Positions 1 to 64,000 of a DNA stretch of 64,000 nucleotides are shown here, one piece after another (within the stretch, counting starts at the first letter, position 1; each line of letters opens with the position of its first letter). This DNA is from Microbacterium sp. Au-Mic1. GTDB taxonomy: Bacteria > Actinomycetota > Actinomycetes > Actinomycetales > Microbacteriaceae. The position numbers and the translations under genes are program-made. The notes below the pieces were generated by a model. The model was not told the DNA's origin. It saw nothing but the letters and a program-made list of their open reading frames with translations, and made no database searches. The stretch covers positions 1-64,000 of the forward strand of contig NZ_JAJTTF010000016.1 of NCBI RefSeq assembly GCF_021341785.1. Direction: 5' to 3'.

Positions 1-1100
1 GCGAGCGCGGTCAGCACCCGAGCCACGAGCAGCTCGAGGTGCAGGCGCGGCGACGTCGCGCCCGACATGTCGTCGAGGGCGGAGCTCACGAGGTCCGCCG
101 CGCGGGACAGACGCGGGCCGCCGAATGCAGCGGCCTGATCCCGCATGCGGGTCAGCTCGTCCTCCGGGACGCCGCGCAGCACCGCGGAGGCGGCGTCGCC
201 GACGGCGGCGATCACGATGAGGTCCCGCAGGCGCTCCAGCAGGTCGTCGACGAAGCGCCGCGGATCCTGTCCGGTCTGCACCACCCGGTCGATCGCGGGG
301 AAGGCCACGGCTGCGTCGCCCGCGGCAAGAGCGTCCACGATCTCGTCGAGCAGCGCGGAGTGCGTGTAGCCGAGCAGCGCCACCGCGCGCTCGTAGGTGA
401 CATCGCCGTTCTCGGAGCCGGCGATGAGCTGGTCGAGCAGCGACAGCGTGTCTCGTGGGGAGCCTCCCCCGGCGCGCACGACGAGCGGCAGCACGCCCTG
501 GGCGACGGTCACGCCCTCTTCCTTGCACAGCTTCTCGACGTACTCGAGCATCGCCGCGGGCGGCACCAGCCGGAACGGGTAGTGGTGCGTGCGGGAGCGG
601 ATCGTGCCGAGCACCTTCTCGGGCTCGGTCGTCGCGAAGATGAACTTGATGTGCGGCGGCGGCTCCTCGACGAGCTTCAGCAGGGCGTTGAAGCCCTGCG
701 GCGTCACCATGTGCGCCTCGTCGAGGATGAAGATCTTGAATCGGTCGCGGCTGGGCGCGAAGGTCGCGCGCTCGCGCAGGTCCCTCGCGTCGTCGACGCC
801 GTTGTGGCTGGCCGCATCGATCTCGACGACGTCGAGGGATCCGCCGCCGTTGCGCGAGAGCTCGACGCAGCTCGGGCACACGCCGCAGGGGGTGTCGGTG
901 GGGCCCTCCGCACAGTTCAGGCAGCGCGCCAGGATGCGCGCAGAGGTGGTCTTGCCGCAGCCTCGCGGGCCCGAGAACAGATAGGCGTGGCCCACCCGGT
1001 CGCCGCGCAGTGCGGTCATGAGCGGATCGGTCACCTGCGACTGCCCGATCATCTCCCCGAAGTTCTCGGGCCGGTAACGGCGGTACAGGGCTGTGCTCAC
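1..1100 (-). CDS. dnaX: DNA polymerase III subunit gamma/tau, N-terminal part (3' end outside window)
   Basis: This is the clamp-loader ATPase of the replicative polymerase; it loads the beta clamp onto primed DNA. The reading frame stays open from a GTG at 1100 to the window edge, giving about 366 residues, so the C-terminal tau region is missing only because of the cut. Visible motifs are the start MSTALYRRYRPENFGEMIG, Walker A GPRGCGKTT, a four-cysteine zinc module (CLNC, then CGVCPSC) and Walker B DEAHM, all standard for DnaX. The GTG has no Shine-Dalgarno sequence. Instead TAGTCT (1107-1112) lies six bases upstream, which fits a leaderless transcript. The SRP RNA gene lies about 4.6 kb upstream on the same strand, a common actinobacterial neighbourhood. 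Confidence 0.97.
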   Translation of the reverse strand, partial: MSTALYRRYRPENFGEMIGQSQVTDPLMTALRGDRVGHAYLFSGPRGCGKTTSARILARCLNCAEGPTDTPCGVCPSCVELSRNGGGSLDVVEIDAASHNGVDDARDLRERATFAPSRDRFKIFILDEAHMVTPQGFNALLKLVEEPPPHIKFIFATTEPEKVLGTIRSRTHHYPFRLVPPAAMLEYVEKLCKEEGVTVAQGVLPLVVRAGGGSPRDTLSLLDQLIAGSENGDVTYERAVALLGYTHSALLDEIVDALAAGDAAVAFPAIDRVVQTGQDPRRFVDDLLERLRDLIVIAAVGDAASAVLRGVPEDELTRMRDQAAAFGGPRLSRAADLVSSALDDMSGATSPRLHLELLVARVLTAL

Positions 1101-1106
1101 CCGTCA

Positions 1107-1112
1107 AGACTA
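1107..1112 (-). promoter_or_regulatory. Predicted -10 box of leaderless dnaX promoter
   Basis: TAGTCT on the minus strand, exactly six bases before the GTG start. No convincing -35 hexamer is visible 16-18 bases further upstream. The same element, CCGTAGTCTTGA, recurs in front of rplJ. Confidence 0.55.
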
Positions 1113-1244
1113 CGGTGTGCGTCGGACATCGGCGCGGGCCTTCCGGCGCCGGACTCGACACCGCGGCCGACGATGCCGGAGAAGCCCGCGAGAACCCCTG
1201 CCGCGCGTCCTCGAACGGACGTACCCTGAAGGAGGAGGTGGACG

Positions 1245-1421
1245 ATGACGCAGGTGGCGGCAGGCGACCGGATCCGCATCCACGGCCGGGTGGTGGGCGG
1301 CGCAGAACGATCCGGCGTGGTCCTCGAGGTACGCGGCGAGCTCCTCGTCGTGCAGTACGACGACGGGCACGAGGCGGTGCTCGCACCGGGCAGCGACTGC
1401 GAGATCAGGCACAGCGAGTAG
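1245..1421 (+). CDS. DUF1918 domain-containing small protein
   Basis: A 58-residue protein starting MTQVAAGDRIRIHGRVVGG and ending CEIRHSE. It matches the DUF1918 family as I know it: small actinobacterial proteins with an SH3-like beta barrel whose biochemical role is not established. The start is set by a strong GGAGGAGG Shine-Dalgarno at 1231-1238. A TACCCT hexamer at 1222-1227 could be the -10 box of a very short leader. The gene is divergent from dnaX and convergent with the GH65 gene. It is short but has typical codon usage and a complete frame. Confidence 0.85.
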   Translation: MTQVAAGDRIRIHGRVVGGAERSGVVLEVRGELLVVQYDDGHEAVLAPGSDCEIRHSE

Positions 1422-1453
1422 GCCCGGCGAAGCCGCGGTCCGCACCGGGCGCC

Positions 1454-1477
1454 GGTCCCTCGAGACTCTCGGGGACC
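1454..1477. terminator. Hairpin between convergent DUF1918 and GH65 genes
   Basis: GGTCCC/GGGACC outer stem with CGAGA/TCTCG inner stem and almost no loop. No U tract follows on either strand, so a terminator role is inferred from its place between convergent stops. Confidence 0.45.
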
Positions 1478-1493
1478 AGCGCCACGGCGGGGA

Positions 1494-3998
1494 CTACTCC
1501 CCCGATTCCCCGGCGTATCCGACGATCGGGATCGCGGAGGTCGTCGGCACGGTCGGCGACAGGATCGTGCCGTCTTCACGGCGGGCCTGCGAGCCGAACT
1601 CCGGGCGCCCGCGGAGGACGGGGCCCTGATCCGCGAGATGCACGGCGGCGGCGGCATCGATCGACGCCGTGTGCGCCGTCCCGCGCACCGAGAACGAGAC
1701 CGGGTCCCCGGCGCGGACCTCGACCAGCAGCCGGTCCGCGGTCAGCGTGATCTGCAGCTGGGATCCGTGCCACTGCAGCGGGTACGACAGCTCGGGCCAG
1801 TCGGTGGGCAGCCGGGGGTCGAAGCTGAGCTCGCCGTCGTGGTCGCGCATGCCGCCGAAGCCGCAGACGAGCGCGGTCCACACGCCGCCCGCCGATGCCA
1901 CGTGCACGCCGTCCGAGGCGTTGCGGTGCAGGTCACCCAGATCGACGTAGATCGCGTGCTCGAAGTACTCGTGCGCGAGGTCCTGGTAGCCGACCTCGGC
2001 GGCCAGGATCGACTGCACCACGGCCGACAGCGTCGAGTCGCCCGTGGTGAGCGGGTCGTAGTACTCGAAGTCGGCGAGCTTCTCGGCTTCGGTGAAGTGG
2101 TTGCCCTGCAGGAACAGCGCGAGCACGACGTCGGCCTGCTTCAGCACCTGGAACCGGTAGATCACAAGGGGGTGGAAGTGCAGCAGCAGCGGGCGCTGCT
2201 CGGCCGGGGTGTTCGGCAGATCCCACACCTCGCGCTCGAGGAAGAGCGAGTCCTGGGGGTGGATCCCCAGAGCCGGGCTGAACGGGATGTGCATCGCTTC
2301 GGCGGCGCGCTCCCACTGCTCGACCTCGGCGGGCTCGATGCCGAGCCGCTCCACGGCGGCGTCGTACGCCTCGGGCGCGTCGGCGGCCATCTCCCGTACC
2401 ACGCGCGCCGCGAAGCGCAGGTTGTACCGCGCCATCACGTTCGTGAAGAGGTTGTCGTTGACGACCGTCGTGTACTCGTCGGGGCCGGTCACGCCGTGTA
2501 TGTGGAACGTGTCCATGCCGGCGGCGGAGCGCCAGAACCCGAGCGTCGCCCACATCCGCGCCGTCTCCACCGCGATGTCCACGCCCTCGCGGTAGAGGAA
2601 TTCGTCGTCGCCGGTGGCGCGCACGTACTTGCCGAGGGCATAGCTGACGTCGGCGTTGATGTGGTACTGCGCGGTGCCGGCGGCGTAGTAGGCGCTGGCT
2701 TCCTCGCCGTTGATCGTGCGCCAGGGAAACAGCGCTCCGCCCTCGTTCAGCTGGCCGGCCCGGCGGCGGGCAGCGGGCAGCATGTGCACCCGGCAGCGCA
2801 GCGCGTTGCGCGCGAACTGCGGCGACGTGTATGTGAGGAACGGCAGCACGTACACCTCGGTGTCCCAGAAGTAGTGCCCGCCGTAGCCGGATCCGCTCAC
2901 GCCCTTCGCCGAGACGCCGGCGCCGTCGGCGCGCGCCGAGGCCTGTGCGATCTGGAAGAGGCACCAGCGCGTCGCCTGCTGCAGATCGTCGTGCCCGGCG
3001 ATGCGCACGTCGCTGCGCTCCCAGAACGCGGTGAGCCACTCGGACTGCTTGGCGAACTGCGCCTCGACACCCTCCACCGCGGCGCGGTCGAGGGTGCGCC
3101 GGCAGCGGTCGATGAGTTCGCGCGCGGGCACGCCGCGGGAGGTGTGGTAGCTGACGAGCTTGGTCACGCGCGTGGGGACGCCCGCCTTCGCCTGCACCCG
3201 GAACACGTTCTTCGCGATGTCGGGCTCCACGAGCTGACGCGCCGTGTAGTCGTTCTCGGTCTCGACCAGGTGGTCGGCCACCACGGCGAGAGTCATGCCC
3301 GAGTTCGCGACGCGGTACGCGAGCGCTGAGCGCCCGCCGTCCTGCCAGTACTCCGCGGGCTGCAGCACCCGGTCGCCGAACCGCTCCGCCTTGCGCGGGT
3401 CGAAGCCTGCCTTCTCCCCCGGGGATCCGGCGGCCATCGACGGCACCCCGCCGTACACGTCCTCGCCGTCCTGCCGGTTCAGCAGCTGACACGAGATCGT
3501 CACGGGCGCGTCGGAGTTCTCCACGGTGACCTCGAGGCGCAGCACGGCGAGATGCCGTTCCACGAACGACACGATGCGTTCGTCGCGGATGCGCACGCGC
3601 TTGCCCGAGGGCGTCTCCCACAGCACCTCGCGCTCGAGGACGCCGGTGCGGAAGTCGAGCGCGCGCCGGTACTCGCGCACGTCCGCCTCGTCGAAGCTCA
3701 GCGGCTCGTCGTCGACGTAGACCCGCATGACCTTGGCGTCGGGGGCGTTCACGATCGTCTGGCCGACCTCGGCGAAACCGAACGCCTGCTCGGCATGGCG
3801 GATCTTCCAGGTCTCGTGCAGGCCGTTGATGAAGGTGCCGTGCTCGAGCGCGTTGCGGCCCTCGATGTGGTTGCCGCGCAGGCCGAGGTACCCGTTGCCG
3901 AGCCCCAGGAGGGTCTCGGACACGCCGGGATTCGCGTGCGGATAGGACGTCTCGACCAGACGCCACGGGTCGACGGGGAAGAGGTCGCGATCGATCAT
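1494..3998 (-). CDS. Glycoside hydrolase family 65 disaccharide phosphorylase (maltose/trehalose/kojibiose type)
   Basis: An 834-residue GH65 enzyme. The family cleaves alpha-glucosidic disaccharides with inorganic phosphate, releasing beta-glucose 1-phosphate and glucose in the cytoplasm. The N-terminal domain carries LGLGNGYLGLRGNHIEG; the alpha/alpha barrel follows from about residue 330. The motif VTGPDEYTTVVNDN places the predicted general-acid Glu at residue 508, and VLKQADVVLALF near the phosphate site is typical of phosphorylases. The ATG at 3998 has GGAGAG six bases upstream, and the frame continues upstream only as non-homologous shadow. The gene starts 26 bases after pgmB ends, so the two form an operon, which argues for a phosphorylase. 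The exact substrate (maltose, trehalose or kojibiose) cannot be read from sequence by eye. Confidence 0.93.
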   Translation of the reverse strand: MIDRDLFPVDPWRLVETSYPHANPGVSETLLGLGNGYLGLRGNHIEGRNALEHGTFINGLHETWKIRHAEQAFGFAEVGQTIVNAPDAKVMRVYVDDEPLSFDEADVREYRRALDFRTGVLEREVLWETPSGKRVRIRDERIVSFVERHLAVLRLEVTVENSDAPVTISCQLLNRQDGEDVYGGVPSMAAGSPGEKAGFDPRKAERFGDRVLQPAEYWQDGGRSALAYRVANSGMTLAVVADHLVETENDYTARQLVEPDIAKNVFRVQAKAGVPTRVTKLVSYHTSRGVPARELIDRCRRTLDRAAVEGVEAQFAKQSEWLTAFWERSDVRIAGHDDLQQATRWCLFQIAQASARADGAGVSAKGVSGSGYGGHYFWDTEVYVLPFLTYTSPQFARNALRCRVHMLPAARRRAGQLNEGGALFPWRTINGEEASAYYAAGTAQYHINADVSYALGKYVRATGDDEFLYREGVDIAVETARMWATLGFWRSAAGMDTFHIHGVTGPDEYTTVVNDNLFTNVMARYNLRFAARVVREMAADAPEAYDAAVERLGIEPAEVEQWERAAEAMHIPFSPALGIHPQDSLFLEREVWDLPNTPAEQRPLLLHFHPLVIYRFQVLKQADVVLALFLQGNHFTEAEKLADFEYYDPLTTGDSTLSAVVQSILAAEVGYQDLAHEYFEHAIYVDLGDLHRNASDGVHVASAGGVWTALVCGFGGMRDHDGELSFDPRLPTDWPELSYPLQWHGSQLQITLTADRLLVEVRAGDPVSFSVRGTAHTASIDAAAAVHLADQGPVLRGRPEFGSQARREDGTILSPTVPTTSAIPIVGYAGESGE

Positions 3999-4024
3999 GC
4001 AGTGCTCTCCGTGAGGGGATCGGG

Positions 4025-4762
4025 TCAGGACAGGAAGCGGGCGAGGTCGTCCACGACGACGGTCGCGCCGTGGGCGAGAAGGGAATCGGACCCGGCTCCG
4101 CGATCGACGCCGACGACCGTGCCGTAGCCGGCCGCGGCCGCCGAGGCGACGCCGCTGGTCGCGTCCTCGACGGCGACCGCGGATGCCGCGTCCACGCCGA
4201 TGCGCTCGGCGCCCACGCGGAACACGTCGGGGGCGGGCTTGGAGGCGAGGTGCTCGCGCTCGGCGACGACGCCGTCGACGACCACCGTGAAGAAGTCGCG
4301 GATACCGGCCGTGGCCAGCACCTCCTCCGCGTTCTTGGAGCTGGACACGACCGCCATCGGCACGTCCGCGGCGCGCAGTTCCTGCAGCAGGGCGAGCGAT
4401 CCGGGATAGGGCGCGATGCCGTCGCGGCGCAGCGCCTCCGAGAAGGCGACGTTCTTGCGGTTGCCGATCCCGCACACGGTGTCGGCCTCGGGGTCGTCGT
4501 CGACCGACCCCCAGGGGATCTCGACATTGCGGCTGCGCAGCAGACTCGCGACGCCGTCGTAGCGCTTCTTGCCGTCGACGTAGGCGAAGTAGTCCTCGTC
4601 GGTGTAGGCGGGTGTGATGTCCCAGAGCAGGAAGACCTCGTCGAACACCGCCTGCCAGGCGCGCATGTGCACCTCGGCGGTCGGCGTCAGCACGCCGTCG
4701 AGATCGAAGAGCACGGCGGCCGAGCGATGCAGGTCGGGGAGCGCTGCGGGAGTGTCGGGCAC
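4025..4762 (-). CDS. pgmB: Beta-phosphoglucomutase (HAD superfamily)
   Basis: Converts beta-glucose 1-phosphate to glucose 6-phosphate, the step that follows GH65 phosphorolysis. The 245-residue protein begins near AAVLFDLDGVLTPTAEVH, with the HAD nucleophile Asp in DLDG, a helical cap containing VDGKKRYDGV, motif II VVSSSKN and motif IV VEDATSG. I chose the GTG at 4762 because GGAGG lies eight bases upstream; an in-frame GTG at 4822 would add 20 residues but has no such signal. It is the first gene of a two-gene operon with the GH65 enzyme. Confidence 0.9.
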   Translation of the reverse strand: MPDTPAALPDLHRSAAVLFDLDGVLTPTAEVHMRAWQAVFDEVFLLWDITPAYTDEDYFAYVDGKKRYDGVASLLRSRNVEIPWGSVDDDPEADTVCGIGNRKNVAFSEALRRDGIAPYPGSLALLQELRAADVPMAVVSSSKNAEEVLATAGIRDFFTVVVDGVVAEREHLASKPAPDVFRVGAERIGVDAASAVAVEDATSGVASAAAAGYGTVVGVDRGAGSDSLLAHGATVVVDDLARFLS

Positions 4763-4876
4763 GGCAGAAGCCTCCGGGTGGCTGAGAACGGGATCTTTCG
4801 GACCGGCACGTCTGGGTGCCACCCTGTCCAGGGTAGTGCGCAGGGGGTGCCGCGGGAAGGCGTGCGGACGACGGAC

Positions 4877-5581
4877 TCAGGGCAGTGTCGCGACCTTCTC
4901 GGCCGTGACGACCCGCAGTTCGGGGATGCCCGTGCCGTTGTAGACCGTGGTCCGCCCAGCCGCCGAGGGCACCGCGAAAGCGATCCGCAGCACGTCGCCA
5001 CTCACGACGGCGTCGAGGACGCCTGGATCCGCCGTCAGTGCGACCGGATTCGCGGCGTCCTGCAGTGCACGCGCCGGCTGCGTCGCCCCGATGAAGCCGA
5101 TCAGCCCCGTGGTGTCGCGCAGGCTCTCCGGGATGGTCTCGGTCCCGACCTGGATCTCGACGTAGGCCGTGTGCTGCTCTCCCTCGTGACCGGCGGTGTC
5201 GTGCAGGAGAGCCGCCAGCTGCGCCGGATCCAGCGCGGGATAGGCCGGGTCGGCCGGAGGCACGGCGGGCGCTGCCGACGCGGTGGGCACCGCCGTCTCG
5301 ACGACCGGCTGGGCGTCCTCGGGCGCGGAGCCGCCGGAAGAGGACTGCTCCGTCATACCGGCGACGACCCCGAGCGCGGCCGGGATCAGGATGAGCGCCG
5401 CGATGCCGATGAAGATGAGGGGCGTCCACGACCGTCGCTGCGGCGGGGTCTCGGATGGACCGGCCCCGGCAGGGCGCGGACGGCCGTCCCGATCGTGTTC
5501 GAGCGGCGGGATCACGTACGGCGCGCTGAGGTTCTTCGGCACGGCCGAGTAGACGGTCGGCCTGCGCTCGTCACGTCCCAT
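4877..5581 (-). CDS. Single-pass membrane protein of unknown function
   Basis: 234 residues. A basic, proline-rich cytoplasmic N-terminus of about 50 residues is followed by one hydrophobic segment (about residues 52-74, starting WTPLIFIGIAALIL), a low-complexity Ser/Pro/Ala linker, and an extracytoplasmic domain of about 120 residues ending VVTAEKVATLP. I do not recognise the domain. TAGTGT (5588-5593) lies six bases before the ATG and there is no Shine-Dalgarno, suggesting a leaderless transcript. The gene lies between pgmB and the SRP RNA gene on the same strand but appears to have its own promoter. Confidence 0.75.
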   Translation of the reverse strand: MGRDERRPTVYSAVPKNLSAPYVIPPLEHDRDGRPRPAGAGPSETPPQRRSWTPLIFIGIAALILIPAALGVVAGMTEQSSSGGSAPEDAQPVVETAVPTASAAPAVPPADPAYPALDPAQLAALLHDTAGHEGEQHTAYVEIQVGTETIPESLRDTTGLIGFIGATQPARALQDAANPVALTADPGVLDAVVSGDVLRIAFAVPSAAGRTTVYNGTGIPELRVVTAEKVATLP

Positions 5582-5668
5582 GCTCGGACACTAGCGCGTG
5601 CGCGTTCCCGGGAGGTGAGGCACTCCCCCGGTGGCGCAGTGGAATCGCGTCGGGAACCGGGTCGGGGC

Positions 5669-5765
5669 AAAAGAAAAGACCCTCCGCGCACCCGACAGAG
5701 CCTGGTTACCCTTGCTGCGTTTCCGCCCTGGGGGAGTTGGCCTGGGTGCCGCCACGCGGAGAGCC
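5669..5765 (-). ncRNA. ffs: Signal recognition particle RNA, small bacterial type
   Basis: The minus strand carries the conserved SRP domain IV core, CAGGGCGGAAACGCAGCAAG, with a GGAA tetraloop and the asymmetric internal loop that binds Ffh. The ends pair over 11 positions (GGCUCUCCGCG with CGCGGAGGGUC), followed by a UUUUCUUUU tail that should act as the terminator. TAGACT at 5773-5778 sits where a -10 box should be for a start at about 5765, giving an RNA of about 97 nt. Adjacency to dnaX is usual in actinobacteria. Confidence 0.93.
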
Positions 5766-5772
5766 GTCGTCA

Positions 5773-5778
5773 AGTCTA
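5773..5778 (-). promoter_or_regulatory. Predicted -10 box of ffs
   Basis: TAGACT on the minus strand, seven bases before the predicted 5' end of SRP RNA. No clear -35 consensus. Confidence 0.5.
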
Positions 5779-5883
5779 CCCGAGGTCGCGGGCGGGTCCG
5801 ACCGGATCCCCCGCCCGGCGGTCCCCGCCCCGGGTTACGATCAGAGACGCGGGCGCACCGCGGCGCCCGGTGAGAGGGACGCC

Positions 5884-6908
<1,025 letters not shown>

Positions 6909-6912
<4 letters not shown>

Positions 6913-8258
6913 ACCGCCGGGAGCGCGCGCGGCGCGAAGCGGATCCGCCCGGGCGGAGGATGACCGGGCGCGGCGTGAGCGCGCTCCTGATCGGGATCCT
7001 CCTGGTGATCGGCGCGAACGTGCTGGCCACGCCGGCGCTGCTTTACGTGGCCGCGCTGCTGTTCGCGCTGCTGATCCTGGCTGCGCTGTTCGTCTTCGTC
7101 CCGGGCCGGCGGGTGCGGGTGAGCCGGACGGTCGCGGCGGATCTGCTCACGGTCGGCGACGACACCTCGGTGCGGGTGCGGGTGGATCTGCGCACCCTGG
7201 TGCGCGCGCCGTCGGGGCGCTGGCGGGACGGGCTGCCCGCCGCCGTGCGCGGCTCCGCCACCGGCGCGTTCCCGCCCGAGGACGCGGAGGCGATCCCCGG
7301 CGGGACCACCATGACCATGACGTATCCGATCTCGGGGGTGCGCCGCGGGCTCGCCTCGCTCGGGCCGCTGCGGCTCAGCACCGCGGATCCGTTCGGGCTG
7401 TTCGTCCGCACCGACGAGCTCGGCGACGTGACCCCGATCACGATCGTGCCGCAGGTCGTGCCGCTGCCGCGCCTGACCGACCGCACCGGGCGCGCCGGCG
7501 GGACCGCGCAGACCTCGTCGCACCGGCTCGGTCAGGGTGCGGACAACCTCTCCCCCCGCCGGTACGTGCCCGGCGACTCGATGCGGCGGATCCATTGGCG
7601 TGCGACCGCGCACCGCGGCGACCTGATGGTGCGCCAGGAGGAGCAGGAGTCGAGCCCGGACGCGCTGGTGGTGCTCGACCGTGCGGGCGCGCGCTGGATC
7701 GGAGCCGACCGGGAGACGGACTTCGAAGGCTTCGACCGCGCCGTCACCGCCTGCGCCTCGATCGCGATGCACCTGGTGGACAACGGATTCGCCGTGGACG
7801 TGGTCGATGCGACCGGCGTGCTGATCGGCCGCCTGCGTGGCGCCGAGGACGAGCGCGACGGCCTGCTGGTGAGCCTTGCCGGCACCGCTCCGCGCTCCGG
7901 CGAGCGCGACCACGGGCTGCCGGCGGCGAGCGAGGGGCATACGGTCGGTCCGCTGGTCATGATCACCGGAGCGATCGACACCGCCGACGCCGGTGCGCTC
8001 CCGCACGGCGGCGCCGGCACCCCGATCCTCATCGCCGCCGCCCCCGACGCGGACGCCCTGCCGGCCGCGGAGATGCAGGGCTGGCGCACGGCGCTGCTCG
8101 GCGACGACCCTGCCGATGCCTGGGGCGACGTCGGCGCCGGCGAGCCCGGATCCGCATCCGCCGACGCCGGCACCGCACTCGGCCGGTCGCCGCTGTCCCG
8201 CGACGCCACCGGGGCCTCCTCCCCCGCCGGTACGGAGGAGGGGGCGCATGTCCGCTGA
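6909..8258 (+). CDS. DUF58 domain-containing membrane protein
   Basis: 449 residues. Two adjacent hydrophobic segments (about residues 22-60) are followed by an extended region and the DUF58 core, whose hallmark here is RRYVPGDSMRRIHWRATA then GDLMVRQEEQE. DUF58 proteins contain a von Willebrand-A-like fold and are encoded with MoxR ATPases; the biochemical role is unknown. The GTG at 6909 overlaps the moxR stop (GTGA), implying translational coupling; an ATG at 6960 is an alternative start. The C-terminal 100 residues are Ala/Gly/Asp rich and low in complexity. The 3' end overlaps the next gene by 11 bases. Confidence 0.9.
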
Positions 8259-10560
8259 GCTGAGCGCGTACGGGGGCCCGACGCAGCACCGCACGCGCGA
8301 CGGCGGGCCCGTGGCGGCGGCGCTGCTCACGGCGCTGGGCGTTCTCGTGGCGGTGTGGCCGCTCAGCGCGGTGGTGCAGCCGGGCAGCTGGAGTGCGGGT
8401 GCCGCCACCGCTGCCGGATCCGTGATCGTCGCGGGCGCGGTCGCGCGGTTCCTCACCCGTCGCTCCCCGGTCTGGCTCGCGATCCCCGCCGTGCCCGTCG
8501 TGCAGCTCGGCGCCGGGCTGATCGCGCTCACGGTGTTCGTCGCACGGCAGGCCGGGCGTGGATGGCTGCTGCCGACGCCCGAGGTGTGGCGCGCGATCGA
8601 CGCCTTCCTCTCCGCCGCGCTCGGCGAGATCCGCGGCGGTGTCGCTCCGCTCGCGTCGTCCCCCGCGATCGCCGTGGGCGTGGCCGTCGCGACCGGCCTC
8701 ATCGCCGTCGTCCTGGATCTCGTGCTCGTGACGCTGCGGGCGCCGCTCGTGGGAGCCGTACTGGTCACCGCGCTCGGCGCGGTGCCGGGGGCGATCGTGC
8801 ACCAGGGCGCGAACCCGGTGTGGTTCATCGGGCTCGCTCTCGCGATCCTGCTCTTCCTGCATGTCCAGTTCGCGCCGCCGGGATCCGCACGCCCCGTGTC
8901 CGCAGGGGGTGCGTCCGCGTCCCGTCACGCGCGCACCGACGCCCCCCTGCGCACGCGACGACTGCCTGCGTTCGCCCTCGGCTTCCTCGCCGTGCTCGCG
9001 GCGCTCATCGTGTCGCCGCTGCTGCCCCTTTCCGCCTCGGGACTCAACATCGGCGGGGGCAGCTCCACCCTGAGCGCCACCCTCAACCTCGGGCAGGATC
9101 TGCGCCGCCCCTCCCCCGTCACCGCGCTCACCCTGATCTCCCAGGACGGCACGCCGCCCTACCTGCGGATCGCCACGCTCACCCGGTTCGACGGTTCCGC
9201 CTGGCAGCCGGATCGGCCCGCCACGGTGCCCCTCGCACAGGGCTTCGGGGATGTCGCCGCCCCGGAGGGCGTCGCGCTGCACAAGACGAGGATCACCGTC
9301 CGCACCGCGGGGATCTCCGGGTCCTGGCTGCCCGTGCCGTATCAGGCCACGGCCGTGCGCGGCGAGAACGGCAGCTGGAACGCCGCCGTCGACAACCGCA
9401 CCGTGATCGCGGCGAACGGCGATGCGGCCGAGCAGAACTACACGATCGACACGGCCACGCTCGAGCCCACGCTCGACCAGATCCGCGCATCCACCGCCAC
9501 GGGTTCCGACGCCCCGCAGGACCTGCGCGCCCTCCCCGCGAACATGCCCGCGATCATCGCCGACAGTGCGCGGGAGGTGGTCGGCGGATCCGCCACCGAC
9601 TACGACAAGCTGATCGCGCTGCAGACCTGGTTCCGCGCCGGGTTCCGCTATTCGCTGCAGACGCCGGTCGATGACGGCTTCGACGGCACCAACGTCGATG
9701 CCGTGGCGAAGTTCCTCACCGTGCGCGAGGGCTACTGCGTGCACTTCGCCGGGGCGTTCGCGCTCATGGCGCGTTCGCTGGGCATGCCGGCGCGGATCGT
9801 CGTCGGCTATCTCCCGGGTACGGCCACCGACCGCCGCTCCGACGACGGGCGGGTCGTGTTCGAAGTCTCCACCGACCAACTGCACTCCTGGCCCGAGGTG
9901 TACTTCGCCGGCATCGGCTGGGTGCCGTTCGAGCCGACCGCGACTCGCGGCGTCCCGACCGCCTTCACCGAGAGCAGCTCCGGATCCGACAACGGCACGC
10001 TGCCCTCCGCCGGGGCGACGCCGCAGCCCACGACGAGCGGGATCGCGAAGGATCCGAAGAACCTCGACGTGCCGAACGCGGGGGCCACAGGAGCGTCGAC
10101 GCCGACGGCGCTGCAGGCGATGCCCGTGGTATGGACGGTTCTGGCCGTGCTCTTCGTGCTGCTGATCCCGGCCTTGATCCGGCGCGTACAGGCCGCGCGC
10201 CGACGGGCCTCGGCGGGCCGGGGCGACGCGGTGGCGGCGTGGTCCGAGCTGCGCGCGACGATGCAGGATCTGGGTCTGCCCGCGTCGTCCGCGGAATCGC
10301 CGCGCGCACGCGGCGCGCGTCTCGTGCGGGATCGCGGCGCGGATCCCGCCGACATGGACGTTCTCGTGCGAGCGATCGAGCGCGCCAGCTATGCCCGCTC
10401 GGGATCCGGCTCCGCGCTGGACGATGTGGATCTGCGTCCTCCGCTGGACGCGATCCGGAGGCGGCTGCGCGAGCACGCATCCCGCCGGGACCGGATGGCG
10501 GCCGTCCTGGCCCCGCGTTCGCTGCTCGGTGCCCGACTGCTGGCGGCCTCGACGTCCTGA
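8248..10560 (+). CDS. TgpA-like membrane transglutaminase (DUF3488 / transglutaminase-like)
   Basis: 770 residues. Several transmembrane helices occupy residues 20-190 and one lies near 240-265, followed by an extracytoplasmic transglutaminase-like domain and a C-terminal helix near residue 630. Catalytic candidates are Cys497 in EGYCVHFAGAFAL and His546 in LHSWPEVYF; the third position is Glu562 in VPFEPT rather than Asp, a change I recall in other actinobacterial members. A GGAGGAGG Shine-Dalgarno precedes the ATG. This is the third gene of the MoxR-DUF58-TgpA operon, and the set probably modifies or processes envelope proteins (inference). Confidence 0.91.
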   Translation: MSAELSAYGGPTQHRTRDGGPVAAALLTALGVLVAVWPLSAVVQPGSWSAGAATAAGSVIVAGAVARFLTRRSPVWLAIPAVPVVQLGAGLIALTVFVARQAGRGWLLPTPEVWRAIDAFLSAALGEIRGGVAPLASSPAIAVGVAVATGLIAVVLDLVLVTLRAPLVGAVLVTALGAVPGAIVHQGANPVWFIGLALAILLFLHVQFAPPGSARPVSAGGASASRHARTDAPLRTRRLPAFALGFLAVLAALIVSPLLPLSASGLNIGGGSSTLSATLNLGQDLRRPSPVTALTLISQDGTPPYLRIATLTRFDGSAWQPDRPATVPLAQGFGDVAAPEGVALHKTRITVRTAGISGSWLPVPYQATAVRGENGSWNAAVDNRTVIAANGDAAEQNYTIDTATLEPTLDQIRASTATGSDAPQDLRALPANMPAIIADSAREVVGGSATDYDKLIALQTWFRAGFRYSLQTPVDDGFDGTNVDAVAKFLTVREGYCVHFAGAFALMARSLGMPARIVVGYLPGTATDRRSDDGRVVFEVSTDQLHSWPEVYFAGIGWVPFEPTATRGVPTAFTESSSGSDNGTLPSAGATPQPTTSGIAKDPKNLDVPNAGATGASTPTALQAMPVVWTVLAVLFVLLIPALIRRVQAARRRASAGRGDAVAAWSELRATMQDLGLPASSAESPRARGARLVRDRGADPADMDVLVRAIERASYARSGSGSALDDVDLRPPLDAIRRRLREHASRRDRMAAVLAPRSLLGARLLAASTS

Positions 10561-10675
10561 GCGCTCGGGGCGTGGCGTCTCCCGAACGTCCGGGCGCACC
10601 GGCACTACGCTCGGAATCCGGTGCCCGATCCCGGACACCGGACGGCGTCGACGGCGCCTGCACGGAGGGGGATGC

Positions 10676-13633
10676 ATGGACGAGCCCGCCGCGCCCCTGG
10701 CGCACTGGCGTTTCACCGGCACCCTGCGCACGTATCAGGCTCAGGTGCTGGCGAAGCTTCCCCCCGGATCCGGGGATCAGCTGCACATCGTGGCTCCCCC
10801 CGGCTCCGGCAAGACCCTGCTGGGCCTGCTGCTCGCCGCCCGTGAGGGCGGGCGCGCGCTCGTGCTCGCACCGAGCACGACGATCCGCGAGCAGTGGGCG
10901 CAGACCGCCACCGCGCTCGCTCCGGACTCCGCCGCAGTGTCGACGGATCCGCTGCGCATCGCCGACCTCACCGCCCTCACCTACCAGGCGCTGAGCGTCA
11001 CGGGCGACGGATCCCCGTTCGACGCGCTCGCCCGCGGGCGATGGGTGGACGAGCTCGTGGACGCCGGTCGCACGCAGGCCGCGGCGGAGACCTGGCTCGC
11101 CGAGCTCGCGGTGGACAATCCGGGCCAGTACCGCTCGGGCCTGCGCCGACGCGTGAAGCGCATCCGTCGCCGGTTCACGCGCGAGCGCCCCGAGACGATC
11201 GCCCGTGTGCTGCACCCCAACGCGGTCGCGCTGCTGGAGCGGATCGTGGCGGCCGGCGTCGACACGGTCGTGCTGGACGAGTGCCATCATCTGCTGGACC
11301 ACTGGGCGCTCGTCGTCGCGTACCTCGTCGCCGCGATCCGCGAGCGCGGAGGTCGCGGTCTGGTGATCGGACTCACCGCGACACTGCCGGACGCGGCGGA
11401 CGGCACGGAGTTCGACAACTACACCCAGCTGCTCGGCGAGGTCGATTTCGAGGTGCCGACGCCGGCGGTCGTGAAGGAGGGGCATCTCGCGCCGTACCGC
11501 GACCACGTCTGGTTCACCGAGCCGGTCCCGGCCGAGGCCGCCTTCATCCGGCGGCACGGCGCGCAGCTGGACGAGCTGCTCGGCCAGGTGCTGTCCACCC
11601 CCGATGGCATCCGCTACCTCGAGGAGCGCCTGCAGCCCGCGGATCCGGATCCTCCGCAGCTCGCCGAACCGGAGACCGCACCGGCCGGGGAAGCGGCTGA
11701 AGCGATCCCCGTCCCGCCGTCGCCGTCTCCCGCGGCCCTCGAGCGCGCCCTCGCCGACGATCTCCCGCTCACGCGGTCCTGCGGCGTGGTGCTGCGGGCG
11801 CTCGCCCCGCAGCACCCGCTCTGCGCGATCCTGCCGCCGGTGCTGTTCGAGCGGTGCACGACCGACGACCTGCTGACCGTGCTCGCACGATTCGCACTCA
11901 CCCGGCTGCTGCCCGATCCGGGTGCGAAACGGCAGTGGCGCTACGTCAAGAGGGCTCTGGCCGACTTCGGCCTGCTGCTCACCGATCGGGGGCTCCGCCG
12001 TGGCAGGGATCCGGTGGAGACCACCCTGGCCTTCTCGGAGGCGAAGGACCGCGCCGCGGTGGACATCCTCCGCCTCGAGCTGGGCGGAGCGGACGGGCCG
12101 CGGGTCAAAGCCGTCATCGTGACCGACTTCGTGGATCACGGCAACAGCCGCGGGCTCGTCGGCGAGAGCGCGGCCGGCGCCCTGCGCGCCTACGACTTCG
12201 TCGTGAACGATCCGCTCACCGCGACCCTGAACCCGGTGCTGCTGACGGCCGACCGGATCCGCGTGCCGGCGCCCCGCGCCGTGGAGTTCGCCGCCGCGCT
12301 CACGGAACGGGTGGGATCGGGCGTCCAGGTGCGCCCCGACGGCGTCGGCCCGTGGCGCGAGCTCGACGCTCCCGGTGTCGGCGCCGGGCGCATCGTCGCC
12401 GCGGTCTCGGCTCTGATGTCGGCGGGGTCCGTGCGCCTCATCGTCGGCACCCGCGGCCTGCTCGGCGAGGGCTGGGACTGCCCCGCCGTGAACACCCTGA
12501 TCGACCTCACCACCGTGACCACCTCGACGGGTGCCCCGCAGCTGCGGGGCCGCACCCTGCGGCTGGATCCGGGATGGCCGGGGAAGGTCGCGCACAACTG
12601 GTCCGTGAGCTGTCTGATCCCGGCCGACGTCGCGCTGGACGACGCCACGGAGCCGCGCCGCCTCACCCGCCGACACGGACATCTGCTCGGGCTCAGCGCC
12701 GACGACGACGGCCGGATCGTCCGCGGCCTCGGCAATGCGCTGTCCCACGAGGCCCGTGCGCTGCTGCACCGCGTGCTCGGCAAGGAACCCGCGGCATCCG
12801 TCGACGACCTCGGCGACCTGGTGCGGACCGAGGTGCTGCCGCGCGCCGCGACCCGCGCCGCCTGGCGGATCGGCGAACCCTACGTCGCGCAGGAGCGCGA
12901 GACACTCGCGGTGAGATCCTCGTCGGCGACGGCGCTGATCCCCACCACGCGCGTGGTCCGCTCGGCGATGCCGTGGGCCGTGCTGGTCGGCATGACGGGG
13001 AGCGCCGGCATCACCGCCGTCGTCGCGAACGCCATCCCGATCACGCCTGCTGCGGGCGTCGGCATCGCGCTGGCCGTGGGCGCTGCGCTCTCACTGGGCG
13101 GTGCGATCGGACCGCTCGTTCGCGACCGCCGTCGCCGCCGCGATCCCGCGGCCTCGTTCCGCGGTGCCGCGGTGGCGCTCACCCGCACGCTGACCGAGGC
13201 GGGACGGATCCGCCCGCTGGACGAGACCGGGATCGTCGTGCGCGAGGAGGGCGACCGGATGCGGATCGAGCTCGCCGGCCCCGATCAGCGCATCGTCGCG
13301 GACGCCGTGCAGGAGCTGTTCGCCCCGCCGTCGGCGCCGCGGTTCCTGCTGCGCACCGACCGCGACGACGTCGGCGGCCGGGTCTCGCTCATCGGCCTGG
13401 TGGCCGCCACGCAGCACCGGGATCTGCGCGGCGCGGCCTTCCTCGCGGTCCCTCGCATCGTGGCTCGCCGACGCGTCGACGCCGAGGCGTTCCTCCGGCA
13501 CTGGCAGGAGCAGGTCGGCGCGGCCGAGCTCGTCGAACTGCAGGGCGAGCAGGGCCTCGCGCTGCTCGCCCTCGCGCGCCGCGCACCGCGCGTGCTCGAC
13601 GCCGCGGAGCCGCGCACCACTCTCTGGGGCTGA
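10676..13633 (+). CDS. SF2 (DEAD/DEAH-type) helicase with C-terminal membrane hairpin
   Basis: 985 residues. Helicase motifs: Walker A APPGSGKTLL (about residue 41), LAPSTTIREQW, DEAH variant VVLDECHH (about residue 201), GLTATLP (motif III), and motif VI PQLRGRTLRLD (about residue 620), preceded by TRGLLGEGWDCPAVN. Two hydrophobic stretches at about residues 763-816 are unusual for a helicase and suggest membrane attachment. A basic linker and a 130-residue C-terminal domain of unknown type follow. GGAGGGGGATGC precedes the ATG. It lies 115 bases after the transglutaminase gene, and TACGCT near 10607 may give it its own promoter. I see no nuclease or methylase motif. Function unknown; DNA repair or defence are both possible. 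Confidence 0.85.
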   Translation: MDEPAAPLAHWRFTGTLRTYQAQVLAKLPPGSGDQLHIVAPPGSGKTLLGLLLAAREGGRALVLAPSTTIREQWAQTATALAPDSAAVSTDPLRIADLTALTYQALSVTGDGSPFDALARGRWVDELVDAGRTQAAAETWLAELAVDNPGQYRSGLRRRVKRIRRRFTRERPETIARVLHPNAVALLERIVAAGVDTVVLDECHHLLDHWALVVAYLVAAIRERGGRGLVIGLTATLPDAADGTEFDNYTQLLGEVDFEVPTPAVVKEGHLAPYRDHVWFTEPVPAEAAFIRRHGAQLDELLGQVLSTPDGIRYLEERLQPADPDPPQLAEPETAPAGEAAEAIPVPPSPSPAALERALADDLPLTRSCGVVLRALAPQHPLCAILPPVLFERCTTDDLLTVLARFALTRLLPDPGAKRQWRYVKRALADFGLLLTDRGLRRGRDPVETTLAFSEAKDRAAVDILRLELGGADGPRVKAVIVTDFVDHGNSRGLVGESAAGALRAYDFVVNDPLTATLNPVLLTADRIRVPAPRAVEFAAALTERVGSGVQVRPDGVGPWRELDAPGVGAGRIVAAVSALMSAGSVRLIVGTRGLLGEGWDCPAVNTLIDLTTVTTSTGAPQLRGRTLRLDPGWPGKVAHNWSVSCLIPADVALDDATEPRRLTRRHGHLLGLSADDDGRIVRGLGNALSHEARALLHRVLGKEPAASVDDLGDLVRTEVLPRAATRAAWRIGEPYVAQERETLAVRSSSATALIPTTRVVRSAMPWAVLVGMTGSAGITAVVANAIPITPAAGVGIALAVGAALSLGGAIGPLVRDRRRRRDPAASFRGAAVALTRTLTEAGRIRPLDETGIVVREEGDRMRIELAGPDQRIVADAVQELFAPPSAPRFLLRTDRDDVGGRVSLIGLVAATQHRDLRGAAFLAVPRIVARRRVDAEAFLRHWQEQVGAAELVELQGEQGLALLALARRAPRVLDAAEPRTTLWG

Positions 13634-13675
13634 GGTCAGCACGATCCGTGCAGGATCCGCGCCCACGACGGCGGC

Positions 13676-13723
13676 GCAACGGTGCCTGGCCTCGGCGGTG
13701 CAACGGTGCCGGGCCTCGGCGGC
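13676..13723. repeat. Two tandem copies of a 24-bp repeat
   Basis: Copies at 13676-13699 and 13700-13723 begin GCAACGGTGCC and end CTCGGCGG, differing at two or so positions. The second copy ends exactly where the stop codon of dedA begins. Confidence 0.85.
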
Positions 13724-14440
13724 TCAGGCGCCCTCGACGCTCCCCGCCTGCAACGGCCTCTGCGCGGACCGCGCCGGATCCGGCTCGGCGTCGGGTTCGG
13801 GCGCGACGGCCTCGGCCGCACCGGGACGCGCCGGCTCGGCATCTCCCCTGCGACGGTGCCACCAGCGCAGCGCGTGGTCGATGCCGAACCCGAGGATGAC
13901 GGCGAACACCACCGCGACGCCGACGCCCAGCAGCGGGTTGTCGTGCACCCATTGGCCGGCGAGCAGTCCGATGCCCAGCGCGTAGGCGACCCACGTGATG
14001 CACGCGAAGAGGTCGTAGAGGAAGAACCTGCGGTGTGGGAAGCCGGTCTGGCCCGTCATGTAGTTCACCGCGACGCGACCCCACGGGATGTATCGCGCGG
14101 TGAAGATCAGCGCCGCGCCGCGCTTGTCGAGCTCGTACCGGGCCCACTCGAACATCTTGTGCACCCGCGGCCGGCGCATCCACGCCCAGCGCTCGGTACC
14201 GATCGTGCGGCCGAGCAGGTAGGCCATGTTGTCGCCTGCGACCGCGCCGACCAGGGCGACCAGCCCGAGCACGACGAGGTTCGGCTCACCGCTCTGCAGT
14301 GACAACGCGGCGAGCGCGACGAGTGCGGTCTCGCTGGGCAGGATCGTGGCGAACCCGTCGATGAAGAAGAACACCAGCAGCACCGGGAACAGCCAGAGCT
14401 GCCCCGCAGCGTGCAGCAGCCAGGCGTTCAGCAGATCCAT
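13724..14440 (-). CDS. DedA family membrane protein
   Basis: A 238-residue integral membrane protein of the DedA/VTT group, whose members are implicated in lipid scrambling and membrane homeostasis. Visible hallmarks are FIDGFATILPSET, GDNMAYLLGRTIG and the FTARYIPWGRVAVNYMTG segment with its essential-type Arg residues, then two C-terminal helices and a hydrophilic Ala/Pro/Glu-rich tail of about 45 residues. I chose the ATG at 14440 because TAGCGT (14448-14453) lies seven bases upstream, fitting leaderless expression; a GTG at 14449 would add three residues. Confidence 0.92.
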   Translation of the reverse strand: MDLLNAWLLHAAGQLWLFPVLLVFFFIDGFATILPSETALVALAALSLQSGEPNLVVLGLVALVGAVAGDNMAYLLGRTIGTERWAWMRRPRVHKMFEWARYELDKRGAALIFTARYIPWGRVAVNYMTGQTGFPHRRFFLYDLFACITWVAYALGIGLLAGQWVHDNPLLGVGVAVVFAVILGFGIDHALRWWHRRRGDAEPARPGAAEAVAPEPDAEPDPARSAQRPLQAGSVEGA

Positions 14441-14527
14441 GCCATCCACGCTACGGCGCGCGGGAACCGCCGTCGTCATACCTGAGAGTGATGTTCCGAA
14501 CTGTTCACGGCGGCGGTATCGCATGGG

Positions 14528-14610
14528 GTCGTTGAGCGAGCACCGGCCCTTCGACGCGCTTCGCTCGCTCAGTGCGGGTCTCCGCGAGGCGCGAGACGAG
14601 ACGCCGTGAC
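14528..14610. repeat. REP-like intergenic repeat
   Basis: Begins GTTGAGCGAGCACCGGC, with an inverted GCTTCGCTCGCTCA and a trailing GCGAGACGAGACG. Related copies lie near 17908, 34391, 38669, 38763 and 63138. It lies between dedA and trhO, and I see no gene in it. Confidence 0.7.
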
Positions 14611-14626
14611 CTCGCAGGGTCCCCGC

Positions 14627-15523
14627 TCAGCGCGCGATCGCGTGCTCCGCGCACGGCACCGCCACGCACGTCGCGCAGACCACCGCCTGCTGCCGGCACG
14701 ACGGATCGGGGCAGTTCGCGGTGCGGTTCGTCGCGGCGCCGCAGCCGGCGCACACCCCGATGACCGCCGCGTGATCGGAGAAGTCGACGGATCCGCGCCC
14801 GTCGAACACGTACAGGGACCCGTCCCACAGGCCGTCGTCGCCGTATCGCTCGCCGTATCGGACGATCCCGCCTTCGAGCTGGTACACCTCGCCGAAGCCG
14901 CGCGCCGTCATAAGACTGGACAGCACCTCGCAGCGGATCCCGCCGGTGCAGTAGGTGACGACCGGCCTGCCCTTGAGGTCGTCGTATACGCCGGAGTCGA
15001 GCAGACCCACGAAGTCGCGTGTGGTCTCCACCTCGGGCACGATCGCCCCGCGGAAGCGACCGATCCCGGCTTCCAGGGCGTTGCGCCCGTCGAAGAACAC
15101 CACGTCCTCACCGCGTTCCGCGACGAGCTCGTGCAATGCCTCCGGGGTGAGCCGTGCACCGCCGCCGACCACTCCCCGTCCGTCGACCTGCAGCTCGCCA
15201 GGCGCTCCGAAGGAGACGATCTCGTCGCGCACCTTCACGCTGAGCTTCGGGAAGTCGACGCTGAGCCCGTCGGCGTCGACCGCCGTGCCCTCGCTCCATT
15301 TCACGTCCGCATCACGGAACGGCGCATAGGAGCGGAACGAGCGCAGCCACTTCTTCATCGCGGGCAGGTCGCCGCCGAGGGTGCCGTTGATGCCGTGCTT
15401 CGAGATCAGGATGCGTCCGCGCAGGTGCAGCGCCTCGCACAGGTCGCGCTGCCAGAGACGGATCGCCTCCGGATCCGACAGGGGCGCGAAGGCGTAGAAC
15501 AGCACGATCTTCGGGGTGGGCAC
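14627..15523 (-). CDS. trhO: tRNA uridine(34) hydroxylase, rhodanese family
   Basis: 298 residues. TrhO (YceA) uses oxygen to form 5-hydroxyuridine at the wobble position of certain tRNAs. An N-terminal domain carries [10 protein letters not shown], followed by a rhodanese domain with catalytic Cys192 in [11 protein letters not shown], matching the CTGGIRCE signature of the family. The C-terminal region has several cysteines (CAGCGAATN, then CPDPSC) that may bind a metal. The GTG at 15523 is preceded by TAGGAT (15530-15535) at six bases with no Shine-Dalgarno, so it is probably leaderless. Confidence 0.95.
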
Positions 15524-15626
15524 CCAGCGATCCTAGTTCGACCGGACGGCCGTCGCTGCGCCGGACGTCGCCGCACCGCCGCACGGATCCGGGTGCCCCA
15601 GCCGCAGGGAACCCCCGGGGTTCATG

Positions 15627-17009
15627 TCAGACCTCCGCGTCCGCCCGCGAGCGTCGGCGCGACCACGCTCCCGCCGACTCGCTGGACAGCGCGAGCAGCG
15701 CGAGGCACTGCAGCGACGCGGCGAGGAGCGTGCCGTTGAGGCCGAGCGTCGCCGTGCCGTCGAGGTAGTCGATCGCCGTGGAGAGCACGCCGATCGCCAG
15801 CAGCACCATCAGGATCGCCCGGGAGCGCCGCCCGCGCCGCAGCACGAACCAGGCCATGAGCAGTTGCGCGAGCGAGATGAGCACTCCGAACCCGAGGAAC
15901 CCGATCAGCACGGCCGTCTCCAGCGTCCGCCCGGACGAGAGCACAGCCTGCACGCCCGGATCGGCCGCGGCCCCGACGGTCAGACCGAGCACGTCCAGGA
16001 CCGCTCCGATCACGACGACGCCCACGGCGAAGAACGTCGACAGCGGCGCCCGCCGCATAGACCGTTCGGCCGTGGTGCGCAGGGATTCACCGCGCCCTTC
16101 GACCGGGGCGCCGGCGGCGTCCGCGCCGAAGAACTCGTCCGCGCCTTCGTCCGCTTCGCCCTGGGTCATGCGCACGCGGGTCACATCGATGATCGGCAGG
16201 TCGCCGTCGGTGATGAACCGATCGCCGCCTCCGTTGCGGGAGTGGTACCCGGTGGTGAAGTCGTGAAGGAGGCGGACCTGCACCGCGGCGTCCGCGTCCC
16301 GTGCGCTCTGCACCACGAAGTCGCGTTCGACGTCGGTGTTCTCATCGATCCGGTGGGTCACCTGCAGGGTGAACAGGCTGAGCCCCACATCGGTGTCGTA
16401 GGTGCCGGCGCCGAGCCAGTCCGTCTTGGCCCCGCCTGGCAGCAGCCAGCCGGGCGGGCAGTGCCAGAACCGCACGTGGTGACGCTGTTTGGGGTTGCCC
16501 GCCACCTCCTGCTGGTACGCGACGTCGTGCCGACGGCCGAACAGCATGAGCGGCGACACGGGCGCTGTCGGATAGCTGCGCCGGGTGAGCGTGGATGCGA
16601 TGATCCCCCAGGTCGAGGCGGCCGTGATCTCATCGGCACGGTGCCACCCGGCCCTGGTCATCACCTCGTCGAGCTGCGCCGCCGTGCCGTCGACGCCGAG
16701 ATTGACCGGATCCCCGAGGAGGCCGTCCCCCGTGCGCGTGCGCCCGAAGAAGTAGTCCGGCACGTAGAGGTCGCTGAGCAGGCGGTGCAGCCGAGGCAGC
16801 ACGAGGTACGCCATGATCGCCCACACCGGGATGAACAGCAGCAGCGCCCAGGGCGACCGGACGCCCTCGATCGAGATGATGATCGCGAGCCAGACCGCCG
16901 AGGCGGTCCCGATCAGGAACGCGACCCGGTCGAACACCGTGGAGGACGGCAGCGGCTGCTGCATCTGCAGCGCCCAGCGGCGCCTCGACGGGTGCTGCGC
17001 GTCGCTCAC
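15627..17009 (-). CDS. Membrane protein with LssY C-terminal-like domain
   Basis: 460 residues. Two N-terminal helices (about 27-45 and 50-72) lead into a soluble domain of about 200 residues resembling LssY_C: LGDPVNLGVDGTAAQLDEVM, AGWHRADEITAAS, and later RFWHCPPGW with THRIDENTDVERDF. Four further helices fill residues 330-450. LssY_C is known as the tail of some PAP2-type Legionella proteins; its function is unknown, and here the PAP2 domain is absent. AAGGAGAGG precedes the GTG start. Its neighbours are trhO and the tRNA-Ser gene. The domain assignment is by eye. Confidence 0.72.
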   Translation of the reverse strand: MSDAQHPSRRRWALQMQQPLPSSTVFDRVAFLIGTASAVWLAIIISIEGVRSPWALLLFIPVWAIMAYLVLPRLHRLLSDLYVPDYFFGRTRTGDGLLGDPVNLGVDGTAAQLDEVMTRAGWHRADEITAASTWGIIASTLTRRSYPTAPVSPLMLFGRRHDVAYQQEVAGNPKQRHHVRFWHCPPGWLLPGGAKTDWLGAGTYDTDVGLSLFTLQVTHRIDENTDVERDFVVQSARDADAAVQVRLLHDFTTGYHSRNGGGDRFITDGDLPIIDVTRVRMTQGEADEGADEFFGADAAGAPVEGRGESLRTTAERSMRRAPLSTFFAVGVVVIGAVLDVLGLTVGAAADPGVQAVLSSGRTLETAVLIGFLGFGVLISLAQLLMAWFVLRRGRRSRAILMVLLAIGVLSTAIDYLDGTATLGLNGTLLAASLQCLALLALSSESAGAWSRRRSRADAEV

Positions 17010-17123
17010 GGCTGCCCTCTCCTTCGCGGTCGTCTCTCATCCTGGCACGGAGGCCGAGTGGTCGCCCGGCTGCCGGTCAGGACCATCCCGTCGCATCGGA
17101 TAGGATGGTCAGGTTGTATTCCT

Positions 17124-17211
17124 GGTGACGTGTCCGAGCGGCCGAAGGAGCACGCTTGGAAAGCGTGTGTTGTGCAAGCAACCGCGGGTTCGAATCCCGC
17201 CGTCACCGCCA
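17124..17211 (+). tRNA. tRNA-Ser(GGA)
   Basis: Acceptor stem GGTGACG/CGTCACC, D arm with CCGAGCGGCCGAAGG, anticodon arm CACGC-TTGGAAA-GCGTG with anticodon GGA, long variable arm (TTGTGCAAGCAACC region) as expected for serine, and T arm GCGGGTTCGAATCCCGC. CCA is encoded at 17209-17211. TAGGAT at 17101-17106 is a plausible -10 box. Confidence 0.97.
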
Positions 17212-17215
17212 GATG

Positions 17216-17250
17216 CGAAGCGCCGCCCCGATGATCGGGGCGGCGCTTCG
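17216..17250. terminator. Perfect 17-bp stem terminator-like hairpin
   Basis: CGAAGCGCCGCCCCGAT and its exact complement around a single central base (17233). It lies five bases after the tRNA and just beyond the acetyltransferase stop, so it probably serves both convergent units. The 3' flank is TTCGTTCG with no U run. Confidence 0.75.
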
Positions 17251-17255
17251 TTCGT

Positions 17256-17870
17256 CTACTGCTCGTTCGCCGGGATCCGGATCCCGTACGTGGTGCTGCC
17301 GTCGCCCGAGGCGAGCTTCGCGAAGCCGAGCCGCTCGTAGAACGCGCCCGCGGAGAGGTTGTCGGCATTCATGCCGAGATGCAGGGCCGGCACACCGCGG
17401 CGACTCAGCTCGGCGAGCAGCGTGTCGATGAGGCGTCGGCCGAGGCCCTGTCCCTGGGTCTCGGGCAGCAGGTCGATGTGCAGGTGCGCGGGATACTCGC
17501 GCACGACCGGGTCGTCACCGGGCTTCTGCCGGGCGCCGTAGGCGATGAAGCGATCCTGCGCCGTCGGCTCGGCCGCACCCGACGCCCGGTAGCGGTCCCG
17601 TCGGGACGGCCACCACTCGTCGCGGAACCACGCGGCGAACGCGTTGGTGTCGTCGGTGGCGACGACGTATCCGATCACGCGTGCGTCGTCCGCCTCGACC
17701 ACCCAGCACAGTCCCGGGTCGCGCCGCGCGTACGGCACCGCGAACAGGTCGCCCCAGAGAGCGTCGTCCTCGAGCATGCCGGTCGCGTCGGCGCCGACGT
17801 CGGCGGTCTTCACGCACACGTCGTAGAGGCCGTCGACGTCTTCGGAACGGAACGGTCGGATGCGTGCCAC
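17256..17870 (-). CDS. GNAT family N-acetyltransferase
   Basis: 204 residues from GTG 17870. Family features are ARIRPFRSEDVDGLYDVC at the start, the acetyl-CoA loop LPETQGQGLGRRLIDTLL, LHLGMNADNLSAGAFYERLG near the end, and the insert AYARRDP/WFRDEWWPSRRDRY seen in relatives fused to or near glycosidases. The substrate is unknown. GAAGGGC lies eight bases before this GTG; an ATG at 17894 is an alternative that adds eight residues. Convergent with tRNA-Ser. Confidence 0.85.
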   Translation of the reverse strand: MARIRPFRSEDVDGLYDVCVKTADVGADATGMLEDDALWGDLFAVPYARRDPGLCWVVEADDARVIGYVVATDDTNAFAAWFRDEWWPSRRDRYRASGAAEPTAQDRFIAYGARQKPGDDPVVREYPAHLHIDLLPETQGQGLGRRLIDTLLAELSRRGVPALHLGMNADNLSAGAFYERLGFAKLASGDGSTTYGIRIPANEQ

Positions 17871-17907
17871 GGAGTGCCCTTCGATCGGCGCCATCGGTCT
17901 CGACACG

Positions 17908-17953
17908 GTCCTGAGCGAGAGCGTCCGCCGTCTCGCTGCGCTCGCTCGGGAGC
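17908..17953. repeat. REP-like repeat copy
   Basis: GTCCTGAGCGAGAGCG and the inverted CGTCTCGCTGCGCTCGCTC form a palindromic unit related to the copies near 14528 and 34391. It lies between the GNAT and PAP2 genes. Confidence 0.65.
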
Positions 17954-17995
17954 CACGGGACGAAGGATGCTCAGGGACCGGCGGATCCCTTCAGC

Positions 17996-18649
17996 CTAGC
18001 GAGCCGGATCCGCCCAGGATCCCCGGTGTTCCGCCTCCTCGATCACGCGCGGCAGCCGAACCCAGCGCCACAGGACGGCCGCCACCAGGAAGGCCGCCCC
18101 CGCGCCGATCAGCGCACCGCCGACCGTGTCGCTGAACCAGTGCACGCTGAGGACCGTGCGGGAGAAGCCCATCGCCACCGTCCACACCGCTGAACCGATC
18201 GCCACCCACAGCGTCGGGAACAGGAACCACAGCACCACCGCGAGGGTCGCGGCGTTCGCGGTGTGGCCGGAGGGGAAGGATCCGAAATCTGAAGCGATCA
18301 GCAGATCCTGCGGGCGAGCACGGCCCAGCGCCTTCTTCACGAGCTGCACGACGCCCGCGCTCACGACGAAGGCGATGAGCGCGAACAGGGCGCCGCGCCA
18401 GCCCCGCACGAGCCAGGCGAGCGCGGCGATCACCAGGGGCGTGAGGATCGTCGCGACCCATCCCCCGCCGAGCACGTTCATGACCAGCGCCCAGCCGACG
18501 AGCACGGGACCGCGCCACTCGACCATCTCCAGGTTCCACGCGTCGTCGAGCGACACGATCGCACCGGGCGCCGCAGCCAGCACCACGGCGGCGGCGAGAG
18601 CGGCGGTCACCCCGATGATGCCGAGGACGAGGGCGAGCCGACGTGTCAT
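17996..18649 (-). CDS. PAP2 superfamily phosphatase
   Basis: A 217-residue membrane phosphatase, probably acting on lipid phosphates or polyprenyl pyrophosphates on the outer face. It has about six helices and the full three-part signature: KKALGRARP, PSGHT, and SRTVLSVHWFSD with the catalytic His. The ATG at 18649 is preceded by GGGGGAGAATGGCCGG, which can be read as a Shine-Dalgarno or as GAGAAT, a -10-like hexamer six bases upstream. Its specific lipid substrate is not evident. Confidence 0.92.
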   Translation of the reverse strand: MTRRLALVLGIIGVTAALAAAVVLAAAPGAIVSLDDAWNLEMVEWRGPVLVGWALVMNVLGGGWVATILTPLVIAALAWLVRGWRGALFALIAFVVSAGVVQLVKKALGRARPQDLLIASDFGSFPSGHTANAATLAVVLWFLFPTLWVAIGSAVWTVAMGFSRTVLSVHWFSDTVGGALIGAGAAFLVAAVLWRWVRLPRVIEEAEHRGSWADPAR

Positions 18650-18710
18650 CCGGCCATTCTCCCCCGGGCGCACCGAAGCAGCCCGCATCCGGTGCCGGTG
18701 GCGCCACGAA

Positions 18711-18741
18711 GGCCGGGTCCCGCGAGGTGCGGGGCCCGGCC
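18711..18741. terminator. Terminator-like hairpin after the ABC importer operon
   Basis: GGCCGGGTCCCGC pairs with GCGGGGCCCGGCC around a GAGGT loop, 19 bases past the end of the last permease gene. No U tract. Confidence 0.65.
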
Positions 18742-18759
18742 TCCGAGGCATCGGAGAGC

Positions 18760-19728
18760 TCAGCCCTTCGTCGCGCCGGCCAGGAGACCGCGCACGAAGA
18801 ACCGCTGCAGGGCGAAGAACACGATCAGCGGAACGATGATCGAGATGAACGTTCCGGCCGACTGCAGATACCACTGGTTGCCCCATGTGCCGGACAGCGA
18901 GTTCAGCGTCTGGGTCAGCGGCAGCGATGACTCCGGCGCGAAGATCGTCGCCACCAGCAGGTCGTTCCACACCCACAGGAACTGGAAGATCGCGAACGAC
19001 GCGATGGCCGGCATCGCCAGCGGCAGGATGATGCGGAAGAAGATCTGCCCGTGTCCCGCCCCGTCCACGCGGGCGGCCTCGACGACCTCCCCCGGGATCT
19101 CCGCGATGAAGTTGTGCAGCATGAAGATCGCCAGCGGCATCGCGAAGATCGCGTGCGCGATCCACACCGTGGCGAAGCTGTGGTCCACATCGCGGAGGGT
19201 GAAGCCGGGGAAGATCTGCGTGCCGAACAGCGTCAGTCCGCGCGAGAACAGCGACAGCAGCGGCACCAGGGCCATCTGGATCGGCACGATCTGCAGCGCG
19301 AAGACGAACACGAAGACGAGGTTCTTGCCCTTGAAGTTCATCCACGCGAAGCCGTAGGCGGCGAGCGACGCGATGAAGATCGGGATCACCGTGGCCGGGA
19401 TCGTGATCGCCAGCGAGTTCACGAACGAGGCGCCGAGCGTCAGAGCCGTGCCACCGGAGTTCAGGGCGTCGGCGTAGTTGCTGAGCGTGAACGACGGGTT
19501 CACGAACGCGGTCCACCAGCCCGTGCTGTTCGAGTCGGCTCCGGGGCGGAACGACGTGACGAACAGTCCGAGCGTGGGGATCGTCCAGAAGATCGCGATG
19601 ATCACTGCGGCGAACGTGGCGCCTTTCGACGTGAGCCGCTTCTGCGCGGTCGCCTCGTTGCGTCGGGTGTCGCGCTCGACCTGGCGCTTGCTGCGATTGT
19701 CGGTGACGATCGCCTGTGTCGCACTCAT
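18760..19728 (-). CDS. Carbohydrate ABC transporter permease (MalG/AglG-like)
   Basis: 322 residues with six predicted helices. The cytoplasmic EAA loop reads EVVEAARVDGAGHGQIFFRI, the contact site for the ATPase, and the C-terminus RFFVRGLLAGATKG is typical of MalG-type permeases. The ATG overlaps the stop of the upstream permease (TGATG), so the two are translationally coupled. No ATPase gene is present; in actinobacteria a shared MsiK-type ATPase often serves such importers (established for streptomycetes, inferred here). Confidence 0.95.
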   Translation of the reverse strand: MSATQAIVTDNRSKRQVERDTRRNEATAQKRLTSKGATFAAVIIAIFWTIPTLGLFVTSFRPGADSNSTGWWTAFVNPSFTLSNYADALNSGGTALTLGASFVNSLAITIPATVIPIFIASLAAYGFAWMNFKGKNLVFVFVFALQIVPIQMALVPLLSLFSRGLTLFGTQIFPGFTLRDVDHSFATVWIAHAIFAMPLAIFMLHNFIAEIPGEVVEAARVDGAGHGQIFFRIILPLAMPAIASFAIFQFLWVWNDLLVATIFAPESSLPLTQTLNSLSGTWGNQWYLQSAGTFISIIVPLIVFFALQRFFVRGLLAGATKG

Positions 19729-21071
19729 CAGCGGATCTCCCTCTGCTTGGCCATCTGCCGGGCGTTGTAGATGATGAGCGGCAGCACGAACAGGAACAGC
19801 ACCACGGCCAGCGCCGACGAATGCCCGTAGCTCTGGAACCGCTGCTGCTGGTTGACCATCTCGAAGCCGAGCACCGTGCTGTTCGCCCGGCCGCCGGTCA
19901 TCACGGCGACGATGTCGTAGACCTTGAGCGACGCGATCGTGATCGTGGTCAGCACGACGATGAGCGAGGACCGGATCCCCGGTACCGTGACGTTGCGGAA
20001 CCTCTCCCAGGCGTTCGCCCCGTCCAGCGACGCGGCCTCGATCTGTTCGGTCGGAACCGCCTTGATCGCCGCGGACAGGATCACCATCGCGAACCCGGTC
20101 TGGGTCCAGATGAACACGATGAGCAGGCAGATCGTGTTGACGAGCGGCGTCGTGTCTAGCCAGGAGACGGGCTTGCCGCCGAACAGCGTCACGATGGCGT
20201 TCAGCAGGCCGATCTGGTCGCCCTGGCGGAAGTCGTAGATGAACTTCCAGATGATGCCGGCGCCGACGAACGAGATCGCGACCGGCATGAACACGAAGAC
20301 CTTGAGGATCTTCTCGCCGCGGGCGCGGTCGATGAACACGGCGTAGGCGAGTCCGAAGATCGTCGACACGATCGGGGCGATGAGCGCCCAGATCAGCGTG
20401 TTGATCACGGACCAGAACCCCTCGGGGTTCGTGAACACCCACTGGTAGTTCTCCAGCGCGACGAAGTCCTTGCCGGTCTTGTCGAAGAACGACTGGATGA
20501 TCGTCGACACGGCCGGGTAGATGAGGCCGATGATCAGCAGCAAGGTGGCCGGCGCCATGAACAGCGTGAGCTGGAACAGGTAGCCGGATCCCTCACGCGC
20601 GCGGTAGTCGGCGAAGAACAGCAGCCCGCCGGCGACCAGGGCGATGATCATGACGTACACGACCGCGTTCTGGTACGGACGCAGCATCATGAACGCCAGC
20701 ACCGGGATCGCGAAGCAGGCCACCAGACGGAGCCAGAAGTAGCCCTTCCCGTGCCGAGGTGCATACTCGATGAGCACGAGCAGGACCCCAGCCACGATGC
20801 CGAACACCAGCAGCACGAGAGGGATCTGCAGCAGCGGGTTCAGCCCGCCGAGCCAGGTGAAGAAGCTGTTCAGGGAGAAGCCGAGCGAGGTCGGCCTCGG
20901 GCTCTCCGCCGGACCTCCGGCGATGAGGGCGATGAAGACGCCGAGGATCACGATCGCACCCACGATGTAGGCGCCGATCGTGACGGATCGAGAAGCGGTC
21001 GTGCGGCCGGAACTCACGGACTCGGTCTTGCGACCGGATCGCGTCGTCTCGGTCGCTGTGGTTTGCGACAT
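19728..21071 (-). CDS. Carbohydrate ABC transporter permease (MalF/AglF-like)
   Basis: 447 residues. An unusually long N-terminal part with about four helices (residues 30-165) precedes the canonical six-helix permease core, which begins near YLFQLTLFMAPATLLL. The EAA loop is EAASLDGANAWERFRNVTVP. The extra N-terminal helices and overall length resemble AglF-type alpha-glucoside permeases. The gene follows the binding-protein gene by 114 bases, with a strong hairpin between them. Confidence 0.94.
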   Translation of the reverse strand: MSQTTATETTRSGRKTESVSSGRTTASRSVTIGAYIVGAIVILGVFIALIAGGPAESPRPTSLGFSLNSFFTWLGGLNPLLQIPLVLLVFGIVAGVLLVLIEYAPRHGKGYFWLRLVACFAIPVLAFMMLRPYQNAVVYVMIIALVAGGLLFFADYRAREGSGYLFQLTLFMAPATLLLIIGLIYPAVSTIIQSFFDKTGKDFVALENYQWVFTNPEGFWSVINTLIWALIAPIVSTIFGLAYAVFIDRARGEKILKVFVFMPVAISFVGAGIIWKFIYDFRQGDQIGLLNAIVTLFGGKPVSWLDTTPLVNTICLLIVFIWTQTGFAMVILSAAIKAVPTEQIEAASLDGANAWERFRNVTVPGIRSSLIVVLTTITIASLKVYDIVAVMTGGRANSTVLGFEMVNQQQRFQSYGHSSALAVVLFLFVLPLIIYNARQMAKQREIR

Positions 21072-21125
21072 GTGGACCCCCTTCGGGTTCGACGGTGAAC
21101 TCTGTCAGGATCTGCCCCGTGACGA

Positions 21126-21165
21126 CTGCGGGGCCGTCCGCCGATGATGCGGACGAGCCCCGCAG
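21126..21165 (-). promoter_or_regulatory. Nested hairpin between binding-protein and permease genes
   Basis: Outer stem CTGCGGGGC/GCCCCGCAG and inner stem CGTCCGC/GCGGACG around CGATGAT. Such hairpins downstream of binding-protein genes commonly stabilise the upstream message or partly terminate transcription, so that the binding protein exceeds the permeases. Confidence 0.6.
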
Positions 21166-21185
21166 CCCACAGGGTGATGCTCAGA

Positions 21186-22517
21186 CTAGTTCTTGTAACC
21201 GGCCTGGATGTCGCTCAGAACCTGGTCCGTCGGCTTTCCGTCGACCCAGCTGACCATGCCCTTCCAGAACGACCCCGAGCCGACGGTGGCCGGCATCAGG
21301 TCGCTCGCGTCGAAACGCAGCGTGGTCTTCGGATCCTGCAGCGTCTTCATCGCGTCCTGCAGGAACTGGCTGGAAGCCAGCGAGGCGTCCGCGTTCTTGT
21401 TGGCCGAGATGACGCCGCCGAGCTTGACGCGGGCGTTCGCGAACTCCGGCGAGGACATGAACTCCAGGACCTTCTTGGTCGCGGCGGAGTCGGTGAAGCC
21501 TGCGACGAACTCGCCGCCGCCCTCGATAGTGTTCTCACCCTCCTTGATGCCGGGGAGCACGAACGCGTACACGTCGCCGTCGGGGGCGACCTTCGGCGCG
21601 GCCCCCGCCTTGGTCTTCACGTCGAGGAAGTTCGACGAGAGGAACGAGGCCTGGTGCGTCATGAGGCAGGTGCCGTCGGCGACCTTGGCGGCGACGTCGG
21701 CGAAGGCGGTGGAGTTGATGCTCTTCACGTCACCGAATCCGGCGTTGACGTACTTCGGGTCGAGCAGGATCGTGCCCACGGCGTCGAAGGCCTGCTTGAT
21801 CTGCGGGTCGGTGAACTTCACATCGCCCGCGACCCACTTGTCGTAGACGTCGGTGCCGCTCTGGCGCAGCACGAGGTCCTCGATCCAGTCGGTGCCCGGC
21901 CAGCCGGAGGCGTCACCCGAGGCGAAGCCCGCGCACCACGGTGCGGCGCCGGTCTTCTCCTGGAGCGTCTTGGTGAGCGTCAGCAGGTCGTCCCAGGTCT
22001 TCGGGACCTCGACGCCGAGCTCCTTGAACTTCGCCGGGGAGTACCAGACGTAGCCCTTGACGTTCGCGAGCATCGGGGCGGCGTAGAACTTGCCGTCGAT
22101 GGTTCCGTACGTCTTCCAGTCCTTGGACCAGTTCTTGTCGACGTTCGCCGAGACCTCCGAAGGAGCCTCCTTGACCTGTCCCGTGCCGACGAGGCTCTTC
22201 AGCAGACCCGGCTGCGGCACGATCGCGATGTCGGGTGCGCTGCCGCCGGACACCTTGGTGACGATGTTGCCCTCGAAGCCCTTGTCGCCGGTGTAGACGA
22301 CCTTGATGCCGGTGTCCTTGGTGAACTGGTCGAAGGACTTGTTCAGCAGATCGGCCTCGGATCCCGTGATGCCGCCGGAGATCTTGACGGTCTCACCCTT
22401 GCCGGACGAGTCTCCGCCACCGGACGAGCTTCCCTCGGCGCACCCTGCGAGTGCCAGGCCCGAGACCGCGAGCAGTGCCAGGGGCACGACCAGGCGACGT
22501 CGCTGAGACATTCCCAT
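21186..22517 (-). CDS. Carbohydrate ABC transporter substrate-binding lipoprotein
   Basis: 443 residues. The N-terminus is a lipoprotein signal with lipobox LALAGC, then a Ser/Gly linker and a family 1 solute-binding domain (SAPDIAIVPQPGLLKSLV; EVPKTWDDLLTLTKTL; GGGEFVAGFTDS). It should capture an oligosaccharide outside the membrane; similarity of the core to AglE-type alpha-glucoside binders is my reading. GGAGAAAA lies six bases before the ATG. First gene of the importer operon, divergent from lacI-type regulator with a 236-bp shared control region. Confidence 0.95.
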   Translation of the reverse strand: MGMSQRRRLVVPLALLAVSGLALAGCAEGSSSGGGDSSGKGETVKISGGITGSEADLLNKSFDQFTKDTGIKVVYTGDKGFEGNIVTKVSGGSAPDIAIVPQPGLLKSLVGTGQVKEAPSEVSANVDKNWSKDWKTYGTIDGKFYAAPMLANVKGYVWYSPAKFKELGVEVPKTWDDLLTLTKTLQEKTGAAPWCAGFASGDASGWPGTDWIEDLVLRQSGTDVYDKWVAGDVKFTDPQIKQAFDAVGTILLDPKYVNAGFGDVKSINSTAFADVAAKVADGTCLMTHQASFLSSNFLDVKTKAGAAPKVAPDGDVYAFVLPGIKEGENTIEGGGEFVAGFTDSAATKKVLEFMSSPEFANARVKLGGVISANKNADASLASSQFLQDAMKTLQDPKTTLRFDASDLMPATVGSGSFWKGMVSWVDGKPTDQVLSDIQAGYKN

Positions 22518-22574
22518 ACGTTTTCTCCTTCGAATTCGCGGGGGCGATTTCCCCAGCGCTGGGGGCTCCTCTCA

Positions 22575-22621
22575 GGAACCGCTTCCAGGCGACACTAGTG
22601 ACCCATCCGCCCGTTGCGCAA
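22575..22621 (-). promoter_or_regulatory. Promoter and operator O1 of the importer operon
   Basis: Minus strand: -35 TTGCGC (22616-22621), 18-bp spacer, -10 TAGTGT (22592-22597). The palindrome-like operator GGAACCGCTTCC (22575-22586) covers the expected start of transcription. Confidence 0.6.
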
Positions 22622-22686
22622 CGGCTTTGGATCACAACTGCATAACCGGGCGCGTCCGGCGGCGGAATGTATGGGACCGCTCTCAA

Positions 22687-22723
22687 GGAACCGGTTCCAT
22701 CCTCTCTGAGATATCGCTATGGT
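22687..22723 (+). promoter_or_regulatory. Promoter and operator O2 of the LacI-type regulator
   Basis: A perfect 12-bp palindrome GGAACCGGTTCC (22687-22698) overlaps the -35 position TTCCAT (22695-22700); the -10 is TATGGT (22718-22723) after 17 bp. A CG-centred palindrome of this kind fits LacI-family binding, implying autoregulation. Confidence 0.65.
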
Positions 22724-22753
22724 GAGGGAATCCGTTTTCGAGGAGGGGTCGCC

Positions 22754-23773
22754 GTGACCGGGATCATCGATGTGGCGTTGCGTGCCGGCGTGGCGAAGTC
22801 GACGGCCAGTCGCGCCCTCAGCGGAAACGGCTATGTCTCGGCCGAGACCAGGGAGCGCGTCGAGCGCGCCGCGCGGGATCTCGCCTATTCGGCGCACTCG
22901 AGTGCGTCGAGTCTCGCGACCGGGCGCACCTCCACGATCGGCGTGATCATGCCGATGGCCGACCGCTGGTACTTCGCCGAACTGCTCGGGGGGCTCCAGC
23001 AGGCCCTCATCGACGACGGTCTCGACCTCGCGCTCTACGGCGCCGCAGAAGGCAGCGACGAACGCGCCCGCATGCTGGATCACGCGCTGGCCGGTCGCCG
23101 GTTCGACGGCATCATCGCGGTGTGTCTGCAGCCGGGGGCGCACGAGCTGGAGCGCTTGGCCGGCACCGGGTTGCCACTCGTGTCGGTGGGCCCGTTCGCC
23201 GACCACGCCGACACCGTCACGATCGACGACGTCGCCGCCGCGCGCGTGGCCACGGAGCATCTGATCGACCTCGGCCACGAGGACATCGCGTTCCTCGGGG
23301 ACGCGGCGGACGGGGACCGTTTCAGCTTCGGCGAGCACAAGCGCCTGGACGGCTACCGCCAGGCGATGACCGCGGCGGGCCTGGAGAAGCGCATCCGCGC
23401 CGTTACCACGCAGTCGACGATCCCCGAGGCGTTCGCCACCGCGGCGGCACTGCTCGCGGACCGGCGGAAGCGCCCCACCGCGATCGCGGCCGTTTGCGAC
23501 GAGGCCGCCGTGGGGGCGATCATCGCCGCGCAGCGCCTCGGGATCGGCGTACCCAGCGAGCTGAGCGTGACCGGGATCGACGACCACCGCTACGCCGAGA
23601 TGTTCAGCCTCACCACCATCCGGCAGAACCCGCGTGAGCAGGGCGCCGAGGCCGTGCGCCTGCTGCGCGCTCGGATGCAGGATCCCGAAGCCCCGCTCGA
23701 GCACGTGATCTCCCCGGCGACGCTCGTCGCACGCCAGTCGACCGCGGTCCCGCGCCTCGAGACCGCCCGCTGA
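22754..23773 (+). CDS. LacI family transcriptional regulator
   Basis: 339 residues from GTG 22754, preceded by GAGGAGGGG. The helix-turn-helix reads IIDVALRAGVAKSTASRALS, with hinge-region SSASSLATGR and a periplasmic-binding-like effector domain (TIGVIMPMADRWYFAELLGG; VTGIDDHRYAEMFSLTTIRQ). It very likely represses the divergent ABC importer operon and itself through the two GGAACCG-type palindromes. The ligand is probably the transported sugar or a derivative, which cannot be identified here. Confidence 0.94.
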   Translation: MTGIIDVALRAGVAKSTASRALSGNGYVSAETRERVERAARDLAYSAHSSASSLATGRTSTIGVIMPMADRWYFAELLGGLQQALIDDGLDLALYGAAEGSDERARMLDHALAGRRFDGIIAVCLQPGAHELERLAGTGLPLVSVGPFADHADTVTIDDVAAARVATEHLIDLGHEDIAFLGDAADGDRFSFGEHKRLDGYRQAMTAAGLEKRIRAVTTQSTIPEAFATAAALLADRRKRPTAIAAVCDEAAVGAIIAAQRLGIGVPSELSVTGIDDHRYAEMFSLTTIRQNPREQGAEAVRLLRARMQDPEAPLEHVISPATLVARQSTAVPRLETAR

Positions 23774-23859
23774 CCGCTCGGGACGCTCGACGAGCCGCGT
23801 CGGATCGCCCGACGACTCGGGTCCAGGTCGCTCGACGAGCCGGATCCGCCGCAGACGCA

Positions 23860-23889
23860 CGAAGGCCCCGGGAGAACCCGGGGCCTTCG
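23860..23889. terminator. Terminator hairpin between lacI-type gene and rplL
   Basis: CGAAGGCCCCGGG pairs perfectly with CCCGGGGCCTTCG around AGAA. Convergent genes on both sides. No U run. Confidence 0.8.
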
Positions 23890-23907
23890 CAGCGTCGAAA
23901 CGCGAGA

Positions 23908-24291
23908 TTACTTGAGGGTGACCGTCGCGCCGGCCTCCTCCAGGGAAGCCTTGGCCTTCTCGGCGGCCTCCTTGTTGGCGCCCTCGAGGACGGCCTTCGG
24001 AGCACCGTCGACGACAGCCTTGGCCTCGCCGAGGCCCAGCGAGGTGAGCTCGCGGACGACCTTGATGACCTGGATCTTCTTGTCGCCAGCGGCCTCGAGG
24101 ATGACGTCGAACGAGTCCTTCTCCTCCTCGGCCTCGGCGCCACCCGCGCCACCCGCAGCGCCGGCGACGGCGACGGGAGCAGCAGCGGTGACCTCGAACT
24201 TCTCCTCGAACGCCTTCACGAACTCGCTGAGCTCGACAAGGGTCAGACCAGCGAACTGGTCGAGCAGCTCCTCAGTGGTGAGCTTCGCCAT
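23908..24291 (-). CDS. rplL: 50S ribosomal protein L7/L12
   Basis: 127 residues, the stalk protein that recruits translation factors. It shows the N-terminal dimerisation region ([20 protein letters not shown]), an Ala/Gly hinge, and the C-terminal factor-binding domain with [20 protein letters not shown] and ending [13 protein letters not shown] precedes the ATG. It follows rplJ by 49 bases in the usual rplJL order. Confidence 0.99.
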
Positions 24292-24340
24292 GATGTTTCT
24301 CCTAGATAGATGGGGGTTTGTGGGATGAAGACCTCGAGGC

Positions 24341-24829
24341 TCAGGCAGCCTCGGCGGTCTCCAGCTTCTCGCGAAGAGCGTCGATGGTGGCCGCGGCCTT
24401 GCCCATCGTCGCCTTCATCATGCCCGCGGCCTTCGCCAGCAGAACCTCACGGCTCTCCAGCGAGGCGTACTTGTTGACCTCGTCGGCACTCAGGGCGTTG
24501 CCCTCGAAGATGCCGCCCTTGATCACGAGAAGCGGGTTCGCCTTGGCGAAGTCACGCAGAGCCTTGGCGGTGGCGACGAAGTCGCCGTGCACGAAAGCGA
24601 CGGCCGACGGACCCTTGAGGTCGTCGTCCAGCGCCGTGATCCCCGCGTTGTTCGCGGCGATCTTGGTCAGCGTGTTCTTCACCACGGCGTAGCTCGCGTC
24701 CTGACGGATGTTGTTGCGCAGCTGCTTGAGCTGGGCAACCGTCAGACCGCGGTACTCGGTCAGCAGGACGGCGTTCGAGTCCTCGAAATTCTTCGTGAGC
24801 TCGGCGACCGATGCATCCTTCTGCGCCAT
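24341..24829 (-). CDS. rplJ: 50S ribosomal protein L10
   Basis: 162 residues, the base of the ribosomal stalk that binds 23S rRNA and L7/L12 dimers. Signature regions: [33 protein letters not shown] and [17 protein letters not shown] lies six bases before the ATG at 24829; the open frame extends further upstream without family similarity. In many bacteria the L10-L12 complex represses its own operon through the leader. Confidence 0.98.
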
Positions 24830-25093
24830 GGTCACTCCTTGATGAGTACGGGATGCTCCACGGCGGTGGAGCACCGACCTCGACCGCCGCGCTCTGCAGG
24901 CAAACAAAAACGCTCCGGCGCAAGCGCACGGAGCGTGATCCAGGATCTGGAGGTCGTTCGTGTCACCTGCGCGGGCCTCTGCTGATCGGATCCAGGATCC
25001 GGCAGTGCTTCGATCGCCTCATGCTCGCGCACACGACGATGACCAGCGGTCTTCGGTTGCCTCAAGACTACGGCATCCCGCCCCCTCCCCCAA
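24830..25093 (-). promoter_or_regulatory. rplJ leader with promoter and terminator/attenuator hairpins
   Basis: Reading the minus strand: -35 TTGGGG (25088-25093), 17-bp spacer, -10 TAGTCT (25065-25070), then a leader of about 230 nt. It holds an 8-bp GC-rich hairpin ACGCTCCG/CGGAGCGT (24910-24936) followed by a T-rich run (24901-24910), which looks like an intrinsic terminator, and a second hairpin TGCTCCAC/GTGGAGCA (24854-24873) closer to the start. If the promoter is real the first hairpin would be an attenuator; alternatively it ends the upstream transcript and rplJ has a nearer promoter. Confidence 0.5.
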
Positions 25094-25128
25094 ATCGACG
25101 CCCCGGGCTCGCGGGCCCAACCTCGCGC

Positions 25129-25207
25129 CGAGCCACCCTCTTCCGCTCGAGCCACCCTTTTGCGCACCGCGCGGAAGAGGGCCGTTCGGCAGCAAAGGGG
25201 TCGCTCG
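25129..25207. repeat. Repeat unit on the 3' side of the DUF559-like gene
   Basis: Two direct CGAGCCACCCT units (25129 and 25148), then an inverted GCAAAGGGGTCGCTCG (25192-25207); CTCTTCCGC also pairs with GCGGAAGAG (25170-25178). The same motif family lies on the other side of the gene at 26348-26426. Confidence 0.75.
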
Positions 25208-25229
25208 CGATGTCGAAGTGACCCGCGGG

Positions 25230-26222
25230 TCAAAGCCAGATCCGGCGCGTGCCGCGCGGAGTGATCGCGAAGGCGCGCAAGAAGGCGGCGAATCCTCCGA
25301 CCGAGCTGACCTCGTCGGAGCCCACTCGAGCCACACCCCATCCGGTACTGCCGCGCACCCAGTCCTCCCGCTTCTTCTCCTCGAGGATGACCTGGCCAGG
25401 AGCCAGGTCCCCGGCCAGCTCCGGATCGAGATACTTGCCGATGCCGTCGCACTCCAAGAACGTCCGCTGCACATCGAGGCCGATGTCCATCCAGTAGGTC
25501 TTGAGGTTCGGACCAGGAACGGGCACCTGCACGCGTGGCCGGGCGAACCCGAGTTCATGCAGCCGGTAGCGCGTCACGCTCTCGAGCGGTCCTTGCGCGC
25601 GGCCTTCGGCGATCGCGATCAGTTCGCGAGCTTGACGGATCCCGCGCGCCCCCGGCCTGCGGGCACGCTCCTCCAGTTGCCCGCGCATCGCATCCTCAGC
25701 CGCTGCATCGAAGTCCCAGGGAACGCCCGCGACCTGCGCCAGCGCTGCGTCCACGACGGCGAGTGCGGCGGGAGGCGGCAGCGATCGGGCCAGATCGTAC
25801 GCAGTGCGGAGGAGGCTCGTGCAGCGGATCCCCTCCACGACGACGATGTCGGACTCCGCGAGCTCTCCCTCGTGACGGAAGAGGTCTCGGGCACTGTGCC
25901 GGTCGACCGAACCCAGGATGACGTGCGCCGACCGCGGCGTCCACCGGTAGAGCGGAAGACGCAGAAGCGCCGCGGCGGACTCGTGCGAATACACAGGATC
26001 CGATCCCGATGCGGCCATCCACGTCGCCACCACCAGCGCCTTGTGACGGGACTCAGGCCACAGCCCGTGCCAGAACGTGGTGGGAAGGTACCAGCCTCGA
26101 CGGACCCGGTGCAGTTCCCCGGTGGACAGCGCACGTTCGATCGCACGTCCGCTCACCCCGCGTTCCAGATCCTTCCTGGAGAGCAGATTCTGCCGGAGCT
26201 CATCGACCGAACAATGGCGCAT
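25230..26222 (-). CDS. AbiEi-like antitoxin domain / DUF559-like protein
   Basis: 330 residues. The N-terminal 90 residues (VDELRQNLLSRKDLERGVSG, then ALSTGELHRVRRGWYL) look like the winged-helix domain of type IV AbiEi antitoxins, and the middle carries SHESAAALLRLPLY and GIRCTSLLRTAYDLARSLP, common in that group. The C-terminal part (YWMDIGLDVQRTFLECDGIGKY, with EEKKRED after it) resembles a DUF559/Vsr-like endonuclease fold in which DIGL...ECDG...EEKKR could supply acidic and Lys residues. ATG 26222 is the best start, with GGTGG nearby. Function is unproven, and no toxin gene is adjacent. The flanking repeats and isolated position suggest an acquired gene. Confidence 0.7.
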   Translation of the reverse strand: MRHCSVDELRQNLLSRKDLERGVSGRAIERALSTGELHRVRRGWYLPTTFWHGLWPESRHKALVVATWMAASGSDPVYSHESAAALLRLPLYRWTPRSAHVILGSVDRHSARDLFRHEGELAESDIVVVEGIRCTSLLRTAYDLARSLPPPAALAVVDAALAQVAGVPWDFDAAAEDAMRGQLEERARRPGARGIRQARELIAIAEGRAQGPLESVTRYRLHELGFARPRVQVPVPGPNLKTYWMDIGLDVQRTFLECDGIGKYLDPELAGDLAPGQVILEEKKREDWVRGSTGWGVARVGSDEVSSVGGFAAFLRAFAITPRGTRRIWL

Positions 26223-26608
26223 GGATCCACCGTGCCTTTTGCGCAGGTATCGCAGACCTCTCCTCACGGATCCGGTGCACTTGCTCGTTCCGGCGCCGGA
26301 TGTGGAGGACCACTGCATCGCGCGTCCGCTCATCGGCGCACGGGCCCCGAGCCACCCTCTTCCTACCGAACCTCCCCCGTATACGCAGAGCGAAACGGGG
26401 TGGCTCGAGGCAAAAGGGGTGGCTCGGCATCATCGGCGGCGTCGTTGGCCGCGACCCGAGTGCGCGAGGCGGTGCGCTCGGCGCCGGCGTGCCCGCGTGC
26501 CCGCGTGGCCGTCCCGGAGCCCGCCCGAGGCGCGCGGCGCCGGCCTCGAGCTCGGTCCCTGCGGCGTGCCAGGGCGCCGGCGTCGGCGGGCGGAGGTAGC
26601 CTCGATGA
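26223..26608. other. Intergenic region with repeats, no gene seen
   Basis: 386 bp between two divergent genes. It holds the repeat at 26348-26426 and a likely -10 box TAGCCT at 26597-26602 for the nuclease gene. Open frames here lack coding character, and I see no RNA gene. Confidence 0.6.
26348..26426. repeat. Repeat unit on the 5' side of the DUF559-like gene
   Basis: CGAGCCACCCTCTTCC (26348-26363) faces two inverted units GGGTGGCTCG (26398-26407 and 26417-26426), the latter pair separated by AGGCAAAAG. Same motif as at 25129-25207. Confidence 0.75.
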
Positions 26609-27286
26609 GTGACCCCGGAACTCGAAGCGCGCATCATCGCGGACTCCCGCGATCGGGTGGCGTGGCTGCGGGCCAGGGCGCGCGGGATCACCGCCACGGA
26701 CGTCGCCGGACTCACGAGCGACACGTCGATCGCCCGCGCGGCGGATGCCAAACTCGGCGCGGGACCGCGCTTCGGCGGCAATGCCTACACCGACCACGGT
26801 CGGCGTCGCGAGCCGGAGATCGCCGCTTGGGTCGCCGCCACGCACGGGATCATGCCCTCGTCCGCACTGTTCTGCGCCGAGGTCGAGAAGCGCCACCTGG
26901 CCACCCCGGACGGCATCGTGCAGGAGTCGGACGGTCGAGTGCTGCTCGCGGAGATCAAGACCACCAACAAGTCGTGGCGGTCCATCCCCCGCACCTACCT
27001 GCGCCAGGTGTGGTGGCAGCAGCATGTGCTCGGCGCCGAGCGGACGCTGTTCGTGTGGGAGGAGCATGACGAATTCCGCCCGATCCACGACGAACCCAAG
27101 TCGGTGTGGATCGACCGCGACGATCGCGAGATCGGCCGCCTGGTCGGACTCGCCACGCGCCTGATCGACGAGCTCTACCACCGCACGACGGGTCAGACGC
27201 CTCCCCGGCCGGCACCGGCCGCGCCCAGCAGCCGGGATGCGCTGCGCGAACGCGACATGTTCCGGGCCCTCGCCCTGGCGGAGTGA
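26609..27286 (+). CDS. YqaJ-type viral recombinase / lambda exonuclease-like nuclease
   Basis: 225 residues. The N-terminus RVAWLRARARGITATDVAGL and the later GNAYTDHGRRREPEIAAWV match the YqaJ domain (PD-(D/E)XK fold, 5'-3' exonuclease of phage recombination systems). Catalytic candidates are Asp in LATPDGIV, Glu and Lys in LAEIKTTNKS, and the YLRQVWWQQHVLGAER helix follows. GTG 26609 is chosen because TAGCCT lies six bases upstream; an overlapping ATG at 26605 is in the wrong frame. No single-strand annealing protein or other phage gene is nearby. Confidence 0.88.
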   Translation: MTPELEARIIADSRDRVAWLRARARGITATDVAGLTSDTSIARAADAKLGAGPRFGGNAYTDHGRRREPEIAAWVAATHGIMPSSALFCAEVEKRHLATPDGIVQESDGRVLLAEIKTTNKSWRSIPRTYLRQVWWQQHVLGAERTLFVWEEHDEFRPIHDEPKSVWIDRDDREIGRLVGLATRLIDELYHRTTGQTPPRPAPAAPSSRDALRERDMFRALALAE

Positions 27287-27356
27287 ATCGAGGGGCGCAG
27301 GATCCGCAGCGGATCCCGCTCCGTCCACGGCGTCGAGCGCTCCGCGGCGAACATGG

Positions 27357-27899
27357 TCAGCTCCCGTTCGCGAACCCGCACGTGGGGCTGTTCAGGATGG
27401 GCTTGGTGTAGGAGAGCGTCGACACCGTCGGCGATGCCCAGCCGGTCCACGCCTTGGTGCGCACGTTGGAGCTGAACGACTCGCCCAGCAGGCCGCCCAG
27501 CAGGCCCGACAGCAGGCTGCTGGTGAACGTGGTCGTGTAGACGCCGTTCGCGTCCGGCCCGGTGGTGGGCACCGCCTGCCAGGCCGTGCCCGCGATCTGC
27601 CACTCGGTGTTGGCGGCAGCCGTGAAGCCGGAGTACGGCGCGGTCTGCGCCGACCACTTCCACGTGACCACCATGATGTTGCCGCCGAGCAGCGCGCTTC
27701 GGCACGTCGTCACCGCGGTGATCTGCGGCGGCACCAGCCGCACCGCGCTGACGCCGGTTCCTCCCGCGAATTCGGGATCGGTGTAGGACGCGTCGGTCTG
27801 CGGCAGCGGCGGGGCGAACAGGATCAGCCCCAGGACGAGGACACCGAGGGCCGCGAGCACTCCGTGGATCGCCTTGTGCCGCCCGCCCGCCCGCGACAT
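27357..27899 (-). CDS. Exported protein, probable third SipW-type substrate
   Basis: 180 residues. One N-terminal hydrophobic helix (VLAALGVLVLGLILFAPP) is followed by DASYTDPEFAGG, which resembles the ASWNDGEYATG region just after the signal helix in the two upstream substrates. The rest is Ser/Thr-rich with two cysteines (TTCRSAL and PTCGFANGS) and many Trp-containing strands (VTWKWSAQT, TEWQIAGTAWQAV), suggesting a small secreted beta domain. It overlaps the LPXTG gene (TGATG) and is the last gene of the operon. I do not recognise the family. Confidence 0.75.
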   Translation of the reverse strand: MSRAGGRHKAIHGVLAALGVLVLGLILFAPPLPQTDASYTDPEFAGGTGVSAVRLVPPQITAVTTCRSALLGGNIMVVTWKWSAQTAPYSGFTAAANTEWQIAGTAWQAVPTTGPDANGVYTTTFTSSLLSGLLGGLLGESFSSNVRTKAWTGWASPTVSTLSYTKPILNSPTCGFANGS

Positions 27900-28540
27900 C
27901 AGTCGTCGCCTTCCCGCCGACGGCGCGCAGCGACGACGAGCATCCCGGCAGCGGCGATGACGAGCACGCCTCCCACCACGAGAAGAGGCACCGGGATCGA
28001 GCCGCCCGTCGCAGGAAGGGAGCCGGCCGAACCGGCACCGACCTGCACGCTGTCCCCGAATCCGTCTGCGAGCACCCTGACCCGCGTGGAGGCGCCGCCT
28101 TGTGCGTCCCGTCCGACCTTCACGTCGAGACGCAGGTGAGCGACGGTGTCCGACGACATCGCGTCGATCGGCACCGCGCTGCCGTCTCGGGGCACACTCC
28201 AGTCCGTGCGCAGGACGCGCGCTCCGGACGCGCAGGTCCCGCCCTGCCACGGCTCCTCGCACATGCGCACATCTGCGACGATCGGCGCCGTACCAGCGGC
28301 ACTGACCGCGAGCCGCACCGTTCCGGGATCCGGAGCGTGCGCGCTGACCACCAGATCCCAACGGACCGCCTCTCCCTCCCCCATCGCTGCAGCCGTCGAC
28401 CAGTCCGCACTCGACACGATCCGCAGGTACTGCCCCTGCACGGTCTCGGTCACAACCGCGGCATGCGCCGGTGCCACGGGGAGTACCCCGAGGCATCCTG
28501 CCAGCAGGGCTGTCGCGACGAGCCGGATCCGTTTCGTCAT
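27899..28540 (-). CDS. LPXTG cell-wall anchored protein
   Basis: 213 residues. A Sec signal peptide ends at about APAHA, the body of about 140 residues has two cysteines (RMCEEPWQGGTCASG) and a beta-rich look, and the C-terminus has the sortase signal LPATGG, a hydrophobic helix and an RRRREGDD tail. It should be covalently attached to peptidoglycan by a sortase, which is not encoded in this window. It overlaps the signal peptidase gene by four bases (ATGA) and the downstream gene by one base, so it is co-translated with the SipW-like set. Confidence 0.88.
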   Translation of the reverse strand: MTKRIRLVATALLAGCLGVLPVAPAHAAVVTETVQGQYLRIVSSADWSTAAAMGEGEAVRWDLVVSAHAPDPGTVRLAVSAAGTAPIVADVRMCEEPWQGGTCASGARVLRTDWSVPRDGSAVPIDAMSSDTVAHLRLDVKVGRDAQGGASTRVRVLADGFGDSVQVGAGSAGSLPATGGSIPVPLLVVGGVLVIAAAGMLVVAARRRREGDD

Positions 28541-29148
28541 GAACCCTGGTCGTCCCCGGTCGCCGCGGGAGCATTCCGAACCCGGCGGCTCGTCCGGGGC
28601 CAGAACGCCCAGATCACCAGCGCGGTGGCGCCGAGGGTGAGTCCGCCCAGCACGAACGGGTTCCCGAAGGCGACGATGACGGGCGCCAGGCCCGGGATCG
28701 CGAAGCGCACGATCCGCACCGTGCTGACCGGGTAGGGAGCGGGATCGTCCTGCGCATTGGCGTCACCGCGCAGCGTGATGAGCCGCTCGGTCGACGATGC
28801 ACCGTCCTCGACAGCGCGCACCCGGTGTGTGACGGGCAGCTGGCCGGGACGGTCCACCGTCACCACGTCGCCGACGTGCACCTGACCGGCCGGGATCTGC
28901 TGCACGATCGCGACCGACCCCGCAGGGATCGTCGGAGACATGGATCCGGTCCGGAACATGATGAGCGTGATGTGCGCAGTGAAGGCCAGCACAACCAGCA
29001 CGATGCAGATCAGGCCGGCGAGCGCGGCGATCCACAGCAGCACTTCGCTCAGCACGCCCCGCGCCTTCGGCCTGGGCCGCGGTGCGCCGGTGTCCGACTC
29101 TCGCCGTGCGCGGCGGGTCAGAGGTGCCGGGGTCGTCGCCTGGGTCAC
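28537..29148 (-). CDS. Signal peptidase I, SipW/ER-like
   Basis: 203 residues with a helix near 35-60 and another near 165-190. The catalytic Ser69 is in RTGSMSPTIPAGS. The second catalytic residue is His108 in PVTHRV instead of the Lys of ordinary bacterial signal peptidases, the mark of the SipW/archaeal/ER type, followed by TLRGDANAQDDP. In Bacillus SipW processes TasA and TapA; here the two upstream genes encode similar exported proteins, so it is very probably their dedicated peptidase. It lies 30 bases after the second substrate gene and overlaps the next gene. Confidence 0.93.
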   Translation of the reverse strand: MTQATTPAPLTRRARRESDTGAPRPRPKARGVLSEVLLWIAALAGLICIVLVVLAFTAHITLIMFRTGSMSPTIPAGSVAIVQQIPAGQVHVGDVVTVDRPGQLPVTHRVRAVEDGASSTERLITLRGDANAQDDPAPYPVSTVRIVRFAIPGLAPVIVAFGNPFVLGGLTLGATALVIWAFWPRTSRRVRNAPAATGDDQGS

Positions 29149-29178
29149 GATCCTTCTCCTTCTCGTGCTTCCGCGAGA

Positions 29179-29841
29179 TCAGCTCGACGTCGCGGCGAAC
29201 TGCCATGTCTGGGTCAGCGCCAGCCCCTGCGCCGCATTGCCGACCGTCGAGGGCATGGCGATCGCGAAGCAGTAGTTCACCTGATTCCCTCCGTTGGCGG
29301 AGAGGGTCTGCGATCCGGCCGCCGACGTGCTCAGCGCCGCGCCGTCAGCGATGACGACGGTGGATCCGGCGGCGGCGTAGTCGGTGGCCGAGGCGCACTG
29401 GGCGGCTGTCACGGTCTTCACTCCGTAGGTGAGGTAGTCGGCGAGCGTACCGGCGGCGTAGGTGCTCGCGGTGAGCTTGACCGTGCCTGCCACCGACGGG
29501 TTCGCGGTCTTCACACTGAACAGCGCGTAGACCGTCTTCCCCGGCGCGAGCGCGGCCGCATCCGCCGCGGCGGCGAAGGTCATCGCGATCGCGGTCCCGG
29601 CCGTCGAGTGACTCGCGAAGCTCGTGCCGTTGATGCTGCCGACGACGTCGAACCTCCCGGCCGTGAACGAGCCTGTCGCGTACTCGCCGTCGTTCCAGCT
29701 CGCGAGCGTAACGGTGGCGCCGACGCCCAGCACCAGCCCGCCGGCGAGGACCGCCCTGATCCGCCTCAGGACGAGCCCACGCCGGCGCGGGCGGAGGCGG
29801 CGACGCGTCGTCACGACGGTCGTGGTCTCCCCGGGACGCAT
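29179..29841 (-). CDS. SipW-dependent-type (alternate signal) exported protein 2
   Basis: 220 residues. A long Arg-rich N-terminus (TTRRRLRPRRRGLVLRRIR) precedes the signal helix VLAGGLVLGVGATVTLASW and NDGEYATGSFTAG, the signature of the alternate-signal exported families linked to SipW. The mature part is Ala/Thr/Ser-rich with two cysteines (AAQCASA and VNYCFAIAM) and ends LTQTWQFAATSS. It is a paralogue of the gene just upstream, four bases away. Likely a secreted fibre or matrix component by analogy with TasA/camelysin (inference). The start at 29841 is the closest ATG; GTG codons a few residues later are possible. Confidence 0.88.
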   Translation of the reverse strand: MRPGETTTVVTTRRRLRPRRRGLVLRRIRAVLAGGLVLGVGATVTLASWNDGEYATGSFTAGRFDVVGSINGTSFASHSTAGTAIAMTFAAAADAAALAPGKTVYALFSVKTANPSVAGTVKLTASTYAAGTLADYLTYGVKTVTAAQCASATDYAAAGSTVVIADGAALSTSAAGSQTLSANGGNQVNYCFAIAMPSTVGNAAQGLALTQTWQFAATSS

Positions 29842-29845
29842 GGGA

Positions 29846-30469
29846 TCAGCTCGACGTGGCCGTGAATGACCAGGTCCCGGTCGCAGCCCCTCCCTGGGTG
29901 AGGGAGGACTTGGCGGTGGCGACGAAGCACAGCTGCGCGGCGGCACCCGCGGTTCCTGCCGTCGCGCCCTTGGCGAGGGCGACACTGGATCCGGCGGTGA
30001 AGGTCGTGAGGTCGGTGCCCGACGCGACGAGGGTTCCGGTCGTCGCGGTCGCATCGCAGGTCGCGGCGGGGGCGATCGAGTAGACCGAGTAGGAGACGTT
30101 CGCCGCGTTGGCGCCCGTCCCGGTTCCGGTCGACGCCACGAGCGTCGCATTGTTGGTCGTCGTGCTGTCCAGGCGCACCCAGAACGGCGCGTAGACGACG
30201 TCGCCCGGCGAGAGGTTGCTGAACGGCGCGGTGAAGCTCAGGGCGGCGGCCGTGTCGCCCTTCGTCACGTTGTGGTTCGTGAAACCGGCCGTCGCGGACG
30301 TCGTGGATCCCTCGAGGTTGAACGAACCGGCGGTGAACGTGCCGGTCGCGAACTCGGAGTCGTTCCAGGCCGCGAGGGTGATGGCCGCGCCGACGCCGAG
30401 GACGAGGCCACCGGCGAGCACGGCGAGGACCTTCCGGCGGTTGCGGGTGGTGGGTGTCACGGTGTCCAT
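29846..30469 (-). CDS. SipW-dependent-type (alternate signal) exported protein 1
   Basis: 207 residues. The signal KVLAVLAGGLVLGVGAAITL is followed by AAWNDSEFATGTFTAGSF, nearly the same as in its paralogue downstream. The mature region has the two cysteines (AATCDAT and AQLCFVAT) and ends TGTWSFTATSS. AAAGGA lies six bases before the ATG at 30469, while the frame runs on upstream to 30571 without coding character. First gene of a five-gene operon, with its own promoter at 30507-30535. Confidence 0.9.
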   Translation of the reverse strand: MDTVTPTTRNRRKVLAVLAGGLVLGVGAAITLAAWNDSEFATGTFTAGSFNLEGSTTSATAGFTNHNVTKGDTAAALSFTAPFSNLSPGDVVYAPFWVRLDSTTTNNATLVASTGTGTGANAANVSYSVYSIAPAATCDATATTGTLVASGTDLTTFTAGSSVALAKGATAGTAGAAAQLCFVATAKSSLTQGGAATGTWSFTATSS

Positions 30470-30506
30470 GAGAATCCTTTGCATCGTGTGGGACCTGATG
30501 TCTCCC

Positions 30507-30535
30507 ATACTGGATTCCGGAATACCGGTTGACAA
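30507..30535 (-). promoter_or_regulatory. Promoter of the SipW-like operon with central palindrome
   Basis: Minus strand -35 TTGTCA (30530-30535), 17-bp spacer, weak -10 CAGTAT (30507-30512). The spacer holds the palindrome ATTCCGGAAT (30514-30523), a possible operator. Confidence 0.5.
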
Positions 30536-30629
30536 GACCACTGAACAGGTCTTCAGGCTTCCTTGACACAACCTTGAGGAGCTGGCCGAGGAACCCTGCG
30601 CTGAGGATGGAACGTCTCCGCGGCGGCCG

Positions 30630-31772
30630 CTACTCCGCAGGTGCGAGCGCGATCACGGGCGCGAGGGCGTCCCGGCCCACGGCGATCGCGGGGCCCGCTG
30701 CATCGACCAGCACACCGCTCATCTCCGGCTGCTGCACGAGCACGGCGCCGATCTGCTCGGCGGTGAACGGCAGGGGCTGGTCGCCACGGCCGAGCGCGAT
30801 GACTTCGAGCGGGTGGCTGAACAACTGCAGGTAGCGCGCGCCGTCGGCGGTGTGCGCCTCGGCCACACCGTACTGTCCGTCGCCGTCGACATCGCTGACC
30901 GCCACCCAGAGCCGGGCCGTGGTCAGCGCCTCGGCCACGCGCGCCTCGGAGTCCGCCTCGCGGGGCGCCGCGAGCAGGGCCTTGACCGCGAACGTCGGAT
31001 CCGCCTCCTCCAGCGCCTTCTGCAGGATCTCCGACGGGAACACCACCCGGTGCGGCTCGGACGCGTTGTCGATGATGAGGCCGGCGAACGGACCGTCGAT
31101 GACGTTCTGGTACACCGCCTGCACGGGCTGCACGACGGCCGAGGTCTCGGTCGGATCCTCGTCGCCCTGCTGCACGGAGTCGCGGACGGCGGCGGCCGAG
31201 CTGAACGCCAGCATGAAGGAGTTCTCGCCGTCGTTGACGACGGCGATGGCCAGGGGCTTGCCCTCCTTGATCTGCTCGCCGGCATCTCCGCTCACGCGCA
31301 GGAACAGGTTGCCCTGGAGCGACTGACGCAGCACACCGAGCAGCTCGGCCTGGCTCGCGTCCTCGCCGAGCATGGCGAGGGCCTCGCGCAGCAGCACGTT
31401 GTCGGGCATGCCCGGGATCGACTCGGTCGGCTCGGGCGGATCCACCGGGGCCAGTGGAAGCGGCGGACGCCCCGGCAGCGTCGGCGGCGCGGCCGGCGCC
31501 ACAGGCGTCTCGTCCACGACGGGGTCGATCAGGTCGTGGCCGGCCTCCGGCGTCTCAACGGGCGGGGCGACGGCAGGACCGGAGGGAGAGCCCAGGCCGC
31601 GGAAGGCCTGCACCGAGACGTTGACGACGGGAGCGACCGCATCGGCGGACTCCCCCGGGCCGGCCTCGGCCGTGCTCGAAGAGCCGTCCTCGGCGACATC
31701 CTCCGCGGCGGCGGGAGCGGACTCCGGCGTGACGTCGTCGTCCTGCTTCTTACGGCGCGAGAAAAGGCCCAT
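30630..31772 (-). CDS. SseB family protein
   Basis: 380 residues. The first 120 are acidic and then Pro/Ala-rich and probably disordered. The C-terminal 250 residues hold two SseB-like modules, the first around NVLLREALAMLG...LFLRVSGD and the second around AVSDVDGDGQYGVAEAHTADG and FSHPLEVIALG. SseB proteins are broadly distributed and poorly understood (named from an enhanced serine-sensitivity locus). No Shine-Dalgarno is present; TAGGCT (31779-31784) lies six bases before the ATG, so expression is probably leaderless. Confidence 0.82.
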   Translation of the reverse strand: MGLFSRRKKQDDDVTPESAPAAAEDVAEDGSSSTAEAGPGESADAVAPVVNVSVQAFRGLGSPSGPAVAPPVETPEAGHDLIDPVVDETPVAPAAPPTLPGRPPLPLAPVDPPEPTESIPGMPDNVLLREALAMLGEDASQAELLGVLRQSLQGNLFLRVSGDAGEQIKEGKPLAIAVVNDGENSFMLAFSSAAAVRDSVQQGDEDPTETSAVVQPVQAVYQNVIDGPFAGLIIDNASEPHRVVFPSEILQKALEEADPTFAVKALLAAPREADSEARVAEALTTARLWVAVSDVDGDGQYGVAEAHTADGARYLQLFSHPLEVIALGRGDQPLPFTAEQIGAVLVQQPEMSGVLVDAAGPAIAVGRDALAPVIALAPAE

Positions 31773-31837
31773 TGCCCCAGCCTAAACCGGGACCGGCTCG
31801 CCTCTCGCGCCGCGCCGCGCAGAGCGGTCCGACCGGA

Positions 31838-34336
31838 TCAGATCTTCTCGATCGGGGCGATCTTGACGAGCAGCTTCTTCCGGCCCGCGGCATCGAAGCG
31901 CACGTGCGCGATCCGCTTCGCCCCTTCACCGGTGATCGCCTCGACCTTGCCCTCTCCGAAGTCGTCGTGCCGGATGCGATCTCCCGCGGCGAGTTCAAGG
32001 TCGCCGTTGTCGCGCACCTTCGCCGTGACCCGGTTCGGGAACTTGTCCATCGCGGTCGACAGCGGCTTGAGCCCGTCCCGCTTCGGCAGCGCCCGCGGAG
32101 CGAACCGGTCCCCCGAGCCGGATCCGCCGCCGAAGCCGCCCGATCCGGATCCGCCCGGGCGACGGGCGTTCAGCGCGCGGGACTGCATCCCGCCGCGCGA
32201 GTTCACGTCCCCCGGAGACTGCCGCCAGTCGATGAGCTCCGACGGGATCTCCTGCAGGAACCGGCTCGGCATCGCCACGGACACCTCGCCGAACTGGGCG
32301 CGGGTCATCGCGAGCGACAGGTGCAGGCGCTTGCGGGCACGGGTGATGCCGACGTAGAAGAGGCGGCGCTCCTCCTGCGGACCGCCCGGCTCGTTCGCGG
32401 AGATCCGATGCGGGATGAGGTCCTCCTCCACACCCGTCACGAACACGGCGTCGAACTCGAGCCCCTTCGCGGTGTGCATCGTCATGAGCGACACCACGCC
32501 CGACTCGTCCTCGAGGTCGTCGGCGTCGGAGACGAGGGCGACCTCGGTGAGGAAGTCGGCGATCGTGCCCTCGGGGTTGTTGCGGGCGAAATCGCGGGTC
32601 ACGGCGATGAGCTCGTCGAGGTTCTCCAGACGCGCCTCGTCCTGCGGGTCGCGGCTCGCGCGCAGCGCGTCCATGTAGCCGCTCTGCTGCAGCAGCAGGG
32701 TCAGCCCCTCCGCGACGGCGGTGGGCGGCGCCACCTCGCCGGAGGCGGGAAGCATGATCTCCGTGGCGTCGCGCAGCACGGCGTCCAGCTGCGCGATGCC
32801 CGCCTGGATCTTCGGACCCACGCCGAGCTGAGTCGGGTGCGCGAGCGCGTCGCGGAAGCTCAGGCCGTGCTCCTCCGCGAAGCGCGCGATCGAGGTCTCG
32901 GTGACATCGCCGATGCCACGGCGCGGCTTGTTCAGGATCCGGCGCACGGCCATCTCGTCCGCCGGATTCGCGACGGCGACGAGGTAGGCGAGCGCGTCCT
33001 TGATCTCGGCGCGCTCGTAGAACTTGGTCCCGCCCATGATCTTGTACGGCACGGCGGAGCGGATGAAGATCTCCTCCAGTGCGCGGGACTGCGAGTTCGT
33101 CCGGTAGAACACAGCCATCTCGCCGTACGGCATGCCGGCACGCCGCAGCGCCTCGACCTCGTCGGCGACGAACTGCGCCTCGTCATGCTGCGAGTAGCCG
33201 GTGAAGCCGACGATCGAGTCGCCCGATCCCTTATCGCTCCAGAGCTTCTTGTCCTTGCGGTCGAAGTTGTTGCTGATCACGGCGTTGGCCGCCGACAGGA
33301 TGTTCTGCGTCGAGCGGTAGTTCTGCTCCAGCAGAACGACCTTCGCGCCGGGGAAGTCGCGCTCGAACTCGCTGATGTTGCGGATGTCGGCGCCACGGAA
33401 GGCGTAGATCGACTGATCGGAGTCTCCGACGACCGTGAGCGACGCGCCAGGCTCTCCGCCGCCCGCTTCGTGCGGGTCGGGCTCGAAGATCATCATGCCG
33501 TTCGAGGCATACGGTTCCGGCGTGTTGCCCTGCACGGGCCGGGTGAGCTCGTGGATCAGCGCGTACTGGGCAGCGTTGGTGTCCTGGTACTCGTCGACGA
33601 GGATGTGCCGGAAGCGGCGCCGGTAGGTGTCGGCGACCTGCGGGAAGGCCCGGAACAGGTAGACGGTCTGTCCGATCAGGTCGTCGAAGTCGAAGGCGTT
33701 GGCCTTCTGCAGCTGGCGCTGGTAGTCGGCGAACACCTCGACGAAGACGCGCTCGGCCGGATCCGACATGTTCGCCTGTCGGGCGTAGGACTCGGCGTCC
33801 TGCAGCTCGTTCTTGAGCTTCGAGATCCGCGACTGCATCGCGGCGGGGGTGAAGCCGAACGCGTCGGCCTCATGGTCCTTCACGAGCCGCTTGATGAGCG
33901 CACGCGAGTCGCCGGAGTCGTAGATCGTGAAGGACTTGGTGAAACCGAACTGCTCGGCCTCGCGGCGCAGGATGCGCACGCACGCGGAGTGGAAGGTCGA
34001 GATCCACATGCCGCGCGCGGAATCCCCCACCAGCTGCTCCACGCGCTCGCGCATCTCTCCTGCGGCCTTGTTGGTGAAGGTGATCGCGAGGATCTGGCTC
34101 GGCCAGGCCTCGCGCTGGCGCAGCAGCAGAGCGATGCGGCGGGTGAGCACGCTGGTCTTGCCCGACCCCGCCCCGGCGACGATCAGCAGCGCCTGGCCCC
34201 GGTAGGTGACGGCGTCGAGCTGCTGCGGGTTGAGCCCCGAGAGCAGGTCGTCGGCCGCGGCGCCGGAGGTCGCTCCGTGCACCCCTCCGAAGGAGGATCC
34301 GGGCGGGAGGATGACGGGGGAAGGGGCTTCGCTCAT
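31838..34336 (-). CDS. pcrA: ATP-dependent DNA helicase PcrA/UvrD
   Basis: 832 residues, an SF1A 3'-5' helicase for repair and removal of replication obstacles. Motifs in order: LNPQQLDAV (Q motif), AGAGSGKTSVLTRRIA (Walker A), AITFTNKAAGEMRERV, LVDEYQDTNAAQ (motif II), GDSDQSIYAFRGADIRN, EQNYRSTQNIL, SLMTMHTAKGLEFDAVF and VGITRARKRLHLS. The C-terminus carries a Gly-rich linker and the GDRIRHDDFGEGKVEAITGE Tudor-like module that in PcrA contacts RNA polymerase. TAGACT (34346-34351) lies nine bases before the ATG, implying a leader of only two or three bases. Confidence 0.97.
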   Translation of the reverse strand: MSEAPSPVILPPGSSFGGVHGATSGAAADDLLSGLNPQQLDAVTYRGQALLIVAGAGSGKTSVLTRRIALLLRQREAWPSQILAITFTNKAAGEMRERVEQLVGDSARGMWISTFHSACVRILRREAEQFGFTKSFTIYDSGDSRALIKRLVKDHEADAFGFTPAAMQSRISKLKNELQDAESYARQANMSDPAERVFVEVFADYQRQLQKANAFDFDDLIGQTVYLFRAFPQVADTYRRRFRHILVDEYQDTNAAQYALIHELTRPVQGNTPEPYASNGMMIFEPDPHEAGGGEPGASLTVVGDSDQSIYAFRGADIRNISEFERDFPGAKVVLLEQNYRSTQNILSAANAVISNNFDRKDKKLWSDKGSGDSIVGFTGYSQHDEAQFVADEVEALRRAGMPYGEMAVFYRTNSQSRALEEIFIRSAVPYKIMGGTKFYERAEIKDALAYLVAVANPADEMAVRRILNKPRRGIGDVTETSIARFAEEHGLSFRDALAHPTQLGVGPKIQAGIAQLDAVLRDATEIMLPASGEVAPPTAVAEGLTLLLQQSGYMDALRASRDPQDEARLENLDELIAVTRDFARNNPEGTIADFLTEVALVSDADDLEDESGVVSLMTMHTAKGLEFDAVFVTGVEEDLIPHRISANEPGGPQEERRLFYVGITRARKRLHLSLAMTRAQFGEVSVAMPSRFLQEIPSELIDWRQSPGDVNSRGGMQSRALNARRPGGSGSGGFGGGSGSGDRFAPRALPKRDGLKPLSTAMDKFPNRVTAKVRDNGDLELAAGDRIRHDDFGEGKVEAITGEGAKRIAHVRFDAAGRKKLLVKIAPIEKI

Positions 34337-34390
34337 GACCCCACAAGTCTAGATCCGACCGCCGACACTCCGACGTGCTGCGCGGCTCCT

Positions 34391-34440
34391 GAGCGCGGCG
34401 CGCGGCGTCCTTCGTCTCGCTGCGCTCGCTCAGGAACCGG
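34391..34440. repeat. REP-like repeat copy
   Basis: GAGCGCGGCGCGCGGCG then TTCGTCTCGCTGCGCTCGCT, ending CAGGAACCGG, in the 153-bp gap between the pcrA start and the ABC permease stop. Related to the copy at 17908. Confidence 0.65.
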
Positions 34441-34489
34441 TGTGTAGGCGCCGGGTTCGGGACAGACGTCGGTGCGGCGTGGTCGGGGC

Positions 34490-35515
34490 TCAGGCGATCC
34501 GGGTTCCGGGCGGCAGCCGCCGCGCCGGTGTGCGCGTGCGCGCCCATGCTCCTGCGAAGAGACCGGCGGCGATCACGATCTGGATCGCGAGTCCGACGAA
34601 CCAGCTCGGCGTGGTGGATCCGATGATCTCCTTGGCCGTCGGGCGCCCGCTGTCGGGGCTCTCCAGGCAGGGGTCGTAGGTGTTCAGCGTCTGCGGAGGA
34701 AGCTGCGCGGAGCGCACCGAGAGCTTGATCCCGCCGAACACGTCGTCCGGGGAGCCGTATGCCGAATAGGTCGTCGGTGTGGCGTCGGCGAGCACCACGA
34801 ACGGGTTCGCCGCGAGGAACCCCCACACGTAGTCGAAGCGCGGCTGCTGCATCGTGTGGGTCTCCCAGCGGTTGCAGTCCGGCCCGTCCTGCGAATCCCA
34901 GACGCGGCTGCGCACCTCGACATCGGTGCGGATCACGGATCCCGCCAGCCCGAAGGCCAGCAGAGTGCCGACGCACAGCGCGGCGACCACGAGATAGGTG
35001 TTCGCGACGGAGAACAGCGGCCGTGCGACCAGGCCGCTCCAGCCGACGCCGATCGCCGCGACGATCACGATCTCGGCCGCGAGCACGAGCAGCGAGACCA
35101 GCAGGACGTCGGGGCGCACGCTCCCCACCAGCATGGAGACCACGAGGAACGGGACGGCGACGACCAGGAACGCCGAGCCGGTGATGATCGCCGCCAGCAG
35201 CTTCCCCACCATGATGTCGCCGGTGCTGGCGAGCGTGATCTGCAGGCTCGCCAGTGTCGCCGCGTCTCGGTCCCCGTTGATGGACGATCCGCTGAGCGTC
35301 GGCGAGATCAGCATCACGAGCAGCAGCACCAGCAGGACGATCACGGAATAGGCGCCGGATCCGGCGGTCGGAGTGAACGAGAACGCCATGAGCGCGAGCA
35401 CCGTGACGATGAGCAGGACGAGCGCGAACACGCCGAGCAGGATGTACCAGCCGGGACTGCGCAGTCTTTGCGTGAGCTCGAGACGAGCGATGGTCCAGAT
35501 GCGCGAGGCGTTCAT
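34490..35515 (-). CDS. ABC exporter permease
   Basis: 341 residues, ABC-2-like. A short cytoplasmic N-terminus (IWTIARLELTQRLRSPGWYI) is followed by helices near 28-50, 65-85, 110-150, 155-175 and 180-200, a large external loop (about 205-315) with two or three cysteines, and a final helix near 315-335. GSSINGDRDAATLASLQITL matches the coupling region of ABC-2 permeases. Its ATG overlaps the ATPase stop (ATGA). The substrate is unknown. Confidence 0.85.
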   Translation of the reverse strand: MNASRIWTIARLELTQRLRSPGWYILLGVFALVLLIVTVLALMAFSFTPTAGSGAYSVIVLLVLLLVMLISPTLSGSSINGDRDAATLASLQITLASTGDIMVGKLLAAIITGSAFLVVAVPFLVVSMLVGSVRPDVLLVSLLVLAAEIVIVAAIGVGWSGLVARPLFSVANTYLVVAALCVGTLLAFGLAGSVIRTDVEVRSRVWDSQDGPDCNRWETHTMQQPRFDYVWGFLAANPFVVLADATPTTYSAYGSPDDVFGGIKLSVRSAQLPPQTLNTYDPCLESPDSGRPTAKEIIGSTTPSWFVGLAIQIVIAAGLFAGAWARTRTPARRLPPGTRIA

Positions 35516-36495
35516 CGGGTGCTCCCCCCGTTGTCCGGCGCGTCCCCGAGGGAGAGAAACGCCTGCTCCAGTTCGCTCTGCGCCGGCGCGAACGCGCTCA
35601 CGGCGAGTCCGTGCCCGACCAGACGGGCGAGCCCGGCCGCGGCGTCCCGGTCGTCCGTGAAGACGGCGAGCACATCGCCTCGATCGATGCCGAGCGACTC
35701 GGGTGCCACGCCCAGCGCCGCCGCCGTGGTCTGGCGCGGATCGGCGCCCGCGGGCGGCAGGCCCGTCGTTCCGCCCTCATCGACGGGTCCGGAGGAGAGG
35801 ATGCGGATCCGCCACGCCCGCGCCTGCACCGCGGGGGCATCCACGACCGTGCCTGCGACGAGGAAGACCGTGTCGTCGACGACCTCCTCGAGCTCCGACA
35901 GCACGTGGCTGGAGATGAGGACGGCCCGTCCTTCCGCGGCGAGCCGGCGCAGCAGCACGCGCAGCTGCACGCGCGCCTCGGGGTCGAGGCCCGAGGCCGG
36001 TTCGTCGAGCAGCAGCACCTGCGGATCGTGCACGAGAGCGCGCGCGAGACCGAGCTTCTGCTTCTGACCGCGGGAGAGCACCTTGGCCGGGGTCGCCGCG
36101 AGATCGCGCAGGCCGACGAGCTCGAGCAGCTCCTCGGCGCGCGTCGCGGCCCGGTCCCGGTCGAAGTCGTGCAGACGCGCCGTCGTGACGATGCTCTCGC
36201 GCACCGTGAGCGCCGGCCAGGCACCGAGGGCGTCCGGCATCCATCCGAGCACGCGGCGGGCACCGGTCGGATCCGCGACGGGATCGACCCCGCCGATCCG
36301 GATGCTGCCGCGATCGGGCGCCAGCAACGACGCCAGCATCAGCAGCAGCGTGGTCTTGCCCGCGCCGTTCGGCCCGACCAGGCCGGTGACGCGCCCGCGC
36401 GCCGCGGTGAAGCTCGCACCGCGCACGGCCTGCACCGAGCCGAAAGACCGTGCCAGATCGGCGACGTGGATCCCACCCTCCGAAAGCGCATCCAT
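35512..36495 (-). CDS. ABC transporter ATP-binding protein
   Basis: 327 residues with Walker A GLVGPNGAGKTTLLLML, signature VLSRGQKQKLGLARALV (LSRGQ in place of the common LSGGQ), Walker B VLLLDEPASGLDP and H-loop ISSHVLSE. It pairs with the permease encoded immediately downstream as an ABC-2-type exporter. The region 215-327 is a substrate- or permease-specific C-terminal domain. CATGCT (36502-36507), preceded by TGG, lies six bases before the ATG and may be a weak extended -10 for leaderless expression. Confidence 0.93.
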   Translation of the reverse strand: MDALSEGGIHVADLARSFGSVQAVRGASFTAARGRVTGLVGPNGAGKTTLLLMLASLLAPDRGSIRIGGVDPVADPTGARRVLGWMPDALGAWPALTVRESIVTTARLHDFDRDRAATRAEELLELVGLRDLAATPAKVLSRGQKQKLGLARALVHDPQVLLLDEPASGLDPEARVQLRVLLRRLAAEGRAVLISSHVLSELEEVVDDTVFLVAGTVVDAPAVQARAWRIRILSSGPVDEGGTTGLPPAGADPRQTTAAALGVAPESLGIDRGDVLAVFTDDRDAAAGLARLVGHGLAVSAFAPAQSELEQAFLSLGDAPDNGGSTR

Positions 36496-36542
36496 AGGGT
36501 CAGCATGCCAGACGGCGTGCCGACGGCCGGTGCCTCACGCGG

Positions 36543-37571
36543 TCAGTCCCGGAATGCCCCGGTCCCGAGATCCGGATGATCCAGGAACACGCCGTCGAGT
36601 CCGGTCGCGGCGATCCGCGCCCACTCCGCCCGGTAGTCGCCGAAGGCGGCTCTGCCGACGCCGGTGCGGAATCGTCGGTCCAGAAAGGCGTTCTCGGGGC
36701 GGCACGTCCAGGTGAACACGACGAGTCCGCGCGCGTGCGCCTCCGCGACCAGCGCTGCTCCCGCCGCGGGATCACGGGGATCGAGCAGGATCCGCTTGTC
36801 CACGCTGATACCGTCGACCGCTCCATCTCCCCCGGCGCGGGCGAGGCGATCGAGACCCGCCGACGTGAGCGCGTCGGCGTACGTCGATGCGGCCTCGCCA
36901 TCACGGGCGACGAGATCCGCCGGCGCCCCGCTCGCCTCCAGAAGGTAGATGTAGGTCCCCTGCACGCCCCGACCGCGGAGCTCGGCGAGGACGCCCTGCT
37001 CGAACGACTCGATCCAGAGGGGATGCTCCCCCGAGGCCCACCCGGCGTGCCTCAGGTCGCGCTCGACCAGCGCCGCCAGATCGTGCCCGATCCCGGCGAA
37101 GTACGTCGCGTGCTTGATCTCCAGTACGACGCCGAACTCCCGCCCGTGCTCGGCCGAGGACTCGGCGACGAGCACCAGCAGATCGGACAGCCGCAGGATC
37201 GGCTCGATGTCGTCGAAGCCCGCGGCTCCGGGGCGCAGCTCGGGGATCCGCTCCCGGCAGCGCAGCGTGGCCAGCTCCGCCCAGGAGAAGTCCTCGGTGA
37301 ACCAGCCCGTGAGCGGCACGCCGTCGATGAGCTTCGTGGTGCGCCGGTCCGCGAACTCCGGATGATCGGCGACGTCGGTGGTGCCGGAGATCTCGTTCTC
37401 GTGCCGGATCACCAGCACGCCGTCACGCGTGGCGACGACGTCGGGCTCGACCGCGTCCGCGCCCATGGCGAATGCGAGGCGGTAAGAGGAGGCGGTGTGC
37501 TCGGGGCGATAGCCGGGAGCACCGCGATGGCCGATGAGCAGGGGGACGTCGAGCGGGATCCGTCGGGTCAC
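36543..37571 (-). CDS. Glycerophosphodiester phosphodiesterase family protein
   Basis: 342 residues. GDPD enzymes split glycerophosphodiesters to glycerol 3-phosphate and an alcohol. The TIM-barrel motifs are LLIGHRGAPGYRPEHTASSY (catalytic His), DAVEPDVVATRDGVLVIRHE (metal-binding Glu/Asp and second His), VVLEIKHA, and GLDGVFLDHPDLG near the end. No signal peptide, so it is cytoplasmic. TACGCT (37578-37583) six bases before the GTG suggests a leaderless transcript. Divergent from the Bax-inhibitor-like gene. Confidence 0.93.
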   Translation of the reverse strand: MTRRIPLDVPLLIGHRGAPGYRPEHTASSYRLAFAMGADAVEPDVVATRDGVLVIRHENEISGTTDVADHPEFADRRTTKLIDGVPLTGWFTEDFSWAELATLRCRERIPELRPGAAGFDDIEPILRLSDLLVLVAESSAEHGREFGVVLEIKHATYFAGIGHDLAALVERDLRHAGWASGEHPLWIESFEQGVLAELRGRGVQGTYIYLLEASGAPADLVARDGEAASTYADALTSAGLDRLARAGGDGAVDGISVDKRILLDPRDPAAGAALVAEAHARGLVVFTWTCRPENAFLDRRFRTGVGRAAFGDYRAEWARIAATGLDGVFLDHPDLGTGAFRD

Positions 37572-37658
37572 GCTCTCAGCGTACGGCAGTGCCTCTCGCA
37601 GGATCCGCCGCTATCGTAGAGGGAAGATGACCACCACTTCTGAGGAGTGAGGCCGACC

Positions 37659-38618
37659 ATGAGCAACTTCGTGTTCAACAACCCGGCGTTCAAGGAGAAG
37701 GATCCGCGCGCAGTCGCGACCTATCCGGGAGGCCCCCAGGCCGGTGCGCAGAACGGGCAGTACGCCCCGCCGCCGCCCGCCGGCCAGTTCGCCGCGGCCC
37801 AGCAGGCCGCCGTCAATGCGAACCTGGAGGGGATGTACACGGCCCCGTCCGCGGGCGCGATCGAGACCGACCGGATGACCGTCGAGGACACCGTGTGGAA
37901 GACCGCGGGCCTGTTCGGCATCCTGCTCGTCTTCGCCGTGGTCGGCTGGTTCTTCACGCTCGGCGGCGCGGCGGTGCCCGACACCACCGACCCGTACGTG
38001 AAGGCAGCCGCGATGAGCAAGATCGCGCTGTGGCCGTGGCTCGTCGGCGCGCTCGGCGGCTTCGTGCTCGCGATGATCGTCAGCTTCACCTCGCGCAAGA
38101 AGGTCCGCCCCGCGCTGATCTTCGCCTACGCGGCGTTCGAGGGTCTGTTCGTCGGTGGCATCTCCGCGTTCTTCGAGGTGATGTGGCCCGGCATCGTGCT
38201 GCAGGCCAGCCTCGCGACCGTCGCCGTCGTCGCGGTCACCCTGGCTCTGTTCGCGAGCGGCAAGGTGCGCGCCTCGAAGAAGATGACCAAGATCGTGATG
38301 ATCGCGATGCTCGGCTACCTCGTCTTCTCGCTGCTGAACGTCGGCCTCATGCTCTTCAAGGTGCTTCCGCAGGACATGATGTTCGGCCTCTACAGCGCCA
38401 AGATCGCCGGCATCCCGCTCGGCCTCATCATCGGCGTGCTCGTCGTTTTCCTCGCCGCGTACTCGCTGGTGATGGACTTCGACCAGATCCAGCAGGGCGT
38501 GCGCAACGGCGCCCCTCGCGTCTACGGCTGGCTCGGCGGCTTCGGCATCATGGTCACCGTGGTCTGGCTGTACGTCGAGATCCTGCGCATGATCGCGATC
38601 GCTCGCGGCAACAATTGA
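37659..38618 (+). CDS. Bax inhibitor-1/YccA family membrane protein
   Basis: 319 residues. A hydrophilic Pro/Ala/Gln-rich N-terminus of about 75 residues (FNNPAFKEKDPRA at the start is typical of actinobacterial members) is followed by seven hydrophobic helices; the last ones include YSLVMDFDQIQQGVRNGAP, the family hallmark with acidic residues in the pore region. BI-1 proteins are proposed pH-sensitive calcium leak channels. GAGGAG (37642-37647) precedes the ATG, and TATCGT (37612-37617) is a likely -10. Confidence 0.93.
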   Translation: MSNFVFNNPAFKEKDPRAVATYPGGPQAGAQNGQYAPPPPAGQFAAAQQAAVNANLEGMYTAPSAGAIETDRMTVEDTVWKTAGLFGILLVFAVVGWFFTLGGAAVPDTTDPYVKAAAMSKIALWPWLVGALGGFVLAMIVSFTSRKKVRPALIFAYAAFEGLFVGGISAFFEVMWPGIVLQASLATVAVVAVTLALFASGKVRASKKMTKIVMIAMLGYLVFSLLNVGLMLFKVLPQDMMFGLYSAKIAGIPLGLIIGVLVVFLAAYSLVMDFDQIQQGVRNGAPRVYGWLGGFGIMVTVVWLYVEILRMIAIARGNN

Positions 38619-38668
38619 GTCGGCTCGTGGCAATGCTGCGCAGCAGCGTTGACACGAGATCGACTCAA

Positions 38669-38709
38669 GGTTGAGCGAGCACCGGCGAAGCCGGAGCGAG
38701 ACGAAACCC
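38669..38709. repeat. REP-like repeat copy
   Basis: GGTTGAGCGAGCACCGGC followed by GAAGCCGGAGCGAGACGAAA; the CCGGC/GCCGG pair forms a small stem. It lies in the 232-bp gene-free stretch between two convergent genes. Confidence 0.75.
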
Positions 38710-38713
38710 ATCA

Positions 38714-38745
38714 CGAAGGCCGCTCTCCTCGGAGGGCGGCCTTCG
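38714..38745. terminator. Terminator hairpin between convergent genes
   Basis: CGAAGGCCGC-T-CTCC pairs with GGAG-G-GCGGCCTTCG across a two-base gap. Shared by the BI-1-like gene and the sigma-factor operon. Confidence 0.7.
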
Positions 38746-38762
38746 TCGTTCCCGCGGGGCCG

Positions 38763-38819
38763 CGTTTCGTCTCGGTCTGCGTTTCGTCTCGGTCGCTGCA
38801 CGTCCTCGCTCAACGACCG
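38763..38819. repeat. REP-like repeat, inverted double copy
   Basis: CGTTTCGTCTCGGTCTG then CGTTTCGTCTCGGTCG, followed by GTCCTCGCTCAACGACC. Inverted relative to the copy at 38669 and closest to the one inside the coding sequence at 63138. Confidence 0.75.
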
Positions 38820-38850
38820 TTCGGCGTCCTCGCGCAACGTCCCCCTGGCG

Positions 38851-40125
38851 TCAGCCGCGCGCCTTCTGCTCGAGCAGGGCGCGTTCCCGGTCATTGCCCG
38901 CGAGGGCGGCGGCGACCGCGAACTCCGACCGCGCCTCCGCCTCGCGCCCGAGCCGCAGCAGCAGCTCGCCGCGGGTGGCCGGCAGCAGGTGGTAGCCGCG
39001 CAGCGCGCCGTCCGCGGCCAGCGCGTCGATGATGCGCAGCGCCGAGGCGGGGCCCGTGGCCATCGCGACGGCGGCGGCGCGGTTGAGCTCCACGACGGGC
39101 GACGGCGCGATCCGTCCGAGCGCCTCGTACAGCAGCACGATGGTGGCCCAGTCCGTCTCCTCGACCGAGGGAGCGACGGCGTGGCATTCCGCGATGGCAG
39201 CCTGCAGCGCGTACGCGCCGCGCCCCCTGCCGAAGGCGTCCGCACGGGCCAGGGCGGCCCGTCCTCGGGCGATCCTTCCGCGATCCCAGAGGCGCCGGTC
39301 CTGATCCGCGAGGAGGATCGGATCCCCGTGCGCGTCGACCCGCGCGGGGAAGCGCGCGGCGGTGAGCTCCATGAGCGCGAGCAGTGCGTGCACGTCGGGC
39401 TCGCGGGGCAGGAGCGCGACGAGCACGCGGGCCAGCCGGATCGCCTCGCGCCCCAGGTCGGGGCGGAGCAGGTCCTCCCCCGCCGTCGCGGCGTGGGCCT
39501 CGTTGAAGACCAGGTAGAGCACGCCGAGCACAGCGCCGAGCCGCGCCGGAAGCTCATCCCGCGACGGCACCTCGAACGGGGCCTTCGCCGCGGCGAGCGT
39601 CTTCTTGGCACGTACGATGCGCTGCTGCACGGTGGCGACCGGCACCAGGAACGCCCGGGCGATCTGCTCGGTGGTGAGGCCGCCGACCACGCGCAGCGTG
39701 AGCGCCACACGTGCTTCGCGCGCCAGCACGGGGTGACAGGCGATGAAGACCAGGCGCAGCACGTCGTCGTCGATCGCGTCCGGATCCCAGGGCGGCGCGT
39801 CCAGCGCGGAGTCCTGCTCCCGTTCGAGATCGTGCGCGATCACGGCGAGCCGGTCGTCGTAGCGCTCGCGACGCCGCCACCCGTCGATCGCGCGGCGCTT
39901 GGCGACAGCCGTCAGCCAGGCGGCGGGGTTGGCGGGCACGCCGTCCCGGGGCCACTGAGCGAGCGCCTCCAGCATCGCATCCTGGGCGAGGTCCTCCGCG
40001 AGGCCGAAGTCGCCGGTGAAGCGGGTCAGGGTCGCGACGATGCGCGCGGACTCGATGCGCCACACCGCCGCGACGGCGCGCTCCGTCGAGGAGCCCGCCG
40101 TCGCCGGGGAGTCGGTTCCTGGCAT
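38851..40125 (-). CDS. ECF RNA polymerase sigma factor with C-terminal extension (ECF42-like)
   Basis: 424 residues. Sigma region 2 is at ARIVATLTRFTGDFGLAEDL with AAWLTAVAKRRAIDGWRR; region 4 at LRVVGGLTTEQIARAFLVPV with QQRIVRAKKTL. A long extension of about 220 residues follows, helical and repeat-like (AIAECHAV, ALAAD, ATRGELLLRLGREAEA), as in the ECF42 group, whose members act with DGPF proteins rather than classical anti-sigma factors. It starts five bases after the DGPF gene ends, with GAGTGAGG upstream of the ATG. Targets unknown. Confidence 0.92.
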   Translation of the reverse strand: MPGTDSPATAGSSTERAVAAVWRIESARIVATLTRFTGDFGLAEDLAQDAMLEALAQWPRDGVPANPAAWLTAVAKRRAIDGWRRRERYDDRLAVIAHDLEREQDSALDAPPWDPDAIDDDVLRLVFIACHPVLAREARVALTLRVVGGLTTEQIARAFLVPVATVQQRIVRAKKTLAAAKAPFEVPSRDELPARLGAVLGVLYLVFNEAHAATAGEDLLRPDLGREAIRLARVLVALLPREPDVHALLALMELTAARFPARVDAHGDPILLADQDRRLWDRGRIARGRAALARADAFGRGRGAYALQAAIAECHAVAPSVEETDWATIVLLYEALGRIAPSPVVELNRAAAVAMATGPASALRIIDALAADGALRGYHLLPATRGELLLRLGREAEARSEFAVAAALAGNDRERALLEQKARG

Positions 40126-40130
40126 CGGCC

Positions 40131-40556
40131 TCACTCGGCCGCGCGGGCGGCCGCCTCCTCGCGCCAGCCGGCCTCCTTCTGGATCCACTCGTTGTCGGCC
40201 GGGAAGTCCTCCAACTCGGTGACGCGGCGGACCTCGAGGTACGCACCGGGGCTGAGCGGAGCACGCTTGGCCCACTCCGCCGCTTCCTCGCGCGTGGACA
40301 CCTCGATGATCCAGAAGCCGTTGAACAGCTCCTTCGTCTCGCCGTAGGGGCCGTCCGTCACCAGGGGCGCCTCGGCCGAGAAGTCGACGACGAAACCCTC
40401 CGCGGCGTCCGTGAGCCCCTCGCCGGCGAGCAGCACACCCGCCTTGATCATCGACTCGTTGTACCGCCCCATCGCCGCGATGACCTCTTCGAACGGCATG
40501 TCCTCGTACGCCCGCACACCCTGGTCGTCCGCGCGCATGATCAGCATGAACTTCAT
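40131..40556 (-). CDS. YCII-related DGPF-domain protein
   Basis: 141 residues. The conserved DGPF-like motif reads VTDGPYGETKELFNGFWII, with KFMLIMRADDQG at the start and WAKRAPLSPGAYLEVRRV later. DGPF proteins are encoded beside ECF42 sigma factors and may transmit the signal, though a direct regulatory role is not settled. GGAGACAGAGATC precedes the ATG at 40556. First gene of the pair. Confidence 0.92.
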   Translation of the reverse strand: MKFMLIMRADDQGVRAYEDMPFEEVIAAMGRYNESMIKAGVLLAGEGLTDAAEGFVVDFSAEAPLVTDGPYGETKELFNGFWIIEVSTREEAAEWAKRAPLSPGAYLEVRRVTELEDFPADNEWIQKEAGWREEAAARAAE

Positions 40557-40661
40557 GATCTCTGTCTCCTCATCGGGGGTCGTGTCTCGACCCTCTCATT
40601 CAAGACGTCGAACGAGAAGACACCGGATCGACACCTCATCGAAGATTCTCCGAAGTTTTTC

Positions 40662-40667
40662 TAGACT
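40662..40667 (+). promoter_or_regulatory. Predicted -10 box of leaderless alkD
   Basis: TAGACT, six bases before the ATG at 40674. No Shine-Dalgarno is present. Confidence 0.6.
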
Positions 40668-40673
40668 CCCCAG

Positions 40674-41348
40674 ATGACGTTCTCCTCTGCGCTCGCGACG
40701 GAGATCCGCGAGGCCCTGCGCACGGCCGCGGATCCCGCTCTCGCACCGGGCCAGCAGGCCTACATGAAGTCGACCATGCCGTTCCTCGGCGTGCGGGTGC
40801 CCGAAGCGCGCCGGCTCACTCGCGAGGCCGCGCGCGGGATCACGGACGTCGACGAGTTGCGCGAGGCGGCCCTCGACCTGTGGCGTGCGGCCGAGCACCG
40901 TGAGGAGCGCTATGCGGCGCAGGCGCTGATGGCGCTGAAGCCGCTGCGTGGACGGCTGGATCTGCTCGACGTGCACGAGGAGATGATCCGCTCCGGCGCG
41001 TGGTGGGACCATGTCGACGAGGTCGCGCACCGTCTCGCCGACCTGCTGGACGCCCATCCCGAGGAGCTGTCCGTGGAGCTGCGCGTGTGGGCGGATGACG
41101 AGGACCTCTGGATCCGGCGCGCGGCGATCATCGCGCAACTCGGCCGCGCGCAGCGCGTGGATCGGGCACTGCTCACCGACGCGATCGAGCCGAACATCGC
41201 AGATCCGGAGTTCTTCATCCGCAAGGCGATCGGCTGGGCACTGCGGGAAGTCGCACGTCACGATCCCGACTGGGTGCGCGAATTCATCGACGCGCACCCC
41301 GGCCTCTCGCCCCTGAGCCGCCGCGAGGCGCTCAAGCACCTCGGCTGA
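40674..41348 (+). CDS. alkD: DNA alkylation repair protein (AlkD-like)
   Basis: 224 residues of HEAT-like helical repeats. Family marks: QQAYMKSTMPFLGVRVPEAR, YAAQALMALKPL, the catalytic-type WWDHVDEVAHRLADLL, DEDLWIRRAAIIAQLG, and FFIRKAIGWALREVARHDP. AlkD excises N3- and N7-alkylated purines without base flipping. It is divergent from the DGPF-sigma operon. Leaderless start as described for 40662. Confidence 0.94.
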   Translation: MTFSSALATEIREALRTAADPALAPGQQAYMKSTMPFLGVRVPEARRLTREAARGITDVDELREAALDLWRAAEHREERYAAQALMALKPLRGRLDLLDVHEEMIRSGAWWDHVDEVAHRLADLLDAHPEELSVELRVWADDEDLWIRRAAIIAQLGRAQRVDRALLTDAIEPNIADPEFFIRKAIGWALREVARHDPDWVREFIDAHPGLSPLSRREALKHLG

Positions 41349-41446
41349 GACCCGGATCCCGATCGCCATCTTCGGAGATGTCCAGGATCGTCGGATCCGA
41401 TCCGGAAATCAGTCCGAGAATCGAGTACGTCTCCGAAGACAGTGGA

Positions 41447-41472
41447 AGGGCGCGAGCCGAAGCCCGCGCCCT
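41447..41472. terminator. Hairpin between convergent alkD and guaA
   Basis: AGGGCGCG/CGCGCCCT stem with an inner GC/GC pair around CGAA. No U tract. Confidence 0.6.
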
Positions 41473-41562
41473 CCCGAACGTCACTATCGGGAGATCACTC
41501 CCACTCGACCGCTGGCGCGGCCGAGTGCCACCGGTGCCATTCGTCGAGCGGGAGCTCCTTCG

Positions 41563-43149
41563 TCACTCCCACTCGATGGTTGCCGGCGGCTTCGACGTCA
41601 CGTCGAGCACGACCCGGTTGACCTCGGACACCTCGTTCGTGATCCGGTTCGAGATCTTCGCCAGCACGTCGTAGGGCAGACGGGTCCAGTCGGCGGTCAT
41701 CGCGTCCTCGGATGACACCGGGCGCAGCACGACGGGGTGGCCGTAGGTGCGGCCGTCACCCTGCACGCCCACGGAGCGCACGTCGGCGAGCAGCACGACC
41801 GGGCACTGCCAGATGGTCTGGTCGAGCCCGGCGAGCGTGAGCTCCTCGCGAGCGATCGCGTCGGCCTCGCGCAGGATGTCGAGACGCTCGCGGTTGACCT
41901 CGCCGATGATGCGGATGCCGAGACCCGGCCCGGGGAACGGCTGGCGGCCGACGATCGCGTCGGGGATCCCGAGCTCGCGACCGATCGCGCGCACCTCGTC
42001 CTTGAACAGGGTGCGCAGCGGCTCGATCAGGTCGAAGTCGAGGTCGTCGGGAAGGCCTCCGACGTTGTGGTGCGACTTGATGTTCGCGGTGCCGGCACCG
42101 CCGCCGGACTCGACGACATCGGGGTACAGGGTCCCCTGCACGAGGAACTTGACCTTCTCCCCCGAGGCCTTGGCCTCTTCGACGAGGTCGCGCTGCACCT
42201 GCTCGAAGGCGCGGATGAACTCGCGGCCGATGATCTTGCGCTTGGTCTCCGGATCCGTCACGCCGGCCAGGTGGCCGAGGAACGTGTCGGCCGCGTCGAC
42301 GGTGATGAGACGCACGCCCGTCGCCGCGACGAAGTCGCGCTCGACCTGCTCGCGCTCGCCCTTGCGCAGTAGACCGTGATCCACGAAGACCGCGGTGAGC
42401 TGGTCGCCGATCGCCTTGTGCACGAGCGCGGTCGAGACGGCGGAGTCGACGCCGCCCGACATCGCGGAGATCACGCGGGCGTCGCCGACCTGGGCGCGGA
42501 TCCGCTCGACCTGCTCGGCGATGACGTTGTCGCTGTTCCAGTCGGCGGGCAGGCCCGCCCCCTTGTGCAGGAAGTTCTCGATGATCTCCTGACCGTGGTC
42601 GGAGTGCTTCACCTCGGGGTGCCACTGCACGCCGTAGAGCTTGCGCTCCTCGTCCGCGAACGCGGCGACCTTGGTGGAACCGGTCGAGGCGAGAACCTCG
42701 AAGCCCTCGGGGGCGCGGGCGACCTGGTCGCCATGGCTCATCCACACGTTCTGCTCTGCGGGCTGACCGCCGAGCAGCGTGGAGTCGTTCACCGGGATCA
42801 TCGCGTCGGTGGCGCCGTACTCGCGCAGGCCCGTGTTGGCGACCTCGCCGCCGAGCGTGCGCGCCATGTACTGGAAGCCGTAGCAGATGCCCAGCGTCGG
42901 GACCCCGAGCTCGAACACGGCCGGGTCCAGTTGCGGCGCGCCCTCCTCGTAGACCGACGACGGACCGCCGGAGAGGATCAGGGCGACCGGGTTCTTGGCC
43001 GCGATCTCGGCGGCGGTCGCCGTGTGCGGCACGATCTCGCTGTAGACACCGGCCTCGCGGACGCGGCGGGCGATCAGCTGCGCGTACTGCGCACCGAAGT
43101 CGACGACGAGGGCGGGGCGCTGCTCGGTGTCGGGAGTGTTGTCGGTCAA
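41563..43149 (-). CDS. guaA: GMP synthase (glutamine-hydrolysing)
   Basis: 528 residues. Aminates XMP to GMP using glutamine and ATP. The class I amidotransferase domain has the nucleophile Cys in [11 protein letters not shown] and the His/Glu pair in [12 protein letters not shown]; the ATP pyrophosphatase domain has [15 protein letters not shown]; the dimerisation domain ends [12 protein letters not shown]. The start is a TTG at 43149, set by GGAAGG six bases upstream and by the position of [15 protein letters not shown]; it overlaps the stop of the DUF3817 gene (TTGA). Confidence 0.97.
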
Positions 43150-43631
43150 CGGGCACCTTCCGTGGCGGGAGTGGTCGAGGAGGTCTGGTCGGCGGAGGCT
43201 TCCCGCGTGGCGAGGTACGCCTTCACCTCGCGGGCGACGCGGGTCTCCATGATGAAGGAGAGGAACGGCACGACGCCGCCGAGGGCGAGCAGGATGAAGC
43301 GCAGGAACGGCCAGCGCATCAGACTCCACACCCGGAAGCACGCGAAGAGGTACACGACGTAGAACCAGCCGTGCGCGACCAGGATCCCCATCGAGAGGTT
43401 CAGACCGTTGCCGGTGGATTCGAGGCCCCCGTGCAGGCCCTCGACGACCGGGGCGAACCAGAGGAAGCCGCCGGATCCGCCGGCGAAGAGCTCGAGATGG
43501 ATCGGGGTGTACTTGAGGACCATCTCCGTGACCAGGAGCAGGAGCATGACGCCGGTGATCACGGAAGCGATCTGGTAGAACTTCAGCGCCCCGCGGATGG
43601 CCGGGAAGCTCGCGGCTTTCGGTTCGGGCAT
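43146..43631 (-). CDS. DUF3817 membrane protein
   Basis: 161 residues, three hydrophobic helices (about 17-40, 80-100 and 108-128) with [20 protein letters not shown] and [17 protein letters not shown], matching DUF3817 as found beside guaA in many actinobacteria. Function unknown. TAGAAT (43638-43643), a good -10 hexamer, lies six bases before the ATG, so the two-gene DUF3817-guaA message is probably leaderless. The tail is Thr/Ala-rich. Confidence 0.9.
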
Positions 43632-43703
43632 GGGTCTATTCTAAGCGGCCGACCTGTGCGCGCTTTCCGGGCACCTGAAGTGCGACCGAAGGCCCCGGGA
43701 ACG

Positions 43704-43741
43704 GCGAAGGCCGCCGGATCCGAGGATCCGACGGCCTTCGC
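43704..43741 (-). terminator. Terminator hairpin after the nuclease/nucleotidase gene
   Basis: GCGAAGGCCG/CGGCCTTCGC outer stem with a GGATCC-based inner stem (CGGATCC/GGATCCG). It begins 17 bases beyond the stop codon. Confidence 0.75.
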
Positions 43742-43757
43742 GGTCAGCGCGGGAGGA

Positions 43758-46700
43758 TCACTCCGCGCGCAGGCGACGACGGGCCACGATCAGGCCCAGG
43801 CCGAGTGCGAGCAGCACCGCGGCGAGGAGCAGGAACGAGCCCGAGTCCGCACCGGTCAGCGCGAGACCGCCGCCGGCCGCGGATCCCGCCGCGGCGACGG
43901 TGATCGCCGCGGTGATCTGGGTGCCGTCCGCCAGGATCGCCACCACGTGGTGCTCTCCGGGTGTGGTGCCCGCGGGGATCGTGATGGTCGCCGAGAACGC
44001 GCCGTCCGCGTCGGTCGTCACAGATCCCAGGGAGACCGGGGTGGAGTGCAGTTCGAGCGCGACGGCCTGGTTCTCATCGAGACCCGAGCCCGCGATCGTG
44101 ATGCTGCCGCCCGCGGCGACCGAGGAGGAGCCGAGCTTGAGCTGGCCCTTCCCGCGCACCACGGTGACGGCGGCGGTCGCCTCGTCGCCGTCGGCCTGGG
44201 TCGCGGCGACGAGGTAGTCGCCGCCCTTGGTCGAGCGCGGCACCACCGGCGACACGGAGAACGAGCCGTCACCGCCGACCTTGACGGTGCCGAGGTCGAT
44301 GACCGTGCCCTTCTTGCCCTGCTCGCGCAGCTGCAGCGTCAGCGTCTCGCCGGGCTCGAAGGCCTGGCCGGTCAGCGTCAGCTTCTCGCCCGCGAGGACC
44401 TTGGCCGCGCCGACCGAGACGGTGCCGTTGAAGGATCCGGTGTCGGATCCGGCGACCGTGATCGGCAGCTGCACCGCGGTGCCGGTGCCGGCGACCGAGA
44501 CGTGCAGCGCCTGCGCACCGGTCACGCCCTCGGGGATCGTGAACGTCAGCGTGGCCGTGCCCGCCTCGTCGTAGGCGTCCAGAGACATGGCCGGGTTCAC
44601 CGGCGCGGTGGCCAGGTCCTTGCCGCCGAGCGAGACCGTGACGTCACCGGGCGCCTTCTCCCCCGCGGTGAACGCGAGCGAGCTGAGGTTCAGCGTGACG
44701 CTCTCCCCTGCCTTGTAACCGGCCGCGTCGGCGGGAGCGGAGAGCACCGTGCCGACCGCGCGCTGGGCGAGGTCAGGGGATGCTGTCTTGTTCGCCGCGA
44801 ACCAGTCGACCATCGACTGCAGGTCCACCTTGCCGGTGTCCTTCTTGTCGGTGCCCTTCTGGAACGCGGTGAACGCGTCACCGCCCGCCGCGAGGAAGGC
44901 GTTCGCGCCCACGGTGTAGGTCGCGGCCGGATCGATCGGAGCGCCGTTCACCAGGATGCGCGTGATGTGCGAACCCGCCGCGGCGGCCGGGTCGTACGTG
45001 TAGGTCAGCTCCTTGGAGACGCCCAGCTTGAGGAACGGACGCGCCGAACCGGCGGGCTGCCACTGCTGCTCGAGCACCTGCTTCACCTGCGCTCCGGTGA
45101 GCTTCACCGTCATGAGCGTATTGGCGAAGGGCTGCACGGTCGCAGCCTCCTTGTAGCTGACGCTGCCGTCCGCGTCCCCCGCGCCGCTCGACGCGTAGGT
45201 GAGGTTGGCACGCAGACCGCCCGGGTTCATGACCGCGAAGTCCGCGCCGGTCGACCACTTCTGCACGTCGGCGACGAAGTTGCCCAAGGTGGACTCGCCG
45301 CCGCGATTCTCCGTCTTGCCGTCGCTCTGACGGGCCCGGTTGAAGTCGGCGGTGATGTCGCCGAGCTTGACCGAACCCAGCTCCGCGGCCTTCGCCTTGG
45401 CGGCGTCGACGATCGCCTGCACCTTCGGGTCGGCCGGGAAGGCGGGCTTGCCGCCCACCGTGAGCGGCTTGATCTCGTTGGTGATCGAGAGGAGCTTCTT
45501 GCTCGTCGGGTCGACCTTGATGTCCATCAGGCCCAGGTTTTCGCCGTACTGCCCGGCCGAGACCACCGGACGCCCGTCGATCACGTGGTTGTACGCGAGG
45601 TGCGTGTGCGCAGAGACGATCGCGTTGACGTCCTTCGAGACGCCGTTCACGATCTCGCCCAGACGCGACTCGGGGGTGATGCTGGCCACGTCGGTCGTGG
45701 TCGCCCCCTCGTGCACGAGCAGGATGATCACGTCGGCCTCGCCGTTGGAGGCGTCGCCGTCGCGCAGTTGCTTCGCGACCTTGTTCACCGACTCGGGGAT
45801 GCTGCGGACCTCGAGGCCCTTCATCCCGTCCGGCGAGACGAGGGTCGGCAGGTCCTCGGTGACGGCTCCGATGAAGCCCACCTTGACGCCCTTGATGTCC
45901 TTGACCCAGGCCGGGGTGAGCGCGGGCTCGCCGGTGGCGGTCAGGAACACGTTCGAGCTGAGGTAGGTCCAGTCGGCGCGCTTCTCCACACGGTCGCGGA
46001 GGTCGGCGTAACCCTGGTCGAACTCGTGGTTGCCTGCCGCGCTCACATCGAGACCGGCCGCGTTGAGCGCGTCGATCGTCGGGTTGTCCTGCTGGATGAA
46101 GGATGTGAACGTGGAGGCGCCGATGAGGTCGCCCGCGGCCGCGAAGATCGTGTTCGGGTTCTGGGCCCGGATCTGCTCGACCGCTCCGGCCAGCACCGCG
46201 GCTCCGGCGGCGGCGCCGTCGGCCTCGATGCGACCGTGGAAGTCGTTGATCGTCGCGACGTTGATGTCGATCGGATCCGCCGCGCCCTTGACGCCGACGA
46301 GGATCGGGTCGTGGTCGCTGGAGCGGTACGGAGTGCCCGCCTCGGTGGCCGCGAACGCGTAGCCGCGGTCGCTCCACTCGGGCGAGTTGATGTTCCACAC
46401 TCCGGCGCCGGTGATGGCCTTCGCCGCGGAGGGCGACGCGATCACGTGGTCCAGGGATCCGAGCTCGCCGTCGAAGGAGTAGGTGTACTGGCCCGCGGCG
46501 TGCGTCGGCTCGACATCGGTCCACCCTGCCTGGGTGAAGACGTCGATCGGGTCCTCCTTGCCGTAGGCATTGAAGTCGCCGACGAGGAAGACGTCATCGC
46601 TGCCCGAGTCCTTCTGCACCTTCTGCGCGAACGCGAGCTCGGCCTTGGCCTGGGCGACGCGGTCGGCGTTGAAGAAGCCCTGCCCGTCGGCCGGCTCGGG

Positions 46701-48779
46701 GCCCGCGTTCTGCGGCGGGGACTTCGACTTCAGGTGCGTCGTGACAACGGAGAGGATGCGGCCCTGAGCGGTCTGGAACGTCTGCGCGATCGGCTCGCGG
46801 GCGTTGCCGAAGACGGTCTCGTCGACGATGGTCGACGCGTCGCCCTTGAGCGTGACGGACGCCTTCTTGTAGATGATCGCGGTCGTGATCGCGTCGGTGA
46901 TCGACGGGTCGTTCAGCGCCGCGGGCGTGCGGACGTAATCCCACACCTCGGATCCGGCCGCGTCGTTGAGCCCCTGCACGAGGTTCTTGAGCGGCGCGTC
47001 GAGGGCGAGACCGAACTTCGGTCCGTTCTCGACCTCCATGAGACCGACGACGTCGGCGCCCAGCCCGTTGATCGCCGAAACGATCTTGGAGCGCTGGATC
47101 TGGAACTGCGCGTCGGTCTTGGCGCCGCGGGCGTTCGCGTCCTGGCTCGAGAGCGTCGTGAAGAAGTTGTAGACGTTGAACGACGCCACCTTCACGTCTC
47201 CCCCGACGGCCGGAGGTGCGGCCGGGCGCGGGTTCTCGCTGCCGAAGGTCGGCTTGTGCGACGCATCGCTGGTGCCGGAGATCGGCACCACCGGCTGCAG
47301 GCGCCAGTCGTCGAAGCCGTACTGCAGGATCTCGCCCTCGGCGGGGAAGTTCACGGTGTCGCCGTTGCGAACGACCGTGTCCTTGGTGAAGTACGGCTGG
47401 CCGCCGGTGTGGCCGCCCTTGCCGATCTGCGAGGACCAGCCGTCGTCGAGCAGGATCCGGTTCGCTCGGTTCGCGGCGGTGATCGCGTCGGCGTCGGCGC
47501 CGGGGCGAGCGAGCTCGGTGGCCTTGACGTTGAGCTTGTCACCCGCGTTGAGCCACAGCGCGCCGTAGTTGTAGAGCTGGTGGCTGGAGGCGAGCTTGTA
47601 GGTGCCGGTGGGCGCGACGAGCATGTTCTCGTACGCCTCACGGTCGGCGCCGCGCACGCTGTCGGGCAGCGCGACCGGCTGCGGCACGCCGACGCCGGCC
47701 TTAACGACGGAGACGTCTCCGACCGCGGCCGGGTTGATCTGGGTCTGGCCGAAGTACTCGGAGACCTTGCCGGTCACGGTGACGAGGTCGCCGCGGGCGA
47801 TGGACGGGGCCAGCGCGTTGAGGTAGACGAAGATGCCGTCCGAGGCGCCGTCGGTCTTGACGTCGCCGCCCGTGCCTTCGGTCTGGATGCTGATGCCCTT
47901 GTACCCGCCGGTGCGGTAGTCGCCCGTCACGATGCCCTGCACCGTGACGGTCTGGTCGACGAACGGCGAGGTGTCGGTCGTGCCCTGGACCTCGGCGATG
48001 GTCTTGGTCTCGCCCGGGGCCTGGGTATCGGTCGGCGTCGGGGTGGGGGTCGGCTCGGGGCCCGTGCCGGGGTCGGTCGGGAACTCGGCCGCCGCGGACG
48101 TGTTCTTCGGGGTGAGCGTGGCGGACAGCGTGAAGTCGGCGCTGTTCGAATCCGAGTCGGCCCCGTTCGTCCGGTTGAGGGACTTGACGTCGGTGTTGCC
48201 TGCGGGGGCCGTGGCCGCCGCACCTTCGAAGGTGTTGGACGCGCCGTAGCCGAGCAGGTCGATCACGTCGGCGTTACCGGCGACGGATCCGGTCGGGAGG
48301 CTGATCGCCGTTGCGCCCTTGACCAGGGCGATCGTGCCGGAAGCGCCGCTCGGGTTCAGGGTGCTGGTCGCGTCGGGCGTGGGCAGGGCCGCGCCGTTCG
48401 ATCCGTTGCTGCTGCCCTGGATGAGGTAGTAGCTGCCGGCCGCGATCGTACCGGAGAGCGCGACGGTACCGTTCGAGTTCCCGGTTCCGGCCGCCGAGCG
48501 GTACTGCAGGGACAGCCCGTCGAGCGTGACGGCCGTGTGCGTCGGGTTGTAGAGCTCCACGAACTTGTTCGTGTAGGCCGCGCCGGCGCTGCCGCCGGAG
48601 AGGTAGGCCTCGTTGATCACGACACCGGTGCCGGTCGTGTCGGCGAACGCCGGGACGGCTGCCAGGCAGCCGAAGCTCAGCGCGGCGACGGTGGTCGCGG
48701 CGAGGGCGCCGAGTCGCGCCCCTCTTCTGCGGAACGACGAGGGGACCATGCGGTTCCCATCATCGGGGACGGACTTCAT
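43758..48779 (-). CDS. Secreted, wall-anchored ExeM/NucH-type nuclease fused to 5'-nucleotidase
   Basis: 1673 residues. Order of parts: signal peptide (about 1-48), lamin-tail-like domain (about 50-180, VVINEAYLSGGS and KFVELYNPT), OB-fold region (about 260-350), endonuclease/exonuclease/phosphatase domain (about 530-830; NVYNFF, MEVENG, VGDFNAYG, SSDHDPI), metallophosphatase (about 845-1110; NDFHGRIE, AGDLIGAS, GNHEFDQG, SAHTHLAYNH), 5'-nucleotidase C-terminal domain (about 1140-1320; MNPGGLRANL), Ig-like modules, and a sortase signal LALTGADSG plus helix and RRRLRAE. It probably degrades extracellular DNA and dephosphorylates the nucleotides. ATG 48779 has GGAGG eight bases upstream. Confidence 0.93.
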   Translation of the reverse strand: MKSVPDDGNRMVPSSFRRRGARLGALAATTVAALSFGCLAAVPAFADTTGTGVVINEAYLSGGSAGAAYTNKFVELYNPTHTAVTLDGLSLQYRSAAGTGNSNGTVALSGTIAAGSYYLIQGSSNGSNGAALPTPDATSTLNPSGASGTIALVKGATAISLPTGSVAGNADVIDLLGYGASNTFEGAAATAPAGNTDVKSLNRTNGADSDSNSADFTLSATLTPKNTSAAAEFPTDPGTGPEPTPTPTPTDTQAPGETKTIAEVQGTTDTSPFVDQTVTVQGIVTGDYRTGGYKGISIQTEGTGGDVKTDGASDGIFVYLNALAPSIARGDLVTVTGKVSEYFGQTQINPAAVGDVSVVKAGVGVPQPVALPDSVRGADREAYENMLVAPTGTYKLASSHQLYNYGALWLNAGDKLNVKATELARPGADADAITAANRANRILLDDGWSSQIGKGGHTGGQPYFTKDTVVRNGDTVNFPAEGEILQYGFDDWRLQPVVPISGTSDASHKPTFGSENPRPAAPPAVGGDVKVASFNVYNFFTTLSSQDANARGAKTDAQFQIQRSKIVSAINGLGADVVGLMEVENGPKFGLALDAPLKNLVQGLNDAAGSEVWDYVRTPAALNDPSITDAITTAIIYKKASVTLKGDASTIVDETVFGNAREPIAQTFQTAQGRILSVVTTHLKSKSPPQNAGPEPADGQGFFNADRVAQAKAELAFAQKVQKDSGSDDVFLVGDFNAYGKEDPIDVFTQAGWTDVEPTHAAGQYTYSFDGELGSLDHVIASPSAAKAITGAGVWNINSPEWSDRGYAFAATEAGTPYRSSDHDPILVGVKGAADPIDINVATINDFHGRIEADGAAAGAAVLAGAVEQIRAQNPNTIFAAAGDLIGASTFTSFIQQDNPTIDALNAAGLDVSAAGNHEFDQGYADLRDRVEKRADWTYLSSNVFLTATGEPALTPAWVKDIKGVKVGFIGAVTEDLPTLVSPDGMKGLEVRSIPESVNKVAKQLRDGDASNGEADVIILLVHEGATTTDVASITPESRLGEIVNGVSKDVNAIVSAHTHLAYNHVIDGRPVVSAGQYGENLGLMDIKVDPTSKKLLSITNEIKPLTVGGKPAFPADPKVQAIVDAAKAKAAELGSVKLGDITADFNRARQSDGKTENRGGESTLGNFVADVQKWSTGADFAVMNPGGLRANLTYASSGAGDADGSVSYKEAATVQPFANTLMTVKLTGAQVKQVLEQQWQPAGSARPFLKLGVSKELTYTYDPAAAAGSHITRILVNGAPIDPAATYTVGANAFLAAGGDAFTAFQKGTDKKDTGKVDLQSMVDWFAANKTASPDLAQRAVGTVLSAPADAAGYKAGESVTLNLSSLAFTAGEKAPGDVTVSLGGKDLATAPVNPAMSLDAYDEAGTATLTFTIPEGVTGAQALHVSVAGTGTAVQLPITVAGSDTGSFNGTVSVGAAKVLAGEKLTLTGQAFEPGETLTLQLREQGKKGTVIDLGTVKVGGDGSFSVSPVVPRSTKGGDYLVAATQADGDEATAAVTVVRGKGQLKLGSSSVAAGGSITIAGSGLDENQAVALELHSTPVSLGSVTTDADGAFSATITIPAGTTPGEHHVVAILADGTQITAAITVAAAGSAAGGGLALTGADSGSFLLLAAVLLALGLGLIVARRRLRAE

Positions 48780-48865
48780 CAGCGCTGCCTCCACGGAACG
48801 GATGCGACGGCTCCCGGTCGGGACCGTCGGTGCGCGGCGCATTCGGGCAGCCGCACACCTCACCG

Positions 48866-48895
48866 ACGATAGGCGAGCCTATGGACCCTCTTCAA
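48866..48895 (-). promoter_or_regulatory. Predicted promoter of the nuclease/nucleotidase gene
   Basis: Minus strand -35 TTGAAG (48890-48895), 18-bp spacer, -10 TATCGT (48866-48871), giving a leader of about 80 nt. GTTCATC (48921-48927) and CGTCACC (48932-48938), 11 bp apart on the plus strand just upstream of the -35, faintly resemble a Pho box. Confidence 0.5.
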
Positions 48896-49042
48896 GGAAG
48901 ATATGCACTGGCTGAAAGCTGTTCATCGGCTCGTCACCAACGGAGCACTGGGGTCGCGTCCCTCGGCCCGCGCGAACGCGCATCGGCGTAACCTCCCGCG
49001 CTCAGACGCGCACTCCGGCGCGCGCAGACGAGCGGGGGCGAC

Positions 49043-49870
49043 TCAGTCGGCGGTGCCGCGCCGCTCGTCGAAGTCCTCGACCTCTCGCTCCCAGGCGTCC
49101 TTCGCGAGGCGGTACCAGAGGTAGAACGCGAAGCCGGCGAAGATCGCCCACTCCACGGCGTAGAAGATGTTCAGCCAGTTGACCGAGGAGTGCTCCTCCG
49201 GCGCCGGCGAGGAGATCGTGTCGAGACCGCCGAGCGGGGTGCCGGAGGCGAGGTACGGCCGGTACACGTTCAACTCCGCGGTGTCATGCCAGAAGCCGAG
49301 CAGCGCCGCCGGCGACATGCGGTCCATGCGGGCAGGCTGATCCTGCGGGGGCGCGACGGGCCCCTCGTCGGAGATGAGGCGACCGGTGGCGGTGAGAACG
49401 GATCCGTCTGCGGTCTTCTCCAGCCTCTGCACCGCGGCCTGGGCGGCTTTCTCGTCAGGCGCCCAGCCGATCGCGACGGCGAGGGAGGTAGGCTTCGCGG
49501 TGCCGGCGATGCGCAGCTGCCCGGTCACCCAGTAGCCCTCGACGCCGTCGTTGAAACGCGACGAGACGATGAGGAAGTCACCCGGGATCCAGGATCCGCT
49601 GGTCCGGGTCCGCTGGCCGACCAGCGGCGCGTCCAGATAGGCGCCCGGCTTCACGACCTGGTCGATCGGCAGCACCTTCTCGGTCGCCCCGGGCGGCGGC
49701 GGGTTGGTGTCGATGGCGCGGCCGAGCTGCCACTGGCCGAGCCAGGCGAACACGCCGGCCACCACGAGGCACAGCAGCAGCATGCCGATCCAGCGGCCAC
49801 GCAGCATGACCTCGCGCAGGGTCGGCGGAAACTCCTGAGCCGGAACGGCGGGGTGCTGCGAAGACGACAC
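49043..49870 (-). CDS. SURF1 family cytochrome oxidase biogenesis protein
   Basis: 275 residues. SURF1 proteins help assemble heme-copper oxidases. Two helices frame an external domain: the first with RWIGMLLLCLVVAGVFAWLG followed by WQLGRA, the second at NIFYAVEWAIFAGFAFYLWY, which is the family end-helix; WVTGQLRI and VAIGWAPDE lie between. The GTG at 49870 has no clear Shine-Dalgarno; a later ATG just before LRGRW is possible. The C-terminal tail is charged and cytoplasmic. Confidence 0.9.
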   Translation of the reverse strand: MSSSQHPAVPAQEFPPTLREVMLRGRWIGMLLLCLVVAGVFAWLGQWQLGRAIDTNPPPPGATEKVLPIDQVVKPGAYLDAPLVGQRTRTSGSWIPGDFLIVSSRFNDGVEGYWVTGQLRIAGTAKPTSLAVAIGWAPDEKAAQAAVQRLEKTADGSVLTATGRLISDEGPVAPPQDQPARMDRMSPAALLGFWHDTAELNVYRPYLASGTPLGGLDTISSPAPEEHSSVNWLNIFYAVEWAIFAGFAFYLWYRLAKDAWEREVEDFDERRGTAD

Positions 49871-49895
49871 GGGGCGGTTCAAGAACGGCGGACGT

Positions 49896-51017
49896 TCAGG
49901 ACTCGTACGGCGAGAGCACGACCTCGACGCGCTGGAATTCCTTGAGGTCGGAGTATCCCGTGGTCGCCATGGACTTGCGCAGTGCGCCGATGAGGTTGGC
50001 GGTGCCGTCGGCCACCGGGGCCGGGCCGTAGAGGATCTCCTCGAGCGTCGCGACGCCGTCGACCGCCACGCGCCGACCGCGCGGAAGCTTCGGGTGGTGC
50101 GCCTCGGGTCCCCAGTGGAAGCCCTGGCCCGGGGCGTCGGTGGCACGCGCGAGCGCGACACCGAGCATGACCGCATCCGCGCCCATCGCGAGAGCCTTGA
50201 CGATGTCGCCCGAGGTGCCGACGCCGCCGTCGGCGATCACGTGCACGTAGCGGCCGCCCGACTCGTCGAGGTAGTCGCGGCGCGCGGCGGCGACGTCGGA
50301 GACCGCGGTCGCCATCGGCGCGTGGATGCCCAGCGTGGCGCGCGTGGTCGAGGCCGCTCCCCCGCCGAAGCCGACGAGCACGCCCGCCGCGCCCGTGCGC
50401 ATGAGATGCAGAGCCGCGGTGTAGGTGGCGGCGCCGCCGACGATCACCGGGACGTCGAGGTCGTAGATGAACTTCTTCAGGTTGAGCGGCTCGGCGACGC
50501 TCGACACGTGCTCGGCGGAGACGGTCGTACCGCGGATGACGAAGAGGTCGACGCCCGCCTCGACGACGGTCTGGTAGAGCTCCTGGGTGCGCTGCGGCGT
50601 GAGGGATCCGGCGACCGTGACACCGGCGTCGCGGATCTCGGCCAGGCGCGCCTTGATCAGCTCCGGCTTGATCGGCTCGGCGTACAGCTCCTGCATGCGC
50701 GAGGTCGCCGTCGCCTCGTCGAGGCCGGCGATCTCGGCGAGCAGCGGCTGCGGATCCTCGTACCGGGTCCACAGGCCCTCGAGGTCGAGCACACCGAGGC
50801 CGCCGAGCTGACCCAGCATGATCGCCGTGCGGGGGCTGATCACCGAGTCCATCGGGGCGCCGAGCACCGGGATCTCGAACGGGAACGCGTCGATCGTCCA
50901 CGCGGTGGAGACGTCCTCCGGGTTGCGGGTGCGCCGCGAGGGCACCACCGCGATGTCGTCGAACGTGTATGCGCGACGCGCGCGCTTGCCTCGGCCGAGC
51001 TCGATCTCCTGAGTCAC
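49896..51017 (-). CDS. guaB3: GuaB3 family IMP dehydrogenase-related protein
   Basis: 373 residues, a TIM-barrel protein of the IMP dehydrogenase/GMP reductase superfamily without CBS domains. Start TFDDIAVVPSRRTRNPEDV and core VLGAPMDSVISPRTA are typical. At the active loop the sequence is GFGGGAASTTRATLG, so the position of the catalytic Cys in IMP dehydrogenase is Ser here (alignment by eye). The phosphate site VIADGGVGTSGDIVKALAMG is intact. The GTG at 51017 follows TAGGCT (51024-51029) by six bases. Some GuaB3 proteins are reported to be active IMP dehydrogenases; this one may not be. Confidence 0.92.
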   Translation of the reverse strand: MTQEIELGRGKRARRAYTFDDIAVVPSRRTRNPEDVSTAWTIDAFPFEIPVLGAPMDSVISPRTAIMLGQLGGLGVLDLEGLWTRYEDPQPLLAEIAGLDEATATSRMQELYAEPIKPELIKARLAEIRDAGVTVAGSLTPQRTQELYQTVVEAGVDLFVIRGTTVSAEHVSSVAEPLNLKKFIYDLDVPVIVGGAATYTAALHLMRTGAAGVLVGFGGGAASTTRATLGIHAPMATAVSDVAAARRDYLDESGGRYVHVIADGGVGTSGDIVKALAMGADAVMLGVALARATDAPGQGFHWGPEAHHPKLPRGRRVAVDGVATLEEILYGPAPVADGTANLIGALRKSMATTGYSDLKEFQRVEVVLSPYES

Positions 51018-51048
51018 GACCCCAGCCTACCCGGGTTGCCTCTGCCGC

Positions 51049-52737
51049 TCAGCGGGTGCGCGCGACCCGGCGCTCGTCCCACACCGGAGCGTCCGACTCG
51101 TAGACCCCGCCGTCCTCGCCGAACACCAGGAAGCGGTCGAACGAGCGCGCGAACCAGCGGTCGTGGGTGACCGCGACGACCGTGCCCTCGAACCGCGCGA
51201 TCGCATCCTCGAGGGCCTCGGCCGACTCGAGGTCGAGGTTGTCCGTGGGCTCGTCGAGCAGCAGCAGCGTCGCACCGGAGAGCTCGAGCAGCAGCACCTG
51301 GAACCGGGCCTGCTGCCCGCCGGAGAGCTGCGCGAACTCCTGCTGCGCCTGCCGCACCAGCCCGTAACGGTCCAGCGCCGAGCTCGCGGCGTCGCGGGGC
51401 ATGCCCGTCCTGCGGTCGTCACCCCGGTGCAGGATCTCCAGCAGGGTGCGCCCGGCGAACTCCGGATGCGCGTGCGTCTGGGCGAACAGGCCGGGCACGA
51501 CGCGGGCGCCGAGCACCGCCGCACCGGTGTGGGCGACCTCGTCCAGCCGCTCCCCCGCGCCGGTGAGGTGTCCGAGAGTCGGATCCGGGTCGCTGCCGCC
51601 GCGGGCCAGCAGCCGCAGGAAGTGCGACTTGCCGGATCCGTTCGACCCCAGCACGGCGACACGATCGCCGAACCAGAGCTCGGCGTCGAAGGGGCGCATG
51701 AGGCCGGTCAGCTCGAGGCCTGTGCAGACGATCGCGCGCTTGCCCGTGCGCGCACCCCGCAGCCGCATGTCGAAGTCCTGCGCGGGCGGGCGCTCCTCGG
51801 GCGGTCCCGCCTCCTCGAACTTGCGCAGCCTCGTCTGCGCCGCCTGGTAGCGCGAGGCGAAGCCGTCGTTCGCGGCGGCCTTGACCTTGAGGTTCGCGAC
51901 CAGGGTCTTCAGCTTCTCGTGCTGCTCATCCCAGCGTCGGCGCAGCTCGTCGAGCCGGTCCATCCGGTCGGTCCGCGCCTGATGGTAGGTCGCGAACCCG
52001 CCGCCGTGCACCCACGCGGTCGCGCCCGCGCCGCCCGGCTCGAGCGTCACGATGCGGTCGGCCGCCCTGGCGAGCAGTTCGCGGTCGTGCGAGACGAGCA
52101 GCACCGTCTTCTGGGTCTCCCGCAGCCGTTCCTCGAGCCAGCGCTTGCCCGGTACATCGAGGTAGTTGTCGGGCTCGTCGAGCAGCAGCACGTCGTCAGG
52201 ACCGCGCAGCAGCGCCTCGAGGGCGAGCCGCTTCTGCTCGCCGCCGGACAGGGTCGCGAGATCGCGGAATCGCGCCCGCTCGAACGGGACGCCGAGAGCG
52301 GCGACCGCGCACTGGTCCCACACCGTCTCGTGCTCGTACCCGCCGGCATCCGCGTACTCCGCGATCGCGGTCGCGTACCGCATCTGCGTGGGCTCGGCGT
52401 CGTCCTCGATGAGGGCGTTCTCGGCGGCCTCGAGCGCCTCGGCCGCCGCCCTGATGCGCGCGGGCGCGACCGCGATGAGCAGCTCGTGCACGGTCTGCCC
52501 CTCGTGGCCGTGACCCACGAACTGATCCATCACACCGAGGGATCCGTCGATCGTCACGACCCCGGCGTCCGGCGCCTGTTCGCCACGGATGATCCGCAGG
52601 ATCGTGGACTTGCCGGCCCCGTTCGGTCCGATCAGGGCGCTGGTGGATCCGGCGCCGACGCGGAACGAGGCCTCGTCGAGCAGGGGGCGGCCGTCGGGCA
52701 GGGTGAGCGAGACGCCGGCGACATCGATGTATCCCAC
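51049..52737 (-). CDS. ABC-F family ATPase
   Basis: 562 residues with two ATPase cassettes and no membrane part: Walker A LIGPNGAGKSTILRI and LGSNGSGKSHFLRL; signatures TLSGGEQKRLALEALL and QLSGGQQARFQVLLL; Walker B LLLDEPDNYLD and LLLDEPTDNLD. The linker between them (about 245-310) is helical and charged, as in ribosome-binding ABC-F factors. Role in translation or antibiotic protection is not decided by sequence. GTG 52737 has GGAAGGA upstream. Confidence 0.94.
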   Translation of the reverse strand: MGYIDVAGVSLTLPDGRPLLDEASFRVGAGSTSALIGPNGAGKSTILRIIRGEQAPDAGVVTIDGSLGVMDQFVGHGHEGQTVHELLIAVAPARIRAAAEALEAAENALIEDDAEPTQMRYATAIAEYADAGGYEHETVWDQCAVAALGVPFERARFRDLATLSGGEQKRLALEALLRGPDDVLLLDEPDNYLDVPGKRWLEERLRETQKTVLLVSHDRELLARAADRIVTLEPGGAGATAWVHGGGFATYHQARTDRMDRLDELRRRWDEQHEKLKTLVANLKVKAAANDGFASRYQAAQTRLRKFEEAGPPEERPPAQDFDMRLRGARTGKRAIVCTGLELTGLMRPFDAELWFGDRVAVLGSNGSGKSHFLRLLARGGSDPDPTLGHLTGAGERLDEVAHTGAAVLGARVVPGLFAQTHAHPEFAGRTLLEILHRGDDRRTGMPRDAASSALDRYGLVRQAQQEFAQLSGGQQARFQVLLLELSGATLLLLDEPTDNLDLESAEALEDAIARFEGTVVAVTHDRWFARSFDRFLVFGEDGGVYESDAPVWDERRVARTR

Positions 52738-52791
52738 GGTGGTGGTCCTTCCGCCCGCGCGCGTGTGCGCAATGGCGAGCCGACCAGGCTA

Positions 52792-53346
52792 TCAGGCGAG
52801 AAGGGCGCCCGAGGTCGGCACCGGGTTCGCGAACAGGTCGAGCACCGGGCAGTGCTCCTCGACGACGGCGCGGAGCCGCTCGTAGTCCAGGGCGGAGTTC
52901 GGACCGGTGATGTCGACCCGCACGCGGACGTCGTGGAACCCGGCGCGTCCGGACTCATCGATGCCGAAGAGCTTGCGCACGTCGAGGTCGCCCTCGGCCG
53001 TGATCTCGATCTCGTCGATCGTGAGGCCGAGAGCCTGGGCGTAGAGCCGGAACACGACGACCTGACACGAGACGAGGGCACCCAACGCGTACTCGACGGG
53101 GCTGGCGGCGGCGTCATCGCCGGCGAGCCCGGCCGGCTCGTCCACGAGGAACGTGTGCTTACCCGCACGGATCTCGGTGCCCACGGATCCGATGCCCCGT
53201 CCCACGACCTTGTATGTCAGCTGCGCGTTCGCGGGGTCGGCGGCGATGCGCTCGTTCCATGCGGAGCCGGCGTCGTTCAGACGCTCCGCGCGCTGCTCGG
53301 GCGTGACGTCGGCGATAGGGGCGGTGGTGTCCTGGAGGAGAGTCAT
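52792..53346 (-). CDS. OsmC family protein
   Basis: 184 residues. OsmC/Ohr proteins reduce organic peroxides or persulfides with two cysteines. Here one conserved Cys is in ALGALVSCQVVVFRLYA and a second in VVEEHCPVLDLFANP, both at family positions; PVEYALGALVSC is typical of the OsmC-like subgroup. TATGGT (53353-53358) lies six bases before the ATG, suggesting leaderless expression; the frame runs on upstream but without family similarity. Confidence 0.92.
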   Translation of the reverse strand: MTLLQDTTAPIADVTPEQRAERLNDAGSAWNERIAADPANAQLTYKVVGRGIGSVGTEIRAGKHTFLVDEPAGLAGDDAAASPVEYALGALVSCQVVVFRLYAQALGLTIDEIEITAEGDLDVRKLFGIDESGRAGFHDVRVRVDITGPNSALDYERLRAVVEEHCPVLDLFANPVPTSGALLA

Positions 53347-53480
53347 GGCGTGACCATATTCGGCTCCCGCACCCCGGCGCCGCAGGTCCGTCATCGACGG
53401 ACATCCGCCGTCATGCGGCGTCGCGAGACCTCCTGCGGCGCCGCGGCGCCGACGCCCCGGCTCCGAGCCTGATGCGGCTA

Positions 53481-54125
53481 CTAGAGCCGGTGCTCGTTGC
53501 GCGGCAGCACCTCGAGCACATGCGGCAGCTTGTTCGGGAAGCACGCCCGGAACAGCTCGGTGATCTGCGGATCGGATCCGTAGTCGTCCACGATCCGGAG
53601 TCCGATCATGGTGCTGATCAGCATGCCCTCGGCGAGGAAGGTGCGGGCCTCGTCTGCGTCGAGGCCCATGTCATCGCGGAAGAAGCGCCACACCTTCGCG
53701 AATCCCTGGCGCGCGGCGGCGCCGATGGCCGGGTTGCTGCCGAGGAGGTAGGCGTGCGCGAGCGTCTGATGCAGGCCGCGCACCTCAATGAGGTCGACGT
53801 ACGCCTCGCCGATGCGCTTGCCCAGCGGGCGCTCGCCCCCCTCGTCGGACGCCACGAGCGCCTCGCGGAAGACAGTGAGAAGGCGGTCGAGGGCGAACTC
53901 GATCGTCGCGAGGAAGAGGTTCTCCTTGGATCCGAACAGACGCACGACGTACGGCTGGCTGACGCCGGCGGCCTTGGCCACCTGGTCGGTGGTGGCGCCC
54001 TCGTAGCCGCGGGATCCGAAGACGGTGAGCGCCGCGAGGATGATCTGCGCGCGACGCTCCTGGGAGGAGAGGCGGCGACCGGAGTCCTCGCCGATGCCGG
54101 TGTCCGTGGGCGCTGCGGAGGTCAT
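53481..54125 (-). CDS. TetR family transcriptional regulator
   Basis: 214 residues. The helix-turn-helix region reads IILAALTVFGSRGYEGATTD followed by QVAKAAGVSQPYVVRLFGSK, then a ligand-binding helical domain. It is divergent from an MFS exporter and very probably represses it through the two GTAATCAT...ATTAC sites between them. TAACCT (54132-54137) lies six bases before the ATG, fitting a leaderless transcript. Confidence 0.94.
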   Translation of the reverse strand: MTSAAPTDTGIGEDSGRRLSSQERRAQIILAALTVFGSRGYEGATTDQVAKAAGVSQPYVVRLFGSKENLFLATIEFALDRLLTVFREALVASDEGGERPLGKRIGEAYVDLIEVRGLHQTLAHAYLLGSNPAIGAAARQGFAKVWRFFRDDMGLDADEARTFLAEGMLISTMIGLRIVDDYGSDPQITELFRACFPNKLPHVLEVLPRNEHRL

Positions 54126-54149
54126 GGCGAAAGGTTATCAGCGAATGAC

Positions 54150-54208
54150 TTGACTTTGTAATCATACGATTACTACATTGACTCCAGCGCTAGTAATCAT
54201 CCAATTAC
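54150..54208 (+). promoter_or_regulatory. MFS gene promoter with two TetR-type operators
   Basis: -35 TTGACT (54150-54155), 18-bp spacer, -10 TACATT (54174-54179). Operator A GTAATCATACGATTAC (54158-54173) fills the spacer; operator B GTAATCATCCAATTAC (54193-54208) lies 35 bp downstream. Both have inverted GTAAT arms. Confidence 0.75.
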
Positions 54209-54222
54209 AACTGGAGCTTCCC

Positions 54223-55710
54223 ATGACCGTTCCCTCACCCGCCCCGGCCGCTCGCCGGAGCCGCGCCGCTCTCGCTCCGCGGCGATCGCGCCCGGTCGCG
54301 CTCGTCATCGCCGCCGCCTCCCTGCCAATGTTCATGGCGACCCTCGACAACCTCGTCATGACCAACGCCCTGCCCGTGCTGCACCGCGAGATGGGCGCCA
54401 CGATCGAGCAGCTGCAGTGGTTCGTGAACGCCTACACCCTGGCTTTCGCCGGGGCGATCCTCGTCGCCTCCGCGCTCGGCGACAGGTTCGGCCGCCGCAC
54501 CGTGTTCGCCCTCGGCATCGCGCTGTTCGGGGCGGGCTCGCTGTTCGCGGCGCTCAGCACCGACCCTAGTCAGCTCATCGCCGCCCGCGCCGTGCAGGGG
54601 CTGGGCGCCGCCGCCGTCATGCCGCTGTCGCTCGCGCTGCTCACCGGCGCGGTGCCTGCCGCCCGCCGCCCGCTCGCGATCGGCATCTGGGGCGGTGTCT
54701 CCGGACTCGGCGTCGCCGTCGGCCCGCTCATCGGCGGCGCGATCATGGAGGGCTGGAACTGGCAGGCGATCTTCTGGATCAACGTGCCCGTCGCGGTGAT
54801 CGCGATCCCGCTCGCCCTGCTCGTGCTGGGCAACGACTTCGGCGCCCGCGTGCGCATCGACGTGCCGGGCGCGGTGCTCGCGGCCGGTGGCGTGCTCGCG
54901 CTCGTGCATGCGATCGTGCGCGGCAACGACGACGGCTGGGACACGATCGGCGTGATCGCCGAGCTCGCCCTGGGCGGCGCGCTCGTGATCGCGTTCCTGG
55001 TCTGGCAGCTGCGTTCGGCCACGCCGCTGGTGCCGCTGCGACTGTTCCGGGACCGGTCGTTCTCGCTCACGAACGTCGTCGGCTTCGCCTTCAGCTTCGG
55101 CACGTTCGGATCCGTCTTCATCCTGATCCAATTCCTGCAGGTGGTGCAGGGGGCGACTCCACTCGAGGCCGCCGTGCAGACCACGCCCTGGACGCTCGCC
55201 CCGATGTTCGTGGCGCCGCTCGCAGGCCTGATCGCCCCGCGCGTCGGCACCAGGGTCCTGCTCGTGACGGGCCTGCTGCTGCAGGGCATCGCGCTGGGCT
55301 GGCTCGCCGCGCTGCTCGCCACGGACGTGCCGTACGCCGCCCTCGTCGCGCCCTTCATCCTCGCCGGCGTCGGCATGGGCCTCGTGTTCGCCCCCTCGGC
55401 GACGGCGCTGCTCGCCACGCTCGGCCTCGTCGACCACGCCAAGGCGTCGGGCGTCAACTCCACGCTCCGCGAGCTGGGCGTCGCCCTCGGCACCGCCGTG
55501 ATGACCGCGATCTTCGTGGGCGCGGGCGGCCAGCTGCTGCCCGACCACTACGTCGACGCCGCCCGCCCCGCCGTGTTCACCGGCGCCGCGGTGCTGCTGG
55601 TCGCCACGGTCATCGCGCTCTGGCTGCCGGCCGGCAGGGGCGGGCACGTGGACGATGCGGCCGGCGTCGAGGCGGAGTCCGCTGCACCGGAGCCCGTCGC
55701 CGCTGGCTGA
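54223..55710 (+). CDS. MFS transporter, DHA2 family multidrug exporter
   Basis: 495 residues, about 14 helices. Motif A LGDRFGRRTVFALGIALFG lies in the loop after helix 2, motif C GPLIGGAIMEGWNWQAIFWI in helix 5, and VMTNALPVLHREMGATIEQ in the first loop, all typical of EmrB/QacA proton-drug antiporters. GGAG lies six bases before the ATG at 54223. Controlled by the divergent TetR gene. Substrates cannot be predicted. Confidence 0.94.
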   Translation: MTVPSPAPAARRSRAALAPRRSRPVALVIAAASLPMFMATLDNLVMTNALPVLHREMGATIEQLQWFVNAYTLAFAGAILVASALGDRFGRRTVFALGIALFGAGSLFAALSTDPSQLIAARAVQGLGAAAVMPLSLALLTGAVPAARRPLAIGIWGGVSGLGVAVGPLIGGAIMEGWNWQAIFWINVPVAVIAIPLALLVLGNDFGARVRIDVPGAVLAAGGVLALVHAIVRGNDDGWDTIGVIAELALGGALVIAFLVWQLRSATPLVPLRLFRDRSFSLTNVVGFAFSFGTFGSVFILIQFLQVVQGATPLEAAVQTTPWTLAPMFVAPLAGLIAPRVGTRVLLVTGLLLQGIALGWLAALLATDVPYAALVAPFILAGVGMGLVFAPSATALLATLGLVDHAKASGVNSTLRELGVALGTAVMTAIFVGAGGQLLPDHYVDAARPAVFTGAAVLLVATVIALWLPAGRGGHVDDAAGVEAESAAPEPVAAG

Positions 55711-55771
55711 TCCCCTCGGTGCCCGTCCCGCTCGCTCGCCTGGACTCCGACTCGGCCGTTCGGCTGAGGGA

Positions 55772-55819
55772 TTCCCGGATGGCGGATGGATCCGCTCGGT
55801 TCCTTCAGCCATCCGGGAA
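55772..55819. repeat. Inverted repeat after the MFS gene
   Basis: TTCCCGGATGGC (55772-55783) and its exact complement GCCATCCGGGAA (55808-55819) around a 24-bp centre. It is additional to the terminator at 55899. Confidence 0.7.
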
Positions 55820-55898
55820 ATGTTCAGTCAGTTGAGTCGCGACCCTGGACTCGCCGATGGCCTGGATCCAAGCCGGTACGGACCATCAGGGGATAGAC

Positions 55899-55934
55899 GA
55901 AGGGGCCCGGATCCGATCGGATCCGGGCCCCTTC
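55899..55934. terminator. Long perfect terminator hairpin between MFS gene and guaB
   Basis: GAAGGGGCCCGGATCC pairs perfectly with GGATCCGGGCCCCTTC around GATC. It lies nine bases beyond the guaB stop. Confidence 0.8.
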
Positions 55935-55942
55935 TGGTCGTC

Positions 55943-57619
<1,677 letters not shown>

Positions 57620-58099
57620 TCAGGCGGTGATGGTCGCGGTGCCGGTTCCGCCCAGCACCTCGGCGGTGATGGTGCCGCCCACAGGGGCGACGTTGTTGAA
57701 GGTGACCTTGACCTGGTTGCTCGTCGTGGCCGTCACCTGGAAGATGACGGGGCCGCCGGTGGCCGGGTCGCCGCTGACGAACGTCAGGCCGGAGAGCCCG
57801 GAGTACGACGCCGCCGCCGCACCGTTCGCGAAGATGAAGGTGACCAGCGTGCCAGCCTTGAGGGCACCGTCCACGTAGTTGGCGCCGTCGGTGTACTGGC
57901 CCTGGATCTTGAAGTTCGGGTTGGTGCCGACCTTGGGATTGGCGGTGGCCGTGACTTCCGCGTAGTTCGCCTCCGGTGCCGTCTCGCTCGCGGCCGCGAG
58001 CGGCGCCGCCGCCGCCGCGGCGATGACCGGCAGCGACCACGCGGCGCCCTTGACGATCGTGCGGCGAGGGAAGCCGCGCTCGGAACGGATCTCGGTCAT
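57620..58099 (-). CDS. Small secreted protein with Tat-like signal
   Basis: 159 residues. The N-terminus has twin arginines in FPRRTIVKGAAWSLPVIAA, then an Ala-rich core ending near PLAAASETA. The mature part of about 110 residues is Thr/Ala/Gly/Val-rich, free of cysteine, with beta-strand patterns (FKIQGQYTDGANYVDGALKA; TSNQVKVTFNNVAPVGGTIT). I do not recognise a domain; an Ig-like or adhesive fold would fit. ATG 58099 has GGAG six bases upstream. Monocistronic, between guaB and an AraC-type regulator. Confidence 0.8.
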   Translation of the reverse strand: MTEIRSERGFPRRTIVKGAAWSLPVIAAAAAAPLAAASETAPEANYAEVTATANPKVGTNPNFKIQGQYTDGANYVDGALKAGTLVTFIFANGAAAASYSGLSGLTFVSGDPATGGPVIFQVTATTSNQVKVTFNNVAPVGGTITAEVLGGTGTATITA

Positions 58100-58264
58100 G
58101 GGGATGCTCCAGTTCGTTATCGCCTCACGCATACGGACATGCGGGAGCCGTTGAGACCGCTCCCGCGGGTTCGGGGCGGTGGTCCTCCGGTATCCAATCG
58201 ACCCCGCTCCGCGCTCCCGCCCGCGTTCCCCGACCCGGTCGACCCACGTGCGAATCCGGTCGCG

Positions 58265-59206
58265 TCAGGTATGAAGACCGTCGGCGACTCCCCCACGTCT
58301 TCCGCCGGCCCGCAGGCGCGAGGGCGACGCGAGGCCCTCCGCCGAGATCGCCCGGGCGAGGCTCGAGCCGTTGCTGAATCCGACCCGCGCGGCGATCGCG
58401 TCGACGGTCTGCGCCGTGGAGGCGGATTCCTGCAGCAGCGCCACGGCGGCGGCGACGCGGATGCGGCGGATCTCCTGGCGGATCGTCCGACCCGACGGCT
58501 GGAACTCGCGTTCGAGGTGACGCAGCGAGACGCTCATCTCGGTGGCCACCGCGGATGGGGTGAGGGCCGCCTCGGTGTACCGCCGCTGGAGGATCGCCAG
58601 GGCGCGCAGATGCAGGGAGTGCACTGACGCCACTCCCGCTCTGCCGACCCCTCGCCGGATGGCGACGAGGATCATGTCGCGCAGGATCGGGGCGAAGCGC
58701 TCCCGGGAGAGGAGGTCGAGCGGGCCTCCGCTGTGGAGCGTGTGCACGAACGCGGCGATCGGGCCCAGCAGCACCGCGTCCTCGAGGAGGATCGCCGAGT
58801 TCCGCGGCAGCGACAGCTCGGGAAACGCGTCCACCGGCATGCCGACGGCGATCACGTCGCTTTCGTGCGATGTCGATATCCGCACCGATGCGGTGCCGGT
58901 CACGAGGACGCCCTGGGCGTCGCCGATCTCGACGGGCCCGCTCCTGGACGGGATCCGCACGGGTCCGCCGCGCACCAGAAGCAGCCGCATGCGACCGGCG
59001 GCGACGCCCGATGTGCGGTCGGCACCAGGAGGGAGCGCGTGCGCGGCGATGGTGATGTCGCCGAGGATCAGGCGAGGCGGAGATCCGGTGGGAGCGGACC
59101 GGGTCGGCTGATCGCCGGGTTCCGCGGCCCACGCCGCATCGCTCTTCGCCCCCGCGGAGCGCAGCCACGCGACGGCGTCGCCGGACGGCGATCGCTGCAC
59201 CAGCAT
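58265..59206 (-). CDS. AraC family transcriptional regulator
   Basis: 313 residues. The last 100 residues carry the double helix-turn-helix of AraC/XylS proteins: ALTPSAVATEMSVSLRHLER, REFQPSGRTIRQEIRRIRV, and VDAIAARVGFSNGSSLARAI. The N-terminal 190 residues resemble the AraC-binding-like domain (ADALPP, VRIPSRSGPVEIGDAQGVLV). ATG 59206 is chosen for GGGGAGG five bases upstream; the frame extends to 59350 without similarity. A Pro/Gly/Arg-rich tail follows the HTH. It may control the adjacent secreted-protein gene, which lies in the same direction (inference). Confidence 0.88.
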   Translation of the reverse strand: MLVQRSPSGDAVAWLRSAGAKSDAAWAAEPGDQPTRSAPTGSPPRLILGDITIAAHALPPGADRTSGVAAGRMRLLLVRGGPVRIPSRSGPVEIGDAQGVLVTGTASVRISTSHESDVIAVGMPVDAFPELSLPRNSAILLEDAVLLGPIAAFVHTLHSGGPLDLLSRERFAPILRDMILVAIRRGVGRAGVASVHSLHLRALAILQRRYTEAALTPSAVATEMSVSLRHLEREFQPSGRTIRQEIRRIRVAAAVALLQESASTAQTVDAIAARVGFSNGSSLARAISAEGLASPSRLRAGGRRGGVADGLHT

Positions 59207-59401
59207 CTCGCCTCCCCAGGCTCCCCAGCGCCGGTCCGGATCCGCCGCAGACGTGCGTTCGCATCGTGCGGATCGACTCGACCGGTCGGTCTTCGACTCC
59301 CTGCAGACGTCGCGTGCGGAGCTTCGGGTCGCTCGTCGACGCATCGTCACATCGAAGGAGCGACCCGCGGGTGAGAAGTGACGCGGACCTGAGGCGGCGC
59401 G

Positions 59402-60361
59402 TCAGGGCACGTGGATCGTGTCGGTGCCGGGGTTCGACTCGTGGACCGTGCCACGGCCGGATCGGATGCGGCGGGCGGCGAGCGCGAGGTCGATCAGGAA
59501 CACGGCGATCGCGACCCACACGATCGCGAAGCCGATCCACCGTTCGGTCGGCATCGGCTCGTGCATGACGAGCACGCCGACCAGGAACTGCATGATCGGG
59601 GTGATGAACTGGATCATGCCGATCACGGTCAGCCCGATCCGGCGGGTTCCCGCGGCGAACAGCAGCAACGGCACCGCGGTGGCGACACCCGCGAAGGCGA
59701 GCAGGCTCGCATGCAGCGCACCGTTCGCGCCCATCGTGATCCCCGTGGTGAGACCCACCGCGATCAGCTGCACGACAGCGACCGGCAGCAGCCAGAACGA
59801 CTCCAGGGTGAGTCCGCTCACGGCGTCGACCGAGGGGCCGATCTTCTTCTTGACGAGCCCGTAGATGCCGAATGAGGCGGTCAGCGAGAGCGCGATCCAC
59901 GGGAACGTGCCGTGGGCGAAGACGATCACCAGCACCGCGACGGTCGCGATCCCGATCGCGACCCACTGCAGCCGGCGCAGCTTCTCCTTCAGCACGAAGA
60001 CGCCCAGCAGCATGGTGCCGATCGGGTTGATGAAGTAGCCGAGGCTGGTCTCGACGATCTCGCCGTTCAGGGTGGCGAGGACGAACACCTGCCAGTTGAT
60101 GTAGATCAGAACCCCGGCGAGCGCCGTCAGCGCGAGCAGCCGCGGCTGCCGGACGATCGCCATCAACGGCTTCCAGCCGCGGGTGATCGCCAGCAGGATG
60201 AGGCAGAACACGAAGGAGAGCGCGACCCGCCAGGCGACCAGCTCCCAGGGGCCGGTCGGCGCCAGCAGCAGGAAGTAGAGCGGCAGCACGCCCCACAGCA
60301 GGTATGCGCCGATCGCGGAGGCGACGCCCACGGTCTGGGCGCTGCGCGGGGTGGTGGTCAC
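59402..60361 (-). CDS. rarD: EamA family transporter RarD
   Basis: 319 residues, ten hydrophobic helices in two EamA repeats. Marks of RarD: AYLLWGVLPLYFLLLAP, VLIYINWQVFVLATLNGEIV, ETSLGYFINPIGTMLLGVFV, ESFWLLPVAVVQLI and IGMIQFITPIMQFLVGVLVM. RarD was named for chloramphenicol sensitivity, and its substrate is unknown. The GTG at 60361 is preceded by TAGGGT (60368-60373) six bases upstream, another leaderless pattern. Confidence 0.95.
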   Translation of the reverse strand: MTTTPRSAQTVGVASAIGAYLLWGVLPLYFLLLAPTGPWELVAWRVALSFVFCLILLAITRGWKPLMAIVRQPRLLALTALAGVLIYINWQVFVLATLNGEIVETSLGYFINPIGTMLLGVFVLKEKLRRLQWVAIGIATVAVLVIVFAHGTFPWIALSLTASFGIYGLVKKKIGPSVDAVSGLTLESFWLLPVAVVQLIAVGLTTGITMGANGALHASLLAFAGVATAVPLLLFAAGTRRIGLTVIGMIQFITPIMQFLVGVLVMHEPMPTERWIGFAIVWVAIAVFLIDLALAARRIRSGRGTVHESNPGTDTIHVP

Positions 60362-60445
60362 CGGTCAACCCTATTGCCGCAGGAAGGACGCGCGGCCTGC
60401 CGAATCCGATCCGCACGCGGATCCGCCTCCGGTCCCCGCCCACGA

Positions 60446-60480
60446 CGAAGGCCCGGATGCACAGGGCATCCGGGCCTTCG
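60446..60480. terminator. Terminator hairpin after groES
   Basis: CGAAGGCCCGGATGC pairs with GCATCCGGGCCTTCG around ACAGG, 16 bases past the stop codon. Confidence 0.8.
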
Positions 60481-60496
60481 AGACGTCAGTGGGCGC

Positions 60497-60793
60497 TCAG
60501 CGCACCACGACGGCGAGCACGTCGCGCGCGGACAGCACGAGGAACTCCTCGGCGCCGAACTTCACCTCGGTGCCGCCGTACTTGCTGTAGAGCACGCGGT
60601 CGCCGACGGCGACGTCGAGCGGAACGCGGTTGCCGTTGTCGTCGATGCGACCGGGACCCACGGCCACGACCTCGCCCTCCTGGGGCTTCTCCTTGGCAGT
60701 GTCGGGGATGACCAGGCCACTCGCGGTGGTCTGCTCGGCCTCGACCTGCTTGATGACGATGCGGTCCTCGAGCGGCTTGATGGAAACCGACAC
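60497..60793 (-). CDS. groES: Co-chaperonin GroES
   Basis: 98 residues. Complete family sequence: [20 protein letters not shown], mobile loop [27 protein letters not shown], and [21 protein letters not shown] start with AGAGG upstream. It caps GroEL during folding. groEL does not follow; a terminator does, so the chaperonin subunit must be encoded elsewhere. Confidence 0.99.
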
Positions 60794-60825
60794 GGTCTAC
60801 CTCTTTCTTGACGGTTCAAGACTGA

Positions 60826-60898
60826 TTAGCACCCTCAGCCCGAGAGTGCTAACGACAGTCTAGGCGCATCGCTGGCACTCATGCAATCAGAGTGCCAG
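60826..60898 (-). promoter_or_regulatory. groES promoter with CIRCE and a second CIRCE-like repeat
   Basis: CIRCE at 60826-60852: TTAGCACCC, nine bases, GAGTGCTAA, one mismatch from the HrcA consensus. -10 TAGACT (60857-60862) and -35 TTGCAT (60881-60886), 18 bp apart. A second 9-9-9 repeat, CTGGCACTC/GAGTGCCAG (60872-60898), encloses the -35. Confidence 0.88.
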
Positions 60899-60961
60899 TC
60901 GCGTGACGTCTCGAGGGGGCAGACGCCGGTCCGCCCACGGCGGACGGATAGCCTGGACCGC

Positions 60962-62158
60962 GTGGATATGAGCGAACTGCGAACGCTGCTGACGCCCGAG
61001 GCGCTGCGGGCGATCGACGAGCTCGGCGAGATCGGATCCACGGATGCGGCCGCCCGCGCTGTCATGCGCCTGCGGTCCGAGGGGCACTCCCCGGAATTCG
61101 TGTCCGCCGTGGTCGGCCAGGCGCGGCTGCGCACGAAGGCGGCGGCGAAATTCGGCGAGTTCGCGGACCGGATGCTGTTCACGCGCGCCGGCCTGGAGCA
61201 GGCGACCAGGCTCGCGGTCGCCGCACGTCATGCCGGTCGGATGCGCGCCGCCGGGGTCGCGCACGTTTCCGACCTCGGCTGCGGGATCGGCGGCGACGCG
61301 CTCGCCTTCGCCGGCGCAGGACTGCGGGTCACGGCCGTGGACGCCGACGAGGTCACGGCCGCGCTGGCGGCGTACAACCTGGCGCCGTTCGGATCCGACG
61401 CCGAGGTGCGGCACGGATTCGCGGAGGATCACGCGCCCTCCGAGGGCACCGAGTCGGCGGCGGTGTGGCTGGATCCGGCCCGGCGCACGGCGGGGCATTC
61501 CGAGACCCGTCGCGTGGCCGCAGACGACTACTCCCCCTCGCTGGACTGGGCGTTCGCGCTCGCCGCGCACATCCCCACCGGCATCAAGCTCGGGCCCGCC
61601 CACGACCGCGACGCGATCCCCGCCGATGTCGAGGCGCAGTGGGTGAGCGCGGACGGCGACGTCGTGGAGCTCGTGCTGTGGTCGGGCGTGCTGGCACGCG
61701 AGGGCGTCCGGCGGGCGGCCCTCGTGATCCGCGGCGACCGGGCGCACGAACTGACCGCCCCGGCCGACACCGAGGACGCGGAGGTGCGCGAGCTCGGCGC
61801 GTATGTGCACGAGCCCGACGGCGCCGTGATCCGCGCACGCCTGATCGGCGACCTCGCGCGCAGCATCGACGCCGGCATGCTGGATCCGCACATCGCGTAT
61901 CTGACGTCCGACGCTCCAGCCGACAGCCCGTTCGCGGCGTCGTTCCGGGTGCGCGAGGTGCTGCCGATGAACCCGAAGGCGATCGGGGCCGCCCTCAAGA
62001 CAGCCGGAATCGGACGCCTGGAGATCAAGAAGCGCGGCGTGGACGTGGATCCGGCCGCGTTCCGCAAGAAGCTGAACCTGCGCGGGGCCGCCGAGGCGAC
62101 CCTGATCCTCGTGCGCATCGGCGACAGACGGCACGCGATCCTCGCAGACCGGGTCTGA
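60962..62158 (+). CDS. Class I SAM-dependent methyltransferase (THUMP-like)
   Basis: 398 residues. The SAM-binding motif I is VSDLGCGIGGDALAFAGAGL followed by VTAVDADEVTAALAAYN, with WLDPARR as the motif IV-like segment. The C-terminal part (MNPKAIGAALKTAGIGRLEI then KKRGVDVDP) matches the THUMP-like domain of this actinobacterial family; an RNA substrate is possible but unproven. I prefer GTG 60962 because TAGCCT (60949-60954) ends seven bases upstream; the ATG at 60968 would drop two residues. Divergent from groES. Confidence 0.87.
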   Translation: MDMSELRTLLTPEALRAIDELGEIGSTDAAARAVMRLRSEGHSPEFVSAVVGQARLRTKAAAKFGEFADRMLFTRAGLEQATRLAVAARHAGRMRAAGVAHVSDLGCGIGGDALAFAGAGLRVTAVDADEVTAALAAYNLAPFGSDAEVRHGFAEDHAPSEGTESAAVWLDPARRTAGHSETRRVAADDYSPSLDWAFALAAHIPTGIKLGPAHDRDAIPADVEAQWVSADGDVVELVLWSGVLAREGVRRAALVIRGDRAHELTAPADTEDAEVRELGAYVHEPDGAVIRARLIGDLARSIDAGMLDPHIAYLTSDAPADSPFAASFRVREVLPMNPKAIGAALKTAGIGRLEIKKRGVDVDPAAFRKKLNLRGAAEATLILVRIGDRRHAILADRV

Positions 62159-62159
62159 C

Positions 62160-63353
62160 TCAGTTCGCGGCGCCCGCGTTCATCCAGAAGCCCCGGTCCT
62201 CCGGGGTGACCACCAGATACTGGCCCGCATAGGGCGGCGCCCAGAATTCGAGGCGCACTGCCGGATGCGCTGCGGTCTGCCCCAGGCTCATGCTGAGCGA
62301 CGGCTGCTCCTCGCCTGAGAACGGATCCACGGTCACGTCGCTGCTCGGCGCGCAGGTCTTCTGCATGCCGCCGTCCTCCACGACGAGGCATCGGCCGCCG
62401 GTCCCGTCGTCGCCGAGCCACACCGGGATCTTTCCGACCCGTCCGACGATCTGCGCATAGACGAGATGGTTCGCCGAGACGACCCTCTTCATCATCGCGC
62501 GCTCATCCGCGCTCATTCCCGAGGCGCCGTCGTACATCATCTGGTAGCGGTTCAGCACGGCGAGCGGCTGACCACGCGCGGTCAGGATGATCGTGCCTGC
62601 GTAGCCGTCTCCGGATGTGACTCCGGTCAGCTGAGGGGACGCTCCGTCCTGCTGACTGGAGACGTAGAGTGGACGCTCGCCGACCTGCTCGCGGGTCTGG
62701 CACTGCTTCTGAGAAGGCGCACCGCTCACATCGAGGATCCCGCAGATCAGGTTCCCGTTCGCCTGCGAGGCGTACCACAGCAGGCCCTCGTGCTCTCGGG
62801 CGAGCAGGAGCAGCGACCCGGGGTCGAAGTCGTCGTTCGCAGCCGCGACAGCCGCCTCGCGCGCCCCCTCCCCCTCCCGCAGGGCAAGCCCGATGTCGGG
62901 GGGCCTCGGGATCGCGACGCCGATCAGCACGCCGACGAGGAGCAGCCCGGCCAGGCCGCCGACGAGGTAGCGCGGACGCTTCCAGCGGCCCGTCGCGAGC
63001 CAGGCCCGGATCCCGGCACGACCCGTCTCGAACAGCCGACGTTGTCCCGTTTCACCGACGACATCGCCGGATCCGTCGGAGGAACGGGACATCATCGGCG
63101 GAGCGGGGGCGGCGTGCGGGGGTCCCTCGTTCCGCTGCGTTTCGTCTCGGTCGGCTTCGCCGTCCTCGCTCAACGACCCCGTGGGGAGGGACACAGCGGC
63201 CTGCCGCTGCACCGACCCTGTGGGGAGGGGAAGGGCGGCTCGCCGCAGCGCCGTCAAGCGCGCGGCCTCGTCCCGGCTCAGCCCGGAACCGTCCCGGCCG
63301 AAGGCACGGCGTTCCAGTTCGCGCCGTTCCTCCTCCTGCGCCGGATCCGTCAT
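62160..63353 (-). CDS. Membrane protein of unknown function with repeat-derived N-terminal segment
   Basis: 397 residues. The cytoplasmic N-terminus (DPAQEEERRELERRAFGRDG) is followed by LPTGSVQRQAAVSLPTGS and LSEDGEADRDETQRNEG, the last translated from a REP-like repeat. One helix lies near residues 130-150; the rest is extracytoplasmic with cysteines in LICGILDV, KQCQT, RCLVVED and KTCAPSS, which may form disulfides. I do not recognise the domain. It follows the DUF4190-like gene by four bases, and that gene overlaps tsaD, so all three may be co-transcribed. Confidence 0.78.
   Translation of the reverse strand: MTDPAQEEERRELERRAFGRDGSGLSRDEAARLTALRRAALPLPTGSVQRQAAVSLPTGSLSEDGEADRDETQRNEGPPHAAPAPPMMSRSSDGSGDVVGETGQRRLFETGRAGIRAWLATGRWKRPRYLVGGLAGLLLVGVLIGVAIPRPPDIGLALREGEGAREAAVAAANDDFDPGSLLLLAREHEGLLWYASQANGNLICGILDVSGAPSQKQCQTREQVGERPLYVSSQQDGASPQLTGVTSGDGYAGTIILTARGQPLAVLNRYQMMYDGASGMSADERAMMKRVVSANHLVYAQIVGRVGKIPVWLGDDGTGGRCLVVEDGGMQKTCAPSSDVTVDPFSGEEQPSLSMSLGQTAAHPAVRLEFWAPPYAGQYLVVTPEDRGFWMNAGAAN
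63138..63178. repeat. REP-like repeat inside a coding sequence
   Basis: CGTTTCGTCTCGGTCGGC then TTCGCCGTCCTCGCTCAACG, the same element as at 38763 but read in frame as part of the 62160-63353 protein. Confidence 0.8.
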
Positions 63354-63357
63354 GGCG

Positions 63358-63798
63358 CTATCCGAACCAGCCGAACCGGTAGGCGGCCCAGAGCAGCCAT
63401 CCCGCGCTGTACAGCGTGGCCACGCACCCGAGCACGAGCGCCCAGACCGCGATGACACGGTTCTCCTCCGGCCGGCGCAGCGACATGATCGCGGCGATGA
63501 CCGAGACGATCGCGACGGGGATCCCCCAGCCGACGAACAGCGCGGCGAACAGCGCGACGATCGCGGACAGCAGCGCCCACGGCGCGAGCCGGGGCTCGGC
63601 GGGCGCCGGCACGGGTGCTTCGGTGCCGTCCGTGGGGTGCCACTCCTCGTGCGCCACCGCCGCACCGTCGCGGTCGAGTTCCATTTCCTCGGGCTCGATC
63701 CCGCCGTCCAGCTGGGGCCCGCTCTCCACGCCCACGGGCACGGGAGCCGTCGGCAGCCGCGTGTAGCGCTGCGGATCCTTGCCGTCCGCGGTCGCCAT
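63358..63798 (-). CDS. DUF4190-like membrane protein
   Basis: 146 residues. The first 70 are hydrophilic, acidic and Pro-rich; two helices follow (LAPWALLSAIVALFAALFVG and VWALVLGCVATLYSAGWLLW) with the SLRRPEEN loop between them, the two-helix pattern of DUF4190. The function is unknown. The start ATG overlaps the tsaD stop (TGATG); a second ATG three bases earlier is equally possible. Confidence 0.75.
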   Translation of the reverse strand: MATADGKDPQRYTRLPTAPVPVGVESGPQLDGGIEPEEMELDRDGAAVAHEEWHPTDGTEAPVPAPAEPRLAPWALLSAIVALFAALFVGWGIPVAIVSVIAAIMSLRRPEENRVIAVWALVLGCVATLYSAGWLLWAAYRFGWFG

Positions 63799-64000
63799 CA
63801 TCCGACCTCGGCGCCCGCGCGGACGAGTGCGTCCTCCGCGCCGGAGGAGTCCTCGGCGACCTGGATCTCGGTCACCGGCAGCGTCGAGTCGGCGCCGAAC
63901 GCGAGCGTCGAGGGGCGCCGGCCGGAGACGATCAGCTCGGCCGCGAGCCCCGCGATCATGGCGCCGTTGTCGGTGCAGAGCGGGAGCGGAGGAATGCGCA
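63798..64000 (-). CDS. tsaD: tRNA threonylcarbamoyladenosine transferase TsaD, C-terminal part
   Basis: The last 67 residues before the window edge. [20 protein letters not shown] is the conserved C-terminal metal-site region of TsaD, with the Asp ligand in CTDNGAMI. TsaD forms t6A at position 37 of ANN-decoding tRNAs together with TsaB, TsaC and TsaE. The tail after this motif is about 45 residues, slightly acidic. Stop TGA at 63798-63800. Confidence 0.95.

Follow-up and report, generated by a model that had tools for sequence, protein, structure and literature searches.

A tightly packed array of five genes, here termed P1 to P5, occupies positions 27357-30469 on the minus strand of the window, the 64,000-nucleotide stretch of Microbacterium sp. 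Au-Mic1 DNA that we analysed, and thus all five members of the SipW-like gene set claimed by the first-pass annotation are found at that place. The intergenic gaps from P1 to P5 are 4, 30, -4 and -1 bases, making co-transcription of the set likely. No match to a sigma-70-type promoter was found in 27100-30800, and the sole terminator-like match in that interval (30131-30147) lies on the opposite (+) strand. Genome-wide, there are one match to TIGR02228 and two to TIGR04088, the model of the SipW-dependent signal, every one of them inside this operon.

P1 (29846-30469, minus strand; 207 aa) and P2 (29179-29841, minus strand; 220 aa) are paralogues, as had been proposed, with 41% identity, and both pass the TIGR04088 cut-off of 19 (35.5 and 31.0 bits, respectively). 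Cleavage is predicted at TLA/AWND (residues 33/34) in P1 and at TLA/SWND (residues 47/48) in P2, and the resulting mature N-termini, AWNDSEFATGTFTAGSFN (30317-30370, minus strand) and SWNDGEYATGSFTAGRFD (29647-29700, minus strand), are predicted donor strands by virtue of hhalign family matches to TasA. These matches run in register from mature residue 1, with E 0.0084 for the P1 family (36-member alignment A3; best of 20 shuffles 0.13) and E 0.013 for the P2 family (39-member alignment A4; best of 20 shuffles 0.30). Both alignments exclude the P1 row of L105 and the single-copy rows of L062 and L081; seven P1/P2 rows in which the script located no motif or start were also set aside. The AF2 model of P1 is a beta-sandwich, weak overall, with a mean pLDDT of 60 and ten-residue means of 64-88 from residue 81 on. 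When this model was compared with VIA, TasA (5OF1) was recovered at Z 6.6 (3.9 A, 126 residues); unrelated proteins scored equally well or better (best Z 7.2), and the 50 rows listed include two of TasA (Z 6.6 and 6.4) and five of type 1 fimbrial proteins (Z 6.1-6.2). Foldseek returned nothing at E<=0.001 for the same model, and the sequence profiles of P1 (A3) and P2 (A4) recovered no relevant solved structure among PDB sequences. Membership of P1 and P2 in the TasA/camelysin family PF12389 is ruled out by the score of P2 (11.7 bits, below the cut-off of 22.5) and the lack of a match for P1; across the whole genome, that family has no match at E<=0.001.

P3 (28537-29148, minus strand; GTG start, 203 aa) is a SipW-like type I signal peptidase with two membrane segments, which scores 64.1 bits against TIGR02228 (cut-off 51.85). 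The Ser-His enzyme that had been noticed here is accounted for by Ser69 and His108 of P3, a pairing that stands in place of Ser-Lys and is the SipW-type dyad. The signature TGSMxPxI followed downstream by THR is present in P3 and in 43/43 relatives; against the Bacillus SipW equivalog NF046067, P3 reaches 31.4 bits, below the cut-off of 190.

P4 (27899-28540, minus strand), a candidate wall-anchored base, combines a Sec-type signal (AHA/AVV) and a P2-like domain with a sorting signal. Its C-terminus displays LPATG (28004-28018, minus strand), replaced in most relatives by LATTG or LAATG, then a hydrophobic segment and RRRR, and passes both sorting-signal cut-offs (PF00746, 26.5 bits against 20; TIGR01167, 19.6 bits against 15.9), in keeping with the LPXTG protein originally described. 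Sortases of class E and class C are encoded elsewhere in the genome. The domain of P4 is homologous to the core of P2: using a 78-row P4 set, hhalign aligns P2 and P4 over 95 columns with E 7e-5 (best of 40 column shuffles 0.2), and P1 and P4 in the same register with E 0.0053 (shuffles 0.041). With an earlier 42-member P4 set, controlled with 30 shuffles, P2-P4 gave E 0.002 and P1-P4 gave E 0.12, so that the latter homology was unseen. The P4 domain is about 23 residues shorter than that of P2 at its N-terminus, and the absent stretch corresponds to the donor strand in TasA. The SipW motif occurs in 0/41 P4 relatives, and P4 compared by hhalign with TasA alone gave E 0.16. Two observations go beyond the first-pass annotation, namely this kinship of P4 with the subunit-like proteins and the recurrence of the gene set in other families of the order described below.

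P5 (27357-27899, minus strand; 180 aa) has two conserved cysteines and a predicted Ig/FN3-like domain. The third signal-region motif reported at this locus, TDA/SYTDPEFAGG, is present in it, with a cut predicted at TDA/SYTD (residues 37/38), and the pattern is kept across a 44-member alignment (A1). The mature N-terminus, SYTDPEFAGGTGVSAVRL (27735-27788, minus strand), is a predicted donor-like strand on the strength of these column counts and of the analogy with TasA residues 28-38 (PMC9674648). Taken alone, the window's own P5 is weak: a model built from 78 P1/P2-type signals scores it at 3.2 bits (E about 18), and neither NCBIfam nor Pfam has a family that matches it at E<=1. Nevertheless, its motif is more than chance because it is conserved in the family: the columns of A1 hold A(-1) and an aromatic residue (+2) in all 44 members, E(+6) in 42, D(+4) in 41 and T(-3) in 40. 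From this alignment, L088, which belongs with another peptidase class, was dropped, and for L050 a start further upstream was set manually. The pattern used to select rows of S1 and S2 itself includes T, the aromatic residue and D, making their 100% columns partly a matter of construction.

Because a first iterative search with P5 drifted into P1/P2 via the signal, a one-round model and a mature-only test took its place. The latter, which covered the same loci, was run because the P5 rows had been drawn with a signal-containing model. A model of the mature domain alone recovered 41 genus ORFs, 39 of them with the strict motif T-x-A-x-[FWY]-x-[DE]-x-[ED] upstream; of the two others, L079 is a frame that overlaps another member, and L102 bears the loose form only. 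The strict motif occurs nine times in the 770,566 residues of all other ORFs of the same set, a rate of about 0.0008 per 70 residues, and one of these nine (L078) itself adjoins a second peptidase class. At the level of the order, the mature-only model found the strict motif in 9/15 ORFs, and in 0/3 in loci with the other class. The AF2 model of P5 is weak (mean pLDDT 53). With it, Foldseek returned nothing at E<=0.001, and VIA gave rows of Ig-like, FN3-like and ear domains at Z up to 5.5, with TapA not among the 50 rows listed. An fn3 match appears in 2/44 P5s (best 3e-5), and the P5 profile (A1) recovered no relevant solved structure among PDB sequences. By hhalign, P5 gave E 0.18, misaligned, with a single TapA sequence and a non-significant E 0.54 with TasA; no TapA model was found among the NCBIfam matches of the P5s.

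All five parts are present in 36 of 60 genus stretches, which were fetched around peptidase or P5 matches and not drawn at random; as these and the 20 order stretches come from P5 or TIGR02228 match lists, the fractions do not measure how frequent the set is in the genus or the order. The 30 loci of the genus that score highest against TIGR02228 (L017-L046), whose 1.5-kb flanks were scanned, carry another peptidase class and are excluded from the operon counts. At two loci of the genus, L068 and L104, P5 is present with no P4 match. Beyond the genus, the set is found again in further families of the order. Across the order, 47/297 genomes have P5 model matches, the best of which spans most of the model in 36 genomes (12 genera) and in the other 11 reaches hardly beyond the signal and N-terminus; TIGR02228 is matched in 35 of the 36 genomes with a near-full P5 match, against 243/297 overall. 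The same type of peptidase lies within 9 kb of P5 at 17/20 order-level loci, and the class-A peptidase is absent from the stretch at 2/20 (L142, L148).

In some relatives, the peptidase is fused to its neighbours. P3 and P4 form a single open frame in 6/60 genus loci, 10/20 order loci and 10/25 loci from the family of genome G349; the last two sets overlap in genomes, and the order set already contains the genes of three of that family's ten frames (G217, G311, G382). In 7/25 loci of that family the peptidase is joined to P5 instead, again as one open frame, and the T-x-A site is retained. Such natural peptidase-substrate fusions point directly to the proteins that the enzyme cuts. As a statement about candidates, the prediction of three substrates served by one SipW-like peptidase, together with a wall anchor, draws good support from conservation, from synteny and from the natural fusions, and P5 emerges as a well-supported, conserved third candidate substrate. 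In genus Microbacterium, P5 is a substrate class missed by current annotation: P1, P2 and P3 stand above the cut-offs of TIGR04088 and TIGR02228, and the P5s of the genus fall outside TIGR04088.

We think it reasonably probable that the operon specifies a wall-anchored surface fibre of the TasA, donor-strand type. P3 would cut the signals of P1, P2 and P5 at T-x-A / [AS]-[WFY]-x-D-x-E, a step that has strong support. The freed mature N-terminus of a subunit would, judging from the match to TasA, slot into the groove of the next, and we propose that P1 and P2 co-polymerise in this way. P4, with its P2 core, ordinary Sec export, sorting signal and no donor segment, would then act as the terminal acceptor, which the class E sortase probably attaches to the wall. 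P5 shares the N-terminal segment and has a different, predicted Ig/FN3-like domain, and so could donate only; it may act as a TapA-like initiator or as a tip at the end far from P4. An elaboration suggested by the fused forms is that in some lineages peptidase and P5 are made as one polypeptide cut in cis at the internal T-x-A, with the peptidase joined to P4 in others, bringing together processing, initiation and anchoring of a sortase-anchored donor-strand fibre at one membrane spot; this we regard as doubtful.

Several alternatives bear on these assignments. The T-x-A site also fits general signal peptidase I, and TIGR04088 is passed by 0/44 P5s of the genus alignment, as would be expected if P5 were cut by the general enzyme and merely adjoined the SipW-like gene; yet the peptidase-P5 single frames, the passage of the TIGR04088 cut-off by 4/9 tested P5 relatives that lie outside the genus, and the retention of D(+4) and E(+6) in P5 as in P1/P2 argue against this explanation, which we consider very unlikely. 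The three secreted proteins might alternatively share a dedicated peptidase without building any fibre, the N-terminal segment being an extended recognition site only. Such a role could explain the conserved segment from +2 to +18 and its presence on unrelated mature domains, P5 matching P1 and P2 over just the first 18 to 46 columns and not matching P4. However, a protein with the fold of P2 and a sorting signal would be needless if P1 and P2 were merely released, and the P1/P2 segment aligns in register with the TasA donor strand (PMC9674648); an arrangement with no fibre is accordingly improbable in our estimation.

As for P5 itself, the few conserved columns outside its signal are compatible with a fibre-associated tip adhesin in place of a chaperone or initiator, as is the C-terminal F5/8 type C domain (6.5e-21) of the P5 of L051, of a kind that a tip adhesin might have. 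This reading, which we consider less likely than not, has to contend with the restriction of such an added domain to 1/44 P5s, and with the proposal in PMC10151520 that TapA, whose N-terminus resembles that of TasA and whose Ig fold is complete, is an initiator.

The proposed wall-anchored donor-strand fibre can be set beside the known systems. The comparison originally drawn with the B. subtilis tapA-sipW-tasA operon is apt: with TasA and TapA residues compared against 8AUR and 6QAY, both have a SipW-like peptidase and fibre-type proteins whose mature N-terminus, predicted for P1 and P2, starts with [AS]-aromatic-x-D. The Ig-like domain and comparable N-terminus of TapA, a further SipW substrate, have their putative equivalents in P5 (PMC9674648, PMC10151520). 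Unlike its B. subtilis counterpart, the Microbacterium operon has two paralogous putative subunits and a subunit-related LPXTG/LAXTG protein, its relatives have peptidase-P4 or peptidase-P5 fusions, and no homology between P5 and TapA was detected. The B. cereus SipW-TasA-CalY-CapP system has, like the proposed fibre, two co-assembling TasA-like subunits and a third secreted assembly protein, and since TasA, CalY and CapP are all SipW-processed in the model of PMC13082335, three substrates per SipW are not new in themselves. In the same source, CapP has a DUF4047 and repeats, in contrast to the Ig/FN3-like domain of P5, and the system is described as sortase-independent, unlike the arrangement proposed for the P4-bearing operon. 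The sipW-bsaABCRSD operon of C. perfringens resembles the proposed system in the SipW-dependent secretion of a polymer-former and in its further putative secreted proteins; however, according to PMC7395162, no LPXTG is predicted for BsaA, the polymer of a srtB mutant is unchanged, and the operon has a two-component regulator, which the Microbacterium operon is without.

Within the partial coverage of our literature searches, no work on SipW with Microbacterium, or on TIGR04088 and its family names, and no experimental work on any member of the operon family was found; among the matches listed for SipW, TasA and camelysin with actinobacterial names, and for peptidase fusions, none describes a P1-P5 operon in its title or displayed abstract. 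SipW-dependent fibres have experimental descriptions in Bacillus and Clostridium, in the accounts available to us. If our proposal is correct, soil and plant actinobacteria would also have fibres of this kind, standing on a wall-anchored base that is kin to the subunits.

All five genes of the operon proposed in the first-pass annotation (27357-30469, minus strand) were recovered, running in the same direction and nearly abutting, with successive gaps of 4, 30, -4 and -1 bases. They code for two fibre-subunit-like paralogues (P1 and P2), the SipW-like signal peptidase P3, the sorting-signal protein P4 and the 180-residue P5. Profile searches of the whole genome place its single match to the SipW-type peptidase model TIGR02228 (E<=0.001) and both of its matches to the SipW-type signal model TIGR04088 (E<=0.1) within this operon. 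It is flanked by a convergent gene for a YqaJ-like protein (26609-27286) and one for an SseB-domain protein (30630-31772); a 367-residue ORF at 25230-26333 of the window (minus strand) shows a sub-threshold AbiEi_4 match (21.2 bits against a cut-off of 25).

Three named relatives of P5 were found, all in Microbacterium records and 81-86% identical; on this basis we assign the organism to that genus. Among 60 stretches from the genus, which were fetched around peptidase or P5 hits and, like our other locus sets, are thus a non-random sample, 36 carry the full set: 34 in the order seen in the window and two (L087, L091) as P1-P2-P4-P5-P3, with P3 and P4 sharing one frame in five of the 36. P3 and P5 are both present in 41, one of which (L088) has another peptidase class. 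At the order level, 47 of 297 genomes and 18 of 94 genera contain a match to the P5 model, and in 36 genomes of 12 genera it covers most of the model; the matches in the remaining 11 genomes are short, lie near the signal only and may represent other SipW-type substrates. A TIGR02228 match is also found in 35 of the 36 genomes with near-full matches, and in the lone exception (G335) the locus (L132) is interrupted at a contig end. The peptidase is of the window's type in 17 of the 20 order-level P5 loci read. Locus L146 has P1, P2 and a fused P3-P4 gene on one strand and the P5 match on the other.

Taken singly, the window P5 is not convincing as a SipW-type substrate: it has no family match in NCBIfam and Pfam searches, and scores 3.2 bits among 4,643 ORFs against a model of 78 P1/P2-type signals. 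It is on the evidence of the P5 family that the third substrate claimed in the first-pass annotation is retained as a candidate. Once P1/P2-type ORFs and window duplicates are removed, the best 14 ORFs in the same ranking are all P5 relatives. The site is visible in an alignment of 44 members (position -1 being P5 residue 37): all 44 have A at -1 and 40 have T at -3, while beyond the cut all 44 carry an aromatic residue at +2, 41 carry D at +4 and 42 carry E at +6. To reduce circularity, we restricted a further model to the mature domain (residue 58 on); 39 of the 41 genus-set ORFs that it picked up bear the strict motif T-x-A-x-[FWY]-x-[DE]-x-[ED] upstream, against a background of 9 such motifs in the 770,566 residues of all remaining ORFs. 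With this model, the motif is seen in 9/15 ORFs at the order level and in 0/3 from loci of another peptidase class. TIGR04088 is passed by four of the nine order-level P5s tested in NCBIfam, drawn from the 20 loci read (21.1, 30.5, 26.9 and 23.9 bits), versus none of the 44 aligned. Taken together, the alignment columns, the mature-only test and these TIGR04088 results are best read as making P5 a SipW-type family; its Microbacterium branch would have diverged beyond the reach of the model, mainly through a P-x-x-Q-x-T-[DE]-A-like insert that separates the hydrophobic stretch from the cut site.

The mature domain of P5 has two conserved cysteines and matches fn3 in 2/44 members; at best guess, it is Ig/FN3-like. 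Structure prediction used four sequences for P5, giving a weak model (pLDDT 53), and six for P1 with P2, and the structural matches were weak. One P5 relative (L051:2454-3374, minus strand) has an F5/8 type C domain at its C-terminus, a feature that would be compatible with a tip role.

The top TIGR02228 matches of the genus (L017-L046) belong to another SipW-type peptidase class found in Microbacterium genomes, and small motif-bearing proteins adjoin the peptidase in part of these loci. P5-like mature domains occur in L026, L037 and L039. T-x-A-A-W-x-D-like signals on ORFs near peptidases of a second class, class B (L061, L069, L070, L084, L085, L086 and L108), suggest further candidate unannotated substrates. 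Stretch L078 holds two SipW-type operons, one on each strand and each of a different class.

In Bacillus subtilis TasA fibres, as described in PMC9674648, the first mature residues (28-38) of one subunit complete the next. TapA, according to PMC10151520, has a complete Ig domain and an N-terminus resembling that of TasA, and is the proposed filament starter. From the first mature residue onwards, P1 and P2 align in register with TasA (E 0.0084 and 0.013; best of 20 shuffles 0.13 and 0.30, respectively). Given this register and the TasA donor residues, the pattern that the first-pass annotation noted as shared by P1, P2 and P5 is predicted to comprise both the cleavage site and the donor-strand region; from this would follow a fibre with P5 as a pure donor and P4 as the terminal acceptor. 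The domain of P4 matches P2 in profile comparison (E 7e-5, 63% probability, 95 columns; best of 40 column shuffles 0.2) and, in the same register, P1 (E 0.0053; shuffles 0.041 at best), with no match to the P3 control (0.22 and 0.34) or to P5 (0.55). The two domains share an [LM]-x-[PE]-G motif in the alignment; in the window's mature proteins, 25 residues precede it in P4 and 50 in P2, and the profile match begins at columns 23 and 46, respectively. P4 hence lacks the N-terminal stretch corresponding to the TasA donor strand.

The SipW motif is found in 0/41 P4 relatives, and 38 of them end in LA-x-TG or LP-x-TG (including 19 LATTG, 8 LAATG and 5 LPATG), two in LA-x-SG, and in one row no motif was found. 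LAXTG is preferred by class E sortases; the genome has one sortase of class E and one of class C, both outside the operon. The latter, pilus-type enzyme lies elsewhere in the genome (G000:C19:28985-29362, L109) and may indicate a separate pilus built by a sortase.

P3 and P4 form a single open frame in 6/60 genus loci, 10/20 order-level loci (L135-L137, L141, L143-L147 and L149) and 10/25 loci in the family of G349, three of the latter ten (G217, G311 and G382) being genes already counted in the order set. P3 and P5 do so in 7/25 loci of that family (L157, L162, L167, L168, L170, L172 and L174), their junction reading T-x-A, next A, S or V, and after that F or W. In L150, a gene also listed as L162, hydropathy assigns the P5 signal to a third membrane-spanning segment within the peptidase. 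Sequencing error is an unlikely source, because such frames are seen in several genomes. The fusions point to a putative joint action of the partners and, for P3-P5, to putative cutting in cis.

A near parallel to the proposed fibre is provided by TasA, CalY and CapP of B. cereus, as described in PMC13082335. We posit that this is a putative SipW/TasA-like fibre operon, a variant of the known type that would be distinguished by a third class of substrate that annotation overlooks, a wall-sorting signal on a protein related to the subunits, and naturally occurring fusions of the peptidase.
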